A model generated the notes under the pieces. The model searched no databases. It was given only the letters and a program-made list of their open reading frames with translations, and had not been told where the DNA came from. From Gammaproteobacteria bacterium (GTDB taxonomy: Bacteria; Pseudomonadota; Gammaproteobacteria; SZUA-229), in contig JASBSR010000006.1 in NCBI GenBank assembly GCA_030148865.1, positions 1 through 64,000 of the forward strand: a stretch of 64,000 nt of DNA, written 5' to 3'. A program made the translations under genes and the position numbers. Position 1 is the first letter of the stretch; each line of letters starts with the position of its first letter. Shown here piece by piece: positions 1 through 64,000 of the stretch.

Positions 1-203
1 GGTTGTTTAATCTGGTAGTGCAGCCCGCGCAGTACCCCCTTTGATGAGAGCGAATGATTGTCCTGTACGAAGTCACACTTAATGCCAGTTTCCTGCTCGA
101 ATGCCTTTTGATTATAGCTTTCATAAAAAAAACCGCGCTGATCTCCGAACACTTTAGGCTCAAGAATCAATACATCGGGAATCGCTGTTTTTATAACTTT
201 CAC
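1..203 (-). CDS. rfbC: dTDP-4-dehydrorhamnose 3,5-epimerase, N-terminal part (cut by window edge)
   Basis: This is the RmlC/RfbC epimerase, third enzyme of dTDP-L-rhamnose synthesis. It is not in the ORF track because it starts with GTG and runs off the window. The minus strand from the GTG at 203 reads [20 protein letters not shown], followed by the typical [11 protein letters not shown] and VLRGLHYQ motifs of the RmlC cupin. The GTG overlaps the rfbA stop by 4 nt (GTGA), so the two are probably translationally coupled. About 67 codons are visible. Family identity is firm; the rest of the protein cannot be judged. Confidence 0.93.
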
Positions 204-1078
204 GCGTATACCGGGTTGTCTATTAAATCCAGAAGATATTTTCCATAGTCGTTCTTTAGCAATGGTTCTGCGAGCAGCTTCAGCTGTGCTTCATCGATAT
301 AATTGAGTCGGTAAGCAATTTCTTCCGGGCAGGCAATTTTCAGGCCCTGGCGTTTTTCGATGGTTTCAATATAAGACGCGGCTTCAATTAATGAAGCGTG
401 GGTTCCGGTATCGAGCCAGGCGATACCACGACCCATGATTTCTACTTCGAGTTTTCCCGTTTTGAGATATGCATTATTGATATCTGTTATTTCCAGTTCG
501 CCGCGTGCCGAAGGCTTTACCTGCGCTGCAATATCAACCACTGCGTTATCATAAAAATACAGGCCGGTCACCGCGTATCGTGATTTTGGCTTAGAGGGCT
601 TCTCTTCGATACTCAGTGCTTTTTTATTTTCGTCGAAGGCCACCACACCGTAGCGTTCTGGATCCTGAACATGATAGGCAAACACAGTAGCTCCATCTGT
701 TTTACTGGCCGCGCGTTGTAATGCATCTGAAAAGTCATGGCCGTAAAAAATATTGTCGCCGAGTATTAATGCACAGGAATCATCACCAATAAATTCTTTA
801 CCAAGAGTGAATGCCTGTGCCAGCCCTTCCGGTTTCGACTGAACCTTGTATTGAAGGTTAAGCCCCCACTGGCTACCATCTCCAAGCAATTCCTGAAACT
901 TAGGCATGTCATGCGGTGTAGATATAACAAGTATCTCGCGAATTCCAGCCAGCATTAATGTGGTCAGTGGGTAATAAATCATCGGCTTGTCATAGACCGG
1001 CAGCAATTGCTTAGAGATCACCTGCGTAACAGGATAGAGCCGAGTGCCCGACCCACCCGCAAGAATAATTCCTTTCAT
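200..1078 (-). CDS. rfbA: Glucose-1-phosphate thymidylyltransferase
   Basis: RmlA/RfbA joins glucose-1-phosphate and dTTP to give dTDP-glucose, the first step of the rhamnose branch. The 292-aa length matches the family. The N-terminus carries the nucleotidyltransferase signature [21 protein letters not shown], and [10 protein letters not shown] and [20 protein letters not shown] follow as expected. It overlaps rfbC by 4 nt, and rfbB lies upstream on the same strand, separated by a small four-helix-bundle gene. The usual neighbour rfbD is not in the window and may lie further left. Confidence 0.97.
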
Positions 1079-1092
1079 GAAAACATAGCTCG

Positions 1093-1116
1093 CTGTTGGC
1101 AGTAGGCAGTTGGCAG
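1093..1116. repeat. CAGTTGGCAG-type repeat, left of the four-helix gene
   Basis: The plus strand reads CTGTTGGCAGTAGGCAGTTG and continues GCAG. A copy in opposite orientation, TACTGCTAACTGCCAACTGA, lies at about 1571-1593 beyond the other end of the four-helix-bundle gene. The pair is imperfect but symmetric about the gene. Confidence 0.5.
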
Positions 1117-1166
1117 CGAAAACATAGTTATTAGTTTGCAGTTGACAGACATCAGTTAAAAATACC

Positions 1167-1517
1167 TTAATCCAGTTTTAGTTTTATTGAATTCATTAAT
1201 CCGACTATCATAGCTGATATTTCTTTTGTTTCTGCTACCCATTGTTTTCCTTTATTTGGCGACAGATAGCCAATTTTAACTCCAATATACACCTGTGTTC
1301 TCAGTTCACCGCACGAGCCTTTTGCGTAGGATAAAAAATTCAGCGTCTCTCTATCAGAGCATCTCTCTATACCTTCGGCAATATTACTCGGGATTGACAG
1401 CCCGGATCGGGTTATCTGATCTCGGTACCCGTAATCATTCAAATTTTTTAGTGTACTGTAAACATCTGCACTTAATCCAGCAGATCGCTTCCACACCTCT
1501 AAATCTTCAAATGCCAT
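1167..1517 (-). CDS. Four-helix bundle protein (S23/IVP family)
   Basis: This 116-aa protein has the hallmarks of the four-helix bundle family first seen in 23S rRNA intervening sequences: [20 protein letters not shown] at the start, then [35 protein letters not shown]. The family forms a small helical bundle. Its cellular role is not settled. It sits inside the rhamnose operon between rfbB and rfbA. Imperfect inverted copies of a CAGTTGGCAG-type repeat flank it near 1093-1116 and 1571-1593, which suggests that it came in as a unit. The first ATG is used. Confidence 0.88.
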
Positions 1518-1570
1518 GAAAAACTCCGTTTTTCAATTATCAGTTTTCCGTTATTAACTGCTTTTACTAT

Positions 1571-1593
1571 GTACTGCTAACTGCCAACTGATG
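1571..1593. repeat. CAGTTGGCAG-type repeat, right of the four-helix gene
   Basis: This is the inverted partner of the repeat at 1093-1116. It overlaps the very end of rfbB, so the last codons of rfbB fall inside the repeat. Confidence 0.5.
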
Positions 1594-2650
1594 ACTCGAT
1601 TTTTATTCCAAGTCGTTCGCGTTGATAACTACCATCCTGCACGTGCCGGCACCATTCTGCATTATCCAGATACCATTGAATGGTTTTGCGAATACCGCTT
1701 TCAAAAGTCTCTTCCGGCACCCAGCCCAGCTGGTGTTTGATTTTATCGGCGTCGATCGCGTAGCGCAGGTCATGACCCGGACGATCTGTGACATAGGTAA
1801 TCAAACTTTCGTGCGGAGCATGCTGTGCATCGGGCACCAGTTCGTCGAGCAATGCACAAATGGTTCTTACCACTTCGAGATTGGTTTTTTCGTTGTGGCC
1901 GCCGATGTTGTAGGTTTCGCCGAACTCACCTTTTTCCAGCACCAGTCTTAGCGCACGCGCGTGATCGTCAACGTGCAACCAGTCTCGCACCTGTGAGCCA
2001 TCACCATATATCGGCAGCGCTTTTCCTTCCAATGCATTCAGCGTGACCAGCGGGATGAGTTTTTCCGGGAACTGGTACGGGCCATAGTTGTTTGAACAAT
2101 TGGTTAACACCACCGGAAAACCGTAGGTGCGATGCCATGATCTAACCAGATGGTCAGATGAGGCCTTGCTGGCAGAATACGGTGAGCTCGGATCATAGGC
2201 GGTGTCTTCAGTGAAAAATCCGCTGGCTTCGAGATCGCCATAGACCTCATCGGTTGAGACATGATGAAACCGAAAACGGGATTTTCTCAGCGGCGAAAGC
2301 TCGCTCCAGTACTGGCGGCAGACATCCAGCAGATTATAGGTACCCACAATGTTGGTCATGATGAAGTCGGCTGGGCCGTCGATAGAGCGATCGACGTGCG
2401 ATTCTGCGGCCAGATGCATCACCGCATCCGGCTGCTGCTGCTCGATACAGGCCTGCACAGCTGCGCGGTCACGAATATCAACCTGCTCGAAATGATAGCG
2501 CGGGTTATTTTCAACCGCCGTCAGAGATTCAAGATTGCCGGCGTAGGTCAGCGCATCAAGATTAATAATCTCGTGATCGCTGTGCTCGATATACTGCCGT
2601 ATCACCGCAGAACCGATAAAACCTGCACCGCCGGTGACAACAATCTTCAT
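1577..2650 (-). CDS. rfbB: dTDP-glucose 4,6-dehydratase
   Basis: RmlB/RfbB dehydrates dTDP-glucose to the 4-keto-6-deoxy sugar, the second step to dTDP-rhamnose. At 357 aa it has the usual length. It shows the Rossmann motif [17 protein letters not shown] at the N-terminus, the catalytic [11 protein letters not shown] stretch, and the [12 protein letters not shown] motif of extended short-chain dehydrogenases. The C-terminal [10 protein letters not shown] segment is also typical. The gene ends within a repeat shared with the far side of the four-helix-bundle gene. Confidence 0.97.
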
Positions 2651-2681
2651 GACAACAGCCTGTCAATGTTGAATAAAAATT

Positions 2682-2757
<76 letters not shown>

Positions 2758-2811
2758 GAAAATCTGTGGGTCTAAATGGGGTGGTGAATCTAAGGGAAGC
2801 ATCATACTATG

Positions 2812-4218
2812 TCAAGCCATCGCCTGTTCGGCGAGATGGTCGATTGCACGCCTGAGCCGTGCCAGTGTCTTAATCTTGCCCAGCACTTCCAGCGTAATAT
2901 CGATTGAGGGTGAGGAACCACCACCAGTGGTGGCCACCCGCAATGGCATGCCGACCTTGCCCATGCCAACGCCGAGTTGTTCGGCAGTTTGTTCAACAAC
3001 GCCATGTATCGCAGCTGCCGACCAGTCGTCCAGTTTTTCAAATGCTGTCAGCAAATGCTGCAAGGCATCACGAGCGCCGGGTTTCATGTGTTTCTTCGCG
3101 GCTTTCGCCTCATAGCCATCAAATTCTCGATAAAAATACAGGCTCTCATCGACCAGCGCCTGCAGCGTGTTGCAACGTTCACGTAACAGCTCGGCCACGG
3201 CTTCCATGGCAGGGCCATCGTTAATATTGATACCACGCGCACTCAAACCCGTGCGCAATGCATTTGTCAGATCGTCTGTTGGCAGCTTCATGATGTACTG
3301 CTGATTCATCCAGTGCAATTTTTCCGGATTGAATGTCGAGGCAGAGGAATTAATATCCGCCGCATCGAAAAACTCGATCATCTCGGCACGGCTGAAAATT
3401 TCCTGATCGCCGTGCGACCAGCCGAGGCGCACCAGATAATTCATCAACGCTTCCGGCAAAAAACCATCATCACGATACTGCATCACACTCACCGCGCCGT
3501 GGCGCTTGGACAAACGCTTGCCGTCCGCACCCAGGATCATCGGCACATGCGCATAGCTCGGCAACTCGGCACCGAGAGCGCGCAGAATATTGATCTGCCG
3601 CGGTGTGTTATTGAGATGGTCATCACCGCGAATCACGTGACTGATGTTCATATCCCAGTCATCGACCACCACGGTGAGATTGTAGGTCGGCACGCCGTCG
3701 GGCCGCGCGATCACCAGGTCATCCAGCTCGCGGTTATTAATCACCACCCGGCCCTTGACCATGTCGTCGATCACCACATCGCCGTTGAGTGGATTCTTAA
3801 AGCGCACCACCGTGTCATCCGCCTGGCCCAGGCCTTTATCACGACAGCAGCCGTCATAGCGCGGCTTTTGTTTGTTCGCCATCTGGATTTCGCGCAGTTC
3901 GTGCAAGCGCTGTTTCGAGCAATTGCAGTAATACGCATCACCGGAAGCGAGTAACTGCTGAATGACTTCAGCATAACGATCAAAGCGCTGGGTCTGATAG
4001 AACGGGCCTTCGTCATAATCCAGCCCCAGCCAGTCCATGCTCTGCAAAATGGCATCCACCGAGGCCTGGGTGGAGCGCTCACGGTCAGTATCTTCGATGC
4101 GCAGAATAAACCTGCCGCCCAGCCTGCGGGCAAACAGCCAGGAAAACAGCGCCGTGCGCGCACCTCCAATATGGAGATAACCGGTCGGGCTTGGGGCAAA
4201 ACGAGTACGTACGGTCAT
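2812..4218 (-). CDS. gltX: Glutamyl-tRNA synthetase
   Basis: This class I enzyme charges tRNA-Glu. The ORF track extends to 4347, but the protein should start at the ATG at 4218 ([21 protein letters not shown]), because the extra 43 residues are unlike the family and run into the divergent queG. The resulting 468 aa fits bacterial GltX. HIGG is the HIGH motif and KRLSKRHG is the KMSKS loop. The zinc knuckle seen in the E. coli enzyme is partly kept as CNC and CR, but the final His position reads Asp. The C-terminal anticodon-binding part ends in [14 protein letters not shown] and an AIDHLAEQA tail. Confidence 0.97.
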
Positions 4219-4345
4219 TTGAGTATCCAAAAATGTGCGCCTATTGTAACGGCTCGCGGCTCGCGGTGACAGTGACAGCGGTCGATCTTTGCCCATATTT
4301 GGCTTGATTCGCACATCGCCTCGCCGGCATCGGTACAATAGCGCC

Positions 4346-5440
4346 ATGCCACAACCAAAGCCATCTCACCCGCCCACTGCCGATTACCCGCAGCTCGCCG
4401 ACCAGATTAAACGCTGGGCGCGTGAACTGGGGTTTCAGCAGGCCGAGATCTGTGCCATCGAACTCGGTGAAGACGAGATCCACTTGCACAACTGGCTACA
4501 GCAGGAACGCCATGGCGAAATGGCCTATATGGCAAATCATGGGACAAAACGCAGCCGACCCGCCGAACTGGTCGCCGGCACGCTGCGGGTGATTTCGCTG
4601 CGCATGAATTACTACCCACCCAACGCCAAACTCGCCGAACAGGTACTCGACAATGCCGAACTGGCGTATATCTCACGCTACGCGCTGGGCCGGGATTATC
4701 ACAAAGTGATGCGCAAGCGTCTGCAAAAGCTGGCCGACAAAATTCAGGCGCAGGTCGGTGAATTTGGCTATCGGGCTTTTGTCGACAGCGCACCGGTGCT
4801 GGAAAAAGCCCTGGCGCAAAAAGCCGGGCTCGGCTGGATTGGCAAACACACCAATCTGATCAACCAGAAAGCCGGCTCCTGGTTTTTTCTCGGTGAGCTC
4901 TACACCGATCTGCCCCTGCCCCTTTCCACCGTCAAAAGCGAAAACCACTGCGGTAGTTGTCAGGCCTGTATCGACATCTGCCCGACACAGGCCATCGTCG
5001 CACCCTATCAACTCGATGCGCGACGCTGCATTTCGTATTTAACGATAGAGTACAAAGGCGTGATTGCAGAAGAATTTCACGCTGCCATGGGCAACCGAAT
5101 TTACGGCTGCGACGACTGCCAGCTGTGCTGCCCGTGGAATCGCTTTGCCGTACCCAGCGTGGAAGCTGATTTTGCCGCCCGCCACCCGCTGGACGCGCCT
5201 GACTTACTGGAATTATTCAGCTGGGATGAAACCGAGTTTTTACGCCGTACCGAAGGTTCGGCGATGCGCCGCATCGGTTTTGAGCAATGGCAGCGTAATC
5301 TGGTGATCGCACTGGGCAATGCGCCAGATTCAGATCAAATCAAACAACAACTCGAACGCGCACTACCGACAGCAACACCGGTGGTCGCCGAGCACATCAG
5401 GATGGTGCTGGCAAGACAGGAAAACGCCGTCCGCGAATGA
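4346..5440 (+). CDS. queG: Epoxyqueuosine reductase QueG
   Basis: QueG reduces epoxyqueuosine in tRNA to queuosine, using cobalamin and two 4Fe-4S clusters. The chosen ATG at 4346 ([10 protein letters not shown]) gives 364 aa. The upstream ATG at 4289 would lie inside the gltX leader and adds no conserved sequence. Cluster ligands are visible as [16 protein letters not shown] and [12 protein letters not shown]. The central [19 protein letters not shown] and [13 protein letters not shown] stretches are QueG signatures. The gene is divergent from gltX. The window also holds queD. Confidence 0.95.
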
Positions 5441-5494
5441 ACGCTACTAAAAACTATGGGAGTCGTCATTCTGCCCAACATTGCCAGCTCCGGC

Positions 5495-5581
5495 CTGTCA
5501 TTCTGATGAGCGTTGTGTGCGAAGAAGAATCTGAAATTGCGGCGGTATAAGATCCTTCACAAAAACAGTTCAGGATGACAG
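5495..5581. repeat. GTCATCCTGA-family short repeat, copy A
   Basis: An 87-bp block bounded by CTGTCATTCTGA and TCAGGATGACAG, which are inverted repeats of each other with one mismatch. Its reverse complement matches the block at 49821-49902 along most of its length, including GTGAAGGATCTTATACC and GATTCTTCTTCGC. It looks like a small non-autonomous palindromic element. Confidence 0.7.
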
Positions 5582-5610
5582 AACCTGCGCTCAAAACCCA
5601 AAACACCTGC

Positions 5611-5852
5611 CGCGAAATACGCAAATAACGCCAAGTTAAAACCAAACAAAAGCTATCGCGAGATTGGCGTACTTTGCGGCCAGATTTAGCATTTATTTGC
5701 GTTTATTGATACGCCTGCGTTAAAAACAGAACACTCGCCGAAAATTACGCAAAAGAAACGCGAAGTTAAAAACTAAGCGCCAGCCTTTTGCGAAATTGGC
5801 GTGCTTTGCGGCCAGATCTATCGTTCGTCATTTTATTGGCGTTCATTCGCGG
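5611..5852. repeat. Two diverged tandem copies of an A/T-rich repeat
   Basis: Two blocks of roughly 100-115 bp (about 5611-5712 and 5737-5852) share the same order of motifs: CGMAA..TACGCAAA, AAGTTAAAA, a GCGAxATTGGCGT motif, and CTTTGCGGCCAGAT. A related shorter fragment is near 27825-27890. Together with copy A of the GTCATCCTGA repeat, this explains most of the 413-bp gap between queG and pgi. No gene is seen there. Confidence 0.55.
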
Positions 5853-5853
5853 A

Positions 5854-7509
5854 CTAGTTTTCATCACCAAAACGCAGCTGATAGTAGTGCTGGATCAAAC
5901 CATTGGTCGAACTATCATAATCATCCGACACGCTGCGTGTGAGTAACGTATCGTGAATATGGCCGGCAAGTTTTTTGCCATACTCCACGCCCCACTGGTC
6001 AAATGAGTTGATATTCCAGATCACGCCCTGAACAAACACCTTATGTTCGTACATGGCAAGTATTGCCCCCAAGGTTCTCGGATCAAGCTTGTCGAACATA
6101 ATCGAGTTGGTCGGTTTATTGCCTTCAAAAATTTTGTGCGGCAATACTTCTGCAATTTTTTCTGCGCTCAAACCTTCGGTTTGTAATTCCGCCAGCGCTT
6201 CGGCTTCGGTTTTACCTTTCATCAGAGCCTGGGTCTGGGCAAAAAAGTTCGCCAGCAAAACCCGATGCTGCCCGCGAAGCGGATTGCGGGTACGCGCCGG
6301 AATCATAAAATCAGCAGGCACCGGTTTAGTGCCCTGGTGCAGCAACTGAAAAAATGCATGCTGACAGTTACTACCGGTCTCGCCCCAGATAATCGGCCCG
6401 GTGAGATAATCAACGCGTTCACCCTGACGATTAATCGTTTTGCCATTACTTTCCATATCCAGCTGCTGCAAATGTGCCGGCAAACGTCGCAGATACTGGT
6501 TATAAGAAATTACCGCATGGCTCTGAGCATCAAAGAAATTGTTATACCAGATGCCGAGCATGGCGAGGATCACTGGAATATTCCTTTCCAGCGGCGTGCT
6601 TTTAAAATGCATATCCATGGCATGCGCGCCATCCAGCATTTCTTCAAACCGATCCATACCCAGATACAGCACAATCGGCAAACCAATCGCCGACCATAAA
6701 GAATAGCGCCCACCGACCCAGTCCCAGAACTCGAACATATTTTCCGACAACACTCCAAACTCGGTGGCTTTTTCTTTATTCGTGGTCACTGCAACAAAGT
6801 GTCGCGCCACAGCTGATTCATTATTGGTGACATTGACGAACCACTCGCGCGCGCTGTGCGCGTTCATCATGGTTTCCTGGGTGGTGAATGATTTCGAAGA
6901 AATAATAAACAGACACGACTCAGGTTTGACAAACTTGAGAATCTCAGTGAGATGCGTGGGGTCAACGTTCGACACAAAATGCACATTCATGCCGCGCTGA
7001 GCAAACGGTTTCATCGCATCACACACGACATGAGGTCCCAGATCAGAACCGCCGATACCAATGTTGATGACATCAGTAATCAACTCTCCGCTATAACCAC
7101 GCCAGTGGCCGCCACGCACGCGTTCGGAAAAATACCGCATTTGTGCCAGCACCCGATTCACTTTGGGCATGACATTTTCGCCATCGACCATCACCGGCTT
7201 ATTACTGCGATTACGCAGGGCCGTGTGCAGTGCGGGCCTATATTCTGAAATATTGATGGGCTCGCCGGCGAACATATTATCGCGCCAGCCTTCAACATCA
7301 GCCTCGCGCGCCAGTGCCATTAGTAAATCAAACGATTCACTGGTAATCCGGTTTTTTGAATAATCCAGTAAAATGTCACCCATCTCAGCGCTAAAGGTGG
7401 TGAAGCGCTGCGGGTCGGCTGCGAACAGAGCGCGCATGTGGGTGTTTTGTATGACCTCAAAGTGCTGCTCGAGCGCTTTCCAGGACTTCATTTCGGTTAA
7501 TTTGGACAT
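5854..7509 (-). CDS. pgi: Glucose-6-phosphate isomerase
   Basis: Pgi interconverts glucose-6-phosphate and fructose-6-phosphate in glycolysis and gluconeogenesis, and thereby also supplies sugar precursors for the rfb pathway. The 551-aa product has the family signatures DVINIGIGGSDLGPHVVCDAM, FIISSKSFTTQETMMNA, GRYSLWSAIGL and IWGETGSNCQHAFFQLLHQGT, and ends in the typical GLIQHYYQLR region. It is divergent from ppc across a 288-bp spacer. Confidence 0.97.
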   Translation of the reverse strand: MSKLTEMKSWKALEQHFEVIQNTHMRALFAADPQRFTTFSAEMGDILLDYSKNRITSESFDLLMALAREADVEGWRDNMFAGEPINISEYRPALHTALRNRSNKPVMVDGENVMPKVNRVLAQMRYFSERVRGGHWRGYSGELITDVINIGIGGSDLGPHVVCDAMKPFAQRGMNVHFVSNVDPTHLTEILKFVKPESCLFIISSKSFTTQETMMNAHSAREWFVNVTNNESAVARHFVAVTTNKEKATEFGVLSENMFEFWDWVGGRYSLWSAIGLPIVLYLGMDRFEEMLDGAHAMDMHFKSTPLERNIPVILAMLGIWYNNFFDAQSHAVISYNQYLRRLPAHLQQLDMESNGKTINRQGERVDYLTGPIIWGETGSNCQHAFFQLLHQGTKPVPADFMIPARTRNPLRGQHRVLLANFFAQTQALMKGKTEAEALAELQTEGLSAEKIAEVLPHKIFEGNKPTNSIMFDKLDPRTLGAILAMYEHKVFVQGVIWNINSFDQWGVEYGKKLAGHIHDTLLTRSVSDDYDSSTNGLIQHYYQLRFGDEN

Positions 7510-7720
7510 GATTTTTTACTTTCAGATGGTATATTGCAAAATATCGCTGCTATCCGGGCCAGTAACAAGTTGATTTTCATTAAGACTAGCTCAATTTCAC
7601 AAGTTCAGCACAAGTTTTTAAGCCCCGAGTATGCGAATTGCTGTTTTTGATTCAACAACTTATCTGCCCGGCCAGAACTCGGTGACAGGCCCACACGTAT
7701 CTCCCACCTGCGGCATGGGC

Positions 7721-7726
7721 TATAAT
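7721..7726 (+). promoter_or_regulatory. Possible -10 box for ppc
   Basis: A consensus TATAAT lies 72 nt before the ppc start in the pgi-ppc spacer. The -35 position, 17 bp upstream, reads TATCTC, a poor match. This is therefore only a candidate, or one that needs an activator. The rest of the spacer (7510-7720) shows nothing else recognisable. Confidence 0.35.
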
Positions 7727-7797
7727 ACCGCGCTTTGTGGCCACCACAGCTCGGTCGAGACCGTGAACTCATACAAGATGGATTTCAAAGGTAACGA

Positions 7798-10674
7798 ATG
7801 TTAACTGATAATAAGCGCGAAATGACGACTGACAGAGCCCAGCCGAAAACCGCCGGCCTGCTCAACACCACGTCGACGGACAAACAACTGCGTGCCCGGG
7901 TCAAACTGTTCGGCAATCTGCTGGGCAATGTGCTGCTGACCCACGCCGGCGCTAAAGTCTACGATGCGGTGGAACGTCTGCGCACTGGTTTTATCAGCCT
8001 GCACAATAGCGATAATCCGCAAAAACGCGCGCGCCTGATGTCAATCATCGAGACCCTGGACGCCAAAACCCTGGCTCAGGTGGTGCGCGCTTTTAGCACC
8101 TATTTCAGTCTGGTCAATATCGCCGAAGAGGCTTCCCAACACCAGCAACGCCGCCGTCAGCTGCGCGACCACAATAAAGGCAGCAGTCTCTGGCGCGGTT
8201 CTTTCGACTCAGTGCTCGGCGAGCTAAAACGCGACCATGTTAGCGCTGAACAGATGCAGGCCCTGCTCGACGGTCTCGCCTATATTCCGGTGATTACTGC
8301 GCACCCGACCGAAGCCAAACGTCGCAGTATTATGTATGCCCTGCGCCGTATTTTTCTGACTAACGAAAAACTCAATGACACCCGACTCGGTAAGGCCCAG
8401 CGCCAGGACATTATCGACGAACTCGAAACCCATATTCAAATCCTGTGGCGCACCGATGAGGTGCGTGAAACCCGGCCACAGGTGCGCGATGAAATCAAAA
8501 ATGGTCTGTACTATTTTCGCGAGAGCTTGTTCCAGGCAGTGCCGGTTATCTACCGCAATCTTGAAGCCCGGGTGTACGATCATTTCAAGGATGCTCAGCT
8601 GACCGTGCCCAGCTTTTTACACTTCGGCTCCTGGATCGGCGGCGATCGCGACGGCAATCCTAACGTTAAACCTGAGACCACCGAACTCGCCTTACGGCTG
8701 CAATCGAAAACTGCGCTGCAGGAATATATTCGCAAGCTCACCGAAATTTTTACCCAGCTGACGCATTCCAGTCAGCTGTGCACGCCCAGTCGCGAATTTA
8801 GTGAAAGCCTGAATCAGGATGAGAATCTGCGCTTTGAAGTATTCACCACCAAACCGGCGATTTACAGCGAAGCACCGTATCGCCGCAAGATCGCGTTTAT
8901 GCGTTACCGCCTGCAGCAAAGCCTCAACCGCGTGCGTGTCCAGCTCGATGGCAACTTTGAAGCGCAGACCAGTTATAAACACGCCTACGCGTCTGAACAG
9001 GGGTTTCTCGCCGATCTGTATTTAATTCGCGACTCGCTCTACAGCCACGGCGACCACAAAATCGCTGATCTGGTACTAAAAGATTTAATTCGTCTGGTGG
9101 AATCGTTTGGCTTTTATCTGATGCAGCTGGATCTGCGTCAGGAATCCACGCGCCACAGCGATGCCGTGGCCGAAATTCTGCGGCAGCTGGATCCCGAAAT
9201 TGACTATGCCGCACTCGACGAAAATGCGCGCCTGCAACTGCTCGCCGACCTGCTCGAAAATCCGCGCAGTGATTTCACACTGGATCGTGATCGCCTCAGC
9301 GAACCGCACCAGGAAACCATGGATGTGTTCGCGGTGATGGAAAAAATGCATCACGATATCAGCCCGAATGCCTTCGGCACCTACGTGATTTCGATGACCC
9401 ATCAGGCCAGTCATATCATGGAAGTCATGTGGCTGGCATCGTTAGTCGGTCTTGCCGGCAAGAATGATCATGGCTGGTATTGCCGGATTCAGATTTCCCC
9501 CCTGTTCGAAACCATCGACGATCTCAATCACATCGAAACTGTGCTCGGGGCGCTCTACGAAAACCCGGTATACAAAGGTCTGCTGGAAGCGTCCGGTAAT
9601 TTGCAGGAAGTCATGCTGGGCTATTCTGATTCGTGCAAGGACGGTGGCATACTGGCCTCGTCCTGGCAGTTATTCGAAGCCCAGCGCAAAGTGATTGCAC
9701 TCGCCGACAAGCATCGTGTTGACTGTCGCATGTTTCACGGCCGCGGCGGCACCATTGGCCGCGGCGGCGGCCCCACCTTTGAATCCATTCTGGCGCAACC
9801 CGAAGGCACGGTGCACGGTGAAATCAAGTTCACCGAGCAGGGTGAAGTGCTGTCGAACAAATACAGCAACCCGGAAACTGCGGTCTACGAACTCACCATG
9901 GGTATTACCGGCCTGATGCTGGCGAGTCGTCACCACGTCATGCCGGGACGCACTACGACCACACCCGAACGCATGGAGATCATGCGTGAATTAATGAAAA
10001 TTGGCGAAAACAGTTATCGCGAGCTCACTGATCGCACGCCCGGTTTTCTCGATTATTTTTACGAAGCCACGCCGGTAAGCGAAATCGCGCTGATGAATAT
10101 CGGCTCGCGACCTTCACACCGTAAAAAAGGTGATCGCTCCAAAACCTCAGTGCGTGCCATCGGCTGGGTGTTCGGCTGGGCACAGGCGCGGCATACCCTG
10201 CCCGCCTGGTACGGCATCGGCACAGCTCTGCAGCAATGGTATCAGGGGGACGAAGCTCGACTGCGCATACTACAGGATCTGTACGATGAGTGGCCCTATT
10301 TCCGCGCTCTGCTGAGTAACACAGAAATGGCTCTGTACAAGGCTGACATTGTCACTGCGGAAGAATATTCAGAGCTTTGCCTTTCAGAAGACACCCGCAA
10401 ACGCGTGTTCGGCAAAGTCAAAGAGGAATATTTGCGCACCCGCGAACTGACACTCAAAGTTGCCAGAATGGGCAAGCTACTGGAAGATATTCCAGTGTTG
10501 CATCTCTCACTGATGCGCCGCAATCCCTATCTCGACCCGCTCAACCACGTGCAGATCATGCTGCTGAAACGCTACCGCGATGAAAGCCTGCCGCAGGAAG
10601 AACGCGATGAATGGCTCAACCCCTTACTGCGCAGTATTAACGCCGTCGCCGCCGGCATGCGCAACACCGGTTGA
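7798..10674 (+). CDS. ppc: Phosphoenolpyruvate carboxylase
   Basis: Ppc carboxylates phosphoenolpyruvate to oxaloacetate, replenishing the TCA cycle. The 958-aa length is within the family range. The catalytic histidine motif ITAHPTEAKRRS is near residue 165. GSWIGGDRDGNPNV, FHGRGGTIGRGGGPTFESI and SRPSHRKKG follow, and the C-terminus ends in MRNTG, close to the conserved QNTG. The first ATG at 7798 is preceded by AAAGGT. A second in-frame ATG eight codons later is also possible. A palindromic terminator follows. Confidence 0.96.
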   Translation: MLTDNKREMTTDRAQPKTAGLLNTTSTDKQLRARVKLFGNLLGNVLLTHAGAKVYDAVERLRTGFISLHNSDNPQKRARLMSIIETLDAKTLAQVVRAFSTYFSLVNIAEEASQHQQRRRQLRDHNKGSSLWRGSFDSVLGELKRDHVSAEQMQALLDGLAYIPVITAHPTEAKRRSIMYALRRIFLTNEKLNDTRLGKAQRQDIIDELETHIQILWRTDEVRETRPQVRDEIKNGLYYFRESLFQAVPVIYRNLEARVYDHFKDAQLTVPSFLHFGSWIGGDRDGNPNVKPETTELALRLQSKTALQEYIRKLTEIFTQLTHSSQLCTPSREFSESLNQDENLRFEVFTTKPAIYSEAPYRRKIAFMRYRLQQSLNRVRVQLDGNFEAQTSYKHAYASEQGFLADLYLIRDSLYSHGDHKIADLVLKDLIRLVESFGFYLMQLDLRQESTRHSDAVAEILRQLDPEIDYAALDENARLQLLADLLENPRSDFTLDRDRLSEPHQETMDVFAVMEKMHHDISPNAFGTYVISMTHQASHIMEVMWLASLVGLAGKNDHGWYCRIQISPLFETIDDLNHIETVLGALYENPVYKGLLEASGNLQEVMLGYSDSCKDGGILASSWQLFEAQRKVIALADKHRVDCRMFHGRGGTIGRGGGPTFESILAQPEGTVHGEIKFTEQGEVLSNKYSNPETAVYELTMGITGLMLASRHHVMPGRTTTTPERMEIMRELMKIGENSYRELTDRTPGFLDYFYEATPVSEIALMNIGSRPSHRKKGDRSKTSVRAIGWVFGWAQARHTLPAWYGIGTALQQWYQGDEARLRILQDLYDEWPYFRALLSNTEMALYKADIVTAEEYSELCLSEDTRKRVFGKVKEEYLRTRELTLKVARMGKLLEDIPVLHLSLMRRNPYLDPLNHVQIMLLKRYRDESLPQEERDEWLNPLLRSINAVAAGMRNTG

Positions 10675-10690
10675 AGACACAATGAAAAAT

Positions 10691-10744
10691 GAACAGTGAA
10701 AAATAAAAAGCCCGGTTTCCCGGGCTTTTTATTTTTCACTGTTC
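10691..10744. terminator. Bidirectional terminator between ppc and panD
   Basis: A perfect 25-bp inverted repeat, GAACAGTGAAAAATAAAAAG plus CCCGG, with a 4-nt loop. The GC-rich core CCCGG/CCGGG is flanked by A and T runs on both sides, so it can stop transcription from both converging genes. Confidence 0.88.
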
Positions 10745-10766
10745 ACTGTTCACTTTTCATTGTCTT

Positions 10767-11147
10767 TTAAGCTACCTGCACCGGAATCTGATCGGAGGTA
10801 TGTGTAATCTTGTTGTTCTGATTGAGATACACCAGCGTCGGTTTGAAATTGCTGGCTTCGTGCTGTGCCAACTGGGCATAGGCACAAATAATCACCCGAT
10901 CACCCGGGCTGGCCTTGTGCGCGGCGGCGCCGTTGACTGAAATAATGCCACTGTTGCTTTCGGCGCGAATCGCATAGGTGGTAAAACGCTCACCATTATT
11001 CATATTGTATATATGAATCTGCTCGTACTCCTGAATCCCGGCACTATCCAGCAAAACAGAATCGATCGCACACGAACCCTCGTATTCCAGTTCGGAATGC
11101 GTGACGTGGGCCTGGTGCAATTTCGCTTTTAACAATATTAGCTGCAT
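10767..11147 (-). CDS. panD: Aspartate 1-decarboxylase
   Basis: PanD makes beta-alanine from aspartate for pantothenate synthesis. The 126-aa proenzyme contains the self-cleavage site in EYEGSCAID (Gly-Ser). Cleavage at the serine generates the pyruvoyl cofactor. The [11 protein letters not shown] and [19 protein letters not shown] stretches are typical. It is last in the pan group, 129 bp beyond panC. Nothing recognisable lies in that gap. Confidence 0.96.
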
Positions 11148-11276
11148 GATTCAGTTCAGACGCTGTAGTGGAGGATCATGATAATCCTGATTGCCTATTA
11201 TCGGTGATTGCCGGCCCTGCTTCAACCTGACTTGTCACGGCTTTTCAACCGGTTACACCCTCAAATGGGGGTGGTC

Positions 11277-12131
11277 TCAGGCGTTTTCCAGTATGAATGG
11301 CACATTATCGATCAGCCGGATAGCGCCCAGCCGTACCGCCGCCAGCGCCACCAGCGCGGTATCGGAGGCCGCTGGCACCTGTAAATCGCGCTGCCGACGG
11401 ATCACCACATAATCCACCTCGAAACCCTGCTGCTCCAGTTCCTGGCTGGCATGAATCACCGCAAAATTAATCTCGCCGGGCTGATGAATCGCCGCCACCA
11501 GTCTGCCCAGGCAGATACTCAGGCGCACTGCAATCTGGCGTTGCTCAGCGTTTAGATAAGCATTGCGCGAACTCAACGCCAGACCATCGGCTTCGCGCAC
11601 TGTCGGCAGAGTGACAATCTTCACTGACAGATCAAGGTCGCGTACCATGCGCTGAATCACCAGACACTGCTGAAAGTCTTTCTCGCCAAAGATCGCGATA
11701 TCTGGCCGTACACAATTGAACAACTTGTTGACCACGGTAGCAACACCGGTAAAGAAACCCGGACGGTGCTCACCTTCGAGCACGTCAGAAATGCCCGGAA
11801 CCATAATGCTGGTGCAGGCGTCTTTACCCTCGGGGTACATAGCCTCGGTGCTCGGTGCAAACACACAGTCAACACCAGCGGCTTTGAGTTTGCCGCAATC
11901 GGCATCAAAACTGCGTGGATACGTGGCGAAGTCTTCCTCAGGTCCAAATTGCCCGGGATTGACGAAAATACTGACCACACAATGCTCAGCCTGAGATCGC
12001 GCTGCCTCGACCAGTGCAATATGCCCGGCGTGCAAATTGCCCATGGTAGGAACAAAAACAATCTGCTCGCCCGCTCGTCGCCAGTCGCGAGCCTGTTGTT
12101 GCATAGCGGCGATGCTATCGAGAATAATCAT
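11277..12131 (-). CDS. panC: Pantothenate synthetase
   Basis: PanC condenses pantoate and beta-alanine using ATP. The 284-aa protein shows FVPTMGNLHAGHIALV (ATP-binding HIGH-like motif), VSIFVNPGQFGPEEDFATYPR, VVNKLFNCVRPDIAIFGEKDFQQ and LALSSRNAYL, all family signatures. It follows panB by 18 bp on the minus strand and so belongs to the same transcription unit. Confidence 0.96.
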   Translation of the reverse strand: MIILDSIAAMQQQARDWRRAGEQIVFVPTMGNLHAGHIALVEAARSQAEHCVVSIFVNPGQFGPEEDFATYPRSFDADCGKLKAAGVDCVFAPSTEAMYPEGKDACTSIMVPGISDVLEGEHRPGFFTGVATVVNKLFNCVRPDIAIFGEKDFQQCLVIQRMVRDLDLSVKIVTLPTVREADGLALSSRNAYLNAEQRQIAVRLSICLGRLVAAIHQPGEINFAVIHASQELEQQGFEVDYVVIRRQRDLQVPAASDTALVALAAVRLGAIRLIDNVPFILENA

Positions 12132-12149
12132 GCGGTTCGAATCGAGGGT

Positions 12150-12971
12150 TTATTCAAAACTTTGTTCGGGACTCGGAAAGTGGCCGGTACGCACGGCATC
12201 GGTGTATGCCTGTATCGCACCTGCAACACTGCCCGCATCTGAAAGAAAATTGTGAGCAAACCTGGGATTGCGCCCAGGGCTGATACCGAGAATATCGTAG
12301 AGCACCAGAATCTGGCCATCGCAGTCACTGCCGGCACCAATACCGATCACCGGAATCGTGAGTTCCTCGCTAATCTTTTTTGCCAGGGTCGCCGGCACAC
12401 ATTCGAGCAGCATCATATCGGCACCCGCATCCTGCAATACCTGCGCTTCGTGCAGCATGTGTTCCGCCGCGCTGGCCTCGCGCCCCTGTACCCGATAACC
12501 GCCGAGTTTATGTACCCGCTGCGGCTGCAAGCCAAGATGCGCGCATACTGGGATGCCGTGCGTGCGCAATGCGCTGACAATATCTTTCTGGTCTTCACCA
12601 CCTTCCAGCTTCACCATTTCTGCACCCGCCCGCTTCATAAAGCGTCCGGCATTTTCCAGTGCGGCGGCGACGGTGGTGTAACTTAAAAACGGCATATCGA
12701 CCATGAGCAGCGCATGTTGCACACCACGACGCACCAGTTGACTGTGGTACAGCATGTCGTCAACGCTGACCGGCAATGTCGTATCCAGCCCCTGCACCAC
12801 CATGCCCAGCGAGTCGCCGACCAGTACGATATCCACCTCTGCTGCATCAATGAGTTTTGCAAAACTGGTGTCATACGCGGTCAGGCAAACAATTTTTTCA
12901 CCCGCCTGTTTACGCGCCTGCAACTTACGTAGCGTAATTTTTTTAGCCGATGTTTCTGACTGCGCGCTCAT
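12150..12971 (-). CDS. panB: 3-methyl-2-oxobutanoate hydroxymethyltransferase
   Basis: PanB transfers a hydroxymethyl group from methylene-tetrahydrofolate to ketoisovalerate, the first committed pantothenate step. The 273-aa product has LTAYDTSFAKLIDAAEVDIVLVGDSLGMV, VKLEGGEDQ, CAHLGLQPQ and VIGIGAGSDCDGQILVLYD. Its ATG overlaps the stop of the upstream deoxynucleoside kinase gene (ATGA), which suggests coupled translation. Confidence 0.97.
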   Translation of the reverse strand: MSAQSETSAKKITLRKLQARKQAGEKIVCLTAYDTSFAKLIDAAEVDIVLVGDSLGMVVQGLDTTLPVSVDDMLYHSQLVRRGVQHALLMVDMPFLSYTTVAAALENAGRFMKRAGAEMVKLEGGEDQKDIVSALRTHGIPVCAHLGLQPQRVHKLGGYRVQGREASAAEHMLHEAQVLQDAGADMMLLECVPATLAKKISEELTIPVIGIGAGSDCDGQILVLYDILGISPGRNPRFAHNFLSDAGSVAGAIQAYTDAVRTGHFPSPEQSFE

Positions 12972-13642
12972 AGCACCTGCCCCGGATTAAAATAATGGCG
13001 ACCGTTGCGATTACGCAAAATGCGCTCCAGTAACAGCTGGTAATCGGCTTCGCTGTTGGCAAAATCGATATCAGTTGCGTTGACAATCAACAATGGTGCA
13101 TCTGCATACTGATAAAAGAATCGCACATAGGCATCGCTCAGACGTTGTAAGTACGCCGCTTCGATCATGTGTTCGTGGCGTATGCCGCGTTGTGCAATAC
13201 GATCGAGCAAAACTTCGACCGGCGCCTGCAAATACACTACCAGATCCGGTTTTGGCGTATCAATGGTCAGTGTGGCGTAAACCTGATTGTATAAATCGAG
13301 TTCATCTGCATCCAGCGTGAGTTCGGCGAACAGACGGTCTTTTTCGATCAGATAATCCGCCACCCGCACCGGCGCAAACATATCGTCCTGTTTAATCGCC
13401 CTGAGCTGGCGTGCGCGTTGCAATAAAAAATGTAACTGCGTGGGAAATGCCGCCACCCGTGGGTTCTCATAAAACTTTTCCAGAAATGGGTTCGCTTCCG
13501 CGCCTTCCAGCATTAAATCACTGCCAAAACTGGTCGCCAGTTTGCGCGCCAACGTGGTCTTGCCGACACCGATCGGGCCTTCGACCACGACAAAAGCGGG
13601 CCACGACTGGCTCAAAGGCAAATGGGCATTCGCCGCTGTCAT
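12968..13642 (-). CDS. Deoxynucleoside kinase family protein
   Basis: A 224-aa P-loop kinase that should phosphorylate deoxynucleosides for salvage. VVVEGPIGVGKTTLARKLA is the Walker A motif near the N-terminus, and ADYLIEKDRLFAELTLD resembles the DRS/DRY region of the dNK/Dgk family. The start at 13642 (MTAANAH) is chosen because it gives an ATGA overlap with folK. The ORF track start at 13681 would overlap folK by 43 nt. Placement between folK and panB is seen in several proteobacteria. Substrate preference cannot be read from the sequence. Confidence 0.85.
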   Translation of the reverse strand: MTAANAHLPLSQSWPAFVVVEGPIGVGKTTLARKLATSFGSDLMLEGAEANPFLEKFYENPRVAAFPTQLHFLLQRARQLRAIKQDDMFAPVRVADYLIEKDRLFAELTLDADELDLYNQVYATLTIDTPKPDLVVYLQAPVEVLLDRIAQRGIRHEHMIEAAYLQRLSDAYVRFFYQYADAPLLIVNATDIDFANSEADYQLLLERILRNRNGRHYFNPGQVL

Positions 13643-14148
13643 ACAATGTCTCCAACAAATTGCAGGCCATTCTCGGGGCACTGCGCCAGCAATGCCGAAA
13701 GCTTACCATGCCCCGGAATCACCAGCTCCGGATTAAGCCGCGCCAGCGGATAGAGCACAAACTCACGTTCGCTGATGCCAGTCTGTGGTACCTGAAGATC
13801 CTGTTCTTCGATAATACGTTCACCAAACAGCAGAATATCCAGATCAATCAGCCGCGGCCCCCAGTGACGTTCGCGAACGCGACCCATGGTATGTTCAATC
13901 TGCTGCAGCGCGCCGAGCAACGCCAGCGGTCGCAGGCGAGTTTCGAACTGCACCACTGCGTTAATATAATCCGGCTGGTCCTGCGGTCCCATGGGCTTGC
14001 TAAGAAACAGGCCCGAGTCGGCGAGAGAATGACTCGCGGGCAATTGTTGCAGCGCGGCAAGCGCCTGCTGAATATTACCTGCGGGATCCGCAAGATTGCT
14101 ACCGAGACCGAGATAGACCGTCTCGTCAGCAGCCAGCAAATGATTCAT
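13639..14148 (-). CDS. folK: 2-amino-4-hydroxy-6-hydroxymethyldihydropteridine pyrophosphokinase
   Basis: FolK pyrophosphorylates hydroxymethyl-dihydropterin in folate synthesis. The ATG at 14148 (MNHLLAADETVYLGLGSN) gives 169 aa and overlaps the pcnB stop by ATGA. The longer ORF in the track begins inside pcnB. Signatures are YLGLGSNLADPAGN at the start, PDYINAVVQFET, RHWGPRLIDLDILLFGE and EREFVLYPLA. It links folate supply to the folate-using PanB downstream. Confidence 0.96.
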   Translation of the reverse strand: MNHLLAADETVYLGLGSNLADPAGNIQQALAALQQLPASHSLADSGLFLSKPMGPQDQPDYINAVVQFETRLRPLALLGALQQIEHTMGRVRERHWGPRLIDLDILLFGERIIEEQDLQVPQTGISEREFVLYPLARLNPELVIPGHGKLSALLAQCPENGLQFVGDIV

Positions 14149-15626
14149 GCTCGCGGCGGACGCCGGCGACGCCGGCGTCCGGGGCGGTTGCGGGTGGTAG
14201 CTGCATGCGTGTCGGTATCCCCCGACCCGGCAGGCGACGGTTTTGGTCCGACCTGAATTTGTGTCCACCAGTCGCAGTCGTCCTGTACCGGCTCGCCAGC
14301 TTTCGCGCGCAGACATAAAAAATCGTAACCGGCGCGAAATTTGGCATGTTCCAGCACTGCCTGCATGCGTTTGCCTTTGCGATAAGCAAAGCGTGTTTGC
14401 AGCGCCCAGATGTCGCGCATCACCGTAGTGAAGCGTTTCGGAATAGAAACACAGCGTACCTGTTCAGTCAGCAGGCTGGTGGCGGCTTTTTGAATCGCGA
14501 TTGAATACGGTAAACCTTCATCAACACGTTTTTGCGCGATCTGTTGCAGTTCTGGCCAGAGCAGTGCCGCAAACAGAAACGCCGGTGTGATCGGCTGGTC
14601 GTTCTGCACGCGGTTGTCCGTGCTTTGCATCGCCAGTTCGAGAAATTTGCTGGTCACCGGGTCAGCCAGATGATCGACCACCGAAGGAAACAAATACTGC
14701 AACAAGCGATATTCGCGTAGCCCCTGCAAACTAGTTTCGGCATGTCCCGAATGAAACAGCTTGAGCGCTTCTTCGTAAAGTCGTGCCGCCGGGATATCGA
14801 GCAATAATGAACCCTGATCATAAATAAAATCACGACAGCTTTCGTCGATGCTAAATCCCAGCTTGGCAGAAAACCGTACCGCGCGCAGCATGCGCACCGG
14901 ATCTTCACGATAGCGCATTTCGGGATCACCAATCAAACGCAAACGTCGCTGCTGGATATCTTCCATGCCACCGACAAAATCGATCACGCTGAAATTGGAA
15001 ATATCGTAATACAGCGCGTTGGCACCAAAATCACGACGCCAGACGTCTTCGCTGATATCGCCATACACATTATCGCGTAGTATCCGGCCTTCAGCATTCT
15101 GGCGTGCAGCGGCGGAATTGTCGTGTGCGGCACGAAAAGTCGCGACTTCGATAATCATGCGACCGAATTGCACGTGCGCGAGGCGAAAGCGCCGCCCGAT
15201 CAAACGGCAGTTACGAAACAGATCGGCGACTTCCTCAGGCGTCGCATCGGTGGCCACATCAAAATCTTTCGGTACACGTTTGAGCAATAAATCACGCACC
15301 GCACCACCCACCAGGCAGGCTTTGAAACCTGCCTTGTTGAGTCGATACAGTACTTTGAGGGCAGCATCATCTATCTGGGTGCGGGAAATGCCGTGTTCCG
15401 CACGTGGAATAACGCGCAGTTGTTTATGGTGCTGAGTTTCGTTAAGCGATATAGCCACCGGATGCGGTGCGCGCTGCGTATTGGATGTTCGGTTTCTGGA
15501 ATTTCTCTTCGAACTGGAACCACCCTGTTTTTTGCGCTCGCCCCGGCTGGTCTGATTTCTGGCTGTGCTTCCACCACCGTTTTTACTCGTGACACCGAGT
15601 ACGCGATTTTTAAGCCAGCCTAGCAT
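14145..15626 (-). CDS. pcnB: Poly(A) polymerase
   Basis: PcnB adds poly(A) tails to RNA and so promotes decay. The 493-aa protein has the nucleotidyltransferase motif CLVGGAVRDLLLKRVPKDFDVATDATPEEV and the RRDFGANALYYDI and RYREDPVRMLRAVRFSAKLGF segments that separate it from CCA-adding enzymes. Both ends are basic and low in complexity: GSTARNQTSRGERKKQGGSS at the N-terminus and PGRRRRRRPPRA at the C-terminus. It heads the folK-dNK-panBC series with a 4-nt overlap into folK. Confidence 0.95.
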   Translation of the reverse strand: MLGWLKNRVLGVTSKNGGGSTARNQTSRGERKKQGGSSSKRNSRNRTSNTQRAPHPVAISLNETQHHKQLRVIPRAEHGISRTQIDDAALKVLYRLNKAGFKACLVGGAVRDLLLKRVPKDFDVATDATPEEVADLFRNCRLIGRRFRLAHVQFGRMIIEVATFRAAHDNSAAARQNAEGRILRDNVYGDISEDVWRRDFGANALYYDISNFSVIDFVGGMEDIQQRRLRLIGDPEMRYREDPVRMLRAVRFSAKLGFSIDESCRDFIYDQGSLLLDIPAARLYEEALKLFHSGHAETSLQGLREYRLLQYLFPSVVDHLADPVTSKFLELAMQSTDNRVQNDQPITPAFLFAALLWPELQQIAQKRVDEGLPYSIAIQKAATSLLTEQVRCVSIPKRFTTVMRDIWALQTRFAYRKGKRMQAVLEHAKFRAGYDFLCLRAKAGEPVQDDCDWWTQIQVGPKPSPAGSGDTDTHAATTRNRPGRRRRRRPPRA

Positions 15627-15662
15627 TGAAACATTCCAGATATGTGTATAAAAGCATTTGCA

Positions 15663-16352
15663 TCATTGTATGGGTTTGTGCACCAGAGTTAAGCCATCGC
15701 CAATCGGTACCAGACTCCTGAACACACGCGTGTCCTGCATAATGCGCTGATTCAGACGGCGAATCGCGCGGGTACCGGGATTATTGTTTTCCGGGTCGGC
15801 AACATCACCAGACCACAGGGTATTATCCACTGCAATTAGTCCGCCGGGGCGTAATAATTCCAGTGACTGTTCGTAATAGGCTTCGTAGTTTTGTTTATCT
15901 GCATCGATAAAAACAAAATCAAAACACCCTGCCTCGCCGGCATCACGCAATTCCTGCAGCGTGTCCAGCGCAGCTTGCAGGCGAAAATCGATACGCGACT
16001 CCAGGCCTGCCTGAGCCCAGTATTTCTGTGCAATTTGCGTCCATTTTGGTGACGCATCGCAGCATACCAGGCGACCCTCCGCCGGCATCGCGCTGGCAAT
16101 GCAGATCGAACTGTAACCGGTGAAAGTACCGATTTCCAGCGCCCGCGTTACTCCCAGCAAACGCACCAGCAGCGACATGAACTGACCCTGCTCGGGTGAA
16201 ATCTGCATCACGGAAAATTCCAGGGTCGCGGTTTCTGCGCGCAACGCCTGTAACAGCGCGGACTCAGCGACACCGACCGACAGCATATAGTCGTACAGCC
16301 GGTCATCTATAGACAGGGTGCGATTGCTCAAACCACAAACTCCGGGACTCAA
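15663..16352 (-). CDS. Class I SAM-dependent O-methyltransferase (Methyltransf_3 type)
   Basis: A 229-aa methyltransferase of the caffeoyl-CoA O-methyltransferase-like family. The SAM-binding motif is ALEIGTFTGYSSICIASAMP, and FDFVFIDADKQNYEAYYEQSLELLRPGGLIAVDNTLWSGDVAD is the family's metal and substrate region. The C-terminus IGDGLTLVHKP is also typical. The natural methyl acceptor in bacteria is not known from sequence. The start is uncertain; conserved sequence begins around NRTLSIDDRLYDYML. It lies 36 bp downstream of a NUDIX-side spacer and upstream of pcnB. Confidence 0.88.
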   Translation of the reverse strand: MSPGVCGLSNRTLSIDDRLYDYMLSVGVAESALLQALRAETATLEFSVMQISPEQGQFMSLLVRLLGVTRALEIGTFTGYSSICIASAMPAEGRLVCCDASPKWTQIAQKYWAQAGLESRIDFRLQAALDTLQELRDAGEAGCFDFVFIDADKQNYEAYYEQSLELLRPGGLIAVDNTLWSGDVADPENNNPGTRAIRRLNQRIMQDTRVFRSLVPIGDGLTLVHKPIQ

Positions 16353-16453
16353 TACCAGGCGGGTGTTAAATGGATGCGCTGAGGGCGCAGAACCTGGGCG
16401 AAATCATAACAAAAAACAGCAGCTTATACAGCACAGGATGGGCTTTTTTAGGC

Positions 16454-16900
16454 TCAGGCCAGCTTTGGTAAGGCTCCGGTGGCGCGATAATGCCGGTAAT
16501 CAGCAAGAATCTGGCCATGATCGAAGGCCAGCACCAGATCGAGTGGATCGCCTCCGAGCTGATCCACCCCATAAATGGCAACCTGCGCGGCATCGTCCGC
16601 TGCCACCGGTTCACCGCGAGCCTGTGCAATATAGACCAGCCCCACAGTATGCCCGCGCGGGTCACGAGCCGGCTCGGAATAACAGCCCAGCAAACAATTG
16701 AGCTCGACCCGCAAACCGGTTTCCTCCTCAGCCTCACGCCGGGCGGCATGTTCAACGCTCTCGCCGACATCGACGAAGCCCCCTGGCAGGGCCCAGCCCG
16801 GGGGCGGATATTTACGTTTGATCAGCACGATCGGGCGCTGCGCGCGATCGACCAGTTCGATAATAATGTCGACCGCGAGTTCAGGCGTTTTGGGTCGCAT
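16454..16900 (-). CDS. NUDIX hydrolase
   Basis: A 148-aa hydrolase of nucleoside diphosphates linked to another moiety. The NUDIX box GFVDVGESVEHAARREAEEETGL is complete (GX5EX7REUXEEXGU pattern), preceded by PPPGWALPG. The pattern resembles ADP-ribose pyrophosphatase-type members, but the substrate is not certain. Its ATG overlaps the hslR stop by one base (TGATG), so the two are probably co-translated. Confidence 0.9.
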   Translation of the reverse strand: MRPKTPELAVDIIIELVDRAQRPIVLIKRKYPPPGWALPGGFVDVGESVEHAARREAEEETGLRVELNCLLGCYSEPARDPRGHTVGLVYIAQARGEPVAADDAAQVAIYGVDQLGGDPLDLVLAFDHGQILADYRHYRATGALPKLA

Positions 16901-17283
16901 CAGCGCTCCTGTTTAAAGCGAATGATATGGCGGCGTTGCTGTTTGTTCGGTCGCCCTGCGGTTTGAGGTGAGGCCAGTGCCGCCAGTTTTTGCTGTGCCC
17001 GCAGCTCGGCACGCGCTTTCATGCTGGCCTCGCTCTCACCATACAGGGTCTGCGCAATGCTCGCTGGCCCGCGACGCTCGGCCAGCGCCAGCACGGTGAC
17101 ATCATACTGAAATCCGGCACGCTGAATTTGCAGCACATCACCGGTGTGTAGTGATCGTCCAGGTTTGACCCGTTGACCATTGAGGTGCACTTTGCCGCCA
17201 GAGACTGCCACACTCGCCAGTGGTCGGGTTTTAAAAAACCGCGCCGCCCACAGCCATTTATCGAGTCTAACTGATTTATTCAT
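16900..17283 (-). CDS. hslR: S4-domain heat shock protein 15
   Basis: HslR (Hsp15) is an RNA-binding protein that helps recycle 50S subunits carrying a stalled nascent chain. The 127-aa product begins with the S4 domain: VRLDKWLWAARFFKTRPLASVAVSGGKVHLNGQRVKPGRSL. A basic C-terminal tail, GRPNKQQRRHIIRFKQER, follows as in the family. Confidence 0.93.
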   Translation of the reverse strand: MNKSVRLDKWLWAARFFKTRPLASVAVSGGKVHLNGQRVKPGRSLHTGDVLQIQRAGFQYDVTVLALAERRGPASIAQTLYGESEASMKARAELRAQQKLAALASPQTAGRPNKQQRRHIIRFKQER

Positions 17284-17344
17284 CGGCGCATTCTAGCTGT
17301 AGCTGCAGTGCAACTAAAAGATAGCGGGCAGTTGGCAGCTGTAT

Positions 17345-18340
17345 TTATAACGCGACCGCAATCGCGATCACACCCAGCAGATACCACCACCAGCTCGTAC
17401 CTTCTTCTTTCTCTTTTTTCTTTTCTTCAACCGCTATTTTAACCACTGGCTTTGGTGTGACTGGCTCGAACACGCCGGGCGCAATTGTTTTATCCTCTGG
17501 CAAAGTGTCTGGCAGTGGAATGTAAAGTTGATTACCTTTGGCCACCGTGGTCGTACCAGCGGCGTTCTGCACATCGACCAGACCTTTTATCACCTGCAAG
17601 AATAGACCGTCATCATTGGTATCAATCGTGCCACCACAACCTTTGGACTGAAACACACGCAAGGCATATTCAGTACCACGCACGCCGACACTGGCAATCG
17701 GGGTTTGCAGCTCGTATATATCTTCGACCATTTTGCCGATTTCACCGCTGACTTTGCGCAGACTGCCCTGCAATAACTTAAGGATACTGCGTCGATCTGC
17801 ATTCTTTATCTGATATTCTTCGATCACCATAATACTAAAACAGCGCAAATCAAGTTTTGCGTTATCAACCATACTGAGACGCAAAAAACCATCCTCGCCT
17901 GTAATCAGCTTGTCCCCAACATAAACTTTATCACCTGCAACCAGCTGGCGCGTCACCTTATCCTGACCGACCGCGATTACGCGACCATCGACTCGCATCA
18001 CAGAGCCAACGGGTTTTAGCACCTGCCTGGATTTTGCCTTGCCCGGCAGTGTCAGACGCACACCCGCTTTCATGCTGGCCTCATCTCCGTTGATAAAGGC
18101 CGCCCGATTGAGGTGGACAATTTCCCGACGAATCTGCGGCCAACGTGCTTCCTGGCCGGGATATAGCCGACGCACGATATTATGTAAGGTCTGACCCGGC
18201 TGGACATACAGGAAGCGCACTTCAGCCTTGATATCTGAAATATCGGTCGCAGCTGCGTTATCAAACACTAATATAGCTGCCACTGACAGCAACAGTGAAC
18301 ACAAAATGTGTGTAGGACGACGATTGAAGATTTGCATCAT
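17345..18340 (-). CDS. FecR-domain envelope protein with LysM-like N-terminal region
   Basis: A 331-aa protein probably exported and anchored. It has a hydrophobic signal segment (about residues 9-31, ending NAAA). A region reading FLYVQPGQTLHNIVRRLYPGQ resembles a LysM/FimV-type motif. The FecR-like middle spans DKVYVGDKLITGEDGFLRLSMVDNAKLDL and ELQTPIASVGVRGTEYALRV. After a Lys/Glu-rich linker comes a C-terminal membrane helix, WWWYLLGVIAIAVAL. It lies downstream of a sensory GGDEF-EAL gene on the same strand, with a repeated leader sequence at its 5' end. Likely a peptidoglycan- or surface-associated sensor or scaffold; the precise role is unknown. Confidence 0.75.
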   Translation of the reverse strand: MMQIFNRRPTHILCSLLLSVAAILVFDNAAATDISDIKAEVRFLYVQPGQTLHNIVRRLYPGQEARWPQIRREIVHLNRAAFINGDEASMKAGVRLTLPGKAKSRQVLKPVGSVMRVDGRVIAVGQDKVTRQLVAGDKVYVGDKLITGEDGFLRLSMVDNAKLDLRCFSIMVIEEYQIKNADRRSILKLLQGSLRKVSGEIGKMVEDIYELQTPIASVGVRGTEYALRVFQSKGCGGTIDTNDDGLFLQVIKGLVDVQNAAGTTTVAKGNQLYIPLPDTLPEDKTIAPGVFEPVTPKPVVKIAVEEKKKEKEEGTSWWWYLLGVIAIAVAL

Positions 18341-18397
18341 AGTAAAAAATACCCGAGTATTAGCGCTCTCGTTTGCTTGCGCAGTATAGCCGGATGC
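18331..18397 (-). repeat. Duplicated leader/promoter repeat, copy 1
   Basis: The minus strand carries an ATCCGGCTATACT box (TATACT resembles a -10), then GCTAATACTCGGGTATTTTT and the start codons ATGATG of the FecR-domain gene. The same segment recurs at 22214-22281 with few changes. AATAC-TCGG-GTATT followed by a T run could form a small hairpin before the start codon. Confidence 0.65.
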
Positions 18398-18692
18398 GCT
18401 AACTCCAGTCTTACTTTTCGTCGAAAGCGCTCACGACGCATTATCAACCTGCCAGCACTGTATGACAAAGTTTTACCCGGCGTTACCTGCCTTACTTTTA
18501 TATAATTCTGATCTGAATGGCACTTAACTTAAGCGTAACAAGATTGGGGAGTCTTCCTTTCGGTATGTGTTTGGCCGAAATCCATTGGTTTGAACAGTGG
18601 ATCCTCGCCAGAAGCATGCAGGGATGACGAGGATATCCTTGATATGCTCTTAAGCAGGGGCCATTCAATTCTGATCGTTCTTTTTTTGCGTA
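18398..18692. other. Gap without recognised gene
   Basis: About 295 bp between the leader repeat and the GGDEF-EAL stop. It holds an AATGGCACTTA-CTTAAGC motif similar to one at about 59839-59860. No convincing ORF, RNA or terminator was seen. Confidence 0.4.
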
Positions 18693-21600
18693 TCAATTGA
18701 GACCCCAGGCTGAGTCTTTCAACCACGAATCCAGCTGATCCACAGGCATCGGATGCGCCATGTGATAACCCTGCGCAAGATCACAGCCCAGCGACCTAAG
18801 CATGTCCATGGTCGCCTGATCTTCCACACCTTCGGCAACCACTTTTAGCCCCATGTTTTGCGCAAGCTCGATGGTCGAACGCACAATGACAGCATTATCA
18901 TCATCACTGATGATGCCAAACACAAAGGTCTGATCAATTTTCAGTTCGTCTACCGGCAGTTTTTTCAGATAGGCCAGCGACGAATAACCCGTACCAAAAT
19001 CATCAATCGATAGTTTAAATCCTGCTTCGTGTAATTGCGTAAGCACTTTCAAGGCCGCTTCTGGACGCGACATCACTGCTGATTCAGTGACCTCGAAGGT
19101 AAGCTGCGCAGGACTGACATCGTGCCTCTTGAGCAAACGCATAACATTATCCAGCAATTCGGAATCGAGCAAATTGCGGGTAGACAGATTAACCGCAATC
19201 GTGAGATCAATGGCCGCTCTGGACCAGCGCTTGAGTTGTAACACCGCCTCTTCCAGCACCCAATGGGTGAATGGACGAATCAATCCTGTTTGCTCGATCA
19301 CCGGTATAAAATCAGCCGGCGAGATTACGCCTTCAATCGAATGTGGCCAACGCGCCAGAGCCTCAACACTGCTGACCCGACCGCTAGTAAGATCAATTTT
19401 AGGCTGGTAATACAGCGCCAGTTCTTTCTGCTGTATCGCCTGGCGCAGTTCACCCAGCAGCTTTAATTTACGCAGACTGTAGGGCTCATTTCCTGGCTTA
19501 TAGATACTGAAACCCCCGGCCTCATTTTTTGCGACTTGCATGGCGATATCCGCATGCTGCAGGAGCATATCTGGCTCGTCACCATGATCCGGGTACAGTG
19601 CGACACCCATCGCTGTTTCAATTTCGAGAGAGACATCATCGACCACCACCGGCGCTTCGAACATCATCTGGATCTTGCCTGCTGCCACAACCACCTGCTT
19701 GCAGCCGACTCTCGGCATGACAATAACGAACTCGTCTCCCACCAGACGCGCCACAGTATCAGACTTGCGCAAGTTCTCCTGCAATCGAGTAGCGACTTCG
19801 CACAGGACGATATCGCCCGCACCGTGGCCAAGAATGTCATTGACTTCGCGCAGGCGTACCACATCAATCGTCAGCACTGCCAGGGGCAAAGCTTCACGAC
19901 GCGCAATTTTCAGCGCATGTTTCAACCGATCCAGGAATAAAGTGCGATTAGGCAAATTAGTCAAATTATCGTACAAAGCTTTGTGTTCCAGCTCAGCGAT
20001 ATAACGCTTGCGCTCACTGATGTCCTGGGCAATCGCGATAAACACAGGCGGTGTTTCTGCACTGGAAAATTGCAGGCGCATCTCTACCGGATAATGGCTA
20101 CCATCTTTGCGTCGATGCATAATCTCAAAGCTCGCCATTGGCTTTTCACCTCGACGCAAGGGTCCAAGCAGAGCTTCAAATTGTTCAGTGGTAAGGTTCG
20201 GCTTCAGATCTAGCGGTGTCAGGCATTTTATCTCATCCAGAGAATACCCCAGATTCTGACAGGCACCTTGACTGACATCGATAAAATGCAGCGTGGCTGC
20301 ATCAAACACATAAAGTTCATCCCATGAATTCTCCAGAATGCGCCCCATCCTCACCGAGAGCATTTCGGCCTGTTTGCGTTCAGTAATGTCAGTCAGCACA
20401 CCGTATATCACGGTCGCCTGACCGAGCGTATCTCTATTTATGCGAGCACGATTCTCGAAGTAGCGAAATATTTTTCCAGACGCATGCCAGATCCGGTATT
20501 CAAGACTAATGCTGTCTTTGCCTTTATCCATCGCATACTGTATTCGCGTAATGACCCGCTGCCGGTCTTCATCGTGAATGCTCGCAAGCCATCGTTTGGG
20601 ATCAGCGATACACTCTTCTGGCGTGAAGCCCAAGATTCGGGTTAACGCATGGCTGACATAGGTGGGATTAAAGTCATTGGACGCTGTGGCCGTGTAGATA
20701 ATATCTGGCACAGTTTCTAATACATCTCGAAGATGACTCTCGCTCGCGCTCAGCAAATCTCTGGCTTGCGTGGCTTCGCTGTCACGTTGTTCCAGAGCTA
20801 CGGCCATCTGGTTGAATTCACGACCAAGCTGCGAGAGTTCATTGCTGCTGTCAGAAATTTTGACCCGCGCATCTAACTGTCCCGATGCCACCTGTCGCGT
20901 CACCGCCAGTAACTCTCTGACCTGCTTCAAAACCAGGGCATAACTGCCGTACCATGCCAGCAGCAACATGAGTACCATCACCACTATGAGGATGCTCAGG
21001 TTTCGCAGCACAACGGCATTTGCCTCGGCATACACCACAGCACTTGGAATATCAAAACTAAGATAAATCTCTTTGCCGCCCGGCAAATCAGACAGACGCC
21101 TGAAGGTGTAAAATCGGTCCACCCCGTCGAGATCAGTCACTTTGGCTGTACCAGTGCCACCAGCCGCATGCAGAGCTTTGACAAACTCAGCCGTTGCCAC
21201 CGAAGAGCCGATCTGGGCGCCTGATTCAGGATAACGCGCGAGCAAGGTCTGTGTTGAGTAATCAATCACCCTGACCACACTTCCCACCGGCAATGCGTAC
21301 TCAGCCACCTGCCGGTTAATCCAGCTCAAAGGCAAGGAGGCGAATAGCACAGCTTTTAACTGTTTCTGGTCACCGAGAACCGGGTAGGAAAATACCAGCA
21401 CTGCGGTTTTGGTGATACGACCAATCCGGTAATCACCAATGGAAAAATCCTGGTTGTGCAAGGCACGTTTAAAAAAAGCAAAATTTTTGGCATTAATCGC
21501 CTGTTGAAAAGGCACCCCACTGCAGACCACGTCACCATCTGGACGTACCACACCCAGGTTGGCATAGACCCCGACCTCACCCAGCAGCTTCCCCAGAAAA

Positions 21601-21863
21601 CTATTGCAACCGGCTATATCATCATTCTGAATTTGCGGAACTTTGGCCAGCACAGAGAGTAACTGGCGCGTTTCATTCACCAGACGCTGCTGTTCATTAA
21701 CCGCCCTGATCACAAGCTGCGCAGCGTCCTGCTGAACATCATCAGCAGCGCGATTTCGCAATTCGAATCCCGCGTAAATCAGCAAAATAAGCAACGGGAT
21801 GACACCGGCAAGCACGAGCAATATAAGACGTACTCGCAAGCTGGAGAAAACCATGGTCTTCAT
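18693..21863 (-). CDS. Membrane sensor with HAMP, PAS, GGDEF and EAL domains
   Basis: A 1056-aa cyclic-di-GMP enzyme in the inner membrane. Two membrane helices (about residues 9-31 and 285-310) bracket a periplasmic Cache-like sensor region. A HAMP (about 312-365), two PAS domains (second starts near RMGRILENSWDELYVFD), a GGDEF domain and an EAL domain follow. The GGDEF signature reads RLVGDEF, so the first glycine is valine and cyclase activity is doubtful. The EAL domain keeps EALARW, AVNLSTRNL, EVTES, DDFGTGYSS, ELKIDQ and AEGVE, so phosphodiesterase activity is likely. The upstream spacer carries copy 2 of the leader repeat. Confidence 0.92.
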   Translation of the reverse strand: MKTMVFSSLRVRLILLVLAGVIPLLILLIYAGFELRNRAADDVQQDAAQLVIRAVNEQQRLVNETRQLLSVLAKVPQIQNDDIAGCNSFLGKLLGEVGVYANLGVVRPDGDVVCSGVPFQQAINAKNFAFFKRALHNQDFSIGDYRIGRITKTAVLVFSYPVLGDQKQLKAVLFASLPLSWINRQVAEYALPVGSVVRVIDYSTQTLLARYPESGAQIGSSVATAEFVKALHAAGGTGTAKVTDLDGVDRFYTFRRLSDLPGGKEIYLSFDIPSAVVYAEANAVVLRNLSILIVVMVLMLLLAWYGSYALVLKQVRELLAVTRQVASGQLDARVKISDSSNELSQLGREFNQMAVALEQRDSEATQARDLLSASESHLRDVLETVPDIIYTATASNDFNPTYVSHALTRILGFTPEECIADPKRWLASIHDEDRQRVITRIQYAMDKGKDSISLEYRIWHASGKIFRYFENRARINRDTLGQATVIYGVLTDITERKQAEMLSVRMGRILENSWDELYVFDAATLHFIDVSQGACQNLGYSLDEIKCLTPLDLKPNLTTEQFEALLGPLRRGEKPMASFEIMHRRKDGSHYPVEMRLQFSSAETPPVFIAIAQDISERKRYIAELEHKALYDNLTNLPNRTLFLDRLKHALKIARREALPLAVLTIDVVRLREVNDILGHGAGDIVLCEVATRLQENLRKSDTVARLVGDEFVIVMPRVGCKQVVVAAGKIQMMFEAPVVVDDVSLEIETAMGVALYPDHGDEPDMLLQHADIAMQVAKNEAGGFSIYKPGNEPYSLRKLKLLGELRQAIQQKELALYYQPKIDLTSGRVSSVEALARWPHSIEGVISPADFIPVIEQTGLIRPFTHWVLEEAVLQLKRWSRAAIDLTIAVNLSTRNLLDSELLDNVMRLLKRHDVSPAQLTFEVTESAVMSRPEAALKVLTQLHEAGFKLSIDDFGTGYSSLAYLKKLPVDELKIDQTFVFGIISDDDNAVIVRSTIELAQNMGLKVVAEGVEDQATMDMLRSLGCDLAQGYHMAHPMPVDQLDSWLKDSAWGLN

Positions 21864-22213
21864 CTAGAAATTCCCGGTCGCATAATAGTTATCAGATCAC
21901 AGACTAAAAAAACCGGACACAGACATTGCCGTAAGGAGCTGAGCAATGTTTCATCCAGACCATATTATCGCAACAGCGCTATATCATGCCCTGCTGCTTC
22001 TTATAGCTCAAGGCCAATTGACTGACACAGTAAAATCATCAAACCTGAATGCAGTCTAATTTAATTCAAATCACACAGACCGCAGCATTAGCAACAGCTC
22101 TACCACATTCCTCTGGAGTTGCTGGCGGCCTTGTTCCCGAATCTCCTCTTCAGGACAAAACCTGACTCATAAATAATAAAAAGCACATAATACGCCGTTT
22201 CAACAAGTGAAGG
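21864..22213. other. Spacer upstream of the GGDEF-EAL gene
   Basis: About 350 bp without a supported gene. It may be the 5' leader of the GGDEF-EAL gene, since the repeated promoter-like segment at 22214-22281 points into it on the minus strand. Confidence 0.4.
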
Positions 22214-22281
22214 TTTGCATCATAATAAAAAATACCCGAGTATTAGCACTCTCGATTGGTCGGGGAGTATAGCCGGATGTG
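22214..22281 (-). repeat. Duplicated leader/promoter repeat, copy 2
   Basis: Nearly identical to 18331-18397: TTTGCATCATARTAAAAAAT then ACCCGAGTATTAGC, and TATAGCCGGATG on the plus strand. On the minus strand it again ends in ATGATGCAAA, here opening a frame of only seven codons (MMQTFTC, 22200-22223). It therefore looks like a copy of the 5' end of the FecR-domain gene without its body. It may supply the promoter for the GGDEF-EAL gene. Confidence 0.65.
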
Positions 22282-22363
22282 ATGGTTCTAGCCCTGCATT
22301 TCGTCGGACACTCAATCTTGCAGGCTGCTTACAACACATGATCCCTATACAACTGAAAATTTC

Positions 22364-22923
22364 ATGGAACAATTATTTACTGTTGAACACCTGGTCAGTC
22401 TAAGCATGCTCATAATCGTGCTCGGCGGCGGCGTATTGATTATTTATACGGCCACCAAAGAGATTTTTCACATGATCAGCATTGACGAGCTTGAAGATGA
22501 AACGCAAGACAGTCAATCGTCGCCAAAATCATATTCTGGATCGTAGCAATGAATCTGGTGTTCTCATTCGACTCAATTCTCAGTGCGATGGCCTTGAGCA
22601 ATGTCTTTACGGTAATGGCAACCGCCATCGTGATTAGCGACATACTCATGATCTAGCTATCAGATCATGTCGCTGAATTTTTACAGAAGAATCGCATGTA
22701 TGAAGTGCTTGGCCTGTTCATCCTGTTCGTGGTTGGTATAATGCTGCTCCCGGAAGGTGGTCATCCCGCACACATGGAATTATTTGGTGAACAGATTACA
22801 CCAATGAGCACCACCACTTTCTATTTTGTCATTATCGTGCTAGTACTGACCGATCTGGTACAAACGCGTTACAGGAGAAAAATAATGGCACGCAAACAAT
22901 TACAATCGCAGACTGCTACATAA
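22364..22923 (+). pseudogene. Decayed TerC-family membrane protein gene
   Basis: Three fragments read together as a TerC-type integral membrane protein. Frame one gives MEQLFTVEHLVSLSML, then jumps directly to IIVLGGGVLIIYTATKEIFHMI, as if an N-terminal stretch of several helices were deleted. Near 22505 the frame must shift to continue as RQSIVAKIIFWIVAMNLVFS with FDSILSAMALSNVF. An in-frame TAG at 22654-22656 then interrupts DILMI and LSDHVAEFLQKNRMYEVLGL. The last part ends at 22923. The 560-nt span is not a multiple of three. Fragments appear in the ORF track as 60- and 75-aa ORFs. TerC is recalled from family motifs, not searched. Confidence 0.78.
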
Positions 22924-22936
22924 CCACACACCAAGC

Positions 22937-23824
22937 ATGGGCTGCAAAATACTGACCATCTTAGCGCTATTTATAGTGCTCGCCCTGCTCTGGCTAAGCA
23001 GCGATCGACTTGCGCTATTCGTTGCGAACTCACTCGCTCGACTCGACAACTATCATGTCAGAAAAAATATCGGTTATGGTAAGCATCAGAACCACAGGCT
23101 GGATGTTTACACGCCAGATCAATCAGTGAATGCATCACAAAGCAAGCCCGTCGTCATTTTCTTTTACGGTGGCTGCTGGGGCGCATGCCAAAGTTATGAC
23201 AAAGGCGATTATGCCTTTGTCGCGCAAGCCTTCTCGTCACTCGGGTATATCACTGTCGTACCGGACTACCGTCACTACCCGGAATTTCTGTTTGAAGATA
23301 TCATGGCTGACACTATCAGCGTGGTGCACTGGGTAGAAAACAATATTGCCGACTTCGATGGCGATGCCAGACGAATTGTACTCGCGGGACACTCATCCGG
23401 TGCGCATCTCGCTGCCATGCTAACACTGGATGAATCCCGGCTTCCGGTCTCCAGCCGTATCAATATTGCAGGCTTTGTCGGACTTGCTGGCCCCTATGAC
23501 TTTTACCCATTCACCGAAAATTATCAGCCCACCCTGTTCGGCCCGGAAGAAAATTACCCACGTTCGCAACCTGTCAACTTCATGACCGGTAAAAAACCCG
23601 CCATGCTACTGCTCTATGGTAATAACGATACCCGGGTCAAGCCTGTCAATATCGAAAGCCTGACCATAGCAGCGATGGATGCGGGCAGCGAGGTTGAATC
23701 ACACCGTTATGATGGTATTGATCACGCTGGTATTCTGGCAGCGCTCTCGCGACCGCTACGCGATAAACGGCCCGTCATGTCTGACATTGCGCGTTTTACT
23801 GATATGGTGTTGAACTGCAACTAG
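22937..23824 (+). CDS. Alpha/beta hydrolase (carboxylesterase type)
   Basis: A 295-aa hydrolase with an N-terminal hydrophobic segment (about residues 4-22, TILALFIVLALLWLSS) that should export or anchor it. The oxyanion-hole motif reads FFYGGCWGAC. The nucleophile is in AGHSSGAHLAAM, a late Asp in YGNNDTRVKP and the His in GIDHAG, which completes the triad. It resembles BD-FAE/esterase-lipase family members. The substrate is unknown. The gene follows the terC remnant by 13 bp and precedes the sigma factor gene. Confidence 0.85.
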   Translation: MGCKILTILALFIVLALLWLSSDRLALFVANSLARLDNYHVRKNIGYGKHQNHRLDVYTPDQSVNASQSKPVVIFFYGGCWGACQSYDKGDYAFVAQAFSSLGYITVVPDYRHYPEFLFEDIMADTISVVHWVENNIADFDGDARRIVLAGHSSGAHLAAMLTLDESRLPVSSRINIAGFVGLAGPYDFYPFTENYQPTLFGPEENYPRSQPVNFMTGKKPAMLLLYGNNDTRVKPVNIESLTIAAMDAGSEVESHRYDGIDHAGILAALSRPLRDKRPVMSDIARFTDMVLNCN

Positions 23825-23860
23825 ACTCATAGTTACATTTTTGTATAAGCATCCTGAAGT

Positions 23861-24445
23861 ATGGCTAAAATATTTTCGTTCTGGCGCCGCAGCAAATTAA
23901 ACCCGTCAGGTTTCGAAACCCTGGTGGCACCGCATATCGAACCGCTGTATCGTCTCGCCTACCGATTTTGTGGGACACAGCACGATGCCGAAGATCTGGT
24001 GCAGGAGCTTTTAACCCGACTCTACCCAAAACATCAGGAACTCGCTGGCATCGAACAGCCCGGCCCGTGGCTAAAAAAATCGCTGTATCACCTGTTCATT
24101 GACGACAACCGACGCGACATACGCTCGCCGGTATCGCTAATGGAGGATATAGGCCTTGATCTTGATTCCACCGCCTCGGACCATCGCGATCCGCAGCACA
24201 ATCTGGAACGTGATATGAGCTACCAACATCTTGAAAAAGCCCTGCTCACATTGAGCCTCGAACAACGTAGCCTGATTGCGATGCACGATATGGAAGGCTA
24301 CAGCCTGCCGGAGCTCGCAGCCATGCTGGAGACGCCGCTGGGCACCCTGAAATCCCGCCTGCATCGCGCTCGCGCCCGCCTGCGCGCGCAGCTGAGCCAG
24401 GGATCAGTAGACGATCTTGAGCAAACCGGCAGCAATGAAAAGTAG
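23861..24445 (+). CDS. ECF-type RNA polymerase sigma factor
   Basis: A 194-aa sigma factor of the extracytoplasmic type. Region 2 reads IEPLYRLAYRFCGTQHDAEDLVQELLTRLYP and ends with PWLKKSLYHLFIDDNRRD. Region 4 reads LSLEQRSLIAMHDMEGYSLPELAAMLETPLGTLKSRLHRARARLRAQL, the DNA-binding helix-turn-helix. The zinc-finger anti-sigma gene follows after 90 bp, and two envelope-protein genes come next, a layout that points to control of an envelope function. Confidence 0.93.
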   Translation: MAKIFSFWRRSKLNPSGFETLVAPHIEPLYRLAYRFCGTQHDAEDLVQELLTRLYPKHQELAGIEQPGPWLKKSLYHLFIDDNRRDIRSPVSLMEDIGLDLDSTASDHRDPQHNLERDMSYQHLEKALLTLSLEQRSLIAMHDMEGYSLPELAAMLETPLGTLKSRLHRARARLRAQLSQGSVDDLEQTGSNEK

Positions 24446-24535
24446 ACCCGCGCCCACCAGCTGGCAGAATCATTCGCAATAGCTGGAACCTTTTTGCCAC
24501 CCCGTTCGTGTAATGGGATAACAGAGGATAAAACC

Positions 24536-25222
24536 ATGCAATGCTCTGAGTTTCTAACACAAATCGACGATTGTATCGACAGCCAGCCAGGTGAAGATGT
24601 GCGCACCGCAGTGAGCGCACATCTTGAACACTGTGCTAACTGTCGAAATCGCCTGGATGAAGCTCAAAACTTGCGTGAGATGCTCAGAGACATGCCTGTC
24701 CCTGCGCCCTCAGCGGGCTTTGCTGCACGCGCCCTACGACAGGCTGCCGTGGCACATACAGTAAATCGTGTTCCCCGGCGCAGGATGATGTTCGCATCCG
24801 GCGCTGCGGCCACACTGCTCGCTGGTGTTGTGCTCTGGTTTATAACGGGTATTCATGACCCGCAGGTCGAATCCAATGTGGTACCACAACAGCAACTGGC
24901 GGAAGTAAAACTCCAGTTGCAGGAAACACGCCACATCAGACTCGGCTTTAACGCGCCGACCGATATGCAACGAGTTCTTGTGTCACTGGAATTTCCAGAA
25001 CACGTCGAACTGGAAAAATATCCCGGTCGGAAACAGATTGCCTGGTATACCAATCTGTACAAGGGTGACAATGTATTAAAATTACCACTGTCAGGCCTGA
25101 AAACCAGCAAGGGCAAGTTTATCGCCCGCGTTAGTTCAGGACAAACCAGCAGTGAAATACATATCAACCTTGATGTAGAAGCGCCGGGTGTAACCACTAT
25201 CAATGGTCCGTTAGCGGCCTAG
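24536..25222 (+). CDS. Zinc-finger (zf-HC2) anti-sigma factor
   Basis: A 228-aa membrane protein likely to hold the adjacent sigma factor inactive. The N-terminal cytosolic domain has the anti-sigma zinc motif HLEHCANCRNRL (HX3CX2C). One membrane helix follows (about residues 84-103, ASGAAATLLAGVVLWFITG), and the periplasmic domain is about 120 residues, with LGFNAPTDMQRVLVSLEFPEHVEL in it. The start is the ATG at 24536, preceded by AGAGGA; the track start at 24494 adds nothing conserved. Confidence 0.87.
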   Translation: MQCSEFLTQIDDCIDSQPGEDVRTAVSAHLEHCANCRNRLDEAQNLREMLRDMPVPAPSAGFAARALRQAAVAHTVNRVPRRRMMFASGAAATLLAGVVLWFITGIHDPQVESNVVPQQQLAEVKLQLQETRHIRLGFNAPTDMQRVLVSLEFPEHVELEKYPGRKQIAWYTNLYKGDNVLKLPLSGLKTSKGKFIARVSSGQTSSEIHINLDVEAPGVTTINGPLAA

Positions 25223-25250
25223 ATGTCAAATACTTTCAGGAGTAGCGACT

Positions 25251-25742
25251 ATGAAAAAATTTAATCTCACCACGCTTGCCATCGCCTGCATGCTGGCTCT
25301 GGGTAGCGCCCAGGCGCAATCCGTAGAAACAGCTGATTCAGCAGAAGTCAAAATCACGCTGCTCAACGACTCATCGGCAAACACATCTGACAGTGTAGAC
25401 GTCCAGCACGAAATCCAGTTGCCTTCTGTAGCAGAAATCGAAGACCCTGCTGATGCACCACCTGAAGTTGCTGAAGCACCTGAGGTCGCCGAAGCTGCTG
25501 AACCGCCAGAGGCTGCTGAAACTCCAGAGATTGAAGACACGAATGACGCCACTGAATCTGTCGATACGCCAGATGTGGAAGACGCGAATGAAGCCGTAGA
25601 AGAACATGAAGAAATCGAAGCGCCAGAAGTTGACGAGGCCAACGAAGCCGCAGAGGCTGCTGCCGAAGCGGCAACCGATGCTCGTGAAGAAGTTGAAACT
25701 CCAGAAGCACCGGAAGTTCCTGAAGCGCCTGAGCTTAACTGA
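25251..25742 (+). CDS. Highly acidic exported protein rich in Glu, Ala and Pro
   Basis: A 163-aa protein with a clear signal peptide, MKKFNLTTLAIACMLALGSAQA. From about residue 60 to the end it is low complexity, with repeated PEVAEA-, EANEA- and TPE-type units and almost no positive charge. No domain is recognised. It follows the anti-sigma gene by 28 bp and is closed by a terminator, so it is the last gene of the sigma unit. It may bind metal or calcium, act as a spacer, or be a surface polymer, but this is only inference. An ORF on the opposite strand is a shadow of the repeats. Confidence 0.8.
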   Translation: MKKFNLTTLAIACMLALGSAQAQSVETADSAEVKITLLNDSSANTSDSVDVQHEIQLPSVAEIEDPADAPPEVAEAPEVAEAAEPPEAAETPEIEDTNDATESVDTPDVEDANEAVEEHEEIEAPEVDEANEAAEAAAEAATDAREEVETPEAPEVPEAPELN

Positions 25743-25796
25743 AGTTCAAAGTAAAGAAACCTGCTGTACAGATTAAGGCTGTTACTCGATAGCCCT

Positions 25797-25829
25797 CCCA
25801 TCCTCAATTTAATTGAGGATGGGATTTTT
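25797..25829 (+). terminator. Rho-independent terminator after the acidic protein gene
   Basis: CCCATCCTCAATT pairs with AATTGAGGATGGG around a single T, and the stem is followed by ATTTTTG. It closes the sigma/anti-sigma/acidic-protein unit. Confidence 0.9.
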
Positions 25830-25918
25830 GTATACCGGATAAATACTATCGCGTAATACAGCAACATTCACCAGCATGTATTTGTACAGCAAATGCAACA
25901 AAGGACTAAATAAAAATT

Positions 25919-26872
25919 ATGAGGACACACTCTCGTAACAATAACCACTATCGAATAAAGTGCATCGCAATAACAGGTTTGCTTTGGTGTAGCACCACGG
26001 CAGCGGACACCAGCCCTGACTGGACAGGGCTGGTATCCGCATCTATGGGTCGCGACAGCAACGTTACCTTAAGTGACAACAGCAATATTATCAGCAGCAA
26101 TATCAGCGATAGCTTTATCAATACACTGGGCGCTACAGGTCGCTACCTGACGGGCAACCGCAGCGATGGCGTCCGAATCGACGGTGTGTTCTATTTACGA
26201 AAATACCAGACACAAAATAGTTTTGACTTTAGCCTGGTCAATGCCGGTGTCGCCTATCATAAAAAACTCGGCGACTGGCATGGCCGTTTTGGCACCAAAT
26301 ACAGTCACATCGAATTTGGTGGCGCCCCCTACCAGGACATATACGACCTGACCACTGAAGGCCGTCGCAAGTTCAGTAAAGCTGCCGAACTGCGCATTCG
26401 CTATCGCTACAGCGATATTAATGTGCTAAGCCCTCAATTCAATAACACAGATGGTAATCGTCATCGACTGAATATTGAAGGCCGCTTCAAGTCCGGAGAC
26501 AAGCGCTATCGCCTTGCCTGGCGGGCTGAAACAAACAATCTTAACGATAGCCAAACAGCCACAACTTACACCAGTAGTTCAACTGTTCGCAATAGAGTCC
26601 GCGCAAGTGCAAAAATTCCTTTAACTGATAAATGGAGCAGCAAGCTGGACCTACGCTGGCGCAACAGCCGCTACAAAGATGATAACGTAACCTCAACTAC
26701 CCGAGTTCGTCGTAATGATGACCGCATTACAGCAAAAGCGGTGTTGAATTATCATTTAGGCAAAAAAACAGGGCTATACGCTGACTACACTTACACCAAT
26801 AATAATTCGAATATCAGCACCTATCAGTATCATCGCAATGTGATTAGCACAGGTCTGAACTATCTATTTTAA
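25919..26872 (+). CDS. Outer-membrane beta-barrel protein
   Basis: A 317-aa predicted barrel with a signal sequence ending near STTAADT, many alternating amphipathic strands (for example RIDGVFYLRKYQ, ELRIRYRYSDI, RYRLAWRAETN, KTGLYADYTYT) and a C-terminal aromatic, LNYLF, as required by the BAM machine. No named family was recognised. It lies just past the terminator of the sigma-factor unit and so probably has its own promoter, perhaps read by that sigma factor. Confidence 0.78.
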   Translation: MRTHSRNNNHYRIKCIAITGLLWCSTTAADTSPDWTGLVSASMGRDSNVTLSDNSNIISSNISDSFINTLGATGRYLTGNRSDGVRIDGVFYLRKYQTQNSFDFSLVNAGVAYHKKLGDWHGRFGTKYSHIEFGGAPYQDIYDLTTEGRRKFSKAAELRIRYRYSDINVLSPQFNNTDGNRHRLNIEGRFKSGDKRYRLAWRAETNNLNDSQTATTYTSSSTVRNRVRASAKIPLTDKWSSKLDLRWRNSRYKDDNVTSTTRVRRNDDRITAKAVLNYHLGKKTGLYADYTYTNNNSNISTYQYHRNVISTGLNYLF

Positions 26873-27198
26873 GAAACCCTGCCACCTGAAGACCCTCCCA
26901 CAACAACCAATCATCATTCTACTTTCCATTGGTCATGGCTGGTGGGCCATGGTCTCAATTTAGCAATCTAAGCTATGTTAAAAACAATGAATAAATCGAC
27001 CCGGATCACTTTCTCGAAAGCTGGCTGAACTCAGAACCAAACAGCTTAACACCGCCTGCACTACATCATGAAAATCTGGCACTAAGAGAATTATGAGTTG
27101 TCGAACTCATCATAGCTGCGGTAGCTCGGGTAGCGCTGCTGTGGTTTTAGTTCGGGGCATGGCCCCAGCACACTGTTCGTTTCACGAGTACATATAAG
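26873..27198. other. Gap without a supported gene
   Basis: A 326-bp stretch. A plus-strand frame from the ATG at 26935 reads protein-like on either side of a single stop (NNE stop IDPDHFLESWLNSEPNSL), which could be a gene remnant, but no family is recognised. Confidence 0.3.
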
Positions 27199-27525
27199 AT
27201 GCGATTGGTCTATCGAGCCGGAGATATATCCGAAGCCCATATCATAGTCGGTTTGCTGGCGACACACGGCATAGAAGCTCATATCGGTGGGCATTATCTG
27301 CAGGGAGGCGTGGGTGATCTTGCGGCGATGAATTTTGCGACCATACACGTGGCGGATGAAGACGTTGATCTCGCGATGTCTGTGATTGCTGACTATGAGA
27401 GCACCGATGCTCAGCCAGCTCACTCGGAACAGAAGAAATCGAGCATTTTCACTTCGCCATTATTCATCCTGGCGATTTCGGTAGTCATGATACTGATACT
27501 GGCGATACTACTGAACGATCAATAA
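27199..27525 (+). CDS. DUF2007-type small membrane protein
   Basis: A 108-aa protein. The N-terminal half, MRLVYRAGDISEAHIIVGLLATHGIEAHIGGHYLQGGVGDLAAMNF, has the pattern of the DUF2007 (putative signal-transducing) domain, a small alpha-beta fold related to the PII-like proteins. A single C-terminal helix, ILAISVVMILILAIL, anchors it to the membrane. The function is unknown. Confidence 0.8.
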   Translation: MRLVYRAGDISEAHIIVGLLATHGIEAHIGGHYLQGGVGDLAAMNFATIHVADEDVDLAMSVIADYESTDAQPAHSEQKKSSIFTSPLFILAISVVMILILAILLNDQ

Positions 27526-27527
27526 AA

Positions 27528-27733
27528 TGTAGTCATTCACACCTGATCTGAGATCATGATATACACTGACATCATAACGGTTATAAAAACCCTGCTGCAG
27601 GTTGCCGGGCCTTTTGTGTGAGGCAGGATGACACCGCCCCAGCCTGTCGTGGTGATGAGCGCTTTTGGCGAAGAAACATCCAGGGTCACCGCGGTATACC
27701 ATCCTTCGCTCGCTGTGGTTCACGGCATTTTTT
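27528..27733. repeat. About 206-bp dispersed repeat, copy 1
   Basis: This block recurs in opposite orientation at 59406-59618. Shared runs include TTCACACCTGATCTGAGAT, AACGGTTATAAAAA, GCAGGTTGCCGGGCCTTTTG, GATGACACCGCCCCAGCCTG, AGGGTCACCGCGGTATACCA and TGGTTCACGGCATTTTTT. There is no coding capacity. Its right-hand half is related to the GTCATCCTGA repeats. Confidence 0.85.
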
Positions 27734-27910
27734 CTCTACACACTCTGCGGTTTCGCTTTTAAATAATCCTGTGTAATTCGCCTTACTGATGATACCCTCC
27801 TGGTTGACAAGAAAAACATCTGCCGCAAAGTCCGCGAAATAAACCATGCAAGCATCCGTCTATTTGCGCAATTCGCGGCTAGCTTCTAACTTTGTCTGCA
27901 GTACGCTTTT

Positions 27911-29830
27911 CTACGCTCCTAGTAAACGATTCACCCGTTTGACGAACTCTGCCGCATCTTCAAGTTGCTCACCCGCAGCCAGTTGCGCCTGTTCGAATAA
28001 CAAATGCGACCAGTCTTCAAACTGACCGTCGTCTTTCATGTCGTGCAGCTTCTGTACCAGTGGGTGCGAAGGGTTCAGCTCCAGTACTGGTTGAGCTTTC
28101 GGCGCATATTGTCCAGCGGCCTGCAGAATCTGCTGCATCTGTGGCGTCATATCGTGCGCACCCAGCACCAGACAAGAAGGAGAATCAGTCAGACGTTGTG
28201 AAACGCGGGCATCGGAAATTGTTTCACCCAGTGCTTTTTTGATACGCTCGATAACATCGCCATACTCTTTGTCGGCTTTTTCCTGTGCGACTTTCTCCTC
28301 AGTATCATCGACCTCGCCCAGATCGAGATCACCCCGCGCCACCGACTGCAAATGCTTGCCGTCGAACTCTGTCAGGTGAGACACCAACCACTCATCAACA
28401 CGATCACTGAGCAATAAGACTTCGATGCCTTTTTTACGGAAAACTTCGAGATGCGGGCTGTTTTTCGCGGCCTTGAAGGTGTCCGCAGTGACATAGTAAA
28501 TCTTGTCCTGGCCCTCTTTCATACGCGTCACATAATCGCCCAGAGATACTGTCTGATCCGCGACACCAGTTTCAGTACTGCTAAAGCGCAGCAATTTTGC
28601 GATGCGCTCCTTGTTGCTGTGATCTTCGATCGGGCCTTCTTTCATCACCTGACCAAAGTTTTTCCAGAACTGAGCATAGTCTTCCGGCTTATCTTTGGCC
28701 ATGCTTTCCAACAGGCCAAGAATCTTTTTCACCGAGGCACCACGAATGCGATCAATGGTTTTATTTTTTTGCAGAATCTCGCGCGACACATTCAGCGGCA
28801 AATCATCAGAATCAACGACGCCTTTGATGAAACGCAAATAAGTCGGCATTAACTGTTCGGCATCGTCCATAATGAAAATACGTTTCACATAAAGCTTGAT
28901 ACCACGCTTGTGGTCACGCTCATAGAGATCAAACGGTGGGTTTTTTGGAATATAAAGCAGGGAAGTGTAACTCTGGTTACCTTCAACCTTGTTGTGCACC
29001 CAGCTTAGTGGGTCTTCAAAATCCATACTGATCTGTTTATAGAATTCTTTATATTCTTCATCTTTGATGTCCTTGCGATCACGCGCCCATAATGCTGAAG
29101 CACTGTTCACGCGTTCGTATTCGGGCGCTTTTTCTTTCTTGTTCTCTTCCTGATCCTCGTCCTTATCATCGCTGCCGAAATCGGATTTCAGCATCATCAC
29201 CGGCAAAGAAATATGATCAGAGTATTGTTTAATAATATGACGCAGGCGGAAGTTGTCGGCGAATTCGATCTCGTCGTCTTTCAGATGCACAATAACTTCA
29301 GTGCCACGCTGCTCTTTTTCGGTGTTCTCCAGGGTAAAACTGCCGTGGCCGTCAGATTCCCAGCGCACGGCTGCATCAGCCGCAGTACCGGCACGGCGCG
29401 TGATCAGTGTGACTTTATCCGCCACAATGAAGCTGGCATAAAAACCAACGCCAAACTGGCCGATCATCTGTGAATCTTTGGCCTGGTCGCCGGTGAGTTT
29501 TTCCAGAAATTTGCGCGTACCCGAACTGGCGATGGTGCCAATATTCTCGATCACTTCGTCACGTGACATACCTATGCCGTTATCGCGAATCGTGACTGTT
29601 TTTGCGTCCTTGTCGAAATCCACAATAATCTTTAGCTCGGCATCGCCCGCAAATAAATCCGCATTCGCCAGTGCTTCAAAACGCAGCTTGTCGCAGGCAT
29701 CGGACGCATTCGAGATCAACTCGCGGAGAAATATCTCCTTGTTCGAGTACAGCGAGTGGGTCATCAGATGCAGAATCTGGCGCGCTTCGGTCTGGAATTC
29801 CAGGGTTTCTTTGGCGGCTTTCACGCTCAT
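27911..29830 (-). CDS. htpG: Chaperone HtpG (Hsp90)
   Basis: A 639-aa cytosolic ATP-dependent chaperone, full length for the bacterial family. The N-terminal ATPase domain contains [39 protein letters not shown] and [18 protein letters not shown]. The middle domain has [14 protein letters not shown] and [16 protein letters not shown]-type sequence, and the C-terminal part ends [11 protein letters not shown]-like. The ATG is preceded by GGAG. The 385-bp spacer to its right-hand neighbour holds the 206-bp repeat. Confidence 0.97.
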
Positions 29831-29974
29831 GGGTAAACTCCAAATAGCTTTAAAAATGAATAATTTCAGTGACTAACTGATTGCTAGTCAGTGCATATGG
29901 GGGCACTAAGTTAAAAACTCAAGTCAGGTGGGGGCAAAAACCGGAGGGCCTTGCGGTTTCAGCCAATACGAGGT

Positions 29975-31141
29975 TCAATCCACCATTGGCAGCATCAGCC
30001 GGCGGCTATCGGCAATAACTTCGCGCTCGGGCAAATGCGGTTTCAGGCTCTGCACCAGTTTTTCTGCCGTCGCACGATAAGCAGTGAGCTTGCCGCCGAG
30101 TATGCTCACCACCCGTGGCTGGGTAGCATCGTCGCGCACAAACACTGCATCACGCGATCTAGTGAAGGCAGCACCCTCACCTGCGGGCAGCACGCGCAGA
30201 CCGGCAAAGCTTGCCTGCACATCGGAAATCGTCATGTTTTGCTGAAAATAGTGATTGTAGATTTCCAGTAAATAGCAAACTTCGGCATCAGTGGCGGTCA
30301 CGCCGGCGGGATCACCCTCAAAATCTGTCTCTGTGGTCCCCACCATAACCTGGTCTTTCCACGGCAATACGAATACGGCGCGTCGATCACCGGGTGATTC
30401 CAGATAATAGGGATGCGAAACTTTTCCGGGCAGTACAATATGCGCGCCCTGCACTAGTGCTATCGGCAAACCCCCAACTGCGGTTAAGCGATAGTGCACC
30501 TCACTCACCCAGGGGCCTGTGGCATTAATCACGACTGCCGCGCGCAGGCTATGTGCATGACCATCGCTCTGGTATTGCACGGCTATACCTTCGGCATCAC
30601 GCACCCCACGTTGCACACTAGTGTTGTATCGGATTTCTGCGCCCAGTGATAATGCCGAAGCCAGCACTGCCCGAGTTAAGCGAGCATCATCGGTCTGGGC
30701 ATCGCAATAACTGAATACTGCTTCCAGATCATCAGTGCGCAGGTCATCCAGCAGCGGCCAGTGCTTTTTCTGCACACGGTGATAGTCACGACCACTGAAC
30801 AAAGAATATAACCACAGGCCAATTGCAATCTTCCATGGTCGCCGACTGGTAGATTTGTACACGGGTATATAAAAGCGTTTCAGTTTAACCAAGTGTGGTG
30901 CATTGCTGAGTAACAGGGTGCGTTCACGCAAACACTCTTTCACCAGCGAAATTTCTGCCGATTCCAGATAACGTAGCCCACCATGGATGAGCTTTGAAGA
31001 TTTTGAAGAAGTGCCCTGCGCAGCTTCGGCGTATTGTTCCAGCAATAGCACACGGTAGCCTGCTGCGCTAGCCGCCTGTGTAACACCCGCACCATGAATC
31101 CCGGCACCGATGACTACATAGTCATATTGATTTTCAGTCAT
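29975..31141 (-). CDS. glpD: Glycerol-3-phosphate dehydrogenase, FAD-dependent, short form
   Basis: Oxidises glycerol-3-phosphate to dihydroxyacetone phosphate at the membrane. The FAD motif YVVIGAGIHGAGVTQAASAAGYRVLLLEQ and SSKSSKLIHGGLRYLE are family signatures, and VVINATGPWV and SILGGKLTAYRATAEKLV follow. At 388 aa it lacks the C-terminal domain of about 110 residues found in E. coli GlpD. The start is MTENQYD at 31141, overlapping the phosphodiesterase stop by 8 nt; the track start lies inside that gene. Confidence 0.92.
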   Translation of the reverse strand: MTENQYDYVVIGAGIHGAGVTQAASAAGYRVLLLEQYAEAAQGTSSKSSKLIHGGLRYLESAEISLVKECLRERTLLLSNAPHLVKLKRFYIPVYKSTSRRPWKIAIGLWLYSLFSGRDYHRVQKKHWPLLDDLRTDDLEAVFSYCDAQTDDARLTRAVLASALSLGAEIRYNTSVQRGVRDAEGIAVQYQSDGHAHSLRAAVVINATGPWVSEVHYRLTAVGGLPIALVQGAHIVLPGKVSHPYYLESPGDRRAVFVLPWKDQVMVGTTETDFEGDPAGVTATDAEVCYLLEIYNHYFQQNMTISDVQASFAGLRVLPAGEGAAFTRSRDAVFVRDDATQPRVVSILGGKLTAYRATAEKLVQSLKPHLPEREVIADSRRLMLPMVD

Positions 31142-31880
31142 AACGGCAGGCATAGCGGCGCAGAAGCTCATCCTGCAAAAGTTCACCAACGTGGTCAGTT
31201 TCTACGTGAGCAATTCCCCGTTCGCTCCAGGCCAATGCCAGTTCTGCACTTTGCACGCCATATAATATCCACTGCCAGTCACCCTGCCAGACTTCATCAG
31301 TATTGATTTTTCGCTGATGACAGATTAAAAAATTCGGCTGCAATTTCACTGCAATTTTTTGCTGCGCGCTGTCATATTGGTGCAGCACCCAGCCAGTACG
31401 TATGCCGCCGCACTGTTTCACCTTTTTTATCGCAGCTTCACTGAACGATATAATCACGCACTGCGCGCTGTGTGGCGAGATCATGTCACACAGTTTGGTC
31501 ATCACTTGCTCAACGCCCCAGTGTGCCAGACTTTCTTCCTTGACTTCGATCAGCGCAATCAAACCACGACAACAGGCGATAAAATTCAGCATCTGTTGTA
31601 ACGACGGTATTTTTTCCGGCATATATTTTTCAGCAAAACGTGTTGCTTCATGCGCGCTGTATTGCTGCAGGTTAGCCAGGCTATGATCAAACACTGAGAT
31701 ATCAACTCCGCAGGTGCGCTGTAAATTATCATCGTGGATCACTGCAAATTCACCATCGGCGCACATTTGCACATCGAACTCGATGCCGCAGGCACCAGCA
31801 GCAATGGCAGCACGCGCCGCGAGTAAAGTATTTTCAGGGTAAAGCGCGGAATACCCACGATGCGCAACCAGCTTTATCAT
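31134..31880 (-). CDS. glpQ: Glycerophosphodiester phosphodiesterase
   Basis: A 248-aa GDPD enzyme that releases glycerol-3-phosphate from glycerophosphodiesters. The metal and catalytic residues are visible in VAHRGYSALYPENTLLA, GIEFDVQMCADGEFAVIHDDNLQRTCG and ALIEVKEE. There is no signal peptide, so it is cytosolic as in UgpQ. It sits between glpK and glpD and feeds their pathway. Confidence 0.93.
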   Translation of the reverse strand: MIKLVAHRGYSALYPENTLLAARAAIAAGACGIEFDVQMCADGEFAVIHDDNLQRTCGVDISVFDHSLANLQQYSAHEATRFAEKYMPEKIPSLQQMLNFIACCRGLIALIEVKEESLAHWGVEQVMTKLCDMISPHSAQCVIISFSEAAIKKVKQCGGIRTGWVLHQYDSAQQKIAVKLQPNFLICHQRKINTDEVWQGDWQWILYGVQSAELALAWSERGIAHVETDHVGELLQDELLRRYACRYD

Positions 31881-31882
31881 TT

Positions 31883-33289
31883 TTATTCTTCCTGAGCTGT
31901 GATGAGTGCCTGCAACACTTCCATCGCCGTATCATAACGCGACTCCAATGCCGAGTCATACTCGGGTTCAAACAGCTCGAACTCAGCTCCCGCCTGCCAG
32001 TGCGGCGGCTGCCCTGCCGCCAGCCATGCTATACCGCGCGCACTGGCTTCGCGAATGTTACCGCGTTCAACCACCAGACCGCTGAGATTCGCCAGTTTCT
32101 GACACAGTACATCCAGATTCGACAAACCGCCGCTGAGGCGCAGGCGCGACAGCTCGCATTCAGCACGCATCAACACAAGATTGGCCTGCAACATAAAGAC
32201 TACGCTCTCCACTACGCCTGCGATGCGCTGCGCGGGCGAGAGTTCGTGGTCGAGAAAATGTGGCGTGATTCCGCCATGCCACCAGGGCGACCCCAGACCG
32301 TCGACGGTATTAATATAAATCGGAGGTGTTTTAATCTCTGCCAACCAGTCGACAATATGCGCACGTGAATCAGCGATGCTATATTGTTCTGCCACCCACG
32401 CCAGCGCACTGCCGGCACCATTGATCGTAGCTTCACGCATCCAGGTAATGTCGCTGGCACCGGAAACCGCAATCCCGCTGAGCTGTTTGCGACTGGGGTG
32501 ATAGCGCTGCAGCGCGCGCATAATAAAGGCACCCGTACCGAGATTGATCCGCGCCGTAGCCTCAGCCATTGCCCCAGCGCCAAATAATGCCGCATTTTGA
32601 TCACCACTGACCGCGGTGACAGGAATCTCGTGTCCACGCAGCGACCCATAGTGATGACACACGGGCCTGACATCCGGTAACAGCTTTGGATCAACAGCAA
32701 ACCAGTCACACAGCTGGGGCGACCAGTCGAGTTGTTCAAGATCGAACAACTGGGTGCGCTGTGCATTGCAATGGTCAACCAGATAGGGCTGCTGTTCCAG
32801 CAAATGGAATAATACATAACTCACCAGCGGTGAAAATCGGTCGCTATGCTGGCTGGATGCGTCGCCGGCAAGATAATGCAGCTTGCTGGCACCGTAATGC
32901 GCTGACAAGGGCAGGCCGGACAGGGCCTGAATTTCATCGGCGTGCATTGCCAGTCGTGCCAGTGCAGAATTCGCACGCGTATCCTGCCAGCTCAGCGCCG
33001 GGGTGCAGGCAACACCCTCTTTGCACCAGCCAAGAACGGTGGAGCGTTGCGTGGCGAGGCCACAGGCGCAAATGTCATGGTCGCGCGTCTGCTGCAAAAC
33101 ATCGCGCACTACTGTGGTGACACTGGTTCGCAGTGCCCCGGCAGACTGTTCGACACGACCACCATGCATGCGCTGCAAGCCAACTTCGACCACAGATTTT
33201 GCCACTTCCTGGCCATCGGCATCGAACACAATCGCACGACTGGCGTGCGTGCCCTGATCGATTGCCAGCACACTAGACAGTGGTGACAC
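31883..33289 (-). CDS. glpK: Glycerol kinase (FGGY family)
   Basis: Phosphorylates glycerol. Conserved pieces are VLAIDQGTHASRAIVFD near the N-terminus, SWQDTRANSALA, SGDQNAALFGAGAM with NLGTGAFIM, and RLSGGLSNLDVLCQKLANL near the C-terminus. The ORF track begins at an ATG well inside ogt; the GTG at 33289 (VSPLSSVLAIDQG) gives a normal 468-aa protein that overlaps ogt by only 17 nt. Substrate specificity for glycerol rests on the glpQ-glpD neighbours. Confidence 0.88.
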   Translation of the reverse strand: MSPLSSVLAIDQGTHASRAIVFDADGQEVAKSVVEVGLQRMHGGRVEQSAGALRTSVTTVVRDVLQQTRDHDICACGLATQRSTVLGWCKEGVACTPALSWQDTRANSALARLAMHADEIQALSGLPLSAHYGASKLHYLAGDASSQHSDRFSPLVSYVLFHLLEQQPYLVDHCNAQRTQLFDLEQLDWSPQLCDWFAVDPKLLPDVRPVCHHYGSLRGHEIPVTAVSGDQNAALFGAGAMAEATARINLGTGAFIMRALQRYHPSRKQLSGIAVSGASDITWMREATINGAGSALAWVAEQYSIADSRAHIVDWLAEIKTPPIYINTVDGLGSPWWHGGITPHFLDHELSPAQRIAGVVESVVFMLQANLVLMRAECELSRLRLSGGLSNLDVLCQKLANLSGLVVERGNIREASARGIAWLAAGQPPHWQAGAEFELFEPEYDSALESRYDTAMEVLQALITAQEE

Positions 33290-33749
33290 CCTCGTGCGCC
33301 AGTAATTCAAACTTGATACTATGAATCGGGCCAGAGGTGTTTCCGGAATAGCCGCCAATACCGCTGGCGGCGACAATCCGGTGACAGGGAACGATTAATG
33401 GCACAGGATTCTGCCGACAGGCATTACCGACAGCACGCGCTGAAGTGTTGAGTCGGGCGGCCACTTCACCATAAGTTTTAACCTTGCCATAACGCACTGT
33501 CAACAACTCCCGCCAGACGCTGTTCTGAAAATCCGTGCCCCGCATATTCAGTTTGACCTCGAATCTCTGACGCTCACCAGAAAAATACTGCCTGATTTGC
33601 TGCACAATACTTTTTGCCAGCGGTGATCTCGGCTGAATCGATTTTGCACTCTGCGAAATAAAATCAATTTTTACCAACTGATTGTTTTCCAGCACCAGCG
33701 CAAAATGCGCAAAGGGTGTTTTTACACTGGCCTTGTACTGCGGTTTCAT
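33273..33749 (-). CDS. ogt: Methylated-DNA--protein-cysteine methyltransferase
   Basis: A 158-aa suicide DNA repair protein that takes the methyl group from O6-methylguanine. The acceptor cysteine is in PVPLIVPCHRIVAASG, preceded by SVWRELLTVRYGKVKTYGEVA and SARAVGNACRQNP. It overlaps the upstream exported repeat protein gene by ATGA and the glpK start by 17 nt, so the five genes from 35809 to 29975 look like one tightly packed unit. Confidence 0.95.
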   Translation of the reverse strand: MKPQYKASVKTPFAHFALVLENNQLVKIDFISQSAKSIQPRSPLAKSIVQQIRQYFSGERQRFEVKLNMRGTDFQNSVWRELLTVRYGKVKTYGEVAARLNTSARAVGNACRQNPVPLIVPCHRIVAASGIGGYSGNTSGPIHSIKFELLAHEGVTTV

Positions 33750-35809
33750 GATTTGGCTGCGTGCGCAACTTTCTCGGCGTTGCGCAACAGTTCGATTTGT
33801 TGCATCGCCTGCCTGATCCAGGTGCGGCGAGTTTTATTGGCTGTCATCGCCAGCAACTCGTCGTACATAGTGTACGCGTCATCAAATAATCGGGCTTTGG
33901 TCAGAGCATCGGCGGCTTTGAAGCGTGCTGACTGTGACCAGGGATCGGACATGGTGGGATCAACAGCACGCGCTGACATTAAATACAGCCACGCAGATTG
34001 CGCATAGCGTTTCAGCGCATAATTTGATTCAGCTTTCCAGAAATATAACTCGCGCTGATATTTTGCATCCAGCCATTCATATTTCATCAGGGCGAACAAG
34101 GCCAGTGCTGCTTCGTGCTGCTCCACTGCCTGCAGATCAAACACCACCTGCAAATACTGGTCGAGCATAGCAGAATCAAGTTTCGTGAGTTTTTCAACTG
34201 CCTGGCGCAGCACGTTCACGCCGGCAGCATAATCACCTTCGAGCACCAACACCCGCGCCTTGCGCATGCGCCAGGCAAACGGGTTTTTATCTTCGGGTGG
34301 TTCTTGCAGACTCAGCATGAGGCGCGCCGCCAGTCCAATTTGACCGCTGGTCAGCGTATAGTCGACAAGACGGAAGCGCACGTCTTCCGGTAGCATTTCC
34401 AGCTTCTGGATGCGGGGACTGTCTAAATACAGTCGACTGATAATCTCCATGCCATTGTCGTTTCTCGATACCAGATCCAGCAATTCGCGGTAAGCCATAT
34501 CACGTGTTTTGGCGGCATGTGCATTAAGCGCGAGCACTGCGTAGAGTCCGCTCGCGCGTATCGGTGACTTGCTGTGAATTTTTCTCGCCAGACTGCCCCA
34601 GCCGGCATCGTCCCCGACCAGTAATTTATTCTCATTGCCGGTGGCCTGTCCGATAGCTTCGTACAGCTGCCATAAATCATCAGCATCAACCGGACTCGCT
34701 GAATCCAGCACATTGGCAGAATGCCCCAGCGCCAGCATTCTTTCCAGCGCGATGCAGGCCTTGCCGCGGTGATGCATCAATTGCTCGCGTTCATAGATCA
34801 CATAGTTATACGCCCAGACCTCGTTTTTACTCAACGGCGGTTTCGCATCTGCTTTGGGTTTTTTAACTTTCAGGCGACGTTCGTTCGCCGCCAGTTCCGC
34901 CTCTGCGGCTTTCACCACAGAGTAAGCCGCTTTCGGGTTTGCACGCACACTGGCCAGCATGGACAGGGCCTTTGCAACATCATCCGATGAATCCGCGAGC
35001 AGACTAATGACTTCTTTGTAGCGCGAGGTGCGCAGCAACACCCGCGCCTGCAGTAATTTCCACTCTTCGCCATTGGCTATATTAGTCGCAGCGTAATCCT
35101 GCTGATATTTTTGCAACGCTTTCCGGGCATCAATCACATCGTCGAGCTGCAAATACGCGCGCACAATCAACTGGCGCAGCACGACATTGGTAGCCGCATT
35201 ATCCACACCCCCGGGCTGATTCCACAACAACAGCCGCGCTTTCTGCAAAGCAGCTTCGGGTTGTTTCAGCTGCAGATGCGCCACCACCTGCTGGCCAATA
35301 AACCACTGACTGATCCGCTCGGTAATTTGCTTGCCTGAAACAGCTTTTGCCAGTAGCGCATTACTGCGCGTTAACAACTGCTGCCAGCGACCGCTATCGG
35401 CGAGCAATACCATGCGTTTATTTTCGAAGGCGTACCAATCGGGAGAATATTCCGGCCAGCGTTTTTGTTCGTCATCAAGCAGGCGCAATGCCAACGATGA
35501 CATCCCCAGCGCCACCATCTCATCGAGCTGCGCCAGTGACTGAAACGCTATCGCAGAATCTGGCACCGCTTGCATCTGTGTAGCCGATGAATGACTGCCG
35601 GCAGCGGCGTTCGCTCGCGCGGGTTGCTGCAATGGAACCGTGTGTGAGGATGCCGATTGGCTGGCTGCAGATTCTTCGGCGGCGGGTTTTTTCGACTGGG
35701 TCTGCAATGTGGTCGATGGCGCTTGAATTGCAGCATCCCCAGCCAGCTCGGCAGCATCGAGACTGAGACTGGTGAATAACAGACTACAGATCAGAACAGA
35801 TCTGCGCAT
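33746..35809 (-). CDS. Exported protein with helical (TPR-like) repeats
   Basis: A 687-aa protein of unknown role. The start is taken at 35809 (MRRSVLICSLLFTSLSLDAAELAG), which gives a signal peptide; the track start at 35881 would place the terminator of the rplS operon inside the coding region. A Ser/Ala/Gln-rich linker (about residues 25-80) follows. The remainder is alternating helices such as LGMSSLALRLLDDEQKRWPEY, VLRQLIVRAYLQLDDVIDARKALQKYQ and AVDPTMSDPWSQSARFKAADALTKARLFDDAYTMYDELL, typical of TPR solenoids. It is probably periplasmic. Confidence 0.75.
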   Translation of the reverse strand: MRRSVLICSLLFTSLSLDAAELAGDAAIQAPSTTLQTQSKKPAAEESAASQSASSHTVPLQQPARANAAAGSHSSATQMQAVPDSAIAFQSLAQLDEMVALGMSSLALRLLDDEQKRWPEYSPDWYAFENKRMVLLADSGRWQQLLTRSNALLAKAVSGKQITERISQWFIGQQVVAHLQLKQPEAALQKARLLLWNQPGGVDNAATNVVLRQLIVRAYLQLDDVIDARKALQKYQQDYAATNIANGEEWKLLQARVLLRTSRYKEVISLLADSSDDVAKALSMLASVRANPKAAYSVVKAAEAELAANERRLKVKKPKADAKPPLSKNEVWAYNYVIYEREQLMHHRGKACIALERMLALGHSANVLDSASPVDADDLWQLYEAIGQATGNENKLLVGDDAGWGSLARKIHSKSPIRASGLYAVLALNAHAAKTRDMAYRELLDLVSRNDNGMEIISRLYLDSPRIQKLEMLPEDVRFRLVDYTLTSGQIGLAARLMLSLQEPPEDKNPFAWRMRKARVLVLEGDYAAGVNVLRQAVEKLTKLDSAMLDQYLQVVFDLQAVEQHEAALALFALMKYEWLDAKYQRELYFWKAESNYALKRYAQSAWLYLMSARAVDPTMSDPWSQSARFKAADALTKARLFDDAYTMYDELLAMTANKTRRTWIRQAMQQIELLRNAEKVAHAAKS

Positions 35810-35824
35810 TAGACTTTTTCTGGG

Positions 35825-35866
35825 CACAAATAAAAATGGCTCATGGAGGTTAACCATGAGCCATTT
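35825..35866 (-). terminator. Terminator of the rpsP-rimM-trmD-rplS operon
   Basis: AAATGGCTCATGG and CCATGAGCCATTT form a perfect 13-bp stem with a 7-nt loop. On the minus strand it is followed by TTATTTG. It lies 180 bp past rplS and just before the exported repeat protein gene. Confidence 0.85.
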
Positions 35867-36045
35867 GAGTGTAAACCGCAAGATTAGTTTGAAAACTCGG
35901 CGCTAGCCCGGGTTTTCGTGGCACTTGGATGCGCCACCATTTTTGATCGCTAAGCAGCGAGCAAAAATGAAGCACGGAGGAAAATCGCATTTTGTTCAGT
36001 GCTTGCTCTGATAATTCATGGAGGAATTAGTCAGAGCGTCTTAAA

Positions 36046-36390
36046 TCACAGTTTTTCTTTAATACGTGCTGCCTTGCCGGTGAGACCACGAATGTAGTAC
36101 AGCTTGGCACGACGCACTTTACCACGGCGTTTTACTTCGATATCTGCCACCACGTGGCTGAAAGTCTGGAACACACGCTCAACACCTTCGCCGTGCGAAA
36201 TTTTGCGCACGGTGAAAGCAGAGTTGAGACCGCGATTGCGCTTGGCGATGACCAGACCTTCAAACGCCTGCAGACGTTCACGTTCACCTTCCTTGACACG
36301 CACCTGAACCACCACGGTATCACCGGGATAGAACTCAGGCACTTTGCGGCTCATCTGTTCCGCTTCCAGCTGTTGAATAATGTTGCTCAT
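36046..36390 (-). CDS. rplS: 50S ribosomal protein L19
   Basis: A 114-aa protein of the large subunit, at the interface with the small subunit. The sequence shows [49 protein letters not shown] and the closing [21 protein letters not shown]. It is the last gene of the conserved operon rpsP-rimM-trmD-rplS. Confidence 0.98.
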
Positions 36391-36411
36391 TGTCGTACTC
36401 CGCTTATGCGT

Positions 36412-37158
36412 TTACTGTTGCACCTGTTCCTGCTGAAACTCGGCGAGTAATTTTTTTTGCTCTGCGTCCAGTTGCAGCGCGTTTAACAAATCCGGTCGTC
36501 TTAACCAGGTTCTCCCCAATGACTGCTTCAGCCGCCAGCGGGCAATCTCGCTATGGTCACCACCGAGCAAAACCTCGGGCACCACTTGTGAATCGATGGC
36601 TTCAGGCCGCGTGTAGTGCGGACAATCGAGCAGGCCATTCATAAATGAATCCTGCTCTGCCGATGCATCATCACCCAGCACGCCGGGGAGCAAACGACTC
36701 AGGGCGTCGATGACAACAGCTGCGGCCAGTTCACCACCGCTGAGCACGTAATCACCGAGCGACCATTCGGCATCGACCTGCTGCGCAATAATGCGCTCAT
36801 CAATACCTTCGTAACGGCCAGCGATCAAAATTAAATCCTGATCGACAGCCGCGGTCTCTACCAGTCGCGACTGCTGCAAAACTTCGCCCTGCGGACTCAG
36901 ATAAATCACCTGAGTGCCGGGCCGTGCTGCCGCGCGCGCGGCATTAATCGCGTCGTTCAAAGGCTGCACTTTCATCAGCATGCCGGGGCCACCGCCATAC
37001 GGCCGGTCGTCCACCGTGCGGTGTTTATCCAGCGCATAATCACGCGGATTCCAGCAGCGCAGGCTGACCGCGCCCTGCTTCAGCGCGCGACCCAGTACAC
37101 CATGTGTACACAGGCCGTGGATCATTTCCGGGAACAGCGTGATGACATGAAAATTCAT
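36412..37158 (-). CDS. trmD: tRNA (guanine-N1)-methyltransferase
   Basis: TrmD methylates G37 of tRNAs and prevents frameshifting. From the ATG at 37158 ([13 protein letters not shown]) it is 248 aa. The track start lies inside rimM. Signatures are [46 protein letters not shown] and the knot region with [11 protein letters not shown]. Confidence 0.97.
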
Positions 37159-37165
37159 CGCAGTC

Positions 37166-37690
37166 TCAGTCGCCACCTTCGATCCAGCTCGCATCCCAGT
37201 CGACCTGAATCTCGCCTTTGTCGAGATCGACCTTGAGCACACTGTGCTGCATCACCCAAGGAATCAGGTACTGCTGTTCACCTTTCACCACCAGTACATC
37301 ATTGGCGCCGGTTTCCAGTAAACCGCTGACTTCGCCCAGCAGCGCGCCATCTCTGCCAAGTACGCGTAGCCCGATCAGGTCTCGCCAGAAGTATTCATCT
37401 GCTTGCAGCGCTTCCAGCTGGCTGCGGACAATCCCGATCTCGCTGCCGGCGAGGAGCCGCGCGGCATCGCGATCGTCTATAGCTTTCAGTTTTGCAATCA
37501 CGGTTTTGGCCTGATTGCGCGCGGCCTCGATCTCGACTTCGCGCCAGCCCCGGCTGCTCTGGCGCAACAGCCAGGGATTGTAATCGCCTATGGCATCGCG
37601 TGGCTCGGTCCAGGAATACAGTTTGACCCAGCCTTTGACGCCAAACACGCCGGTGATTTTGCCGACAACAATAATGTCATCTGCGGCCAC
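37166..37690 (-). CDS. rimM: Ribosome maturation factor RimM
   Basis: A 174-aa factor for 30S maturation that binds S19. It begins with [23 protein letters not shown] and has the PRC-barrel segment [37 protein letters not shown] and [24 protein letters not shown]. The start codon is GTG at 37690. It ends 7 bp before trmD. Confidence 0.96.
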
Positions 37691-37703
37691 CGGGGCAGCT
37701 GTC

Positions 37704-37958
37704 TTAAACAGCAGTGTTGGTCTGTGCTTGTTTCAGCAGGCTTTTCACGCGCTCAGAAGTCGATGCGCCGACGCTCATCCAGTGTGATGCGCGTGCCAGA
37801 TCCAGCGTCAGACGCTGTTCGCCACCGCGGGCGTTCGGGTTGAAATAGCCCAGACGCTCGATATAGCGACCGTCGCGTGAGGTGCGCGAGTCTTTCACGT
37901 CGATGTGATAGAACGGGGCTCTTTTACTGCCGCCTCTGGATAAACGAATGGTGACCAT
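37704..37958 (-). CDS. rpsP: 30S ribosomal protein S16
   Basis: An 84-aa ribosomal protein, from the ATG at 37958: [41 protein letters not shown] is the standard S16 start. The track adds 13 residues upstream that are not conserved. It is the first gene of the rpsP-rimM-trmD-rplS operon. Confidence 0.97.
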
Positions 37959-38100
37959 GTCTTCTCTCAAATAAGTATCGGGTTCAGGCATACCCAAAGA
38001 GGGCTTACCCGCAAAAAGCAGGGTATTCTACGCGATTTTTTTTCAATAGGAAACGCTTACAGCCGGCTTATTTACTGAGCTGCGGCGATTTTTTTCAGGC

Positions 38101-39474
38101 TCAGAATCCGGGGCCACCGGGGCCCATGCCGGGGGGCAGTGTGCCCTGCATGCCGCGCATCATCGCTGCCATGCCGCCTTTGGACATCTTTTTCATCATT
38201 TTCTTCATCTGCAGCTGCTGTTTCATCAGTCGATTGACATCCTGTACCTGCAAGCCGCAGCCGCTGGCGATGCGCTTTTTGCGCGAGCCTTTGATGATAT
38301 CGGGAAACGCTCGCTCTTTCGGGGTCATGGAATTGATAATCGCGATCATACGGCGGATTTCGCGGTCATTGACCTTATCCTTGATCTGCGCCGACATTTT
38401 ACCCATGCCCGGCAGCTTGTCGATCAGGCCTGACATGCCGCCCATATTCTGCATTTGCTCAAACTGGTCCTTGAGATCGTTGAAATCGAAGCTCTTGCCC
38501 TTCTTGACCTTTTTCGCCAGTTTCTCGGCCCTGGCGAGGTCGGTTTTCTGCTGCACCTCTTCGACCAGCGAGAGCACATCGCCCATGCCGAGAATACGCG
38601 AGGCAACGCGCTCGGGGTGGAAAGCTTCGAGTGCATCGACTTTTTCGCCAGCACCCATGAATTTGATCGGCTTGCCGGTGATCTGGCGAATCGACAGCGC
38701 AGCACCGCCGCGGGCATCACCATCGGTCTTGGTCAGCACCACGCCGGTGAGCGGCAAGGCCTCATCGAAGGCCCTGGCGGTGACCGCGGCATCCTGACCA
38801 GTCATGGAGTCGACCACGAACAAGGTCTCGACCGGTTTCACCGCAGCGTGAATCTGCTGGATTTCGCCCATCATCTCAGCATCGATATGCAAACGACCGG
38901 CGGTGTCGACCAGCACCACATCGATATAGTGGCGGCGGGCATAATCCAGCGCTGCCTGCGCGATCTCGGTGGGTTTCTGATCGATACTGCTGGGGAAGAA
39001 TTCAGCATCCACCTGACCCGCCAGGGTTTTCAGTTGCTCGATCGCCGCTGGACGATAGATGTCACAACTGACCAATAGCGATTTTTTCTTGTGGCGCTCG
39101 CGTAAATGTTTCGCCAGCTTGGCCACGGTGGTGGTCTTACCCGCGCCCTGCAGGCCGGCCATCAGAATCACCGCCGGTGGCTGTGCCGCCAGATCCAGCG
39201 CCTCATTGTGCGCGCCCATGACCGTGACCAGCTCGTCGTTGACGATGCGGATGAACACCTGCCCGGGATCAAGGCTGGTTAGCACTTCCTCACCCAGCGC
39301 TTTTTGCTTCACCTCGGCGATGAATTCACGCACCACGGCGAGCGCAACGTCGGCTTCAAGCAGGGCACGACGCACATCGCGCAGCGCGTCTTCGATATTG
39401 GCTTCGGTTAAGCGACCCTGACCTTTAAGTTTCTGGACGGTACTGGCAAGTCTTTCGCTGAGATTGTCGAACAT
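38101..39474 (-). CDS. ffh: Signal recognition particle protein Ffh
   Basis: The 457-aa GTPase that binds 4.5S RNA and signal sequences and docks to FtsY. The G domain has GLQGAGKTTTVAKLAKHL (Walker A), VDTAGRLH and TKTDGDARGG. The C-terminal M domain is methionine-rich (MKKMMKKMSKGGMAAMMRGM) with SGCGLQVQDVNRLMKQ. The 4.5S RNA gene itself is not seen here. Confidence 0.98.
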   Translation of the reverse strand: MFDNLSERLASTVQKLKGQGRLTEANIEDALRDVRRALLEADVALAVVREFIAEVKQKALGEEVLTSLDPGQVFIRIVNDELVTVMGAHNEALDLAAQPPAVILMAGLQGAGKTTTVAKLAKHLRERHKKKSLLVSCDIYRPAAIEQLKTLAGQVDAEFFPSSIDQKPTEIAQAALDYARRHYIDVVLVDTAGRLHIDAEMMGEIQQIHAAVKPVETLFVVDSMTGQDAAVTARAFDEALPLTGVVLTKTDGDARGGAALSIRQITGKPIKFMGAGEKVDALEAFHPERVASRILGMGDVLSLVEEVQQKTDLARAEKLAKKVKKGKSFDFNDLKDQFEQMQNMGGMSGLIDKLPGMGKMSAQIKDKVNDREIRRMIAIINSMTPKERAFPDIIKGSRKKRIASGCGLQVQDVNRLMKQQLQMKKMMKKMSKGGMAAMMRGMQGTLPPGMGPGGPGF

Positions 39475-39528
39475 GGGGATTTTTGCTGATGATGATTTAT
39501 TTTGGAGGGGGCATTATACAGTGTTGGG

Positions 39529-39622
39529 GTGGGTGCGCGCACCCACGGGCGCGAGTAGGGTGGTTTGCGAACTCTGACATTACCTGTATTGATATATCGT
39601 GGCAGTGGGTATTCGCACCCAC
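39529..39622. repeat. Two related palindromes upstream of ffh
   Basis: GTGGGTGCGCGCACCCAC (39529-39546) is a perfect 18-bp palindrome. GTGGGTATTCGCACCCAC (39605-39622) is a near copy 76 bp away. Both are followed by GGGCG. They may form hairpins or mark a short repeat family. Confidence 0.55.
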
Positions 39623-39706
39623 GGGCGAAGCACTTTCTTTGTCTACAGCAACAAAGACAATGCCGCCCAAACAGCATGCGGCACCATGCCCGCTGTTTAT
39701 TACGGC

Positions 39707-40372
39707 CTACCGCCCCTTGAGATAGCGGTTATCGTCGAAGGTGCTGACCCACTCTGGCCGGTAGACCACGAACATGCTCATCAGCATTCCGGTAATGAAT
39801 GCTTCCGGATACATGGTGAGCAAGGCATAACGCGTATAGTCATGCCAGACCTCCGCCGCAGGATAAACATCACTGACGACGTAGACGATGGTGGTGGCGA
39901 AAACCGCGCTAGCGACAGCGAACGCGGCACCGAAGAAGGCATTGAGAAAGATATAAACAAAGAAGTTGTTGGGCAAACATCGGTCGACGATGCGAAAAAT
40001 GCTGAAGCTTATGGCCGCTGGCACCACCGCCAGAAGAAGCGTCTCAATCGGCAATGCCGCCCACCCGCTTCCAGCCAGGATCATGTGCGCCACCAGCACG
40101 ATAAAGATACCCAGGATCGCGAACGCCCAGCCGAACATGAGTGTCAGCAGAGTGGTGCCGAGCAGATGGATCGACAGACCGTCGATCACACCTGCCTTTT
40201 CCATCCAGATCACCATGACACCGACTACCATGCCGAGAAGGATATTGAGCGCCTGACTGTCGCGCAGGTGGTACCAGGGCGCACGCCAGATCGCGATCGC
40301 CATAGCGATCGCGAACAGCGACCAGGTCATGATCTGTGCGGCAAGGGAAAAATGACTAACGAGGATATTCAC
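39707..40372 (-). CDS. Energy-coupling factor-type permease (CbiM-like membrane protein)
   Basis: A 221-aa integral membrane protein with about six helices, resembling the COG3235/CbiM-like permeases of cobalt or nickel uptake: MVVGVMVIWMEKAGVIDGLSIHLLGTTLLTLMFGWAF and a periodic AFFGAAFAVASAVFATTIVYVV. The start is taken as the GTG at 40372 (VNILVSHFSLAAQIM); the earlier ATG at 40441 adds a polar stretch that is unlikely. No ATPase partner is nearby, so the transported ion is not known. Confidence 0.65.
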   Translation of the reverse strand: MNILVSHFSLAAQIMTWSLFAIAMAIAIWRAPWYHLRDSQALNILLGMVVGVMVIWMEKAGVIDGLSIHLLGTTLLTLMFGWAFAILGIFIVLVAHMILAGSGWAALPIETLLLAVVPAAISFSIFRIVDRCLPNNFFVYIFLNAFFGAAFAVASAVFATTIVYVVSDVYPAAEVWHDYTRYALLTMYPEAFITGMLMSMFVVYRPEWVSTFDDNRYLKGR

Positions 40373-40521
40373 TGTGGTACTTTTAATACGGAGTGTGAAA
40401 TTATAACGCGTGGAGAGTGTGCGCATATGCACTTTCGTCATTCACACGAAACACCACACAATGTCATCCCCGAAGGTGTGTACCGGGGGTCTAGTACCTT
40501 GTTATCATAATCATTAATCGG

Positions 40522-41235
40522 TCATAAGGGGTCAGAGCCCTTTACTGATACTGACTTACTCGGTCGCCCTCGCCTTGCCTGACCAACTTTACATTTAAGC
40601 CTGGCTTCTACTTTTTTTCTGAAATGGTCATTTCCAAGTGGCGTACCTGTTTGCCATGCCGCACGAATATGATCTAGTTCTTTCACATCCACATGTGCTT
40701 TGAATAAGTCCTTATAGACTTCCTGTCGTTGCTGCCTGGTACGACCAAGAGCCAGATACTGGGGGTGCGCCTGTATCAGCGCGTCTGGCCTTCCCTGCCT
40801 ATTGGTTCGATAACTGCTCCATCGATAGGCGCCGGGTGATTTAACCATGTTGGCGCGCACAGGATTAAGTTCTATATATCGCATACATCCCAATAAATAC
40901 TCGGCATCCTGGATCAGGTTCGCCTTGTAACGCCCCTCCCAGAGGGTTCCGCTGGTTCCATAGGTATGATTGATGTAGGGCACATAGCACCTCCCTACGT
41001 ACTGCATCATTAAGCTGATGCTGTCTCGTCTGGCCGGAGTGGCAAGAATATGGATGTGATTGGTCATCAATACATAGGCGTGGATAGTGCAGTCATAACG
41101 CTCTGCAGCTTCTTTCAGCCATTCTAGATATGCTAAATAATCCGCATCTTCAAAGAATACAGGCTCACGACTGTGGCCACGTTGCACTATGTGAGCAGGC
41201 ACATCGGGTAGATAGAATCGGGGTTTCCTGGGCAT
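40522..41235 (-). CDS. REP-associated tyrosine transposase (RAYT)
   Basis: A 237-aa Y1 HUH transposase of the IS200-related RAYT type. Signatures: PRKPRFYLPDVPAHIVQRGHSREPVFFEDADY, the HUH motif VLMTNHIHIL, GTLWEGRYKANLIQDAEYLLGCMRYIELNPVRANMV with the catalytic Tyr, and PGAYRWSSY. The last codons (VKGSDPL) are encoded by the adjoining REP-like repeat, so the repeat and protein end are fused. Such proteins mobilise REP sequences rather than acting as ordinary insertion sequences. Confidence 0.93.
   Translation of the reverse strand: MPRKPRFYLPDVPAHIVQRGHSREPVFFEDADYLAYLEWLKEAAERYDCTIHAYVLMTNHIHILATPARRDSISLMMQYVGRCYVPYINHTYGTSGTLWEGRYKANLIQDAEYLLGCMRYIELNPVRANMVKSPGAYRWSSYRTNRQGRPDALIQAHPQYLALGRTRQQRQEVYKDLFKAHVDVKELDHIRAAWQTGTPLGNDHFRKKVEARLKCKVGQARRGRPSKSVSVKGSDPL
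40526..40545. repeat. RAYT-associated REP-like repeat, left copy
   Basis: AAGGGGTCAGAGCCCTTTAC lies in the 3' end of the RAYT gene. The inverse sequence AAAGGGCTCTGACCCCTT is found twice on the right side, at 41276-41316 and 41331-41371. Confidence 0.8.
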
Positions 41236-41275
41236 CTGCTCTTCGCATTGGCTAACCAGGTTTAACCTTACATTA

Positions 41276-41371
41276 GGGTGGGTTGCCTGTAAAGAAAGGG
41301 CTCTGACCCCTTATTATGTTACTTATTATGGGGTGGGTTGCCTGTAAAGAAAGGGCTCTGACCCCTTATTA
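41276..41371. repeat. RAYT-associated repeats, two direct copies
   Basis: GGGTGGGTTGCCTGTAAAGA with AAGGGCTCTGACCCCTTATTA occurs at 41276-41316 and 41331-41371, a 41-bp unit in a 55-bp period. They are inverted relative to the left copy at 40526-40545. Confidence 0.85.
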
Positions 41372-41494
41372 CAGCGAGCATAAGCTGGCCGACTCCGGTA
41401 CCGGCATTGATCAGAATATCGCCATTGATCAAAAACGAGGTGGTGACCACCCCTTGCCGATACCGCCGCTGCACCCCAGCACACGTACTTTCAT
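41372..41494 (-). pseudogene. Fragment of a metallo-beta-lactamase-fold hydrolase gene
   Basis: From the ATG at 41494 the minus strand reads MKVRVLGCSGGIGKG, then after a one-base shift VVTTSFLINGDILINAGTGV and GQLML, the start of an MBL-fold phosphodiesterase-type protein. The reading stops at the RAYT repeat. The rest of the gene is not seen on either side of the RAYT. The frameshift and truncation mean it cannot be functional. Confidence 0.72.
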
Positions 41495-41635
41495 GCGCTC
41501 AACCTTTAGAACATTTGTCCGTGTGATGCTAACATGCGGCTTTGCGCAGCAGTCTGGACACACATGAGCATTATTGTTTTTTTGTGCACAGCTGCACATT
41601 GCCAGCCTACACCAGAAAGAACAGTATAAGCCACG

Positions 41636-42448
41636 ATGACGAATCTTATAGCCGCCCTGATCGCGATCTCATTCTACCTGATCTGCACCCTCGCCCTGCT
41701 GCTACGCCTGCGACAACACGCACCCGTGCTCGCGCTGGGCAAGACCGCAGCCCTGATCCCCGGCTTTCTGGCGCTGGCGGCCCATATTTTCACCCTCGAA
41801 CAGGGTATGGTCAGCGTGGACGGGGTCAATTTTGGCTTTTACAATGCCCTGTCCCTGATCGCGGCGTTTATTACTCTGTTCACGCTGATTTCGGCACTGC
41901 GTCATCCGATAGAAATGCTGAGCATACTGGTGATGCCGATAGCTGCACTCAGTATCGCGGTCGATATGTCGGCACAATCCAGTCATTTATTACCGCCCGG
42001 CAGCTCCGGGGGTTTGATTTTTCATGTCCTGACCTCGCTGCTCGCCTACAGTATTCTGGCACTGGCCGCGCTGCTCGCGATTGCGCTCTCGATTCAAAAC
42101 CGTTTTCTGCACAGCCACCAGCCCGGCGGGCTGATACGTTTCCTGCCGCCGTTGAAAACCATGGAATCTTTGCTGTTCGAAACCATCGTCATTGGCTTTA
42201 TCTTTCTCAGCATCTCGCTGATCAGCGGCCTGATGTTTCTGGAGAACATGTTCGCCCAGCACCTGGTGCACAAAACCATATTGTCAATCCTGGCCTGGTG
42301 TGTGTTCGCCGTGTTGTTGCTCGGACGCTGGTTATTGGGCTGGCGCGGGCGCACGGCAATACGCTGGACTCTCGGCGGCTTTATCAGTCTGATGCTGGCT
42401 TATTTTGGCAGCAAGTTCGTGTTAGAAATTATTCTGCGCAGCAGCTAA
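41636..42448 (+). CDS. ypjD: CcsA/YpjD-family inner-membrane protein (CorE-like)
   Basis: A 270-aa membrane protein with about eight helices, of the cytochrome c assembly (CcmC/CcsA) superfamily. It is the usual neighbour of ffh and corB in gammaproteobacteria. In E. coli and Salmonella the CorE/YpjD name comes from resistance to cobalt. Visible features are the periodic hydrophobic helices and the segment GLIFHVLTSLLAYSILALAALLAIALSIQN. The heme motif WGxxWxWD is not clear, so a direct role in heme handling is uncertain. Confidence 0.82.
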   Translation: MTNLIAALIAISFYLICTLALLLRLRQHAPVLALGKTAALIPGFLALAAHIFTLEQGMVSVDGVNFGFYNALSLIAAFITLFTLISALRHPIEMLSILVMPIAALSIAVDMSAQSSHLLPPGSSGGLIFHVLTSLLAYSILALAALLAIALSIQNRFLHSHQPGGLIRFLPPLKTMESLLFETIVIGFIFLSISLISGLMFLENMFAQHLVHKTILSILAWCVFAVLLLGRWLLGWRGRTAIRWTLGGFISLMLAYFGSKFVLEIILRSS

Positions 42449-42505
42449 TCGCTGCGCAGCCGGATCTTTCACTGCGGCCTTTTCTTTACTAACCAAGAGC
42501 TCATC

Positions 42506-43825
42506 TTGAACGATATCCCCTTAAGCATTCTGTTCGCCATTCTCGGTTTGCTAATTTTGTTGTCCGGATTTTTTTCCGGTTCCGAAACTGCACTCATGAC
42601 ACTCAATCGCTATCGCATGAAAACCATGGCGGAAAATGGCCACCGCGGCGCCATTCTGGCACGACGTTTATTAAAACGCCCGGATCGTTTGCTCGGCTTA
42701 ATTCTGCTCGGTAATAACTTCGTGAATATTCTGGCATCATCCATTGCCACGGTTATCGCCCTGCGCCTGCACGGCGAGGCCGGCATCGCCATCGCGACGT
42801 TTATTCTCACCTTTGTCGTGCTGGTGTTCGCCGAAGTCGCACCCAAGACCATGGCAGCACTGCGCCCGGAACGTGTCGCCTTCCCGGCGGCGTACATCTA
42901 CACCCCGTTGTTAAAACTGCTATACCCGTTTGTCTGGCTGGTGAATGCGATCGCTAATCGCCTGCTGGGTTTAATCGGCATCAATCCCGAAGACGGCCAC
43001 AAGGAAACCATCAACACCGAGGAAGTGCGTGCAGTGGTCAACGAAGCCCGTCATCTGATGCCAAAAACGCACTCGGACATGCTGCTGCGCATTCTTGATC
43101 TGGAAAACACCAGTGTTGAAGATATTATGATTCCACGCAGTGACATCACGGGTATTGATCTCAACGAAGACTGGAATGATATTGAACGCCAGATTTCCAA
43201 TAGCCAGCGCACGCGTGTGCCGGTGTTTAACGACAGCATCGATAACATCGTCGGCATGCTGCATATCCGCAAAGTACTCAATTTACTGGCGCGCGATGAA
43301 CTCGATCTCAACACGCTGAACACGCAGCTGCGCGAACCCTATTTTATTCCAGAAGGCACACCACTCACCCAGCAACTGATCAATTTTCAGAAAAACCGCC
43401 GTCGCTCCGGGCTGGTGGTGGATGAATACGGCAGCATCATGGGTCTGGTCACGCTGGAAGATATTCTGGAAGAAATTGTCGGCCAGTTCACCACCGATTC
43501 ACCCACACGCAACACCTCGATACATTTACAACAAGACGGCAGCTATTTAATCGATGGCAGCACGCACATTCGCGAGATTAACCGCAGTCTTGGTATCGTG
43601 TTACCCACTGACGGGCCCAAAACACTCAATGGTCTAATTCTCGAACACCTGGAAATGATTCCTGAACCGGGTACCAGTTTAATGATCGCTGAAGTACCAA
43701 TCGAAATTATCCGCAGCACGAGTAATGCTGTGCAAATGGCAAAATTAACCCCGCTGAATGAAAGCAATGAAGCCGATAACAGCGCCAGCACTACTGCCAG
43801 CACAATCACTGTGGACAAATCATAA
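42506..43825 (+). CDS. corB: CNNM/CorC-family transporter (HlyC/CorC type)
   Basis: A 439-aa membrane protein. The N-terminal DUF21 (CNNM) domain has FFSGSETALMTLNRYRMK, then two CBS domains with PRSDITGIDLNEDWNDIERQISNSQRTRVPVF and LVVDEYGSIMGLVTLEDILEEIVGQF, and a CorC_HlyC C-terminal domain (DGSYLIDGSTHIREINRSL). It probably takes part in Mg or Co efflux. The start codon is TTG at 42506. It ends one base before radA. Confidence 0.93.
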   Translation: MNDIPLSILFAILGLLILLSGFFSGSETALMTLNRYRMKTMAENGHRGAILARRLLKRPDRLLGLILLGNNFVNILASSIATVIALRLHGEAGIAIATFILTFVVLVFAEVAPKTMAALRPERVAFPAAYIYTPLLKLLYPFVWLVNAIANRLLGLIGINPEDGHKETINTEEVRAVVNEARHLMPKTHSDMLLRILDLENTSVEDIMIPRSDITGIDLNEDWNDIERQISNSQRTRVPVFNDSIDNIVGMLHIRKVLNLLARDELDLNTLNTQLREPYFIPEGTPLTQQLINFQKNRRRSGLVVDEYGSIMGLVTLEDILEEIVGQFTTDSPTRNTSIHLQQDGSYLIDGSTHIREINRSLGIVLPTDGPKTLNGLILEHLEMIPEPGTSLMIAEVPIEIIRSTSNAVQMAKLTPLNESNEADNSASTTASTITVDKS

Positions 43826-43826
43826 A

Positions 43827-45197
43827 ATGGCGAAAGCAAAAACGCTTTACGCCTGTAGCGCCTGCGGTGCCAGTCACAATAAATGGTCGGGCCAGTGCGG
43901 CGACTGCGGTGAATGGAATAGCCTGATCGAAAGCGTGGCCGCCAACACTCACAAACGCGCAGGCTTTGCCGGCAAGTCCGGACACTCCAGTGTGCAGCGA
44001 CTGGACGATGTTGCGGCGGTCGCCGAAACTCGCATTTCCACTGGCATCGGCGAACTCGACCGGGTGCTCGGCGGCGGCCTGGTGCACGGCTCGGTAACGC
44101 TGATCGGCGGCAACCCGGGTATCGGCAAATCCACCCTGCTGACACAGACCCTCGCCACCCTCGCCGACAAGCTGCCCTGTTTGTATGTCACCGGCGAAGA
44201 ATCCCTGCAACAGGTGAGTCTGCGCGCGCATCGGCTGGGACTTTCCGGTAAAGATTTACAGCTGCTGTCAGAAACCTGCGTCGAAACCATTACCACCCTG
44301 GCCATGGAACACAGGCCGCGGATCATGGTGATCGATTCAATCCAGACCATCTACACCGAGACGCTGCAGTCGGCGCCGGGCTCCGTGGCGCAGGTACGCG
44401 AAAGCGCCGCGCAATTAGTGCGCTTCGCCAAACAGACCAACACCGCTTTATTTCTGGTCGGGCACGTCACCAAAGAAGGCACTCTCGCCGGACCGCGTGT
44501 GCTCGAGCACATGGTCGATACCGTGCTCTATTTTGAAGGCGATCAGGGTGAACGCTATCGCATTATTCGCGCCATCAAAAATCGTTTTGGTGCGGTCAAT
44601 GAGCTCGGTGTCTTCGCCATGACCGAAGCCGGATTAAAAACCGTGAGTAATCCCTCAGCAATTTTTCTCTCGCGCCACGAAACCCCGGTCGCCGGCAGCA
44701 TTATCACCGTCACCCGTGAAGGCAGCCGACCCTTGCTGATCGAGCTACAGGCGCTGGTCGATGACTCACACGGCTCGAATCCGCGCCGGGTCAGTCTTGG
44801 TCTGGATCCCAACCGGCTCAACATGCTGCTCGCGGTGATGCACCGCCACGGCGATATCGCGATGTACGATCAGGATGTATTCATCAATGTGGTCGGTGGT
44901 GTCCGCGTTTCCGAAACCGCAGCCGACACCGCACTGGTGCTGGCCGCACTGTCCAGCTTTCGCGATAAACCACTGGCCAACGACTGTTTCACCTTCGGCG
45001 AAATCGGCCTCGCCGGTGAAATCCGCCCGGTCACTAATGGTCAGGAACGGCTGCGCGAAGCCGCTAAACACGGTTTTAAACAGGCGATTATTCCCAAAGC
45101 CAATATGCCCCCGAAAAGCGAACGTATCGAAGGCTTAAAACTGATCCCGGTACAACGTGTCAGCGAACTCATGGACGCTGCGATTAATTTAGATTAA
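43827..45197 (+). CDS. radA: DNA repair protein RadA
   Basis: A 456-aa ATPase for branch migration in recombination repair. From the ATG at 43827: the zinc finger YACSACGASHNKWSGQCGDCGEWNSL, the Walker A GGNPGIGKSTLLTQT, the RadA KNRFG motif in AIKNRFGAVNELGVF, and the C-terminal Lon-like domain. The track start (43758) lies within corB. Confidence 0.97.
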   Translation: MAKAKTLYACSACGASHNKWSGQCGDCGEWNSLIESVAANTHKRAGFAGKSGHSSVQRLDDVAAVAETRISTGIGELDRVLGGGLVHGSVTLIGGNPGIGKSTLLTQTLATLADKLPCLYVTGEESLQQVSLRAHRLGLSGKDLQLLSETCVETITTLAMEHRPRIMVIDSIQTIYTETLQSAPGSVAQVRESAAQLVRFAKQTNTALFLVGHVTKEGTLAGPRVLEHMVDTVLYFEGDQGERYRIIRAIKNRFGAVNELGVFAMTEAGLKTVSNPSAIFLSRHETPVAGSIITVTREGSRPLLIELQALVDDSHGSNPRRVSLGLDPNRLNMLLAVMHRHGDIAMYDQDVFINVVGGVRVSETAADTALVLAALSSFRDKPLANDCFTFGEIGLAGEIRPVTNGQERLREAAKHGFKQAIIPKANMPPKSERIEGLKLIPVQRVSELMDAAINLD

Positions 45198-45310
45198 ATT
45201 TGTGCCCCCAGATGAACGCAGATAAACACGGATTATTTGTATGCGCCAGCGGCGCACTAATTAAAAACAACATTTTTTAGCGGCGTTCATCTGCATTCAT
45301 CTGTGGGCTA
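45198..45310. repeat. Palindromic AGATGAACGCAGATAA-type repeat
   Basis: CCAGATGAACGCAGATAAAC (45208 on) and GCGTTCATCTGCATTCATCT (to about 45302) are approximate inverted repeats of a kind seen in many bacterial genomes. It fills the gap between radA and xseB. Confidence 0.5.
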
Positions 45311-45414
45311 ATCTGCTTTTAACGTCGCAACAGGATGCCAGCCGCGCTAGCAACTTGCCAGCACGCGGATTGTCGGCTAACGTACCGTCCCCACTGCCTG
45401 AAGCGGAGCTTGTT

Positions 45415-45648
45415 ATGGCTGCCAAAAAATCGCTGAACTTTGAAAAAGCCCTCGCCGAGCTGGAACAGCTGGTAGCGGAAATGGAAAACAGTGAACTCAG
45501 CCTGGAAGACAGCCTGAAACGCTTCGAAAAAGGCATCGCGCTCACCACCGAATGCCAACAGGCATTGCAAAAAGCCGAGCTCAAGGTCACTGAGCTGGTG
45601 GAAAAAAGCGGCCGTATTCTGGAAAAAAATTTCGAGCTCGATGACTGA
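45415..45648 (+). CDS. xseB: Exodeoxyribonuclease VII small subunit
   Basis: A 77-aa subunit, from the ATG at 45415 (MAAKKSLNFEKALAELEQLVAEMENSELSLEDSLKRFEKGIALTTECQQAL). The motif is diagnostic. Its stop overlaps the ispA ATG by one base, as is common for xseB-ispA-dxs. Confidence 0.96.
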   Translation: MAAKKSLNFEKALAELEQLVAEMENSELSLEDSLKRFEKGIALTTECQQALQKAELKVTELVEKSGRILEKNFELDD

Positions 45649-46553
45649 TGTCCGCCGACCAGCCGTTTAAGGCGAAGCTGACTCGCTATCAGCAGCGCAT
45701 TGATGCCGCGCTCGACCGTTGCCTGCCCAGAGATGATCCCCCGGAGCACAATCTCGCCGAAGCGATCCGCTATTCGGTGCTCGGCGGTAGCGGCAAACGC
45801 ATTCGCCCGGCCATGGTCTACGCTGCGGGTGAGGCCATCGGCGTCGATAGCGCCAGTCTCGATGCGCCCGCCTGTGCGGTGGAAATGATCCACGCCTACT
45901 CGCTGATTCACGACGATCTGCCAGCGATGGATAACGATGATTTGCGCCGCGGTCGCGCCACCTGTCATCGTGCTTTTGACGAAGCTACGGCGATTCTCGC
46001 CGGTGATGCCCTGCAGGCGCTGGCCTATGAAATTCTCACCGATGGTCACTACACCAGACTACCGCTGGAAACCCGCATCGCCATGCTACGCCTGCTCACC
46101 CGCGCCAGTGGTGCGCATGGTATGGCCGGCGGCCAGGCGGTGGATCTGGCGTCGGTGGGTATGCAGCTCAATCTTGTCCAGCTTGAGGCCATGCACCGGC
46201 TGAAAACCGGAGCCCTGATCCGCGCCAGCATTTTACTGGGTGCGATGTGTAACCCCGAAGTCAGCAGCGCTGAATTCGATATGCTCGACAAGTATTCACA
46301 ATGTATTGGTTTATCCTTTCAGATTGTAGATGACATTCTCGATATCATCGGCGACACTGAAACTCTGGGCAAACCACAGGGGTCGGACATGGCACAGGCA
46401 AAACCTACCTACCCGTCAGTACTCGGCATTGAGGCATCAAAACAGCGCGCGCTGGATCAGCACGCACAGGCACTGGCACACATTGCGCCCCTGGGGGCAC
46501 GCGCGCAGAGCCTGCGAGAACTTTCCAGCTATATTGTCGAGCGTGAATTCTAA
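45648..46553 (+). CDS. ispA: Farnesyl diphosphate synthase
   Basis: A 301-aa short-chain prenyl transferase that builds farnesyl diphosphate from IPP and DMAPP. The first aspartate-rich motif is [17 protein letters not shown] and the second is [33 protein letters not shown] and [13 protein letters not shown] also fit. It overlaps both neighbours by one base. Confidence 0.96.
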
Positions 46554-48442
46554 TGCCGCCGAGCAATACCAACAGTCACCGCCCGCTGCTGGAGCGTATC
46601 GACACGCCCGCCGACCTGCGCCTGCTCAGCGAAGTCCAGTTACCGCAACTGGCGCGCGAACTGCGCAGCTATTTACTGGCGAGCGTCGCCAGCACCGGCG
46701 GCCATCTTGCTGCCGGTCTCGGCACCATCGAACTCACCATTGCTCTGCACTATGTGCTCAACACCCCACAGGATCATCTGATCTGGGATGTGGGGCATCA
46801 GACCTATCCCCACAAAATTCTCACCGGGCGCAAACAGGGTATGGCCAGCCTGCGCCAGCGCGGCGGCATCGCTGGCTTTCCGAAACGTAGCGAAAGCGAA
46901 TACGACGCCTTCGGCACCGGCCACTCCAGCACCTCGATATCGGCAGCACTGGGCATGTGCATTGCCGACCGGCACAACGGACGCAATAAAAAATCCGTGG
47001 CCGTGATCGGTGACGGCGCAATGACGGCGGGCATGGCCTTCGAGGCATTGAACCATGCCGGCGACAGTGACGCCGATCTGCTGGTGATTCTGAACGATAA
47101 CGACATGTCGATTTCAGCCAATGTCGGCGGTTTGTCTAACCATCTCACGCGGTTATTATCGGGCAGTCTGTATTCGACCATACGCGAAGGTGGCAAACGC
47201 GTGCTGGGCAACCTGCCGGGGCCGGTGCACGAACTCGCCCGTCGTACTGAAGAACACGTCAAAGGCATGGTGGCACCGGGTACTATGTTTGAAGAACTGG
47301 GCTTTAATTATTTTGGCCCCATCGATGGTCATGACCTCGACACGCTGATCCCCACGCTGCGCAATCTCACTCAGCTACGCGGGCCACGATTTCTGCACGT
47401 GGTGACGCGCAAGGGCAAGGGCTATTTCCCGGCCGAAGATAATCCCAGCAAATATCACGGCGTAGGATCCTTCGACACTTCCACGGGTGAAGCCCATCAG
47501 AGTGCGACCACCGACATTCCTACTTATACTCATGTTTTCAGCGACTGGCTGTGTGACATGGCCGCCGCCGATGAACGCCTGGTCGGGATTACGCCAGCGA
47601 TGCGTGAGGGTTCGGGGCTGGTGAAATTTTCTCAGCGCTATCCCGAACGTTATTTCGACACTGGCATTGCCGAGCAGCACGCGGTAACACTGGCCGCAGG
47701 CATGGCCTGCGAAGGCCTGAAACCCGTGGTCGCTATTTACTCGACGTTTTTACAGCGTGCCTACGATCAACTGATTCACGATGTTGCGCTGCAAAATTTG
47801 CCGGTGCTATTTGCCATCGACCGCGCCGGTCTGGTCGGTGCCGATGGTCCCACCCACACCGGTGGCTACGACATCAGTTTTATGCGCTGCATCCCCAACC
47901 TGGTATTGATGGCACCGGCAACGGCCAGCGAAGCCCGCGCCATGCTCACCAGTGGCTTTTTGCACGATGGACCCTGCGCGGTGCGTTACCCGCGTGGCGC
48001 AATTCACGGCAAACCACCCGGATCAGATCTGCAGGCCATCGATTTCGGCAAAGCCGAGCTCTGCCGTGAAGGCAAAACCATCGCCCTGCTGGTATTCGGC
48101 ACCCTGCTGCACGAAGCGCGCGAGGTCGCCGAGCAGCTTGATGCTACGCTGGTGAATATGCGTTTTATCAAACCACTGGACACCACCTGTATCAACCAGG
48201 TCTGCGCCCGCCACGAGCTGATTGTCAGCATCGAAGACAATGCTATCGCCGGCGGTGCTGGCAGCGCGGTCAGCGAATATCTTGACCAGCAGGGCTGTAC
48301 TATTAAACGCCTGCACCTGGGCTTCCCCGACCGCTTTGTCGAACACGGTGAAACCGGCGGATTGCTGACTGAATGGGGACTGGACACGGCTGGCATGCTG
48401 GCACGTATTCGCGCCTACATAAATGATGAATTGCTTATATAG
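46553..48442 (+). CDS. dxs: 1-deoxy-D-xylulose-5-phosphate synthase
   Basis: A 629-aa thiamine-diphosphate enzyme, first in the MEP isoprenoid pathway. Signatures are [17 protein letters not shown]-like [19 protein letters not shown], the TPP motif [20 protein letters not shown] with [10 protein letters not shown], the transketolase part [17 protein letters not shown] and [18 protein letters not shown]. The start ATG overlaps the ispA stop. It supplies precursors to ispA upstream. Confidence 0.98.
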
Positions 48443-48492
48443 CCGGATTCCATTAAAATCCGACTGTTTTACTCAAGTATTCCCTTGCACCT

Positions 48493-48882
48493 ATGGCCGC
48501 ACAATATCAGCTGAAAGTTGTCACCGAATTTGCCTCTGCGCATACCCTGCGCGGTTACCCGGGTGCCTGTAGCCGGATGCACGGTCACAACTGGAAACTT
48601 GAACTCGAAGCTATCGCCACCACCCTCGATAAGATCGGCATGGCGGTTGACTTCAAACAAATGAAAAATGCCGCCAATGCCGTTGGGGATGAACTCGACC
48701 ATCGTTATCTCAATGATCTCGAGCCCTTCAGGGAAATCAATCCAACCGCCGAAAATATCGCCGCGTACATGTTTAAAGAAATATCGTCACGACTCAACAG
48801 TGACACCATTCGGGTGAGCGCAGTGACCTTATGGGAAACCGATCGCGCCTGTGTTAGATACAGCGAAGAGAGCCAATTATGA
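48493..48882 (+). CDS. queD: 6-carboxytetrahydropterin synthase QueD
   Basis: A 129-aa enzyme of the queuosine pathway. The zinc ligands are in [12 protein letters not shown] and [10 protein letters not shown], with the nucleophile Cys in [18 protein letters not shown] and [10 protein letters not shown] complete the T-fold signature. It overlaps folE2 by 4 nt (ATGA). Folate-synthesis 6-pyruvoyl tetrahydropterin synthases share this fold, but QueD fits best given queG in the window. Confidence 0.93.
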
Positions 48883-49712
48883 ACGATGTGATAGATTCCG
48901 GACCGGATGCTAAACCGACTGAAGTCGAGGACATGGTCGATGTGCAAAGCAGTCACGACCACCGCGCCATCAATATTGACAAGGTGGGCATCAAGGATAT
49001 TCGCCACCCCATACAGGTAAAAGATCGTGAAGGCAACCTTCAGCACACGGTGGCGAATTTCAACATGTATGTCGCCTTGCCAAAAGATTTCAAAGGCACA
49101 CACATGTCTCGTTTCGTGGAAATTTTAAATAACCACGACTGGGAAATCACCGTCGATTCGTTCAAGGTGATGCTCTCAGAAATGACTGCTCTGCTCGATG
49201 CTGAAACCGGTCATATCGAAATGAAATTTTATTTCTTCATCAATAAAAAAGCACCCGCTTCCGGGGTGCGCAGCTTGATGGACTACGAAGTGACCTTTAT
49301 CGGCGAACGCGCCAAAGGCAAAAACAATATTACAATTCGTATTGTTGTGCCTGTGACCAGTCTTTGCCCATGTTCGAAGAATATTTCTGATCGCGGCGCA
49401 CATAACCAGCGCTCGCATGTTACGGTCGAAATTTGCACTGAAGATTTTATCTGGATTGAGGAAATCATCGACATCGTCGAGGCGCAGGCGTCGTGTGAAC
49501 TCTATGGCTTACTGAAACGCCCGGATGAAAAAGTGGTTACTGAGCGCGCCTACGATAATCCGAAATTCGTCGAAGACATGGTGCGTGACGTTGCTGCCAA
49601 ATTTAACAGTGACAAGCGCGTGCTGGCTTACAGCGTGGCATCAGAAAACTTCGAGTCGATTCATAATCATTCCGCTTACGCATTGATCGAAAAAGACAAA
49701 CGTAAGTCCTGA
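48879..49712 (+). CDS. folE2: GTP cyclohydrolase FolE2 (type IB)
   Basis: A 277-aa enzyme converting GTP to dihydroneopterin triphosphate, the substrate of both folate synthesis and QueD. Family signatures: [25 protein letters not shown], the metal-site region [26 protein letters not shown], and [13 protein letters not shown]. FolE2 uses metals other than zinc, and in some bacteria it is induced by Zur under zinc limitation. No Zur site was identified here. It is translationally coupled to queD by ATGA. Confidence 0.95.
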
Positions 49713-49820
49713 TAATCGAAAGTCAATATTTAGTCCGAAAATGAGCGCTAATGTAAATAATATGTAATGGACAACATCCGATCATACAGATTGATTATCA
49801 GTATCACAGAGCGGAACAGC

Positions 49821-49902
49821 GTCATCCTGAACAACAGTGAAGGATCTTATACCACTGTGGTACCCGATTCTTCTTCGCCAAAAGCGCTCATCACAATGAC
49901 AG
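49821..49902. repeat. GTCATCCTGA-family short repeat, copy B
   Basis: GTCATCCTGA ... AATGACAG, 82 bp, the reverse complement of the 5495-5581 repeat over most of its length. A partial third copy, GTCATCCTGAGCCGCTTTTG, starts at 49914. They fill the 285-bp gap between folE2 and bamC. Confidence 0.7.
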
Positions 49903-49997
49903 AATAAACTGTTGTCATCCTGAGCCGCTTTTGCGAAGGATCGGACACCTCGCTGCTCACACGGGCTTCTCGGTACCGCTATTACTCCAAGACTTAC

Positions 49998-51185
49998 TTA
50001 CTGCAGCTCCAGCGCCAGACGACGGCGGAATTCTCCGGCCTGGACACTGCTTGCCGGTGTTCCATCGAGATCGAGAATAGACAGTTTTACCTTGTGCCTG
50101 CCTTCTTCGGCGAGCGCAATCTTGAACTGTGAACCCGCTTCATCACCTGAGTTATCACCAACACTGTTGAACCACTTCATCAACCAGCTGGATTCTGCAA
50201 TTTCATCGCGCTCTTCTCCAGCAGGTGCCGGTGGCTTGAGTTTTTCCAGGGCAACCGTGTACTCATGTTGCTCGGCATTGGTGTCGACAATATTTGCATT
50301 GAGACGATCAAGCGCCTGACGAGTACGCGGCCAGGCATCATCCAGGGCTTCGTTCAGATAAAGGTTTGGGTTAAGGCTCGTGAATTCAGTCGAGTCCGGA
50401 CTATCATCTGATGGTGGCATACTGACGCGTGATGCATAGGGCTTATAATTCGCCAGCGCCAGTTTTGCCTGTGCCGGGTCGAGACCGAGATACAGCGCCA
50501 GTCGGCTGAGAATTTCCTGCTCCAGACCGGGCTCGTTGCAGCGTGAACGCCAGCCCAGATATCCATTTTCTTCCTGCAACACCTGTTCCATACCGGAGTG
50601 GCTGACATAGACGCGAGACTTGTTGGCGGCCCCGGCTTCGGGCTGTACCCGCATGCGAAACTTGTCCATCCGTTCCGGTTCAACTTTGTTAAACACTTTA
50701 TCCAGCCAGCCAGCGTCAGGGTTTTCCTGAAACTGGCTCACCCAGTCAGTTTCAATACTGCCAAGTAAGGGTTTCGAGTTCACCAGAGGAACGCCTTCGT
50801 TGTCCCAGAATGCCTCAAGACGCGGCCATAACTGTCTGGCATTGTCGTTCACTTCTAACCAGATCAGCCCGTGATCAGATTTCATCTCGACACCCTTCAG
50901 CGCTGGCAGCACAGGAGTCGAAGCCGCTGCGGCGACAACAGCATCAGCGTTATTGTCGAGCTTGCCCAGATGCTCGGTATCGGTTTTAAACCTGGCCATC
51001 GCGTCATCAGTCGGCTTCGGCACCGATAACTGCTGAGTCTTCGCTGGTTGAGTTAAATCCGGTGGTAGTTCGAGTCGAGTGTAATAGTCGGCATCCAGAT
51101 ATTCCTGGCGACGTTCATCACCATCTGAGCTACAGCCAACGATTGCCGTGACAGCCACCGCAACCAGTATATATTTCAACCGCAT
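49998..51185 (-). CDS. bamC: Outer-membrane assembly lipoprotein BamC
   Basis: A 395-aa lipoprotein subunit of the beta-barrel assembly machine. The N-terminus has a signal ending in the lipobox IVGC (cysteine 18) and the BamC N-terminal strand EYLDADYYTRLELPPDLTQP. The central NlpB-type domain includes WLEVNDNARQLWPRLEAFWDNEGV and the second contains LYLNEALDDAWPRTRQALDRLNANIVD. It lies 18 bp downstream of dapA, the standard gene pair. Confidence 0.95.
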   Translation of the reverse strand: MRLKYILVAVAVTAIVGCSSDGDERRQEYLDADYYTRLELPPDLTQPAKTQQLSVPKPTDDAMARFKTDTEHLGKLDNNADAVVAAAASTPVLPALKGVEMKSDHGLIWLEVNDNARQLWPRLEAFWDNEGVPLVNSKPLLGSIETDWVSQFQENPDAGWLDKVFNKVEPERMDKFRMRVQPEAGAANKSRVYVSHSGMEQVLQEENGYLGWRSRCNEPGLEQEILSRLALYLGLDPAQAKLALANYKPYASRVSMPPSDDSPDSTEFTSLNPNLYLNEALDDAWPRTRQALDRLNANIVDTNAEQHEYTVALEKLKPPAPAGEERDEIAESSWLMKWFNSVGDNSGDEAGSQFKIALAEEGRHKVKLSILDLDGTPASSVQAGEFRRRLALELQ

Positions 51186-51203
51186 GAATACACCCCAAAT
51201 AAA

Positions 51204-52091
51204 TTAAAGAACACCAGCCTGTTGCAATGCTTCGCGCACCGGTCGGTGATATTGTTCGGCCAGTACGGCCAGCGGCAAACGGATCGCGGTGTTGATCAGG
51301 CCCATTTCTGCCAGCGCCCATTTCACCGGGATAGGATTGGCTTCCAGGAACAGGTTTTTGTGCAAACCTGTCAAAGTTCGATTGATCCGCTCGGCATTGG
51401 CGCGATCCCCTGCCAGTGCAGCAGCGCACATCTCGGCCATGGCTTTGGGCGCGACATTATTGGTCACCGAAATCACACCATGACCACCGCGCAACATAAA
51501 CTCCATACCAGTATCATCATCACCACTGAACAGATCAAACTCCGTGATGCCTGCTGCCGAGAGTTTCGACTGAATTTCCTGCAAACGGTTCAAATCCCCG
51601 GTGGCCTCTTTGACCCCGACAATATTAGGCACAGCAGCCAGTTCAACGACTGTATCAGCCAGCATGTCGCAGGCAGTTCGACCCGGCACATTGTAAAGAA
51701 TCTGTGGAATATCAATCGCTTCGGCGATGGTGCGATGGTGCAGCACCAGACCGCGCTGCGGCGGTTTGTTGTAGTAAGGCGTTACCAGCAAACAGGCATC
51801 AGCACCGCCGTCTTTGGCGCAGCGGGTGAGCTCGATGGCCTCCCAGGTGGAATTGGCGCCGGTGCCAGCGATCACCGGGATACGCCCCGCAACCAGCTCG
51901 ACCGTGCGACGCATGACTTCGCAGTGGTCGCTCATGTTCAGGGTTGCAGATTCACCCGTGGTACCCACACTGACGATCGCCGCTGTGCCATTGGCGATAT
52001 GAAATTCGACCAGCCGGGCCAGGCTTTCATAATCCACACTGCTATCGGGGTGCATCGGCGTGACCAATGCGACCATACTGCCTCGAAACAT
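51204..52091 (-). CDS. dapA: 4-hydroxy-tetrahydrodipicolinate synthase
   Basis: A 295-aa lysine/diaminopimelate enzyme that joins pyruvate and aspartate semialdehyde. Signatures: GSMVALVTPM, VGTTGESATL, ACLLVTPYYNKPPQRGL, ILYNVPGRTACD with the catalytic Tyr, and NIVGVKEATGDLNRL with the Schiff-base Lys. It precedes bamC and is divergent from the PilZ gene across 216 bp. Confidence 0.97.
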   Translation of the reverse strand: MFRGSMVALVTPMHPDSSVDYESLARLVEFHIANGTAAIVSVGTTGESATLNMSDHCEVMRRTVELVAGRIPVIAGTGANSTWEAIELTRCAKDGGADACLLVTPYYNKPPQRGLVLHHRTIAEAIDIPQILYNVPGRTACDMLADTVVELAAVPNIVGVKEATGDLNRLQEIQSKLSAAGITEFDLFSGDDDTGMEFMLRGGHGVISVTNNVAPKAMAEMCAAALAGDRANAERINRTLTGLHKNLFLEANPIPVKWALAEMGLINTAIRLPLAVLAEQYHRPVREALQQAGVL

Positions 52092-52307
52092 AGGTCAGAC
52101 ACTCAGGATTGGCGAGACTCGTCGGCGCGCAGCGACACTGGCTGCGTGGTGCCAAGCCCCTCGAAAAAGGTGGCGCACAGTTAAGCAATTTTCACACCTT
52201 ATTTCAATGAAAACCGCACTCTCGAAGAACTTCTGTGTAATTTCCAGCAAGCACAAAACCAGCAGCTATACTTAAGATACCATTTTTATCAACACAGATC
52301 GAACACT

Positions 52308-52676
52308 ATGAACCACAGCCAGATCAACGCCGAACGCCGTAGCTACAGCCGGGTTCCGTTTCAGGCCGAAGTCCTCATGCAAAGCGGTGACGAAGAATGG
52401 AGCTGTAATTTACTGGATATCTCACTCAAAGGCATGCTGGTCGAGCCGCCGGATAATCTCAATGTCGACACCCGCAACCCCTGCGCGGTGGCGCTGTTTC
52501 TGGGTGAAGACGCTTCGATCCACGCCCGCGTCAAAATCACCCATACCAGCAATGGCCTCTGGGGCCTGCAGTGGAAGCACATCGACATCAACAGCCTGAA
52601 ACACCTGCGCCGCCTGCTCGAGCTCAACCTCAACGACCCCAGTCTGCTCAGTCGCGAACTCGTCGACCTCGGTTGA
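52308..52676 (+). CDS. PilZ-domain protein
   Basis: A 122-aa protein, essentially one PilZ domain. The cyclic-di-GMP-binding signature appears as AERRSYSRVPF (RxxxR) near the N-terminus and DISLKGMLVE (D/NxSxxG). It probably reads out cyclic-di-GMP made or degraded by enzymes such as the GGDEF-EAL protein at 18693. Its output is unknown. The gene stands alone between dapA and gcvR. Confidence 0.92.
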   Translation: MNHSQINAERRSYSRVPFQAEVLMQSGDEEWSCNLLDISLKGMLVEPPDNLNVDTRNPCAVALFLGEDASIHARVKITHTSNGLWGLQWKHIDINSLKHLRRLLELNLNDPSLLSRELVDLG

Positions 52677-52798
52677 GCACCGGGCGACGACCAGCGCCCT
52701 GCACTGACATAGCCTCAACGCTGCACAACACCTTGTGCTGGTGTACCCGCATTGTTTAGACTTTAAGTTCTCTGAATCACCCGAGTCGTTTCCCCACC

Positions 52799-53323
52799 AT
52801 GGCTGATCAAATGGTAATCACTGCGCTTGGCGCAGACCGCCCCGGCATTGTTGACGAACTCAGCAAGGCACTCTACAAACAGAGTCTCAACATCGAAGAC
52901 AGTCGCATGAGCAGCCTTGGCGGCAGTTTTGCGATTTTGTTACTGGTCACAGGCAGTGCCCAGGCGATCGCTGAATTCGGCAACACGATTACGCAGATCG
53001 AGACCGAATTAAAAATGCGCTTACTCTTCAGAGTCAATCAGCCGAGCACAACCGGTACCACGCTGGTTCCCTATCTGGTCGAAGTCGTCGCGATGGATCA
53101 TCCTGGTATTGTCCACACACTCGCCAGTTTTTTTTCCCGCCGCCAGATCAATATTGTCGATCTCGAAACCGATTCATATCCAGCACCGCATACCGGCACA
53201 CCAATGTTTTCAATGTCAATGACCATCGGCGTACCTGCTGACGTCTCGATCAAAACCTTACGCGGTGAATTTATCGACTACTGCGACGAACTCAATATCG
53301 ACGCCAGCTTGACCAGCGCATAA
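52799..53323 (+). CDS. gcvR: Glycine cleavage system transcriptional repressor family (two ACT domains)
   Basis: A 174-aa protein with tandem ACT domains: VITALGADRPGIVDELSKALYKQSLNIEDSRMSSLGGSFAILLLV and VEVVAMDHPGIVHTLASFFSRRQINIVDLETDSY. The gcvR-bcp order beside dapA-bamC is a typical gammaproteobacterial arrangement. GcvR acts with GcvA in E. coli; the regulatory target here is not seen. Confidence 0.9.
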   Translation: MADQMVITALGADRPGIVDELSKALYKQSLNIEDSRMSSLGGSFAILLLVTGSAQAIAEFGNTITQIETELKMRLLFRVNQPSTTGTTLVPYLVEVVAMDHPGIVHTLASFFSRRQINIVDLETDSYPAPHTGTPMFSMSMTIGVPADVSIKTLRGEFIDYCDELNIDASLTSA

Positions 53324-53346
53324 CACTTTAAACAGACATTAAATCC

Positions 53347-53814
53347 ATGAACAACATCGGTAAAAAAATCAAAAATTTCAAACTGCCCGCCACCAGTGAC
53401 AAAACCATCAGCCTGAGCGAACTCAGGGGCAAAAACATTGTGCTGTATTTTTACCCAAAAGACAGCACCCCCGGCTGCACCACCGAAGGTCAGGATTTTC
53501 GCGATGCGAAAGCCAAATTTAGTCGGCAGAACACGGTTATCCTCGGCGTGTCACGCGACAGCATAAAATCGCATGAAAATTTTAAGGCTAAACAAAAATT
53601 TAATTTCGATTTATTGTCCGATGCCGATGAGCAACTGTGCAAAGACTTCGATGTCATCAAAATAAAAAACATGTACGGCAAACAGGTGATGGGTATTGAG
53701 CGCAGTACATTTTTGATCGACACTAAAGGTGTGCTCAGGCAGGAATGGCGCAAGGTCAAAGTCAAAGATCACGTCGCCGAGGTGCTGGACGCTGTCAAAA
53801 TGCTCAACCGGTAA
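53347..53814 (+). CDS. bcp: Thioredoxin-dependent peroxiredoxin BCP
   Basis: A 155-aa peroxidase. The peroxidatic Cys is in LYFYPKDSTPGCTTEGQDFRD, and the family's VILGVSRDSIKSHENFKAKQKFNFDLLSD follows. The usual resolving cysteine five residues after the first (as in E. coli BCP) is replaced by Gln, so a one-Cys mechanism is likely. Confidence 0.95.
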   Translation: MNNIGKKIKNFKLPATSDKTISLSELRGKNIVLYFYPKDSTPGCTTEGQDFRDAKAKFSRQNTVILGVSRDSIKSHENFKAKQKFNFDLLSDADEQLCKDFDVIKIKNMYGKQVMGIERSTFLIDTKGVLRQEWRKVKVKDHVAEVLDAVKMLNR

Positions 53815-53872
53815 TTCAATCACCTGAACTGATTCAGGCCTGATTCGTTAATACCCACATGGAAGCGATGCT

Positions 53873-54892
53873 ATGAAGCGTATCATTATGTGTGCCGACG
53901 GCACCTGGAACCGACCCGAGGAAGATCTCAGTAAAGATTTTCCGACCAATGTATTAAAAATCGCACGCGCGATTTCGCCAATGGCCCGCGACAGTGTGCC
54001 ACAGGTGGTGTTTTATGACTGGGGCCTGGGCTCCTATCACGACAACGTCACGGGCGGCGCGTTTGGTGCTGGTATTGATAAAAATATCGCCGATCATTAC
54101 CGGTTTATCGTACAAAACTACCACGCTGGCGACGAGTTGTATTTTTTCGGGTTTAGTCGCGGTGCTTACACCGTGCGCAGTCTCGCCGGTTTAATGAACA
54201 ACTGCGGAATCCTCAAACGTGAATACGCCAGCCGGATTCAGCAGGCTTATGATGTTTACAAAAACCCCGAGAGACACCCCGATGACGCGTTTTCTGTCGC
54301 CTTTCGTAAAAAATATGCGGGTGGTGAAAAACGCCAAATTCACTTTATTGGAGTCTGGGATACCGTCGGCGCGCTCGGCATTCCGCTACGCATGCTCGGC
54401 TTTCTCAACGAAAAACATGTGTTCTATGATACCAAGATCGGCCCCAATATCAGCATCGCGCGACACGCGCTCTCGATTGATGAATTGCGTAAAGATTTTG
54501 CAGCCACGATCTGGAAACCACGCAGCGGCATGGATTTGCAGCAGGTCTGGTTTCCCGGGGTACACGCCGATATCGGTGGCGGTTATCCACCGGGACCCGA
54601 GGGCGAATCGCTGTCGGATATTGCATTGCAGTGGATGATACAACAGGCGCAAACCGCCGGGCTGGAATTCGAATCGCATTTAATTCGGGCAATGAAACCC
54701 GTGGTGACGGCTGAAAAACACAACGAGTACAGCGGCTTTTTCAAACTCATGGGCAGCAAAGAACGCACCATTTTAAAAAGCACCGATCTGCACATCAGTG
54801 CGCAACAACGCTATCAGACTAATTCAAAATATCGACCGGAAAATCTTGAAAAATTTGTTGATAAATACGGCTGGGTCAATCTGGTCGAATAA
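53873..54892 (+). CDS. DUF2235 alpha/beta-hydrolase protein
   Basis: A 339-aa protein of the DUF2235 family, found also in the phospholipase effectors of type VI secretion. The start IIMCADGTWNRPEE and the nucleophile elbow YFFGFSRGAYTVRSLAGLMNNCG are diagnostic; AARHALSIDELRKDF-type and VWFPGVHADIGGGYPPG follow. There is no signal peptide, and no VgrG or immunity gene lies nearby, so it may be a housekeeping lipase-like protein instead of an effector. Confidence 0.87.
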   Translation: MKRIIMCADGTWNRPEEDLSKDFPTNVLKIARAISPMARDSVPQVVFYDWGLGSYHDNVTGGAFGAGIDKNIADHYRFIVQNYHAGDELYFFGFSRGAYTVRSLAGLMNNCGILKREYASRIQQAYDVYKNPERHPDDAFSVAFRKKYAGGEKRQIHFIGVWDTVGALGIPLRMLGFLNEKHVFYDTKIGPNISIARHALSIDELRKDFAATIWKPRSGMDLQQVWFPGVHADIGGGYPPGPEGESLSDIALQWMIQQAQTAGLEFESHLIRAMKPVVTAEKHNEYSGFFKLMGSKERTILKSTDLHISAQQRYQTNSKYRPENLEKFVDKYGWVNLVE

Positions 54893-54919
54893 AACCGCTG
54901 CACCGCAACATGGCTTCGT

Positions 54920-55519
54920 ATGGAATATATAGCCGCCGCCTTTGTCTTCGGCCTGGCTGGCGGGCTCAATCCCGGTGTGCTCAGTATTTTTGTGCTGCAC
55001 CAGATCCTCAAGCACGGTAACCGTGCCGGCCTGCTCGCCAGCTTTGCACCCTTTGTCTCCGACGGGCCGATTATTCTCGCCGTGTTACTGCTGCTCTCCA
55101 GCACGCAACATCTCGACACTGTGCTCATGCTGCTCTCTGTCGCTGGTGCGACTTATCTGTTTTATCTCGCGCTCAGTCTCTGGCGCGGTGTCGATGTCGA
55201 TGCCCCGGACACACGATCAACACCAGCCTCATTTTTAACTGCGGTGAAAGTGAATCTCTTGAATCCAGCGCCATATATGTTCTGGGCGACTGTCGGCAGC
55301 GCCTATCTGTTGCGCGGCAATACCCTGCAGGCCGCCAGCTTTGTGGTGGTGATGCTGGCCACTCTGGCGCTCAGCAAATTCGCGCTGGCAAAGTCTATCG
55401 CCATGCTCGGTGCGCGCTTCAACCCCCGTATTCAGGCCAGTATCCTCAAAATACTCTCCCTGCTATTACTGGTATTTGCACTGCGCCTGCTGTTTCAGGC
55501 CTGGAAGATGGCCGCCTAA
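54920..55519 (+). CDS. LysE-family exporter
   Basis: A 199-aa integral membrane protein with about six helices, resembling LysE/RhtB amino-acid exporters: AAFVFGLAGGLNPGVLSIFVLHQILKHGNRAGLLASFAPFVSDGPII at the start and KVNLLNPAPYMFWATVGS in the middle. It follows the DUF2235 gene after 27 bp. The exported substrate is unknown. Confidence 0.86.
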   Translation: MEYIAAAFVFGLAGGLNPGVLSIFVLHQILKHGNRAGLLASFAPFVSDGPIILAVLLLLSSTQHLDTVLMLLSVAGATYLFYLALSLWRGVDVDAPDTRSTPASFLTAVKVNLLNPAPYMFWATVGSAYLLRGNTLQAASFVVVMLATLALSKFALAKSIAMLGARFNPRIQASILKILSLLLLVFALRLLFQAWKMAA

Positions 55520-55601
55520 AGCCACCGTGGCGGGGCTTTCCTCCACCGCAACAGCGAATCCACACTAGCGCGCAACAAACCAGACATATCCCCAAATGTA
55601 T

Positions 55602-55640
55602 ATGAGAATCGTTTGCATTTAGATTTGCATTATGTACAAT
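55602..55640 (+). promoter_or_regulatory. Fur-box-like operator and promoter for the porin gene
   Basis: TGAGAATCGTTTGCATT (55603-55619) resembles the Fur consensus TGATAATnATTATCA, in the common form TGAGAATcnTTTGCA. It overlaps the -35 element TTGCAT (55613-55618), which is 16 bp from a -10 element TACAAT (55635-55640). This placement fits repression by iron-loaded Fur. Confidence 0.7.
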
Positions 55641-55688
55641 GCACCCATCAATCACTAACTACTAATGACTACCCCGGAGAGATACATC

Positions 55689-56801
55689 ATGTTACGCACC
55701 GCTCTATCGGCTGCCATCCTCGGCAGCCTCACTGCTATCCCGACTGCTACACTGGCAGCAGTCTCCGATGCTGAATTCAAGGCGCTGCAGGAGCAGCTCA
55801 ATACGCTCGCAGATCAGGTCGATAACAACAGCCGTTCAGCCAGCAATACCCAGGTCGGCGGTTACGGTGAAATGCACTATAACAATGTCGAAACCAGCAC
55901 CGGTCGTAACAAACAAATCGATTTTGAGCGTTTTATATTGTTCGTCGACCACCAGTTCAGCGACAGCATCCGCTTCATCTCTGAGACTGAAATTGAGCAT
56001 TCCATCGCCGGCGAAGGTCAGAACGGTGAAATCGAGATCGAACAGGCCTATATCCAGATGGATTTGAATGACAGCACCCAGCTCAACGCCGGTCTGTTCA
56101 TGCTTCCGGTGGGTATCATCAACGAATCACACGAACCGAACATTTTTTATGGTGTCGAGCGTAACCCGGTCGAGCAATACATTGTTCCTGCCACCTGGTG
56201 GGAAGGCGGCACCATGTTGTCAGGAAACTTTGCCAGCGGTATCAGCTACGATCTGGCAGTGCATAGTGGCCTCGCTGTTGACCCAGCCCAGGTCAACATT
56301 CGCGGTGGACGCCAAAAAGTCTCCGAAGCCAAAGCTAACAACTGGGCGATGACCGGCCGCGTGCGTTACACCGGTATTGCAGGGCTGGAGCTATCGGGTA
56401 CCTTGCAATTACAGGACGACATCACCCAGAACAGCAGCGACAATGTTGGAGGTGCCACACTGCTCGAAACCCATGTAGTCTGGAACAGCGGCCCAACCAC
56501 CGTCAAAGCACTGTACGCACGCTGGAATATCGACGGTAGTGCTGCCAAAGCTCTGAGTAAAGATGTTCAGGACGGCGGCTATGTCGAAGCCGCATACAAA
56601 CTCAATGCAAACCACGGCGTCTTTGCCCGCCACAATGTGTGGGACAACGGTGGCGCTGGTAATACCAAAAAAACCCAGAGCAACATCGGCTATAGCTACT
56701 GGCCGCACGAAGATGTCGTCTTCAAAGCCGACTACCAGACACAAGAAAGTAACAATGTTAAATATAATGGATTCAATCTTGGTGTTGGCTACCAGTTTTA
56801 G
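55689..56801 (+). CDS. Porin-like outer-membrane protein
   Basis: A 370-aa protein. The ATG at 55689 follows CGGAGAG and starts the signal peptide MLRTALSAAILGSLTAIPTATLAA, with a short coiled-coil-like stretch LQEQLNTLADQVDNNS. The barrel follows, with features such as YGEMHYNNVET, EIEIEQAYIQMDLNDSTQLNAGLFMLPVGIINESHEP, and ends in LGVGYQF with terminal Phe. It resembles OprP/phosphate-selective-type porins. The upstream Fur-box-like site suggests use in iron acquisition. Confidence 0.86.
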   Translation: MLRTALSAAILGSLTAIPTATLAAVSDAEFKALQEQLNTLADQVDNNSRSASNTQVGGYGEMHYNNVETSTGRNKQIDFERFILFVDHQFSDSIRFISETEIEHSIAGEGQNGEIEIEQAYIQMDLNDSTQLNAGLFMLPVGIINESHEPNIFYGVERNPVEQYIVPATWWEGGTMLSGNFASGISYDLAVHSGLAVDPAQVNIRGGRQKVSEAKANNWAMTGRVRYTGIAGLELSGTLQLQDDITQNSSDNVGGATLLETHVVWNSGPTTVKALYARWNIDGSAAKALSKDVQDGGYVEAAYKLNANHGVFARHNVWDNGGAGNTKKTQSNIGYSYWPHEDVVFKADYQTQESNNVKYNGFNLGVGYQF

Positions 56802-56834
56802 AAAAACTCCTGCTGATCTAGCATCAGTATTTAT

Positions 56835-56860
56835 GCGGGGCACTACGCCCCGCTTTTTTT
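56835..56860 (+). terminator. Terminator after the porin gene
   Basis: GCGGGGC-ACTAC-GCCCCGC followed by seven T residues. It sits between the porin and the FMN-binding gene, whose start is only 28 bp further on. Confidence 0.93.
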
Positions 56861-56887
56861 GTTGCTGAAATGCTAGTATTGCCCGCC

Positions 56888-57415
56888 ATGAATAATCGTT
56901 TTTACCTGTTTCTGCTCTGCTGCCTGTTGCCCGCCGGCAATCTCATAGCTGGAGGTGTTTATCAGGAACCCGATGCCTTCATTCAGGAAAGCTTTCCGGG
57001 AGCCAAACCCGAGGCCAAAATATTCTGGCCCAGCGCCGAACTGAAACAGAAAATAGAGCGCGTTCTTGGTCACGCCTACCAGAGCTTACGCATACGCTAC
57101 TGGCAGACTGGGCAACGCACTGCCTGGATCCTCGAAGAAATCGGCAAGGACAAGCCCATCACCACCGGCGTGCTGATCAATCAGCATAAAATTGAAAAAA
57201 TTCGTGTGCTGGTATTTCGCGAAAGCCGCGGCTGGGAAGTCCGCCACGGATTTTTCACCGAACAGTTCGATAACGCGACACTGGATAAAGACCTACAGCT
57301 TGACAGACACATCGACAATATTTCGGGCGCGACACTGTCAGTGAATGCCCTGGAAAAAATCGCCCGCCTCGCCCTGCTTCTGGAACAACAGGTGACTGCA
57401 GATGACCAACCGTAA
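56888..57415 (+). CDS. FMN-binding domain protein, exported
   Basis: A 175-aa protein with a signal peptide (MNNRFYLFLLCCLLPAGNLIAGG). The C-terminal part contains DRHIDNISGATLSVNAL, which fits the flavinylation consensus Dxx[ST]GATx[ST] of covalent FMN proteins such as NqrC and RnfG, modified by ApbE. It therefore likely carries FMN in the periplasm. It overlaps the PepSY gene by 14 nt, so the two are one unit. The start at 56888 is preferred to the earlier ATG at 56870 because the latter lies close to the terminator. Confidence 0.86.
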   Translation: MNNRFYLFLLCCLLPAGNLIAGGVYQEPDAFIQESFPGAKPEAKIFWPSAELKQKIERVLGHAYQSLRIRYWQTGQRTAWILEEIGKDKPITTGVLINQHKIEKIRVLVFRESRGWEVRHGFFTEQFDNATLDKDLQLDRHIDNISGATLSVNALEKIARLALLLEQQVTADDQP

Positions 57416-58181
57416 GCCAAAACGCATGACTGCTTTTCTCTGGCACCGCCGTGTCGGACTGCTGGCGATAGCACTGGTCATCACCCTCGCCATCACCGGC
57501 ATCATGCTCAATCACACCGAAGACTTTAAACTGGATAAAACTTTTGTTGATTCAGCACTGGTCCTCGACTGGTACGGGCTGGAACCGGAAGGTGAACCTG
57601 TGAGTTTTTCTGTGCCTGGCCACTGGATCAGCCAGTGGCAGAAAGAAATATTTTTTGATGATCGCATCATCACCAGTAACGACCAGACACTGCATGGTGC
57701 GATTCACAGCCACGAATTTATTGTGCTCGCCTTCGATCACGAACTGTTGTTACTCACCAACAAAGGTGAACTGGTGGAACGCATTCCTACCAGCATCAGT
57801 TTTAAAAAAACCGTGCGCCTGGGGGTCAAATACCAGCGTCCGGTAATCGAGACTGAAGATGCCATACATTATATCGCCGACGAACATATCATTGACTGGG
57901 ATGTGGTCAGCGACGATGACATCGTCTGGTCAAACCCCGTCGCTATACAGAATGGCCAGCGCGAAGCTCTGTTGCGTGCTTTTCGCGGAAATGGTTTGAA
58001 TCTGGAACGTGTGATTCTGGACCTGCACAGCGGCAGAATCTTCGGCCACTACGGTATTTATCTAATGGACGCTGCCGCCATCGCCCTGCTCTGGTTATCA
58101 CTCAGCGGTTTGTGGGTATGGTGGAGCCGCCGACAAAAACAGAAAACCAAAAAACACTATCGTAAACACCATCGCAGCTAA
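57402..58181 (+). CDS. PepSY-associated transmembrane protein
   Basis: A 259-aa inner-membrane protein. TAFLWHRRVGLLAIALVITLAITGIMLNHTEDF forms the first helix with histidines before and after, and VILDLHSGRIFGHYGIYLMDAAAIALLWLSLSGLWVWWSRRQ the last, the PepSY_TM pattern. The histidines could bind heme, as in the FoxB/PiuB-type ferric-siderophore reductases of that superfamily, though this protein is shorter. With the upstream FMN protein it may pass electrons across the membrane. Confidence 0.85.
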   Translation: MTNRKPKRMTAFLWHRRVGLLAIALVITLAITGIMLNHTEDFKLDKTFVDSALVLDWYGLEPEGEPVSFSVPGHWISQWQKEIFFDDRIITSNDQTLHGAIHSHEFIVLAFDHELLLLTNKGELVERIPTSISFKKTVRLGVKYQRPVIETEDAIHYIADEHIIDWDVVSDDDIVWSNPVAIQNGQREALLRAFRGNGLNLERVILDLHSGRIFGHYGIYLMDAAAIALLWLSLSGLWVWWSRRQKQKTKKHYRKHHRS

Positions 58182-58344
58182 CATTAGCTCTCACAAAACA
58201 GCGACCCCACAGCCATGTGAGCAACTGACAGGGAATACAATCTTCACAATCACCAGGCGGTGTTGGCTGAAGCAAACCCACAGAATGCGTTGCTTCACGA
58301 GGCATTAGTCCACTGCGTTCGTTAGACCCCTGCCTCTTTGCCTG

Positions 58345-59313
58345 TCAGCCAACCAAAAGAACCTTTCCGGGGCAGTGTGTTTCATACACGGTATGGATTG
58401 CTTCTTGAATCCGAGACAGGCTGAAGCTATCGATCACAGGCAGCAGCTCGGGGTGATCTGAAAGTATTTCCCAGAGCTCCTGTTGCGCTGTTCCCAATTG
58501 CTCTTGTGTTGTGTTGTTCAGCCAGCCATCTATACCAAACCCTTGCCATATCATGTTCTTATAGAGAAGGCGCGAAGCTTTGAGAGTGATATCGCCGTCG
58601 TCGAGGATGCCGTAGGAAATTAAACGCCCTCTCGGTTCCAGAGCATCTATCAAAGCCAGGGAAGTTGGTCCTCCAACGGCATCAAGAATAGCGTAAAAAA
58701 GCCCATTCTTGACAACATCCTGCAATACCCCGTCTACAGTCGTTCCCTGGGCAATCATTTGACTGTTGTCACCGTCCAGTATCGAGTAGCCCGACCCTTC
58801 ACGTACGAGCAACGTTGCCTTCAACCCCTTGCGCTGGGCCAGCCTGGCCAGGATGCGCGCAACCACTGAGCGCCCGGCAGTAATCAGAATGCGAGAGGAC
58901 TTGGGTAGATCGCACTCGGCAAGCAGTCCCCAAGCAGTGAGGGGATTTAGTGCAAACTGACTCGCAATTGTGTCAGGTATTCCTGACGGTACAGGGTAGA
59001 CACGTGATGTTGCGGCGACCGCGAACTCTGCCCATGCTCCTGGGCTACGGAATGCAACACGCACTCCCGGTTTGAGGCTGGTCACCTCAGTGCCACAAGC
59101 GACAATAGTTCCAACCCCTTCAAGTCCGGCTATTTGCGGGAACACGGGTTTTATTCTGTAGCGCCCGCCAATGAAGAGAAAGTCGGCAGGCTGAATTGGC
59201 CTTGCAGCGACTTGAATTAAAACCTGGTCTTGATTGGCGATAGGGGAAGAAATATCACGCACGACGAGAACATCCTCGGGTCGCCCTGACTGCTCGAAAA
59301 TTACAGCTTGCAT
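58345..59313 (-). CDS. Medium-chain zinc-independent oxidoreductase (quinone oxidoreductase-like)
   Basis: A 322-aa MDR-superfamily protein. The start is the ATG at 59313 (MQAVIFEQSGRPEDVLVV), with AGGAG-type sequence 10 nt upstream. The GroES-like N-terminal half has PIQPADFLFIGGRYRIKPVFPQIAGLEGVGTIVACG. The nucleotide-binding half, RILITAGRSVVARILARLAQRKGLKA, lacks the classic GxGxxG, having AGRSVVAR instead, so cofactor binding may be altered. No zinc ligands of the alcohol dehydrogenase kind are seen. Confidence 0.85.
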   Translation of the reverse strand: MQAVIFEQSGRPEDVLVVRDISSPIANQDQVLIQVAARPIQPADFLFIGGRYRIKPVFPQIAGLEGVGTIVACGTEVTSLKPGVRVAFRSPGAWAEFAVAATSRVYPVPSGIPDTIASQFALNPLTAWGLLAECDLPKSSRILITAGRSVVARILARLAQRKGLKATLLVREGSGYSILDGDNSQMIAQGTTVDGVLQDVVKNGLFYAILDAVGGPTSLALIDALEPRGRLISYGILDDGDITLKASRLLYKNMIWQGFGIDGWLNNTTQEQLGTAQQELWEILSDHPELLPVIDSFSLSRIQEAIHTVYETHCPGKVLLVG

Positions 59314-59405
59314 AGATGCAGACTCCTGAATTGTAGTAATCACCATCCGATCGTACAGATCGGATATCGGGTTCTGTTACCGGCTACCATTGGGGATCGA
59401 CCAGT

Positions 59406-59618
59406 AAAAAATGCCGTGAACCACAACGAGCGAAGGATGGTATACCGCGGTGACCCTGGATTCTCCTTCGCCAAAAGCGCTCGACAGGCTGGGGCGGTGT
59501 CATCCGGCCTCACACAAAAGGCCCGGCAACCTGCAACAGGATTTTTATAACCGTTATAATGCCGGTGTATATCATGTCGCATACCTCATAATCTCAGATC
59601 AGGTGTGAACTACTACAC
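59406..59618. repeat. About 206-213-bp dispersed repeat, copy 2 (inverted)
   Basis: The reverse complement of 27528-27733 with scattered changes and small indels. It lies between the MDR oxidoreductase gene and the IS481-type element. The two copies are about 32 kb apart. Confidence 0.85.
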
Positions 59619-59883
59619 CTGAATGGCTAACCTGATGATATGAGGCTTGTACATTCTCATATCTTTTGCAATACACCACCCCACCATACTCCCTATTATG
59701 AGAATATTGGGGAAAAGAGGACTTGCATAAGGAGATACCAAGGTCAAACGAATCGTTAACTGGTTTTTTTAATTGCCCCCTTCGACCCAGCCGAGGAAGC
59801 CGCAACCAATGGGGCGTTTTCCACTACAGCTGTCTGAGCGTAATGGCACTTACTTAAGCACAGAGCGGCGGTATCGTTGGGGT
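59619..59883. other. Spacer with possible gene remnant before the IS element
   Basis: No supported gene. The minus strand in one frame reads NILIIGSMVGWCIAKDMRMYKPHIIRLAIQV-like sequence, which could be part of a membrane protein remnant, but it has no recognisable family. An AATGGCACTTACTTAAGC motif at about 59843 resembles one at about 18516. Confidence 0.3.
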
Positions 59884-61150
59884 GGGGTACGAGTCAAGGA
59901 CATAGGTTACACTTTTATCGTGATATAGGGCACCGAGCGCCCTTTGATATCCCGCTCATTAAAATGTCCAATAGTTACCGGGCCAAAATACACTTGCCAA
60001 TGGCCGTCATCTATCTCTTCGAGTCCAACATTCTCATCTTTTAGTAAGTGTGACACGTATACCCTCTTGTTACGCCAGTACACCGCGCCGTTGGTACTGA
60101 CCTTGCGCACTTCATAGTAACCGGGATACACCATCTCCGGTAAACGCTCTGGATACAGTCGTAATGACGCACTGTATTGCGATGCAGGGGTGTGTTGATC
60201 GAGCGCTTCGTGCGGCCGTTCTTCATTGTATTCATGACAAAATGCATCAAAGCGTTGCTGTTGACCACGCATGCTACGTGACGGTGGACGGGTGGCTACT
60301 TGTTTTAATGTTCGGTGCATGCGTTCATGCCGTCCATTCTGCTGCGGTTTACCCGGCTCGATACGTTCGAGCATGATGCCCAATTTGACCCACCGTAACG
60401 ACAGTTGTGACAGACCACCGCGCGCGGTACTGGCGAACGGCACGCCATTATCTGATCGAATACGCCCTGGCATCCCGTATTCTCGAAATACATGGATAAA
60501 AGCTGCCCTGGTCTCTTTGAGACGAGGCCCCTTGAGTGCGTCACACGCGTACAAGTAGCGACTCTGATGATCCATCACGGTGAGTGGATAACACCACTGG
60601 CCGTCACCTAATTTGAACTGGTCTTTGTAATCGACACTCCATAGCTCATTAATCTGATGCACCGGGGCAAACGGTTGCGGACAGGGTGATACGCGGCGCT
60701 TGCGCCGACGTGATTGAACCAGACCAGCACGGTTGAGGATATTATAAATTGTGCTTTTTGATGAGATCACTTCGTTGGGGTAACGCTGCGCCGGCAATGC
60801 CTGCAGCTTCTTCGCGCCAGGCGTCGTTTGATATTGCTGGCGTAGCTCGATAATGCGCTGCACCATGCGGTAGGGGGTTTGCGTGTGGCTATGCGCCGGG
60901 CGGCGACTGCGCTCATTCAAACCGTCCAACCCAGACTGCTCAAACCGCTCGATCCATTTATACCCGGTCTTGCGGCTGATGCCGTACTGCGTACATAAGT
61001 CCGTAAAACTGGATAACTGACGCAGATAATCTGCGATGAACAAAATCTTTTGCTCCACAGGTCTCACCTCTTTCCAGGGCATAGGCACCTCCTTATCTCG
61101 GTGCCTACAGATTACGAAAATCTGTTACCTATGTATATAACCCGTACCCC
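59884..61150 (-). mobile_element. IS481-family insertion sequence
   Basis: Bounded by imperfect inverted repeats: GGGGTACGAGTCAAGGACATAGGTTACA on the left, and on the right, inverted, GGGGTACGGGTTATATACATAGGTAACA. Inside is a single transposase gene. The outermost bases are not certain and no target-site duplication was evident. Confidence 0.75.
59907..61082 (-). CDS. IS481-family transposase
   Basis: A 391-aa integrase-like DDE transposase. The N-terminal helix-turn-helix region reads FTDLCTQYGISRKTGYKWIERFEQSGLDGLNERSRRP. The rve core has ELWSVDYKDQFKL (first Asp), RIRSDNGVPFAS (second Asp) and PGKPQQNGRHERMHRTLK (Glu). The start is the ATG at 61082, preceded by AAGGAGG at 5 nt; the track begins at an upstream GTG. 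The frame is intact, so the element may still be active. Confidence 0.95.
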   Translation of the reverse strand: MPWKEVRPVEQKILFIADYLRQLSSFTDLCTQYGISRKTGYKWIERFEQSGLDGLNERSRRPAHSHTQTPYRMVQRIIELRQQYQTTPGAKKLQALPAQRYPNEVISSKSTIYNILNRAGLVQSRRRKRRVSPCPQPFAPVHQINELWSVDYKDQFKLGDGQWCYPLTVMDHQSRYLYACDALKGPRLKETRAAFIHVFREYGMPGRIRSDNGVPFASTARGGLSQLSLRWVKLGIMLERIEPGKPQQNGRHERMHRTLKQVATRPPSRSMRGQQQRFDAFCHEYNEERPHEALDQHTPASQYSASLRLYPERLPEMVYPGYYEVRKVSTNGAVYWRNKRVYVSHLLKDENVGLEEIDDGHWQVYFGPVTIGHFNERDIKGRSVPYITIKV

Positions 61151-61366
61151 GACCTTTCTTTTGGTGTCTTTTCTTTGGCCACACAAAAAAAGACACTCGC
61201 CAGCAAGGCGAAATGAAATGCAACAGTGTACTCCAGAAGATCCAGTAAACACTAAGCTCTCTCTTACATATTGATGTTGAGTTGCGCGTGGCTAACCCAA
61301 CCCATACACTGGTCACATAAAAAAACACTTCTAGTGCTACGAACAGTAAACGTTTTTACTCTGCTG

Positions 61367-61792
61367 TTAGTTGCGTTCAGCTTCGAGAACCAGCACGGGC
61401 CGCCCTCGTTTGCGACGAAGATGATTGATCAATCGAAGCGTGGCACCCCGGGACACAAGCCAGCGTTCAAGTTGAAACTTGCCCGGGAAATTCATCAACG
61501 CAAGTCCCAACATAATCATCAACACCCCCTGCCCCGGCAACACCAGCAGAAGAATACCCACGAGAACGAAGGCACCACCGAGCAGATTCTTCACGATTAT
61601 TAACAATAACCATACGACTGGCGAACGTTGACGAATCTTGTATGTTCCGGAACGTTTGCGGGCGGCAAAATAGTCTGCCGGAATCCGAACCACCAGCCAC
61701 GGGACCAGCGCCAGTGCCACCACAAAAGTTACGAGAGAAATGCCCGCCAGCCACAAAAAGGCGGTCTCATATGTCTGAATTAATTCGAGCAT
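61367..61792 (-). CDS. Small inner-membrane protein (PGPGW-like)
   Basis: A 141-aa protein with two to three membrane helices (TAFLWLAGISLVTFVVALALVPWLVV, VVWLLLIIVKNLLGGAFVLVGILLLVLPGQGVLMIMLGLALM). The sequence VLPGQGVLM resembles the PGPGW motif of a small putative transmembrane family. The C-terminal tail is basic. The role is unknown. Confidence 0.7.
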   Translation of the reverse strand: MLELIQTYETAFLWLAGISLVTFVVALALVPWLVVRIPADYFAARKRSGTYKIRQRSPVVWLLLIIVKNLLGGAFVLVGILLLVLPGQGVLMIMLGLALMNFPGKFQLERWLVSRGATLRLINHLRRKRGRPVLVLEAERN

Positions 61793-61883
61793 CTATGCCT
61801 GCCAGCCATGATGAAAACTAAGCAGACTCAGGCACATAAATGAAGTTCAGCTATCACGTGCGTGCCGCGTGTTTTTTTCACGT

Positions 61884-62945
61884 TTAGCTGTCAGCGACTC
61901 GGCTGACAGACGGCCAGGCATTGATCACCGCCTGCACCAGCGTCGCCAGCGGAATGGCGAAGAACACACCCCAGACTCCCCAGAGACCACCAAACACCAG
62001 TACTGAAATAATGATTGCCGCCGGGTGCATGTTCACCACTTCGGCGTAGAGTAAGGGCACTAACACATTGCCATCTAAAAACTGCACGCCCAGATAGGCG
62101 ATCATGACATAGAAAAAATCCGGGCTCGCACCCCACTGGAACCAGGCGATCATCACCACCGGAATGGTCACCGCCACCGCACCGACATAAGGAATAATCA
62201 CCGACAGACCAACGAACAGACTGAGTGTTGCGGCGTAATTCATATCCATGATGGCCAGCGGAATGAACGTGGTGATACCAACAATGACAATCTCCAGCAT
62301 TTTACCGCGAATGTATTTCGCCATTTTGCCGTCAACATCCTTCCAAACCTGCGATGCCAGCTGGCTATCATTTGGCAAAAACCGTGTAAACCAGTGCAGA
62401 ATCTGGGACTTGTCCTTGAGCAGGAAAAATACCAGCAGCGGAACCACCACCATGTACACCAGCAAGGTGAATGCATTAACGACAGAACCAAGTGATAACG
62501 ACACCAGTTTTTGCCCGATCTTGACCAGTTCAGCATTGAAACTTGAGAGCATTTCATTAATCTGGCTTTCGGGAAACACCGGATAATTCGCCGGTATCGA
62601 CAGAATGAGTTGCTGAATTTTGTTCAGAATTTGCGGGAATTCGTGGATAAACTGCGAGAGTTGCTGTGACACCAGCGGGATTAAACCAAACAGCAACAGG
62701 GCCACACTGGCGACGAATACCAGAAAGCTGATAATCACTGCCGCCAGTCTCGGCATACCGGTGCGACACAAAAGTTTTACCAGGCCTTCGAGCACGTAGG
62801 CGATAACCAGCCCGGCAAGCACTGGTGCCAGCAGGCCGCCCCAGAGCAGCACAATGGCCGTGCCAATGACAATAAACAACGCAAGTATAACCACTTGCGG
62901 ATCCGAAAAGTTTTTGTCGTACCAGGCGCGAAGATACCCGATCAT
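61884..62945 (-). CDS. AI-2E-family transporter (PerM-like)
   Basis: A 353-aa permease with about eight helices, of the YhhQ/PerM/TqsA family. Typical features are LWGGLLAPVLAGLVIAYVLEGLV at the start, VVVPLLVFFLLKDKSQI, and GVQFLDGNVLVPLLYAEVVNMHPAAIIISVLVFGGLWGVWGVFFAIPLATLVQAVINAW near the C-terminus. Substrates of the family vary; only some move autoinducer-2. It overlaps the upstream 117-aa gene by 4 nt. Confidence 0.92.
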   Translation of the reverse strand: MIGYLRAWYDKNFSDPQVVILALFIVIGTAIVLLWGGLLAPVLAGLVIAYVLEGLVKLLCRTGMPRLAAVIISFLVFVASVALLLFGLIPLVSQQLSQFIHEFPQILNKIQQLILSIPANYPVFPESQINEMLSSFNAELVKIGQKLVSLSLGSVVNAFTLLVYMVVVPLLVFFLLKDKSQILHWFTRFLPNDSQLASQVWKDVDGKMAKYIRGKMLEIVIVGITTFIPLAIMDMNYAATLSLFVGLSVIIPYVGAVAVTIPVVMIAWFQWGASPDFFYVMIAYLGVQFLDGNVLVPLLYAEVVNMHPAAIIISVLVFGGLWGVWGVFFAIPLATLVQAVINAWPSVSRVADS

Positions 62946-63295
62946 TTATGTTGTTCGATCAAGCTGACGTAAAATTTTTCAAACAAAATTTGCATATCAT
63001 CGATCACTTCTTTGGAATCGCGGCCATTGACCATATGCTCGGTCATCAATGAAGATGCTGCAGAAAACACCGACATGCTTTCGATCATCGGGTAGGTTTG
63101 TTTTAAACGCTTGATGGCACCGACCACGGTTTCTTTCTCGGGCCGCGGAACCGGTAGCGGTTCGCCAATATCCTGTTTTACCAAACCACCTTTTGCCTGC
63201 AAAAATTCTGCAAACTGCAACAACGTATTCTGGCGTTCGGCGTCCAGGGTTTCAAAAATCTCAAGCAGTGACTGGCTCGACGAAGACCCGCTCAT
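62942..63295 (-). CDS. Conserved hypothetical protein, 117 aa
   Basis: Not recognised. The start at 63295 (MSGSSSSQSLLEIFETLDAERQNTLLQFAEFLQAKGG) gives ATGA overlap with the LysR stop; the track start is inside the LysR gene. The protein is mostly helical and soluble, with no signal or membrane segment. It overlaps the AI-2E gene by ATGA as well, so the three genes are tightly coupled. Confidence 0.7.
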   Translation of the reverse strand: MSGSSSSQSLLEIFETLDAERQNTLLQFAEFLQAKGGLVKQDIGEPLPVPRPEKETVVGAIKRLKQTYPMIESMSVFSAASSLMTEHMVNGRDSKEVIDDMQILFEKFYVSLIEQHK

Positions 63296-64000
63296 ACGCT
63301 GGCCTGAATGTCTTTGCAAAACTGCTGAGCAAAACTCAGGAGCTCATCTGCGGCGCGCGATTTAAACTTGTAGCGCTGACGCACGAATGAGAACGGGCGC
63401 TCCAGTTTTGGCGATAACTCAACAGCAACCAGTGTGCCTAATTTGAGCTCTTTATGAATCGTCGAGCGCGACACGATCGACAGCCCCATACCCGCCTCAA
63501 CCGCCCCTTTGATCGCTTCCGGGCTACTGAGTTCGAACAGCACACTCAGGCTCTCGTTATTGCCGTGCAGCTCTACATATTTGAGAATGACTTCCTGGGT
63601 ACCCGAACCCTGCTCACGACTGATAAACGGGTGCTGCACAATGTCTTTCACCCGCAGCGACTCCGCTTTTGCTAATGGATGATCCGTCGCCATGATCACG
63701 ACCAGCTGATCCATACTACAGGCTTCGACAATCAGATTCTTATTGTTCACCGAGCCTTCGACAATACCAAGATCAATGACATTATTTTCCACCATGGTAA
63801 CAATATCTTCGGTATTGGATTCTTTCAAGCTGATGCTGACCTCGGGGTGTTTGGCATTGAATCGGCCAATCAGCGTCGGCAGCATATATTCAGCAATCGT
63901 AGTACTCGCCCCCAGCGCAACCCCACCACTGACATCTCCGGTGATTTCGGTGATACTCATGGTCATGTCTTCGTAGAGCTGGAGGATGCGCTCGGCATAG
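63292..64000 (-). CDS. LysR-family transcriptional regulator, C-terminal part (cut by window edge)
   Basis: The substrate-binding domain is visible: GGVALGASTTIAEYMLPTLIGRFNAKHPEVSISL, DLGIVEGSVNNKNLIVEA, PFISREQGSGTQEVILKYVEL and VEAGMGLSIVSRSTI. It resembles the CysL/CbbR-type branch of LysR regulators. The frame is open to the window end (YAERILQLYEDM before MTMSITEI), so the DNA-binding domain lies outside the window. Its neighbours suggest control of the 117-aa and AI-2E genes or of another set. Confidence 0.9.
   Translation of the reverse strand, partial: YAERILQLYEDMTMSITEITGDVSGGVALGASTTIAEYMLPTLIGRFNAKHPEVSISLKESNTEDIVTMVENNVIDLGIVEGSVNNKNLIVEACSMDQLVVIMATDHPLAKAESLRVKDIVQHPFISREQGSGTQEVILKYVELHGNNESLSVLFELSSPEAIKGAVEAGMGLSIVSRSTIHKELKLGTLVAVELSPKLERPFSFVRQRYKFKSRAADELLSFAQQFCKDIQASV

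Follow-up and report, generated by a model that had tools for sequence, protein, structure and literature searches.

Organisation of the locus

The window, that is, the whole 64,000-nucleotide stretch of DNA analysed, sits on G000:C24 of a 2.68-Mb genome assembled in 44 contigs (93% complete). It carries genes for a porin, an FMN_bind protein and a PepSY_TM protein, referred to below as the trio, with the following features.

55603–55619, + strand: Fur-box-like operator TGAGAATCGTTTGCATT; single exact copy genome-wide; matrix score 10.5 bits, p=0.019; kept in orthologous promoters
After TGAGAATCGTTTGCATT, to about 55631, + strand: repeat TTTGCATT, related to TGAGAATCGTTTGCATT
55612–55640, + strand: porin promoter, sigma-70-type; -35 TTTGCA at 55612–55617, spacer of 17 nt, -10 TACAAT at 55635–55640
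55689–56801, + strand: porin coding sequence, 370 aa; the start chosen is an ATG with a ribosome-binding site
56835–56853 followed by seven T, element to 56860, + strand: intrinsic terminator or attenuator GCGGGGC-ACTAC-GCCCCGC, with seven G-C pairs and a loop of 5
56888–57415, + strand: FMN_bind gene, 175 aa; Pfam FMN_bind E 3e-7; signal peptide; motif DNISGATLS
57402–58181, + strand: PepSY_TM gene, 259 aa; Pfam PepSY_TM E 9e-14

A sequence-only reading of this DNA had described a Fur-box-like site over the porin -35, an overlap between the second and third genes and a terminator ahead of the FMN gene, and this layout was borne out on reinspection. The -35 hexamer falls within TGAGAATCGTTTGCATT, the last 14 nt of the FMN_bind gene are shared with the start of the PepSY_TM gene, and the GC-rich hairpin with its seven T is located between the porin gene and the FMN gene, where it may disconnect the FMN and PepSY_TM genes from the porin operator. 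In the 86-nt gap between the porin and FMN genes, the E. coli Fur matrix gave no Fur-like site that could serve the FMN gene. An alternative porin start, the ATG at 55665, is less likely than that at 55689, which has the ribosome-binding site. No RNA families were found at the trio locus, the only one detected being a tRNA-Ala far off. Further downstream, a transposase-like integrase gene (59907–61088, - strand) lies between a quinone-oxidoreductase-like gene and perM, so that the downstream flank of the trio is rearranged relative to sister genera.

Predicted properties of the encoded proteins

The porin matched no Pfam family above its cut-off, and profile searches of the PDB by sequence with the porin and with the FMN protein gave nothing useful. 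The AF2 model of the porin (pLDDT 82) is a 16-stranded barrel with an N-terminal helix, and the Foldseek matches of this model (OmpC/OmpU/OprP, E ~1e-13) are themselves 16-strand porins, placing the protein among the general porins of this type. The presumed L3 constriction loop (residues 138–171), whose inward placement is an assumption from the fold, is rich in glutamate and histidine (E146, H148, E149, E157 and E162) and is the best-conserved segment of the porin, with a mean identity of 0.83 vs 0.62 elsewhere. Glutamates 99, 101 and 103 alternate along one strand and would resemble an OprP-like ladder of opposite charge. These conserved glutamates would suit a cationic substrate, iron being a natural candidate.

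The FMN_bind protein has a signal peptide, as read from its sequence, and is assigned to the periplasm. The SGATLS flavinylation motif noted earlier is present as DNISGATLS, with Thr149 as the predicted FMN attachment residue, and G147, A148, T149 and S151 are 100% conserved in 48 sequences. When the genome was searched for ApbE, two genes were found, the product of one having a lipoprotein-like signal. FMN would be held covalently on Thr149. A search of the plasmid collection with the FMN protein returned no relative.

The PepSY_TM protein matched PF03929 (E 9e-14) and PF16357 (E 7e-8). Its AF2 model (pLDDT 88) consists of TM1 (residues 10–37), a beta-rich periplasmic domain (approximately 60–170) and TM2 (212–249). 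The helices do contain histidines, as had been pointed out, and of these H15 and H209 are invariant (100%) and H38 is 93% conserved. A contig scan with the protein gave a single named relative, an uncultured gammaproteobacterium, at 62% identity. A profile comparison matched the protein to FoxB (7abw; E 2.6e-5), with separate alignments to each FoxB half. The Foldseek matches of the beta domain were parts of beta-propellers, the best E overall being 0.004; one of them was a fragment that forms a nine-bladed propeller from three three-bladed pieces (TM 0.59 by target). Given this best E, the half-propeller match of the model would reflect a fold class rather than homology.

The earlier likening of this protein to FoxB and PiuB thus holds for the profile match and the histidine motifs, and fails for the build. 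In FoxB-type proteins, two PepSY domains cap a bundle of four helices, whereas the window protein is half-size, with two helices and a modelled half-propeller; the conserved membrane histidines for haem are present at the sequence level. In its membrane part the protein thus corresponds to one half of FoxB, bearing H15, H38 and H209, which suggests that it may form a homodimer, probably with haem b.

The Fur-like operator

The site was scored with a Fur matrix derived from nine Fur-regulated intergenic regions/promoters of E. coli K-12, and for the window site p was taken against dinucleotide shuffles. A match was found, modest on the window promoter alone (p=0.019), as its 10.5 bits are moderate in relation to the 12–23 bits of the training sites. 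In the 2.68-Mb genome there is one exact copy of TGAGAATCGTTTGCATT, and the next best has two mismatches. A near-identical box precedes most orthologous porins, a small number of orthologous promoters being without a clear box. The matrix gave a combined p of 4e-9 over 23 promoters, the window's included, and for promoters outside the window's family, 21 of 27 were significant with a combined p of ~4e-21 (coding-sequence controls, 2e-4). The promoters of the window's family have in common ATGAGAATCRTTTGCATTTGCATT upstream of GTATAATG, the latter being the porin -10, which is kept among relatives; those of distant families carry the near-canonical ATGATAATGATTTGCATT. The same GCAAAT repeats are found in the E. 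coli fepA-fes region.

The window score alone being moderate, we accept the operator as real because the box is conserved across orthologs. The genome has three FUR-family genes (best E 8e-44), and the locus thus combines the two sequence features expected of a Fur regulon member, a Fur-family gene in the same genome and a Fur-like box at its promoter. We infer from the sequences that Fur binds the TGAGAATCGTTTGCATT operator and represses the trio through it.

Conservation of the trio

The trio is kept together in other genomes, in independent lineages and also in a second class. Neither outcome that was to count against the earlier reading, a failed Fur-matrix match or a trio kept together nowhere else, was observed. 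Orthologs of the FMN protein were found in 24/58 genomes of the set of relatives (window genome counted), and the order porin-FMN-PepSY on one strand was seen in all relatives with a long enough contig. The overlap between the FMN and PepSY genes is often 4 nt in relatives; the spacing of the porin and FMN genes varies, from overlapping ends up to some 200 nt. Among 276 evenly sampled Gammaproteobacteria, the flavoprotein was present in 63 genomes, the porin in 70 and both in 62, so that about a fifth of the sampled genomes carry the trio; the porin directly adjoins the flavoprotein gene in 56 of the 63 and lies within 4.5 kb in three more.

Among 249 genomes sampled across the phylum, the flavoprotein also turned up in a different class, in four genomes that all belong to a single genus, and in the three regions examined there (L148, L149 and L151) the porin, FMN and PepSY genes overlap or almost touch. 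The genomes concerned are 1.8–2.4 Mb in size, and an NnrS gene lies near the trio. DUF2271 was considered as a substitute system in trio-free relatives and rejected, as it is rare there; it is absent from the window genome and occurs in 2/58 relatives.

Linkage to iron importers and variant clusters

FeoB is encoded directly upstream of the trio in five relatives from two genera, and the sister-genus order in fully read regions is dapA-gcvR-bcp-feoA-feoB-feoC-porin-FMN-PepSY-perM-cysB. Three relatives from two other genera have the order bcp-FTR1 (divergent)-porin-FMN-PepSY-perM. The feoA and FTR1 promoters of relatives contain Fur-like boxes of the same kind as that of the porin. In the window, two genes (together 53873–55519) fill the interval from bcp (53347) to the porin: one has a DUF2235/Tle1-like phospholipase domain (Pfam E 5e-85), and the other encodes a LysE exporter. 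As sister genera carry feoABC or FTR1 at this position, the iron importer has apparently been replaced.

A search for FeoB in the window genome gave no match, an absence that is uncertain at 93% completeness. The genome encodes an FTR1 iron permease (G000:C25:66848–68785; L129:6849–8786), an unusual fusion of 645 aa that carries a cytochrome c domain at its N-terminus. The second-best copy of the box in this genome has two mismatches and is found 24 bp ahead of the permease start codon. Family-wide, FeoB or FTR1 was present in 21/21 genomes with the trio vs 10/16 without it (Fisher, p=0.003), a value that overstates independence since trio-bearing and trio-free genomes are related; the importer adjacency likewise represents few independent events in one family.

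Variant clusters were also found. One from a distant family (L106:77–8254) has the order porin-imelysin-DHOR-FMN-PepSY-ExbB-ExbD-TonB, DHOR being a di-haem protein, and ties imelysin and DHOR, two little-understood families, to the trio. Another has ApbE between the FMN and PepSY genes on the opposite strand. A protein of ~640 aa with two CxxCH motifs is encoded between the porin and the FMN gene at L104:4928–6859 and in L105 (within 1268–3682); the L104 protein matched no Pfam family.

Proposed function and alternatives

The genes, motifs, conserved operator, linkage, importer adjacency and Fur-family and ApbE genes described above are the observations from which we infer iron reduction, its electron donor, the direction of electron flow and the porin substrate. 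The trio is likely to be a Fur-repressed, siderophore-independent periplasmic ferric reductase that has a dedicated acidic porin and supplies an inner-membrane importer, whose type can vary. When iron is scarce, Fur would leave the operator and the porin would be made, while the FMN and PepSY_TM genes would be expressed either by read-through or from a second, weaker promoter. The porin would admit ferric iron or small iron chelates to the periplasm. The PepSY_TM protein, as a haem b homodimer, would move electrons from the quinol pool or the cytoplasm to the FMN on Thr149, and the FMN protein would reduce Fe(III) to Fe(II) in the periplasm. The Fe(II) would then pass to the importer, FeoB in sister genera and the FTR1-cytochrome c permease in the window genome. 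Its hand-over to FTR1 is not simple, because the iron that FTR1 permeases import is generally believed to have been re-oxidised in the periplasm first. The fusion protein may itself take care of oxidising iron or disposing of electrons.

The possibility exists that the FMN/PepSY pair is a FoxB-like ferrisiderophore reductase, siderophores entering via TonB receptors and the porin being co-regulated and secondary. The homology of the PepSY_TM protein to FoxB, the one cluster with ExbB-ExbD-TonB and the two TonB receptors of the window genome would fit such a role. We nevertheless consider it unlikely, since the near-constant partner of the pair is a porin and not a TonB receptor, and FoxB's PepSY domains are missing from the predicted structure. 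The sequence-only reading had offered iron reduction after import or electron export. In an export system, electrons would leave through the flavoprotein for acceptors outside the cell, and the porin would serve as a conduit or shuttle gate. Almost constant pairing of flavoprotein and porin, and the di-CxxCH protein inserted between them in two lineages, would agree with export, but a 16-strand porin is too narrow for a protein plug, and both the Fur-like control and the feo/FTR1 linkage speak against it. Of the two options iron reduction is favoured, because trios adjoin feoABC, FTR1 or imelysin-DHOR-ExbB-ExbD-TonB and no multihaem cytochromes or conduit were seen in the trio neighbourhoods scanned; export found little support and is highly improbable.

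It is also quite improbable that the box is the site of another regulator or is conserved merely as a strong promoter. The right arm TTTGCATTTGCATT makes an imperfect Fur palindrome and the window score is moderate; against this, distant orthologs have the near-canonical ATGATAATGATTTGCATT, feoA and FTR1 are preceded by the same box type, and the GCAAAT repeats recur at E. coli fepA-fes. Copper (or manganese) as the metal has a precedent in the PepSY_TM protein CrpH, which supports haem-copper oxidases (PMC13038864). We give this explanation hardly any credence, as the neighbours and operators (feoABC, FTR1, imelysin, TonB and Fur-like boxes) indicate iron and no copper genes were recognised beside the trio. 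The siderophore-independent ferric reductase with its own porin is the reading that we retain.

A wider proposal, speculative and perhaps wrong, is that the trio represents a widespread siderophore-free pathway of reductive iron assimilation in Gram-negatives, parallel to yeast Fre-Ftr1. Its parts would be an iron-selective porin, with a ladder of glutamates and a constriction loop of Glu and His; a periplasmic ferric reductase carrying covalent FMN; and a haem protein of two helices, whose dimer would form a four-helix core like that of FoxB, topped by a closed beta-propeller. The whole would plug interchangeably into FeoB or FTR1. For most bacteria little is known of periplasmic ferric reduction ahead of FeoB or FTR1, and less still of how siderophore-free iron passes the outer membrane. 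The trio, under a Fur-like operator beside alternative importers, provides concrete candidate genes for both steps, including a candidate iron-selective porin coupled to a reductase.

Comparison with known systems

PepSY-like flavinylated clusters have been linked to iron reduction and Fur (PMC8238504, Meheust et al. 2021), and structural work has followed (PMC11334425). In Caulobacter, Fur regulates a PepSY/DUF2271 locus that is required during chelation (PMC12004947). When this class is defined by a PepSY_TM gene (PF03929/PF16357) no more than five genes from one for a secreted protein of the FMN_bind, DUF2271 or ApbE kind, the trio belongs to it: the PepSY_TM gene adjoins that of a secreted FMN_bind protein, the substrate has the flavinylation motif and ApbE is encoded in the genome. 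The trio resembles the published clusters in placing a PepSY_TM protein beside an ApbE-type flavinylation substrate and in its links to Fur and iron uptake (PMC8238504). It differs in that those clusters mostly contain DUF2271, DUF4198 and ApbE, none of which is in the window cluster; the DUF2271 partner, common and not defining for the class, is missing from the window genome.

FoxB of Pseudomonas aeruginosa (PDB 7abw), a PepSY_TM protein, is a di-haem ferrisiderophore reductase (PMC8891985, PMC13038864) and shares with the window protein a transmembrane repeat with the same histidine motifs, HRxxGL and HxGRIxG; against the four helices and the pair of PepSY domains of FoxB, the window protein has one two-helix repeat and a half beta-propeller. 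VciB of Vibrio cholerae is likewise a PepSY-like Fe(III)-reducing membrane protein, one that boosts Fe(II) transport, but it is not linked to flavinylation components (PMC8238504), a distinction drawn by description only. The phosphate porin OprP (PDB 2o4v) has the same 16-strand barrel (Foldseek E 3e-13), with a pore lined by arginines for phosphate where the window porin has conserved glutamates. In Francisella, an outer-membrane iron pore is functionally paired with FeoB, as FupA-FeoB (PMC7432831, PMC4905997); in a comparison by description only, the abstracts mention no flavoprotein or PepSY_TM partner.

The literature search found no description of the porin-FMN-PepSY trio, and no account was found in PMC8238504 of a porin dedicated to such a system, of a PepSY_TM protein with two helices or of partners of the feo/FTR1 kind. 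Thus, the general class (flavinylated PepSY-like systems under Fur control with proposed iron reduction) is already published, whereas the porin, the half-size membrane protein with its half-propeller and the importer swap appear to be new.
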